Shown here piece after piece: positions 1 through 10,391 of a stretch of DNA of 10,391 bases. The position numbers were made by a program, and so were the translations under genes. The stretch is from Minisyncoccota bacterium (GTDB lineage Bacteria > Patescibacteriota > Minisyncoccia > Phycocordibacterales > GCA-2747955): assembly GCA_023143935.1 (NCBI GenBank), contig JAGLGQ010000012.1, positions 1-10,391 on the forward strand. The letters are read 5' to 3'. Position 1 is the stretch's first letter, and every line of letters begins with the position of its first letter. A model generated the notes under the pieces. That model was not told the origin of the DNA and made no database searches. It saw only the letters and a list, made by a program, of their open reading frames with translations.

Positions 1-22
1 TAATTGAGTTGTTGGTTAATAA
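1..22. repeat. Left copy of a 22-bp inverted repeat at the window ends
   Basis: The first 22 bases match the reverse complement of 10358-10379 at 21 of 22 positions; the mismatch is base 14 (g here, a in the other copy). The repeat may extend beyond the left window edge, which cannot be seen. Read in frame 3 on this strand it encodes IELLVN, and the mismatch is a synonymous Leu change (TTG/TTA). It could therefore be a conserved coding motif rather than a transposon end. Confidence 0.6.
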
Positions 23-71
23 TATGTTCACTTTTTTTAGAGTCGGTTCAATGTTTGTTGTTTTTTTGTAA
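3..71 (+). CDS. Possible 3' end of an unidentified plus-strand gene
   Basis: Frame 3 is open from the window edge to a TAA at 69-71 and reads IELLVNN followed by a hydrophobic tail ending MFVVFL. An open frame of 22 codons is easily found by chance, so this is weak. The only extra support is that the first residues recur, with a synonymous base change, in the inverted copy at the right end of the window. If real, the gene converges on the minus-strand sigma operon with a gap of only 12 bases. No function can be suggested. Otherwise 1-83 holds nothing recognisable. Confidence 0.2.
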   Translation: MELLVNNMFTFFRVGSMFVVFL

Positions 72-83
72 TATTAAAATTTT

Positions 84-725
84 TTATTTTTTAATATTTA
101 TATAAATATTTCTACAACCACAACCAATTTTGTCTTCAAAAAATATTTCGTTTTTTTCACATTTAAAATTATTTTTTAAACATTCTTTTGGTTTTTTATA
201 CATATAAATTTTTCCCAAAACATTTTTATGAAATTTTGCAAAAATTTCTTTTTTAATAATTAAAATTTTTGAATATCTGTCATAAAATGGAATATATTTT
301 TGACTTAATTCTTCGGTTTTTTGAGAAATTCCAAGATAAAACATTAGTGTTCCTAAAAATACAGCACCACCCAACATTAAAAGAAGAACAATGTTTATAT
401 TATATCTATACGCAAAATCAGTTTTTTTAAAATTTATTATAGCTAGTATTAAAAGTATGGATAAAATAGAAAGCCAAAAATAGGGAACTAAATATAAAAT
501 ATTTTCAGATATTGAAAGTCCTGCGTCAAACACTGATTGTAAAATATAATAAGAATCTGAAATTTTATAAAGCATGGAAGCAAAAGCAATTCCTCCCACG
601 GCTATAAAAATAATAGAAAGTGACCAAAAAGAAATATTTTTTATAATAAAATATAATTTTGGTCTAGGTTTTAACCCAGATGTTCTAATTTTATTCAATA
701 TTTCTTTTTCTAGGTTATCATTCAT
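84..725 (-). CDS. Three-TM membrane protein with outer four-Cys tail, putative anti-sigma partner
   Basis: The 213-residue product has a basic cytoplasmic head (residues 1-30, KPRPK at 19-23) and three predicted membrane segments at about 31-52, 77-98 and 110-133. A basic loop (99-109, NFKKTDFAYRYN) lies between TM2 and TM3. The positive-inside rule therefore puts the 80-residue C-terminal tail outside the cell. That tail has four cysteines (182, 189, 202, 204; spacing C-x6-C-x12-C-x-C, ending GCGCRN), suggesting disulfides or metal binding. Its ATG overlaps the TGA of the upstream sigma gene in an ATGA junction (722-725), so the two are translationally coupled. By position it is a candidate membrane anti-sigma factor, but I see no zinc-binding anti-sigma domain (ZAS, HxxxCxxC) or other known fold. 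Function is inferred from context only. No terminator is evident after its stop. Confidence 0.85.
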   Translation of the reverse strand: MNDNLEKEILNKIRTSGLKPRPKLYFIIKNISFWSLSIIFIAVGGIAFASMLYKISDSYYILQSVFDAGLSISENILYLVPYFWLSILSILLILAIINFKKTDFAYRYNINIVLLLMLGGAVFLGTLMFYLGISQKTEELSQKYIPFYDRYSKILIIKKEIFAKFHKNVLGKIYMYKKPKECLKNNFKCEKNEIFFEDKIGCGCRNIYINIKK

Positions 726-1312
726 ATTTTTTTATTTTTTAAATCTTTTTCCATTTCATCTTTAAATTTTTTCTTGGCTCTGTTGATTAAAGCGGCTATC
801 GTGCCCATTGGTTTTTGTAAAATATCAGAAATTTCTTGATAATCTTTCTCTTCTAAGAATTTTAAAATTAAAACTTCTTTGTATTTTTTATCCATATTTT
901 CTAAAATTTTTGAAACAATTTCTTTATTTTCAATATTTATTAAATCAATTTCAACCATATTTTCATTAAAAATAGATTCTACAAGATGTAAATTATCTTC
1001 TAAATTTATATTTTCTAATGAAATTTGGTATTTTTTCCAGAAATTTATGGTTTTGTTGTGAGCAATACGATATATCCAAGAGGAAAAAGATAAATTCGTA
1101 TTAAAAGAGTTTAAATTTTCATATACCGATAAAAAAATATCCTGTATTAAATCATCTACATCATCTTGAGGAATATTAGATATTCTTTCTATATATCTTT
1201 TTAATTTTATTTTGTATCTTGAAATAATTATTTCAAAGTAATCCGTAGATTTTAATACATATAAAACTATTTCTTCGTCTTTTTTATTATCTGTATCTTC
1301 AATTTCCAACAT
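722..1312 (-). CDS. ECF-type RNA polymerase sigma factor (sigma-70 family)
   Basis: This 196-residue protein is of typical ECF size. Sigma region 2 covers about residues 26-94, with the core-binding and -10-recognition stretch DDVDDLIQDIFLSVYENL (51-68) and SSWIYRIAHNKTINFWKK (77-94). A variable linker (95-134) is followed by region 4 (135-185), whose helix-turn-helix YQEISDILQKPMGTIAALI (158-176) should contact the -35 element. It directs RNA polymerase to a dedicated promoter set, usually under control of a membrane anti-sigma factor. The downstream coupled gene is a three-TM protein that fits that role by position. The chosen ATG has AGAGAGG only one base upstream; a TTG directly after it would give four bases. 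A -10 box at 1326-1321 would start the transcript almost at the ATG, so the mRNA may be leaderless. Target promoters are unknown. Confidence 0.93.
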   Translation of the reverse strand: MLEIEDTDNKKDEEIVLYVLKSTDYFEIIISRYKIKLKRYIERISNIPQDDVDDLIQDIFLSVYENLNSFNTNLSFSSWIYRIAHNKTINFWKKYQISLENINLEDNLHLVESIFNENMVEIDLINIENKEIVSKILENMDKKYKEVLILKFLEEKDYQEISDILQKPMGTIAALINRAKKKFKDEMEKDLKNKKI

Positions 1313-1320
1313 ACCTCTCT

Positions 1321-1326
1321 ATTATA
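1321..1326 (-). promoter_or_regulatory. -10 box of the sigma-factor operon, near-leaderless
   Basis: On the minus strand a TATAAT hexamer, preceded by TG four bases upstream, lies 8 bases before the sigma ATG. No TTGACA-like -35 is present at 16-18 bases. A start point about 7 bases downstream of the -10 would fall within a base or two of the ATG, giving a leaderless message. An ECF-type autoregulated promoter with another -35 is possible but cannot be recognised here. Confidence 0.45.
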
Positions 1327-1373
1327 TACAAAAAATCACTTTTTTTCTTTCTTTTTTATAGTTAGAAAAACAT

Positions 1374-1401
1374 TTGACATAATATTAATATAATATATAA
1401 T
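1374..1401 (+). promoter_or_regulatory. Consensus sigma-70 promoter of the LysM-like gene
   Basis: A perfect TTGACA (1374-1379) and a perfect TATAAT (1396-1401) are separated by 16 bases. The predicted start near 1408 leaves a leader of about 24 bases, AT-only and without a Shine-Dalgarno, before the ATG at 1432. It shares the 12-mer ATAATATATAAT around its -10 with the promoter of the next gene. A perfect match is rare enough to suggest high housekeeping expression. Confidence 0.8.
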
Positions 1402-1431
1402 ATTTATATATAAATTTTAATAAAAAATATT

Positions 1432-2307
1432 ATGAGTATAAATAATCCAAATGCAGGAGGTGAAAAATTACGAAAAGGGGAAGGTGGTCAAATAAATCCT
1501 TGGGTTTTTTGGGGTGTTAGTTTGGTAGCTTTGGGGACATTTTTGTATGTAAATGGAAATGATAAAAATACTATGGAGAAAAAAGATCCTATTGAAATAA
1601 CAAGAAAAAATAAAATTCCTTCTCCCCCCTCTTCTTCTCTTTTATCTATTTCTACTTCTTCCATTACTCCTGTTGTAGAAACAAAAGAAAAACAATCTTT
1701 AGTAAGATTTCATGGGTTTGTAAGAGATGGTGACACCTTATCAAAAATTTGTGAAAGACATGGTGTTGAATGTACACGGAAAGATATTCAAAATTCTGTA
1801 GGAAAAGATTGGTTGAGAAAAAGAGAGCCTTATACATTAGTTGCAAAACAGACAATAGTCAATGTAAAAGATAGTTGTGGTGTTTTGGGAAAACAAATTG
1901 TGTTAAAATTTAATGAATTTTGTTCAAAAACAATGAAACCAGTGAAAAGAGTTGTTCCAACTAGAATTGTTTCTGAAAGAGTTGTTCCAACTAGAATTGT
2001 TTCTGAAAGAGTTGTTCCAACTAGAATTGTTTCTGAAAGAGTTGTTCCAACTAGAATTGTTTCTGAAAGAGTTGTTTCAACTAGAATTGTTCAGCCCATA
2101 AGAGTTATATATAAGCAACCATATCGGACACCTTCATTTCCGAATTATAATGGGGGGTCAAATAGTAATGTTAATGTTACTGTTGATTGTTTAAATTGTT
2201 CAAATAATTATAGTTCGGGTTATGGTGGTTCGAGTTCATCAGGTAATTCAAATAATTATGGTGGTTCGGGTTCATCAGGTAATTCTTCAAATTATGGTGG
2301 ACGGTAG
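1432..2307 (+). CDS. Single-pass membrane protein with LysM-like domain, 10-aa repeats and Gly/Ser/Asn tail
   Basis: The 291-residue protein has a short cytoplasmic head, one membrane segment (about 22-40, WVFWGVSLVALGTFLYV) and a Pro/Ser-rich spacer (62-82). A LysM-like domain follows at about 92-145: FVRDGDTLSKICERHGV (96-112) is the usual LysM opening, and LVAKQTIVNV fits its closing strand. LysM domains bind N-acetylglucosamine polymers such as peptidoglycan. The middle of the domain is divergent, so this assignment is moderate. Residues 173-220 are four identical copies plus one variant of RVVPTRIVSE, identical at DNA level. The tail (237-291) is rich in Gly, Ser and Asn, has a CxxC (253-256) and a 12-residue period. 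It is probably an envelope protein that anchors to or organises the cell wall. It has its own consensus promoter, no Shine-Dalgarno, and diverges from the sigma operon. Confidence 0.85.
   Translation: MSINNPNAGGEKLRKGEGGQINPWVFWGVSLVALGTFLYVNGNDKNTMEKKDPIEITRKNKIPSPPSSSLLSISTSSITPVVETKEKQSLVRFHGFVRDGDTLSKICERHGVECTRKDIQNSVGKDWLRKREPYTLVAKQTIVNVKDSCGVLGKQIVLKFNEFCSKTMKPVKRVVPTRIVSERVVPTRIVSERVVPTRIVSERVVPTRIVSERVVSTRIVQPIRVIYKQPYRTPSFPNYNGGSNSNVNVTVDCLNCSNNYSSGYGGSSSSGNSNNYGGSGSSGNSSNYGGR
1951..2091 (+). repeat. 30-bp perfect tandem repeats inside the LysM-like gene
   Basis: Four base-for-base identical 30-bp units run 1951-1980, 1981-2010, 2011-2040 and 2041-2070. A partial fifth unit (2071-2091) has one C-to-T change (P to S). 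Each unit encodes ten residues in frame (VVPTRIVSER). Complete identity, including third codon positions, points to recent expansion by slippage or unequal recombination. Confidence 0.97.
2221..2300 (+). repeat. 36-bp repeat in the Gly/Ser/Asn tail
   Basis: The 8-mer TATGGTGG recurs at 2221, 2257 and 2293, an exact 36-base period. The units between are nearly identical and encode YGGSxSSGNSxN. This is a second in-frame repeat family in the same gene, independent of the 30-bp array. Confidence 0.85.
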
Positions 2308-2327
2308 TGATTTATTATAGATATTAC

Positions 2328-2354
2328 AATTGAATACTTGACAAGTATTCAATT
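2328..2354 (+). promoter_or_regulatory. 27-bp perfect palindrome over the -35 box, candidate operator
   Basis: Two 13-base arms (AATTGAATACTTG and its complement) flank a single central A at 2341. The -35 hexamer TTGACA (2338-2343) lies at the dyad centre, so a dimeric regulator bound here would compete with RNA polymerase. It lies 20 bases after the preceding stop and could fold in RNA, but no U-tract follows, so a terminator is less likely. Confidence 0.65.
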
Positions 2355-2366
2355 ATAATATATAAT
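2338..2366 (+). promoter_or_regulatory. Consensus sigma-70 promoter of the Asn/Gln/His-rich secreted protein gene
   Basis: A perfect TTGACA (2338-2343) and a perfect TATAAT (2361-2366) are 17 bases apart. The predicted start near 2373 gives a leader of about 27 bases, AT-only and lacking a Shine-Dalgarno, before the ATG at 2400. The spacing and shared -10 context resemble the promoter at 1374-1401; only this one is embedded in a palindrome. Confidence 0.82.
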
Positions 2367-2399
2367 GATATTAAATAAAAATATAATTTAAAAAATAAT

Positions 2400-3095
2400 A
2401 TGAACAAAAATAATGGCGAATTAATAAAAAAAGAAGGAAATTTATCAAAAAAAAAAATTTTGATAATGTTGGCGATTGGTGTTTTTGTTAGTTTGATACC
2501 GAAATCAGCAAATGCGGAGAATTGGAAAAAAACAGTAATTAATCCATGTACGGGTAGAGAGGAACTTTTAACTCCTGCTCAGCGTAAAGAACTTAGTTTA
2601 TATAAAACGGTAAGTTTTGATTGTAGTAATCCACAAAGTAATTATGATAAAGTGTATCCAATACCCACACAACGAATTGTGCAATCACACAATAATACGA
2701 CAATAAATAATATTATTGATGTTAGTTTGGTGGATAAACATAAAACAGACTGTTTTAGAGGAGGGGGGGTTAGATTAGATTACAATCCTAGAATAGGGTA
2801 TATGTGTATGTTTCAAAATAATACGCAACATAATCAATATAATCAACATAATCAACATAATTTTTATAGAGCGCAACAACAAAAGATCCGTTCTTTTCGT
2901 AATGCACGAGGATATTATGATAATAACAATTATAATAGAAGAGTACCTGTTTATCCTTTAAATAATAATGGCAGAGTAGGTTCGTATGTGGGAGAGATCA
3001 TTAAACATACGTTTGAAACTGCCGTTACACAAACTGCAGGAACATTAGGTAATAATTTGGGAAATGAATTATCCAGAAGTTGGGGGTGGGAGTAA
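2400..3095 (+). CDS. Secreted Asn/Gln/His-rich protein of unknown function
   Basis: I do not recognise this 231-residue protein. It begins with a Sec signal peptide: a basic stretch (KKEGNLSKKK, 10-19), a hydrophobic core (20-34) and a signal peptidase I site SANA (36-39), giving a mature N-terminus near Glu40. The mature protein has four cysteines (50, 75, 118, 136) that could form two disulfides. A low-complexity NQH/NQY stretch lies at 139-154 and an Asn/Arg/Tyr-rich stretch at 164-183. A Gly/Thr/Asn-rich end follows (190-231, with TAGTLGNNLGNEL). No membrane anchor or lipobox is present, so it is probably released or held at the surface by partners. It has its own promoter and sits between two other envelope genes, suggesting a shared surface role. 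A run of seven G (2763-2769) lies in codons 120-123. Confidence 0.82.
   Translation: MNKNNGELIKKEGNLSKKKILIMLAIGVFVSLIPKSANAENWKKTVINPCTGREELLTPAQRKELSLYKTVSFDCSNPQSNYDKVYPIPTQRIVQSHNNTTINNIIDVSLVDKHKTDCFRGGGVRLDYNPRIGYMCMFQNNTQHNQYNQHNQHNFYRAQQQKIRSFRNARGYYDNNNYNRRVPVYPLNNNGRVGSYVGEIIKHTFETAVTQTAGTLGNNLGNELSRSWGWE
2823..2858 (+). repeat. 9-bp repeat encoding NQH/NQY
   Basis: Four units of nine bases encode TQH, NQY, NQH and NQH. The last three differ by one base. The repeat forms the core of the Asn/Gln/His-rich low-complexity segment and is in frame, so copy-number changes would not disrupt the protein. Confidence 0.8.
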
Positions 3096-3144
3096 TAGTA
3101 GAGTTGTTTTGTTAAATAATAATAATAATTAATATTAAAAAATC

Positions 3145-5268
3145 ATGAAAAATTTATTTAAAAAAATAATCATAGGAATAGTTGCTTTATTGGCGGTTAC
3201 TTCTGTGGTATCAGCAGCGTCAGCGTCTGATCCCAATGGTTTACATATTTTAGTGTCAAAAGTAAATCATTCTGGTAGTTATTCGCAAGATGTGACAATT
3301 TCAGATGGTGATGAAATTACTTTTAATGTACATATTTATGCTAATGGAGGTGATCTTACGAATGCAGTTACACATTTAGGAGACTTATCTGGTGTAATAA
3401 TTGACGGAAGAAGAACAATAGATGCTTATGTAGATGCAGATAATGCAAGTAGAATAAGTGACTCTGTTACGGTGAGATCAAACGAGAGAATTACACTTGA
3501 ATTTGATCACTCTACTTTACAATTTAATGAATGTCAAAGTGAATCTTGTGCGGTTGCTAGTGGTTATAGAAATGAATATTCTGCATCAAAATTATATGAG
3601 AATGAATATATGAATGCGGTATTTGTATATAGAGTTGAGGGTGAAGACGATGAAGACGAAGACGAAGATTTAGAAGTTAAAACCCGTTCAGCTATAAATA
3701 TAGATGAAGATTCAGCTACCTTAAGAGGTGAAGTTGAAGAGGGGGAAAATGTAGAAGTTTGGTTTGTATATTCAAGATCAGATTCAACTCCAGAATGTGA
3801 CGGAAATGATGAAAAAGAAACAATTTATGGTTCTTTTGATGACGGCGATGAATTCTCTGATACTATTAGAAACTTAAGAGAAGATACAAAATATTATTAC
3901 AGAGCTTGCGGGGAATCATATGCAGGAGTAGAAGCAGATGGTTCAGTTTATTCTTTTACAACTGATGAAGAAGATGATGAAGACGAAGACGAAGATTTAG
4001 AAGTTAAAACCCGTTCAGCTACAAATATAGATGCAGATTCAGCAACATTAAGGGGTGAAGTTGAAGAAGGAGAAAATGTAGAAGTTTGGTTTGTGTATTC
4101 AAGATCAGATTCAACGCCAGAATGTGATGGAAATGATGAAAAAGAAACAGTTTATGGTTCTTATGATGAAAACGATGAATTTTCAGATACAATCAGAAAT
4201 TTAAGAGAAGATACAAAATATTATTTTAGAGCTTGTGGTGAAGCTTACGGTGATGAAGTAGATGGTTCAGTTTATTCATTTACAACCGACGATGAAAGTG
4301 ATTCAGATACTGATTTAGAAGTAAATACAAATAATCCAACAAATATTTCATATACTTCTGCAACATTAAATGGAGATATTGATTTAGGAAATGAAGATGA
4401 AGCAGTAGTTTATTTTAAATATGGTATTTATAATTTAGACGAAAATAAAACAAATGATGCTACTGTATATAATGATGGTTCGTTTAGGGCATCACCAACA
4501 GGGTTATTACAAGGTAAAACATATTGGTATAGAGCGTATGCGAAAGATGAAAATGGAAACATTGTTAAAGGTGAATCAAAATTTTTTACAACAAGAAGTA
4601 ATTATGTGCCACCCTATGTTCCACCATACGTACCACCTTATGTTCCGCCAGTTGAACCAACAGATGATGTAGTTGTAATTATTGAAAATATTGTAGAAGT
4701 AGGTTTTCAAATAAATAAATGGGTTTCACAAGAAAGAAACACTGCGTATGGTACAGAAATTCAAGCAGAAGAAGGAGATGTTATTTATTATAAAGTGAAA
4801 GTGAGAAATAATACTGATGATACGATGGAAGATATTACAGTAACAGATCATATTCCTTATGAATTAGAATTAGATAATTATGCATCTACTGATGATAATG
4901 CTACAAAATATTTAACTTGGAAAGTGAATGATTTACAACCGGGGGAATCAAGGGTGTTTATTACAGAAATGAGAGTGTCGGATAAAGTAGAATATGGAGA
5001 AGTTATTAAGGCAAAAGCTGAAATTGTTTCAAATAAAGGACGGGAAGATACAAATTCAGTTTCAATCTTTATTGAAAGAGAAGGAATGAATAATCAAGCA
5101 GCTTCTATTTTTGGATCTAATTCAAACTTTTTTCCAGATACATTATTAGGGTATTTAATATTATTTATTGCGGTATTATTAATTGTTTTTCTAATTACGG
5201 GTTTAATGGGGAATGGTTCAAATTCATCAAAAGCAATTTTAGCTAGATTAAAAAGAGAAGAATCATAA
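3145..5268 (+). CDS. Membrane-anchored surface protein: Fn3-like repeats, YVPP linker, DUF11-like domain
   Basis: The 707-residue protein starts with a signal peptide (1 to about 24, VSA cleavage site). An unassigned beta-rich domain (28-165, Cys130/Cys135) is followed by an acidic linker EDDEDEDED (167-175). Three Fn3-like repeats lie at about 176-273, 285-381 and 391-483; each opens LEV and ends FTT, with TKYYYRACGE or a variant near the end. Repeats 1 and 2 are nearly identical and carry cysteine pairs (218/255, 327/364) that may form internal disulfides; repeat 3 has none. Four YVPP units (487-502) lead to a DUF11-like domain (about 517-643, ITVTDHIP at 563-570). A C-terminal membrane segment (665-688) and a basic tail anchor it in the membrane; no LPXTG is seen. 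It is probably an extended surface or adhesion protein. It lies 49 bases after the previous gene with no clear promoter of its own, and a strong terminator follows. Confidence 0.92.
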   Translation: MKNLFKKIIIGIVALLAVTSVVSAASASDPNGLHILVSKVNHSGSYSQDVTISDGDEITFNVHIYANGGDLTNAVTHLGDLSGVIIDGRRTIDAYVDADNASRISDSVTVRSNERITLEFDHSTLQFNECQSESCAVASGYRNEYSASKLYENEYMNAVFVYRVEGEDDEDEDEDLEVKTRSAINIDEDSATLRGEVEEGENVEVWFVYSRSDSTPECDGNDEKETIYGSFDDGDEFSDTIRNLREDTKYYYRACGESYAGVEADGSVYSFTTDEEDDEDEDEDLEVKTRSATNIDADSATLRGEVEEGENVEVWFVYSRSDSTPECDGNDEKETVYGSYDENDEFSDTIRNLREDTKYYFRACGEAYGDEVDGSVYSFTTDDESDSDTDLEVNTNNPTNISYTSATLNGDIDLGNEDEAVVYFKYGIYNLDENKTNDATVYNDGSFRASPTGLLQGKTYWYRAYAKDENGNIVKGESKFFTTRSNYVPPYVPPYVPPYVPPVEPTDDVVVIIENIVEVGFQINKWVSQERNTAYGTEIQAEEGDVIYYKVKVRNNTDDTMEDITVTDHIPYELELDNYASTDDNATKYLTWKVNDLQPGESRVFITEMRVSDKVEYGEVIKAKAEIVSNKGREDTNSVSIFIEREGMNNQAASIFGSNSNFFPDTLLGYLILFIAVLLIVFLITGLMGNGSNSSKAILARLKREES
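3643..4293 (+). repeat. Tandem duplication of an Fn3-like module (about 327 bp per unit)
   Basis: Unit 1 (3643-3969) and unit 2 (3970-4293) each begin with the acidic DE linker and encode one Fn3-like domain. The proteins differ at few positions, and unit 2 is one codon shorter near its end. Silent differences are scattered throughout, so this duplication is older than the 30-bp array in the LysM-like gene. A third, diverged copy (4315-4593) lacks the cysteine pair. Confidence 0.92.
4603..4650 (+). repeat. Four YVPP units with diverged codons
   Basis: Four 12-base units each encode YVPP, but the codons differ between units (TAT/TAC, GTG/GTT/GTA, and CCA/CCC/CCT/CCG). Conservation at protein level with drift at silent sites implies selection for a stiff, extended Pro-rich spacer between the Fn3-like part and the DUF11-like domain. 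Confidence 0.92.
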
Positions 5269-5293
5269 AAATTTTTTAATAAATTAAATTTTA

Positions 5294-5335
5294 AAAACAG
5301 GATTTTGCTTCGCAAAATCCTGTTTTCCTTTTTAA
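5294..5335 (+). terminator. Rho-independent terminator after the surface-protein gene
   Basis: Perfect 15-base arms (5294-5308 and 5312-5326; core CAGGATTTTGC) close on a TTC triloop. A CCTTTTT tract follows, and the 5' arm begins with an A-run. It lies 25 bases past the stop and separates the envelope genes from hisS. Confidence 0.93.
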
Positions 5336-5355
5336 TTTATGATAATATAACTTAT

Positions 5356-6675
5356 ATGACAAAAATAAATACTAAACCACTTTCTGGTTTTATGGAATTA
5401 AAACCAGCAGAGCAGATTTTATTTGATAAAATTAAAGAAACTATAGAAAAAAATTATCAGCTTTTTGGTTTTATTCCCATGGATAATCCTTTAATAGAAC
5501 GAAAAGAAGTTTTATTTGCAAAAGCTGGAGGAGAAACAGAAACTCAAATTTATGAATTTCGTAAAGGTGATACCGACCTCGCACTTCGTTTTGACCTTAC
5601 AGTACCGCTCGCAAGATATGTAGCGGATAATTATGGAGAATTAACCTTTCCTTTTAAAAGATATCAAATAGCCAAAGTGTATAGAGGCGAAAGACCGCAG
5701 GCGGGAAGATTTAGGGAGTTTTATCAAGCAGATATTGATATTATCGGAGATGAAACTTTAGATTTAAATTTTGATTCAGAAATACCAGCAGTAATTGTAA
5801 AAGTTTTTAATGATCTTGGTTTTGAAAATTTTACCTTAAGAATAAATAACAGAAAAATTTTTAATGGTTTATTTTTAGATTTAGCTTTAGAAAAAGAATC
5901 GGAATGGATTATGCAAATTATTGATAAACTTGATAGGGTCGGAGCTGATATGTGTCAAGAAGAATTAAAGGAAAAAGGAATTCATTTTAAAAAAGTAGAT
6001 AAAATCTTTAATCTTTTAAAATTAAAGGGAACTAATTTGGAAATTTTAGAAAATTTAAAAAAAATGGAAATTGAAAATGAAATTTTTGATGAAGGGGTTA
6101 GGGAATTAGAATTGGTAATAAACAATCTTCAATCTTTGGGAATTAAAGAAAAATATTTTGAAATTGATTTAACGATAGCAAGAGGTTTAAATTATTATAC
6201 TGGTACTGTATATGAAACAAGATTGAACGATTATTCAGAAATTGGTTCCGTGTGTTCAGGGGGAAGATATGATAATTTAGCTTCTGAATATACAAGTAAA
6301 AAACTTCCTGGTGTTGGAATTTCAATTGGACTTTCTAGGCTTTTTGATCAATTATTAAAAAAAGAAGTTATAAAATCAAACGAATCAACATATACAAAAA
6401 TTCTGATTTTACCAATGGAAAAAAATGCAAAAGAGAATGCATTGGAATTGGTTTCAAAACTTAGAGATAATAATATTCCTTCTGAAATTAATTTAAATTT
6501 TGATAAAAAATTACCCAAAAGAATAAAATATGCGGATAAACTCAATATTCCTTCTGTGATATTTATTGGAGAAGAAGAATTGAAAAAAAATAAATATACT
6601 TTAAAAAATATGGAAACTGGAAAGCAAGAATTAGTAAATTTTGAAGAGATTTTGAAAAAAAATAATGAAAAATAA
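5356..6675 (+). CDS. hisS: Histidyl-tRNA synthetase
   Basis: This class II synthetase charges tRNA-His with histidine in the cytoplasm. From the ATG at 5356 it has 439 residues, a usual length. Motif 2 spans about 107-130 (VYRGERPQAGRFREFYQADI), with the catalytic arginine in RFRE. The histidine-specific motif is RGLNYYTGTVYE (276-287). SGGRYDNL (301-308) is followed by motif 3, PGVGISIGLSRL (318-329). A C-terminal anticodon-binding domain (about 345-435) completes it. An upstream in-frame ATG at 5305 is rejected because it lies inside the terminator hairpin. The -10-like GATAAT (5341-5346) would start transcription only a few bases before the ATG, so the mRNA may be nearly leaderless. Its last codons lie inside a 27-bp direct repeat that copies the start of orn. 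Confidence 0.97.
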   Translation: MTKINTKPLSGFMELKPAEQILFDKIKETIEKNYQLFGFIPMDNPLIERKEVLFAKAGGETETQIYEFRKGDTDLALRFDLTVPLARYVADNYGELTFPFKRYQIAKVYRGERPQAGRFREFYQADIDIIGDETLDLNFDSEIPAVIVKVFNDLGFENFTLRINNRKIFNGLFLDLALEKESEWIMQIIDKLDRVGADMCQEELKEKGIHFKKVDKIFNLLKLKGTNLEILENLKKMEIENEIFDEGVRELELVINNLQSLGIKEKYFEIDLTIARGLNYYTGTVYETRLNDYSEIGSVCSGGRYDNLASEYTSKKLPGVGISIGLSRLFDQLLKKEVIKSNESTYTKILILPMEKNAKENALELVSKLRDNNIPSEINLNFDKKLPKRIKYADKLNIPSVIFIGEEELKKNKYTLKNMETGKQELVNFEEILKKNNEK

Positions 6676-6690
6676 AGATAATTTAATTTG
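6664..6690 (+). repeat. Left 27-bp direct repeat: fossil orn start at the end of hisS
   Basis: These 27 bases are identical to 7261-7287, the start of orn; allowing one mismatch the match extends to 6655-6690. The copy contains the ATG (6665-6667) and the next seven codons of orn (MKNKDNLI), then a TGA (6689-6691) in place of the Trp codon of intact orn. It overlaps the last codons and stop of hisS. Confidence 0.93.
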
Positions 6691-6691
6691 A
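6665..6691 (+). pseudogene. orn: Truncated remnant of the orn 5' end
   Basis: Eight codons (MKNKDNLI) identical to the N-terminus of the intact oligoribonuclease, followed by a stop. The ATG overlaps the final hisS codons in another frame. I infer that it marks the original orn start, before the toxin-antitoxin cassette entered and the 5' end of orn was duplicated. Confidence 0.7.
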
Positions 6692-6736
6692 GTGGAATTT
6701 TTAAAAAAGTATGATATTATAATATTATAATATAAT
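6688..6736 (+). promoter_or_regulatory. Promoter region of the toxin-antitoxin operon, three overlapping TATAAT boxes
   Basis: TATAAT occurs at 6718-6723, 6726-6731 and 6731-6736. A weaker pair, TTGAGT (6688-6693) with TATGAT (6710-6715), has a 16-base spacer. Use of the last -10 would give a leaderless antitoxin message (ATG at 6745). The TTG of the -35-like box comes from the end of the direct repeat. Confidence 0.5.
6714..6733 (+). promoter_or_regulatory. 20-bp perfect AT-only palindrome, likely antitoxin operator
   Basis: This 20-base stretch equals its own reverse complement and overlaps two of the TATAAT boxes, 11 bases before the antitoxin ATG. RHH antitoxins commonly repress their own operon by binding symmetric sites at the promoter. 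An all-AT palindrome is less improbable in this genome than a mixed one. Confidence 0.5.
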
Positions 6737-6744
6737 ATATAAAT

Positions 6745-6963
6745 ATGACTACAATTTCAGTACCATTAAATCAAGAACTTGATGAATTTATTCAAGATAT
6801 GATAGATAATAATAATGCCGAAACTAAATCAGGGGTTGTTCGTATGGCTTTAAGAAAATTAAAGGAAGAACAGTTAATTAAAGAAATAATTGAAGCAAAA
6901 AATTCTGTAAAAAAATATGGAACATTTTCGGGAGATTTAGATAAGTTAGTTAAAAAAATTTAA
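6745..6963 (+). CDS. RHH-type antitoxin of a type II toxin-antitoxin system
   Basis: The 72-residue protein has the ribbon-helix-helix layout of ParD/CopG-like antitoxins. A DNA-contacting beta strand (TTISVPL, 2-8) is followed by helix A (ELDEFIQDMIDNN, 11-23) and helix B (TKSGVVRMALRKLKEEQ, 27-43). A charged C-terminal arm (44-72, ending GDLDKLVKKI) would cover the toxin. It should neutralise the toxin encoded 12 bases downstream and repress the operon as a dimer; the palindrome at 6714-6733 is the likely operator. No Shine-Dalgarno is present. The pair interrupts hisS and orn and is flanked by direct repeats, consistent with acquisition as a cassette. Confidence 0.88.
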   Translation: MTTISVPLNQELDEFIQDMIDNNNAETKSGVVRMALRKLKEEQLIKEIIEAKNSVKKYGTFSGDLDKLVKKI

Positions 6964-6975
6964 TTTAATAATTTT

Positions 6976-7248
6976 ATGTATAAAATTACTTATTCTTATT
7001 CTTTTTTAAAAAAATACAAAAAATTTAAATTAAAAAATAAAAATTTAGCAGAAGAAATAAAAGAAAAAATAGAAGAATTTAAATATGAAAAAAATCATAA
7101 AAAATTAAAAGTTCATAAATTAAAAAAACCATTTAAAAATCTTCATGCTTTTTCTGTTAATTATAAAATAAGAATAATTTTTGAATATTCAGATAAAAAA
7201 ACAATGGTTATATTATTAACTTTGGGAAATCATGATATTTATAATTAA
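6976..7248 (+). CDS. RelE/YafQ-like mRNA interferase toxin
   Basis: This 90-residue, strongly basic protein fits the RelE/ParE superfamily in size and layout. Lys-rich helices (9-39) are followed by a C-terminal beta sheet: LKVHKLKKPFKNLHAFSV (44-61), NYKIRIIFEY (62-71) and the closing MVILLTLGNHDIYN (77-90). Family members often show KVHKLKG, AFSV.YR.RIIF and LL.IGTHDEVY at these places, most like the YafQ/RelE-StbE group, which cut mRNA on the ribosome. GNHDIYN carries the His commonly seen in that ending. ParE-like gyrase inhibition is not excluded from sequence alone. It follows the RHH antitoxin by 12 bases without a Shine-Dalgarno, so it is probably translated from the same message. It ends 13 bases before the orn ATG. 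Confidence 0.88.
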   Translation: MYKITYSYSFLKKYKKFKLKNKNLAEEIKEKIEEFKYEKNHKKLKVHKLKKPFKNLHAFSVNYKIRIIFEYSDKKTMVILLTLGNHDIYN

Positions 7249-7260
7249 TAAAAAAAAAAA

Positions 7261-7287
7261 AATGAAAAATAAAGATAATTTAATTTG
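7261..7287 (+). repeat. Right 27-bp direct repeat at the start of orn
   Basis: Identical to 6664-6690 and 597 bases from it. This copy holds the functional ATG and first codons of orn. The 570 bases between the two copies (6691-7260) contain only the toxin-antitoxin genes and their promoter. Confidence 0.93.
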
Positions 7288-7804
7288 GATAGATTGTGAG
7301 TTTACTGGTTTAGATTATTTTAATAATAAAATAGTGGAAATTGCTGTTTTGGTAACTGATAAAAATTTAAATATTTTAGATAAAGGATTAAATTTGATAA
7401 TACATCAAAGTGATGATGTATTGGAAAATATGAATGAATGGTGTATTGAAAATTTTGAGAAATCAGGATTAATACAAAAAATCAAAGAAAGTGTTTTGAA
7501 AATTGAAGAAGCAGAAAAAGAAATTATAAATTATTTGAAATTATACACTATACCAAAAACAGCACCGCTTTGCGGAAACTCTATTGCACAAGATAGAAAA
7601 ATTCTTTTCAGAGAAATGCCCAAATTAGATGAGTATTGTCATTACAGAAGTATAGATGTTAGTTCTATAAAAGAATTAGCAAAGAGGTGGAAACCAGAAA
7701 TTTTAGAAAAAGTTGTAAAGAAAAAAGAACATCGGGCTTTAGATGATATAAAAGAATCGATTGAAGAATTAAAAATTTATAAAAAAGAATTTTTTAAAAT
7801 ATAA
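7262..7804 (+). CDS. orn: Oligoribonuclease (DEDDh 3'-5' exonuclease)
   Basis: Orn degrades 2- to 5-nucleotide RNA fragments to mononucleotides, the last step of RNA turnover, and also pGpG from cyclic-di-GMP breakdown where that pathway exists. The 180-residue length matches the family. The DEDDh catalytic set is visible: D11 and E13 in WIDCEFTGLD (9-18), D111 in CGNSIAQDR (104-112), and H157 and D161 in EHRALDDI (156-163). Family signatures HQSDDVLENMNEWC (48-61) and KELAKRWKPEIL (137-148) are present. I chose the ATG at 7262 because it begins the conserved N-terminus; an upstream in-frame ATG at 7232 lies within the toxin gene and adds only a Lys-rich extension. The first eight codons are duplicated at the end of hisS. 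A poly-A run (7249-7262), not a Shine-Dalgarno, precedes the start. Confidence 0.97.
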   Translation: MKNKDNLIWIDCEFTGLDYFNNKIVEIAVLVTDKNLNILDKGLNLIIHQSDDVLENMNEWCIENFEKSGLIQKIKESVLKIEEAEKEIINYLKLYTIPKTAPLCGNSIAQDRKILFREMPKLDEYCHYRSIDVSSIKELAKRWKPEILEKVVKKKEHRALDDIKESIEELKIYKKEFFKI

Positions 7805-7805
7805 A

Positions 7806-7877
7806 AAAATTTTTCAACAAGCAAGGCCTGTACGGTAACTTTAGTTACCGTACAGGCCTTGCTTGTTGAAAAATTTT
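7806..7877. terminator. Perfect 35-bp inverted repeat after orn, probable bidirectional terminator
   Basis: Arms 7806-7840 and 7843-7877 are exact reverse complements across two central bases; a realistic loop would be CTTTAG. The base of the stem is A/T-rich and the middle is unusually GC-rich for this DNA (AAGGCCTGTACGG). It begins just after the orn stop. The U-tract is only the TTTT inside the 3' arm, so termination is likely but the structure is larger than termination needs. Confidence 0.75.
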
Positions 7878-7897
7878 AATAAAAATGTTGGAAAAAG

Positions 7898-7906
7898 TTA
7901 TCCACA
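7898..7906 (+). promoter_or_regulatory. Consensus DnaA box
   Basis: TTATCCACA, the exact E. coli-type DnaA box, lies in the gene-free interval. Only one perfect copy was noticed in the window; 8-of-9 matches occur inside genes (for example TTATCCACT in valS). A single box could regulate transcription or titrate DnaA. It is not enough to call an origin, and no dnaA, dnaN or box cluster is present. Confidence 0.4.
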
Positions 7907-7945
7907 TGGAATTAAAAAAATGATTGTAATTTTTAATGGGGGAGC

Positions 7946-8053
7946 TATAATATTTATATTCATTTGATATTTTTTTTTAGATTTTCTTCGGAATTTCTTT
8001 AGATTTTTATCGGGTGAATACTGAAAAATCTCAGCTTCGGCTGAGGTTTTTCA
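7946..8053 (+). ncRNA. Possible small RNA: TATAAT box to UUCG-capped hairpin
   Basis: A TATAAT at 7946-7951 (with only a weak TTGTAA at 7925-7930, 15-base spacer) could start a transcript near 7958. It would run into the stem at 8022-8053, which has a C(UUCG)G tetraloop and a T-run in its 3' arm like an intrinsic terminator. The product would be about 95 bases. No known RNA family is recognised; this is a candidate only. Confidence 0.25.
8022..8053 (+). terminator. Stem-loop with C(UUCG)G tetraloop
   Basis: Fourteen-base arms (8022-8035 and 8040-8053; core CTCAGC/GCTGAG) pair with one T-G wobble and close on the very stable TTCG loop. The A-run in the 5' arm and GTTTTTCATTTT at the 3' side match an intrinsic terminator on the plus strand. 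It lies 217 bases past orn, so it may end a separate short transcript or catch read-through. Confidence 0.65.
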
Positions 8054-8064
8054 TTTTCTATATT

Positions 8065-8095
8065 TTTTTGCAGCAAGTCCGACTTGCTGCAAAAA
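8065..8095. other. Stem-loop without U-tract
   Basis: Perfect 15-base arms (8065-8079 and 8081-8095; core GCAGCAAGTC) have one central base. T precedes and A follows the GC-rich core, so neither strand gives a U-tract after the hairpin and it does not look like a terminator. It lies 11 bases from the previous stem and 9 from the next. Confidence 0.7.
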
Positions 8096-8104
8096 TATAA
8101 TAAT

Positions 8105-8150
8105 AAAAAAACACTTGTTACGTAACATGCTACGTAACAAGTGTTTTTTT
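8105..8150. terminator. Bidirectional terminator at the end of valS
   Basis: Perfect 20-base arms (8105-8124 and 8131-8150; core ACACTTGTTACGTA) enclose ACATGC. A seven-A run at one foot and a T-run at the other give a U-tract in both directions. It begins 10 bases past the valS stop and would also stop plus-strand read-through. Confidence 0.93.
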
Positions 8151-8160
8151 TATTATTTTT

Positions 8161-10293
8161 TTAATTCCAACTTTCTACCATTAATAAATCTTTATTTTCT
8201 ATTGGAAAATCGCTCCAAATTTCTTCGGTAATAAAAGGCATAAAAGGATGTAACATTTTTAAAATTTCCCCAAAAATAGTTAAAAGCATATATTGTTTAT
8301 TTTTTTTATCTTCCGCCGTGGTTTTATTACCCAAAGCTTCTTTACTTTCTTCTAAAATTTTATCTGCTAATGTATGCCATACATAATGATAAGCATCTTC
8401 TGCCCCCATGTATAATTTATAATCTTCTATATTTTTTCCAACTTCTAATTTAATATTTTTTACTTCTTTTATAATTATATTTTCTGTTTCAGTAAGTTTT
8501 GATGTGTCAAAATTTTGATAATCAAATCCATCTGTATTTTCATAAATAAATCTTGCAATATTCCAAATTTTATTTGAAAACTTTTTATATCCACGAACTT
8601 TATCAACAGGAAGTGGCATATCTCTTCCGGGAGTGTTTCCAATCACAAAAGACATTCGTGTTGCATCCATACCAAACTCATCACCAAGATCAATGGGGGA
8701 TAGGGTGTTACCCTTTGATTTAGACATTTTTACCCCCTTACCGTCTAAAACCATCCCATGTAGATAAATATCTTTAAAAGGTACATCTTTTGCTAAATAT
8801 AAACCAAACATAATCATTCTTGGCACCCATTTAAAAATTAAATCCCTACCTGTTTCCATAACAGTAGTCGGATAAAAAGTTTTAAAATCTTTTCCGTCTG
8901 GAAATCCTAAAGTTAAAAGCGGCCATTGTCCCGAAGAAAACCATGTATCAAAAGTATCTGTATCTTGTATCCACCCATCACCATTTGGTTTTTCTTTTTG
9001 AACTTTTATTTCTTCATTTTCTTTACCTTTATTTTTAAACCAAGCTGGTATTTGAATACCCCATACAATTTGACGAGAAATATTCCAATCTATTGGATTT
9101 TCCATCCAATGTCTGAATGTTTTTTCAAATTGTTCAGAAACAAAATATAGTTTTTTTTCATCTAAAGCTTTTAATGCCATTTGAGTTAGTGGTTTCATTT
9201 TTACAAACCACTGATCCATAAGTTGAGGTTCTAAAATTACACCCGTTCTTTCACATATTCTTACCGCATGAGTATGTTTTTCTTCAATTTTTGTTACAAG
9301 ACCTTTTTTTTGAAGTTTTTTTACTACTTCTGGACGAGCAATATGTACTTTTTGTCCAGCAAATTCTTCTGCAATATCCATTAATTTTCCGTCTAAATCA
9401 ATAATTTGTTCATATTCCAAATTATGCCTTTCTGCTATTTCAAAATCTGTAAGGTCATGCCAAGGAGTAATTGTCATTACACCTGTTCCAAATTCCATAT
9501 CAATTACTTCATCTTTTAATATGGTGGCCGTAACTTTTCCATTTATCCACTCGGCTTCAAAAGTATCTCCTTCTTTATATTTTGAATATCTTTTATCATC
9601 TGGATGCATTACTACATATTTATCTCCGAATTTTGTTTCGGGTCGGGAAGTGGCAATTTCAAAAGGACCATATTGAAAATAATAAAATGGTTCTGTGCGG
9701 TCTTCAAATTTTGTTTCAATGTCTGCGAGTGAAGTTTTAAATTTGGGGTTCCAATGAATAGAGCGTTTGCCACGATAAATCATTCCATCCTCGTACATTT
9801 GCATAAAAGTATTTTCAACTTTAGATACAATATTTGGTTGTAGAGTAAAAGTATTTCTTGACCAATCACAGGAAGTACCTAATCTTTTTACTTGTTCTTC
9901 CATATTACCTTTATGTTCCATTACAAAATCATATATTTCATCATATAATTCTTGACGATTCATACCAAAACGAGACCGTCCCTCTTTTTGAAGTTTTTTT
10001 TCATATACACCTTGAGTTTCAAATCCTGCGTGGTCTGCCCCTGGAATCATTAGGGTTTTTTTGCCAAGCATACGATGATATCTAGCCATAATATCTTTTA
10101 ATACAAAATCTGAACCATGTCCAGCATGTAAATTTCCATTTGCATTTGGAGGAGGAAGAATTATTGAAAATGTTTCTTCTCTTTCTCCCGGAAGATTATC
10201 AGGATTAAAATATCCTGAATCGTTCCAAGTTTTATATATATTATCTTCATAATCAGCGTGGTTGTATGGTTTTAAATATTTATCATTTATCAT
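8161..10293 (-). CDS. valS: Valyl-tRNA synthetase, short form lacking the C-terminal coiled coil
   Basis: This class I synthetase charges tRNA-Val and edits misactivated threonine. From the ATG at 10293 it has 710 residues. The HIGH-equivalent is HAGH (56-59, within PPPNANGNLHAGHG). The CP1 editing domain (about 200-340) shows ATSRPET (214-220) and TITPWHD (274-280). DWNISRQIVWGIQIPAW (402-418), DTWFSSGQWP (449-458) and VKMSKSKGN (521-529) mark the ValRS catalytic core. The helical anticodon-binding domain runs about 565-700 and the protein ends at MVESWN. Bacterial enzymes of about 870-950 residues continue with a C-terminal coiled-coil tRNA-binding arm that is absent here. An immediate terminator after the stop argues that this is the natural end. 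A TTG start at 10314 would add seven non-conserved residues and is not preferred. No Shine-Dalgarno or T-box leader is seen. Confidence 0.96.
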   Translation of the reverse strand: MINDKYLKPYNHADYEDNIYKTWNDSGYFNPDNLPGEREETFSIILPPPNANGNLHAGHGSDFVLKDIMARYHRMLGKKTLMIPGADHAGFETQGVYEKKLQKEGRSRFGMNRQELYDEIYDFVMEHKGNMEEQVKRLGTSCDWSRNTFTLQPNIVSKVENTFMQMYEDGMIYRGKRSIHWNPKFKTSLADIETKFEDRTEPFYYFQYGPFEIATSRPETKFGDKYVVMHPDDKRYSKYKEGDTFEAEWINGKVTATILKDEVIDMEFGTGVMTITPWHDLTDFEIAERHNLEYEQIIDLDGKLMDIAEEFAGQKVHIARPEVVKKLQKKGLVTKIEEKHTHAVRICERTGVILEPQLMDQWFVKMKPLTQMALKALDEKKLYFVSEQFEKTFRHWMENPIDWNISRQIVWGIQIPAWFKNKGKENEEIKVQKEKPNGDGWIQDTDTFDTWFSSGQWPLLTLGFPDGKDFKTFYPTTVMETGRDLIFKWVPRMIMFGLYLAKDVPFKDIYLHGMVLDGKGVKMSKSKGNTLSPIDLGDEFGMDATRMSFVIGNTPGRDMPLPVDKVRGYKKFSNKIWNIARFIYENTDGFDYQNFDTSKLTETENIIIKEVKNIKLEVGKNIEDYKLYMGAEDAYHYVWHTLADKILEESKEALGNKTTAEDKKNKQYMLLTIFGEILKMLHPFMPFITEEIWSDFPIENKDLLMVESWN

Positions 10294-10317
10294 AGTAAGT
10301 ATATATAATAACAAATT

Positions 10318-10391
10318 TTAGTTTAATTTAAAAATAAAATAATTTTTATTTTGGGATTTATTAACTAACAACTCAATTACCTTATAATTTT
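10318..10391 (-). CDS. Possible 3' end of an unidentified gene upstream of valS
   Basis: On the minus strand a frame is open from the window edge to a TAA at 10318-10320, reading NYKVIELLVNKSQNKN and a short Phe/Lys-rich tail. It would end 24 bases before the valS start on the same strand, compatible with an operon. At 24 codons this may be chance. The shared IELLVN with the opposite window end is the only added support. No function can be given. If it is not coding, this stretch is the valS promoter region, in which I see only weak -10-like TA-rich sequence. Confidence 0.2.
   Translation of the reverse strand, partial: NYKVIELLVNKSQNKNYFIFKLN
10358..10379. repeat. Right copy of the 22-bp inverted repeat
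   Basis: Reverse complement of bases 1-22 with one mismatch. Similarity stops sharply on the inner side. On the outer side, 12 further bases are seen here, but the other copy is cut by the window edge, so the true length is unknown. Confidence 0.6.

Follow-up and report, generated by a model that had tools for sequence, protein, structure and literature searches.

A toxin–antitoxin operon probably inserted at a hisS–orn junction with duplication of its target

Results

Organization of the hisS–orn locus

The window analysed here (10,391 bp) is one whole contig, C24, of a metagenome bin of 629,564 bp in 129 contigs that is 88.1% complete (the source genome, G000). Its plus strand carries hisS, an antitoxin gene, a toxin gene and orn, in that order and all collinear (Table 1). 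The hisS reading frame is open from a TTG at 5305. Orn is full-length, scoring 259.4 bits against NF003765 (cut-off 106) and also matching PF00929.

Table 1. Features of the hisS–orn region, numbered from the first base of the window
Feature	Position	Strand	Basis
hisS, histidyl-tRNA synthetase, 439 aa from ATG 5356	5356..6675	+	PF13393, PF03129 above cut-off
Left repeat copy, 36 bp with one mismatch (27 bp exact from 6664)	6655..6690	+	Repeat search
ATGAAAAATAA: hisS stop and orn-type start, 11-bp overlap, within left copy	6665..6675	+	Direct reading; regained on joining flanks
Promoter-like TTGAGT-16-TATGAT	6688..6715	+	First three bases inside left copy; weak
Putative inserted segment, 570 bp	6691..7260		Between 27-mers
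Imperfect palindrome, 14-nt arms, 93%; likely antitoxin operator	6710..6737		Repeat search
Antitoxin, 72 aa, probably ribbon-helix-helix type	6745..6963	+	TIGR02606 below cut-off; similarity to G001 contig C69
Toxin, 90 aa, YafQ/RelE-like	6976..7248	+	Sub-cut-off profiles; 36 database matches; similarity to G001 contig C69
Run of 13 A between toxin and orn	7250..7262	+	A/T-run count, whole genome
Right repeat copy, 36 bp (27 bp exact from 7261)	7252..7287	+	Repeat search
orn, oligoribonuclease, 180 aa, intact	7262..7804	+	NF003765, PF00929

The two inner genes sit between exact 27-bp direct repeats (6664–6690 and 7261–7287; spacing 597), which leave 570 bp between them (6691–7260) and extend to 36 bp with one mismatch (6655–6690 and 7252–7287). 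Eight of the nine extra bases of the longer version are A. The repeat search recovered the same coordinates as a preliminary description of this DNA, and direct reading confirmed its account of the left copy, which comprises an ATG at 6665, inside the end of hisS, eight orn codons and then a TGA. The hisS stop codon (TAA, 6673–6675) lies inside this left copy, and the right copy is the true orn start.

The repeat is not a product of chance. Order-3 shuffling of the window, repeated 300 times, gave no exact direct repeat (60–2,000 bp apart) longer than 19 bp, as against the 27 bp seen here, which excludes a chance origin; when all 129 contigs were shuffled three times (60–8,000 bp apart), two repeats of at least 20 bp arose, with lengths of 20 and 21 bp. 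Chance also would not put a repeat on the end of one gene and the start of another. The 27-bp length is not unique in the source genome, where there are many further direct repeats of at least 25 bp; its special feature is its position. No substitution separates the two copies over the 15 bases 3′ of the hisS stop, where the left copy has no known coding role, and hence the event that produced them was probably recent.

TGA codons in the genus

In this genus, the TGA that closes the left copy may be more than a simple stop codon. When TGA was read as a residue, the long-ORF share of the sequence examined rose from 0.60 to 0.81 in G001, from 0.52 to 0.82 in G002 and from 0.68 to 0.88 in G003, with little or no gain in G000 and G004–G009. 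Raw TGA:TGG counts were 99:83, 36:13 and 27:13 in G001, G002 and G003, respectively, and also 22:27 in G007 and 15:23 in G006, these counts being noisier, with leaders included in stop-to-stop ORFs. The orn gene of G001 has five TGAs at columns occupied by tryptophan in nine, nine, four, seven and nine of nine homologues. None of ten genomes reached the prfB cut-off of 370 bits. The prfB scores form two bands, which we read as RF2 (276–299, G004–G009) and RF1 (218–238); G000–G002 have the lower band only and G003 has neither. G000 uses TGG and hardly any TGA, 2 of 67 long-ORF stops being TGA (100,197 bp), and most of the in-frame TGAs listed for it lie, as judged by eye, in leaders, in other frames or in last codons.

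The unit between the repeats

Two ORFs of at least 60 aa lie wholly within the 570-bp segment, encoding proteins of 72 and 90 aa that are both toxin–antitoxin-like. As these are the sole such ORFs, the earlier observation that the segment carries no transposase or integrase holds. The antitoxin scored 28.9 bits against TIGR02606 of the ParD family (cut-off 46.2). The toxin scored 23.9 against PF15738 (cut-off 30), 30.2 against TIGR00053 (87.25) and 19.5 against TIGR02385 (27.9), falling below the curated cut-offs of the YafQ, RelE/StbE and YoeB models; several of its 36 database matches are labelled PF15738 or PF05015. A profile of 32 sequences, in which the window toxin was combined with 31 of these matches, found five PDB chains (E 2.4e-4 to 3.4e-4), four of which are named YoeB or RelE, while the best, 7bwf_A, is labelled antitoxin RelB. 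‘YafQ/RelE-like’ is therefore the right strength of label, with none stronger, and the 90-aa protein is predicted, from its sequence, to be toxic.

The pair resembles type II modules of the YafQ–DinJ and RelE type in gene order, sizes, toxin family similarity and the presence of an upstream palindrome, but differs from them in lying under the cut-off of every Pfam and NCBIfam family matched. By analogy with these families, the toxin would presumably be an mRNA-cleaving enzyme, neutralised by an antitoxin that also represses the operon. Orn may now share the toxin–antitoxin transcript. The ribbon-helix-helix antitoxin and RelE-like toxin of the preliminary description are thus upheld by sub-cut-off matches and by relatives, but the promoter that it placed with them is weak: its motif occurs at 8 sites, with 7.2 expected in shuffles.

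Joining the flanks restores both genes

When the insert and one repeat copy are removed, hisS ends KKNNEK-stop and orn begins MKNKDNLIWIDCEF, with 11 bp common to both. The same KKNNEK C terminus is found in a hisS homologue that is 99% identical (P0001). Moreover, the C-terminal length of hisS agrees with that of its homologues to within a few residues (12 sequences aligned), so that the stop inside the left copy looks native. Overlaps of 11 bp of this kind are ordinary in the source genome; in a crude count of adjacent same-strand ORF pairs in the bin, 23 of 268 overlap, 3 of the 268 by 11 bp. On the orn side, an NLIW motif lies near the start in 12 of the 14 Orn homologues fetched (HLVW instead in 2 of 14), preceded by ten residues in P0157 and by some sixteen in P0167.

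An ancestral overlap of hisS and orn, as deduced from the source locus by itself, is supported. The preliminary description had proposed this overlap together with duplication of the target on insertion, and the joined flanks bear it out by restoring both genes, with an 11-bp overlap and a hisS of normal length, but no empty site was found to match in the relatives searched.

The locus and the unit in relatives

The genus and family searches, among which there was no close strain, yielded no empty hisS/orn site, that is, one with a single 27-mer and no cassette. Eight of the 61 genomes in these searches have orn, the source genome included. In six of the seven relatives, those with the region upstream of orn on the contig, hisS was not found within about 1.5 kb of orn; the relative left out, G006, has its upstream region off the contig. 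Conversely, hisS was matched in 10 of 10 family genomes, and no orn was seen at the relatives' hisS loci that were fetched. A scan of genome contigs with Orn returned five loci of 50–53% identity, none from a close relative.

Among the ten family genomes, the toxin was matched only in G000 and G001. The pair in G001 (contig C69) is 63% identical in the toxin and 69% in the antitoxin to that of the window and occupies a different genomic place; this, with the lack of a toxin match in the other eight genomes, is what a moving unit would show. At the nucleotide level, the window and G001 units are similar over insert positions 51–561, essentially the two genes, and the G001 antitoxin also has an upstream inverted repeat. 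No flanking repeat was found at the G001 unit in 1.4 kb, where there is only a 19-nt, 84% repeat inside the unit.

Members of the toxin family occur in 134 of 397 genomes of the order at E 1e-8 or better. We inspected nine related toxin loci, the top nine matches, which rank ahead of G000 itself, with about 1.2 kb on each side (flanks shortened by contig ends in two of the nine). Seven have no exact direct repeat of at least 15 bp, and in one a 15-bp repeat does not bracket the toxin. In the ninth (G357), a 36-bp repeat does bracket the toxin; it is a hairpin following each of two consecutive toxin–antitoxin units rather than a gene-end copy, and was rejected as a second case. The search for other cassettes with 25–40-bp flanking duplications, which the preliminary description had suggested, hence gave no clear second case among these nine loci.

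A second sequence carries the right junction

The best-scoring Orn match, P0157, represents a cluster of eight sequences, one of them the window's own; its listing gives a single contig of 35,742 bp, and we took representative and contig to belong together. Its Orn has 190 aa, with MIFIINKKKK ahead of MKNKDN and one residue different from the window Orn. Window positions 7232–7261, spanning the toxin 3′ end and the A-run, encode MIFIINKKKK in the orn frame. The P0157 leader is therefore the toxin 3′ end and A-run in translation, which places the end of the toxin gene ahead of orn in a second sequence with another orn allele. This recurrence covers the right junction only and not the left.

Origin of the duplication

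We consider it probable that the toxin–antitoxin operon was inserted at a hisS–orn junction overlapping by 11 bp and that a target of 27–36 bp was duplicated in the process, the site having, we infer, previously been empty. The left copy would have kept the hisS end and the right copy the orn start, so that both genes survive; with both spared, the cassette could persist. Had no target been duplicated, either hisS or orn would have been destroyed, which is one reason for favouring insertion with duplication. More tentatively, the repeat may have arisen when the unit was captured at staggered breaks, about 30 bp apart, with fill-in copying the target, or else by template switching during replication.

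Alternatively, hisS, the toxin–antitoxin pair and orn could already have been neighbours, the first 27–36 bp of orn being copied later to the end of hisS through template switching between A-rich tracts. There is an A-rich tract ahead of each copy, hisS–orn adjacency is unseen in relatives and local direct repeats are plentiful in the source genome. Nevertheless, the copied piece must by luck have given hisS an in-frame end of normal length, and luck would also be needed for an orn start that overlaps hisS in a gene-typical way. We therefore regard such back-copying as unlikely.

Another possibility is that a tyrosine or serine recombinase (Xer- or integron-like) integrated a small circle site-specifically, with the repeat as the common core site; this appears improbable. 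Xer/dif-type sites have a size close to 27–28 bp, similar to the repeat length here, and the two G357 units, each followed by an identical 36-bp hairpin repeat, make a cassette-like array. Against this, the repeat is fully accounted for by the hisS end and orn coding sequence, and a DNA search of the source genome with 6600–7340 matched the repeat nowhere else among the 21 matches scored. Nor did the source genome, 88% complete, have any match to Phage_integrase (PF00589), Resolvase (PF00239), Cas1 or Ku; in 14 control genomes, the same searches matched Phage_integrase in 14, Resolvase in 10, Cas1 in 9 and Ku in 1. There is one Y1 transposase match in the source genome, on contig C8 and not on the locus contig. 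With 12% of the genome missing, the absence of recombinase matches is not proof; a recombinase acting in trans, as the preliminary description had envisaged, is not supported by these searches.

It is quite improbable that the arrangement arose by partial tandem duplication, or through homologous recombination with donor DNA in which the toxin–antitoxin pair already lay beside orn. Such an origin would fit the position of orn away from hisS in the relatives seen, and the G001 unit shows that such segments move, but the left copy stops abruptly after 27 bp, with no longer orn homology, and the donor arrangement was not found.

The duplication is very unlikely to be an assembly error fusing a toxin–antitoxin contig to hisS/orn. 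Although the source is a metagenome bin of short contigs (129), the right junction is reproduced in P0157, which is listed with another, longer contig and has a different allele, and both repeat copies are internal to the contig. Finally, a retrocopy, in which the operon transcript was reverse-transcribed into the site to leave a poly(A) tail and a target duplication, is scarcely credible despite the 13-A run between insert and right repeat, a rarity in this genome (nine runs of at least 12 A or T in 629,564 bp), as the insert begins upstream of its own likely, if weak, promoter and operator, and a 36-bp target duplication with one T-to-A change explains the A-run equally.

Other gene-end duplications in the source genome

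Screening the 129 contigs for exact repeats of at least 22 bp, with low-complexity sequence dropped, gave 112 repeat pairs, in 30 of which the copies are not both in ORF interiors. Seven of these 30 were judged by eye to be gene-end duplications, each pairing the end of an intact gene with a copy that stands by itself: hisS/orn (27 bp), obgE (46 bp, with a 119-bp insert), tRNA-Lys (51 bp), tRNA-Pro (44 bp), tRNA-Thr (27 bp), tRNA-His (47 bp) and tRNA-Gln (22 bp). ARAGORN finds 22 tRNA genes in the bin. Three rows (L122 8512, L137 8942 and L129 38) reach the end of an ORF as crudely called and were left uncounted, and several other rows are repeated paralogues or hairpins.

The seven cases are not alike. 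The gene that we take to be obgE was named by its first residues; its right copy ends 10 bp from the contig end, and the Obg domain match begins contig C54. By eye, additional tRNA-like copies, degenerate in sequence, are present in the tRNA-Thr insert, and an inverted copy in that of tRNA-Lys. The tRNA-His repeat lies mostly outside the tRNA, and that of tRNA-Gln has only 22 bp. The orn and obgE inserts share TTTGAGTG at their left edges; it was considered as a signature and dropped, this 8-mer occurring 23 times in the genome. In nine relatives (236,687 bp, in pieces rather than whole genomes), tRNA-end copies were seen for Leu and Ile in G001 and for Cys in G005; no gene-end copy tied to the start of a protein gene was found in these 236,687 bp.

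Taken as one process, the seven duplications are suggestive but mixed, since the cases differ and several have simpler readings. It is thus doubtful, though worth stating as a bold reading, that this lineage repeatedly captures short segments, including selfish toxin–antitoxin pairs, within a few dozen bases of either end of essential genes, without a recombinase and with copying of 20–50 bp of target; the orn, obgE and tRNA-end duplications would then be footprints of such capture. Were this so, copying would make gene ends safe landing places.

Discussion

The mode called insertion with long target duplication is known from a comparison of two Helicobacter pylori genomes, in which it was linked to restriction-modification genes (Nobusato et al. 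2000, Gene 259:99; as cited in PMC1643837, PMC3031569 and PMC3874152). As cited there, the duplications are long and variable, on the order of 100 bp, and restriction-modification units move without a mobile element (PMC3874152). On this account, the view in the preliminary description that so long a flanking duplication is unusual needs qualifying. The hisS–orn locus resembles those insertions, as far as the citing papers describe them, in having a self-maintaining unit movable without a mobile element and in duplicating a longer stretch of target than insertion sequences do; here, one copy completes hisS and the other completes orn. It differs in its cargo, a type II toxin–antitoxin pair, in the length of the duplication (27–36 bp here, on the order of 100 bp there) and in its host, a small-genome lineage rather than Helicobacter, for which the searches gave no empty-site strain. 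No title describing a type II toxin–antitoxin pair inserting in this way was found in a literature search whose coverage lay mostly outside subscription papers. The toxin–antitoxin cargo makes the locus a new example of this kind of insertion.

The setting also invites comparison with mobile cassettes. Toxin–antitoxin modules occur in dif-module or integron cassettes, which likewise hold a small unit between short direct repeats. The present locus differs from these: the searches turned up no recombinase, its repeat consists of target-gene sequence, and the unit stands alone rather than in an array. Clean excision between the repeats, as raised in the preliminary description, is possible in principle.

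How toxin–antitoxin pairs move without an attached transposase is a long-standing question. The locus described here offers a clean footprint of such movement, in which the probable target is the overlap of two housekeeping genes that were spared only by duplication of the target. It also offers a rule by which others may be sought, namely small inserts flanked by truncated gene ends. If empty-site strains exist, the mode of insertion known from restriction-modification genes would extend to a type II toxin–antitoxin pair, in a small genome with no detectable recombinase.

Repeats and duplications around the cassette and elsewhere in the genomes

A perfect inverted repeat immediately follows orn on its 3' side (see table). 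A 28-base piece of it had no exact match at any other place when 203 fetched loci were scanned; the four matching loci are cuts of the same window site. Internal repeats were also seen in the ORF translations of two other window proteins, the types being RVVPTRIVSE units and, in a 707-aa protein, similar domain copies.

A repeat screen of the window's genome bin (G000) and the family relative G001 revealed truncated copies of tRNA ends approximately 80–4000 bp away from intact tRNA genes, and the locus sequences reveal that some of these pairs enclose inverted copies or additional degenerate ones. A second gene-start duplication, resembling that of orn, is found at locus L115, 10 bp from the contig end, in a gene we take to be obgE. 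In G357, a relative from the wider order, two consecutive toxin-antitoxin units form a cassette-like array. Tyrosine recombinase family PF00589 gave zero matches across G000 (88% complete), and therefore no XerC/XerD match either, with 14/14 control genomes positive.

Repeat features and their coordinates
Feature	Locus and position	Details
Inverted repeat	window 7806-7877	perfect; 35-nt arms, 2-nt loop
Proteins with internal repeats	window 1432-2307; window 3145-5268	
tRNA-end copies, G000 (Lys, Pro, Thr, Gln, His)	L185:5904-6200; L189:1984-2189; L159:2958-3215; L122:3496-3741; L182:5029-9049	
tRNA-end copies, G001 (Leu, Ile)	L070; L073	
Putative obgE start, two copies	L115:4659-4704; L115:4824-4869	first 46 bp; spacing 165 bp; 119-bp insert between
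Toxin-antitoxin units, G357:C5	L203:154-1609	identical 36-bp hairpin repeat after each

UGA decoding in the genus

Within the genus to which the window belongs, three genomes (G001–G003; loci L014, L069–L074, L079 and L082) appear from sequence to use UGA as a tryptophan codon, with orn as the one gene on which the residue was checked. This reading is based on three observations: TGA read-through strongly increases ORF coverage in these three genomes only, all five TGA codons of G001 orn fall at tryptophan-rich alignment columns, and an RF2-like score band is absent. The band is also missing from G000 and is present in all six remaining family genomes. G000 leaves TGA almost without use and has a single tRNA-Trp, with anticodon CCA; it looks like an intermediate state as to UGA reading.

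Passages of PMC8629427 give only Mycoplasmatales, Entomoplasmatales and insect symbionts as bacteria reading UGA as tryptophan. G001–G003 may therefore represent a further clade with UGA-to-Trp reassignment.
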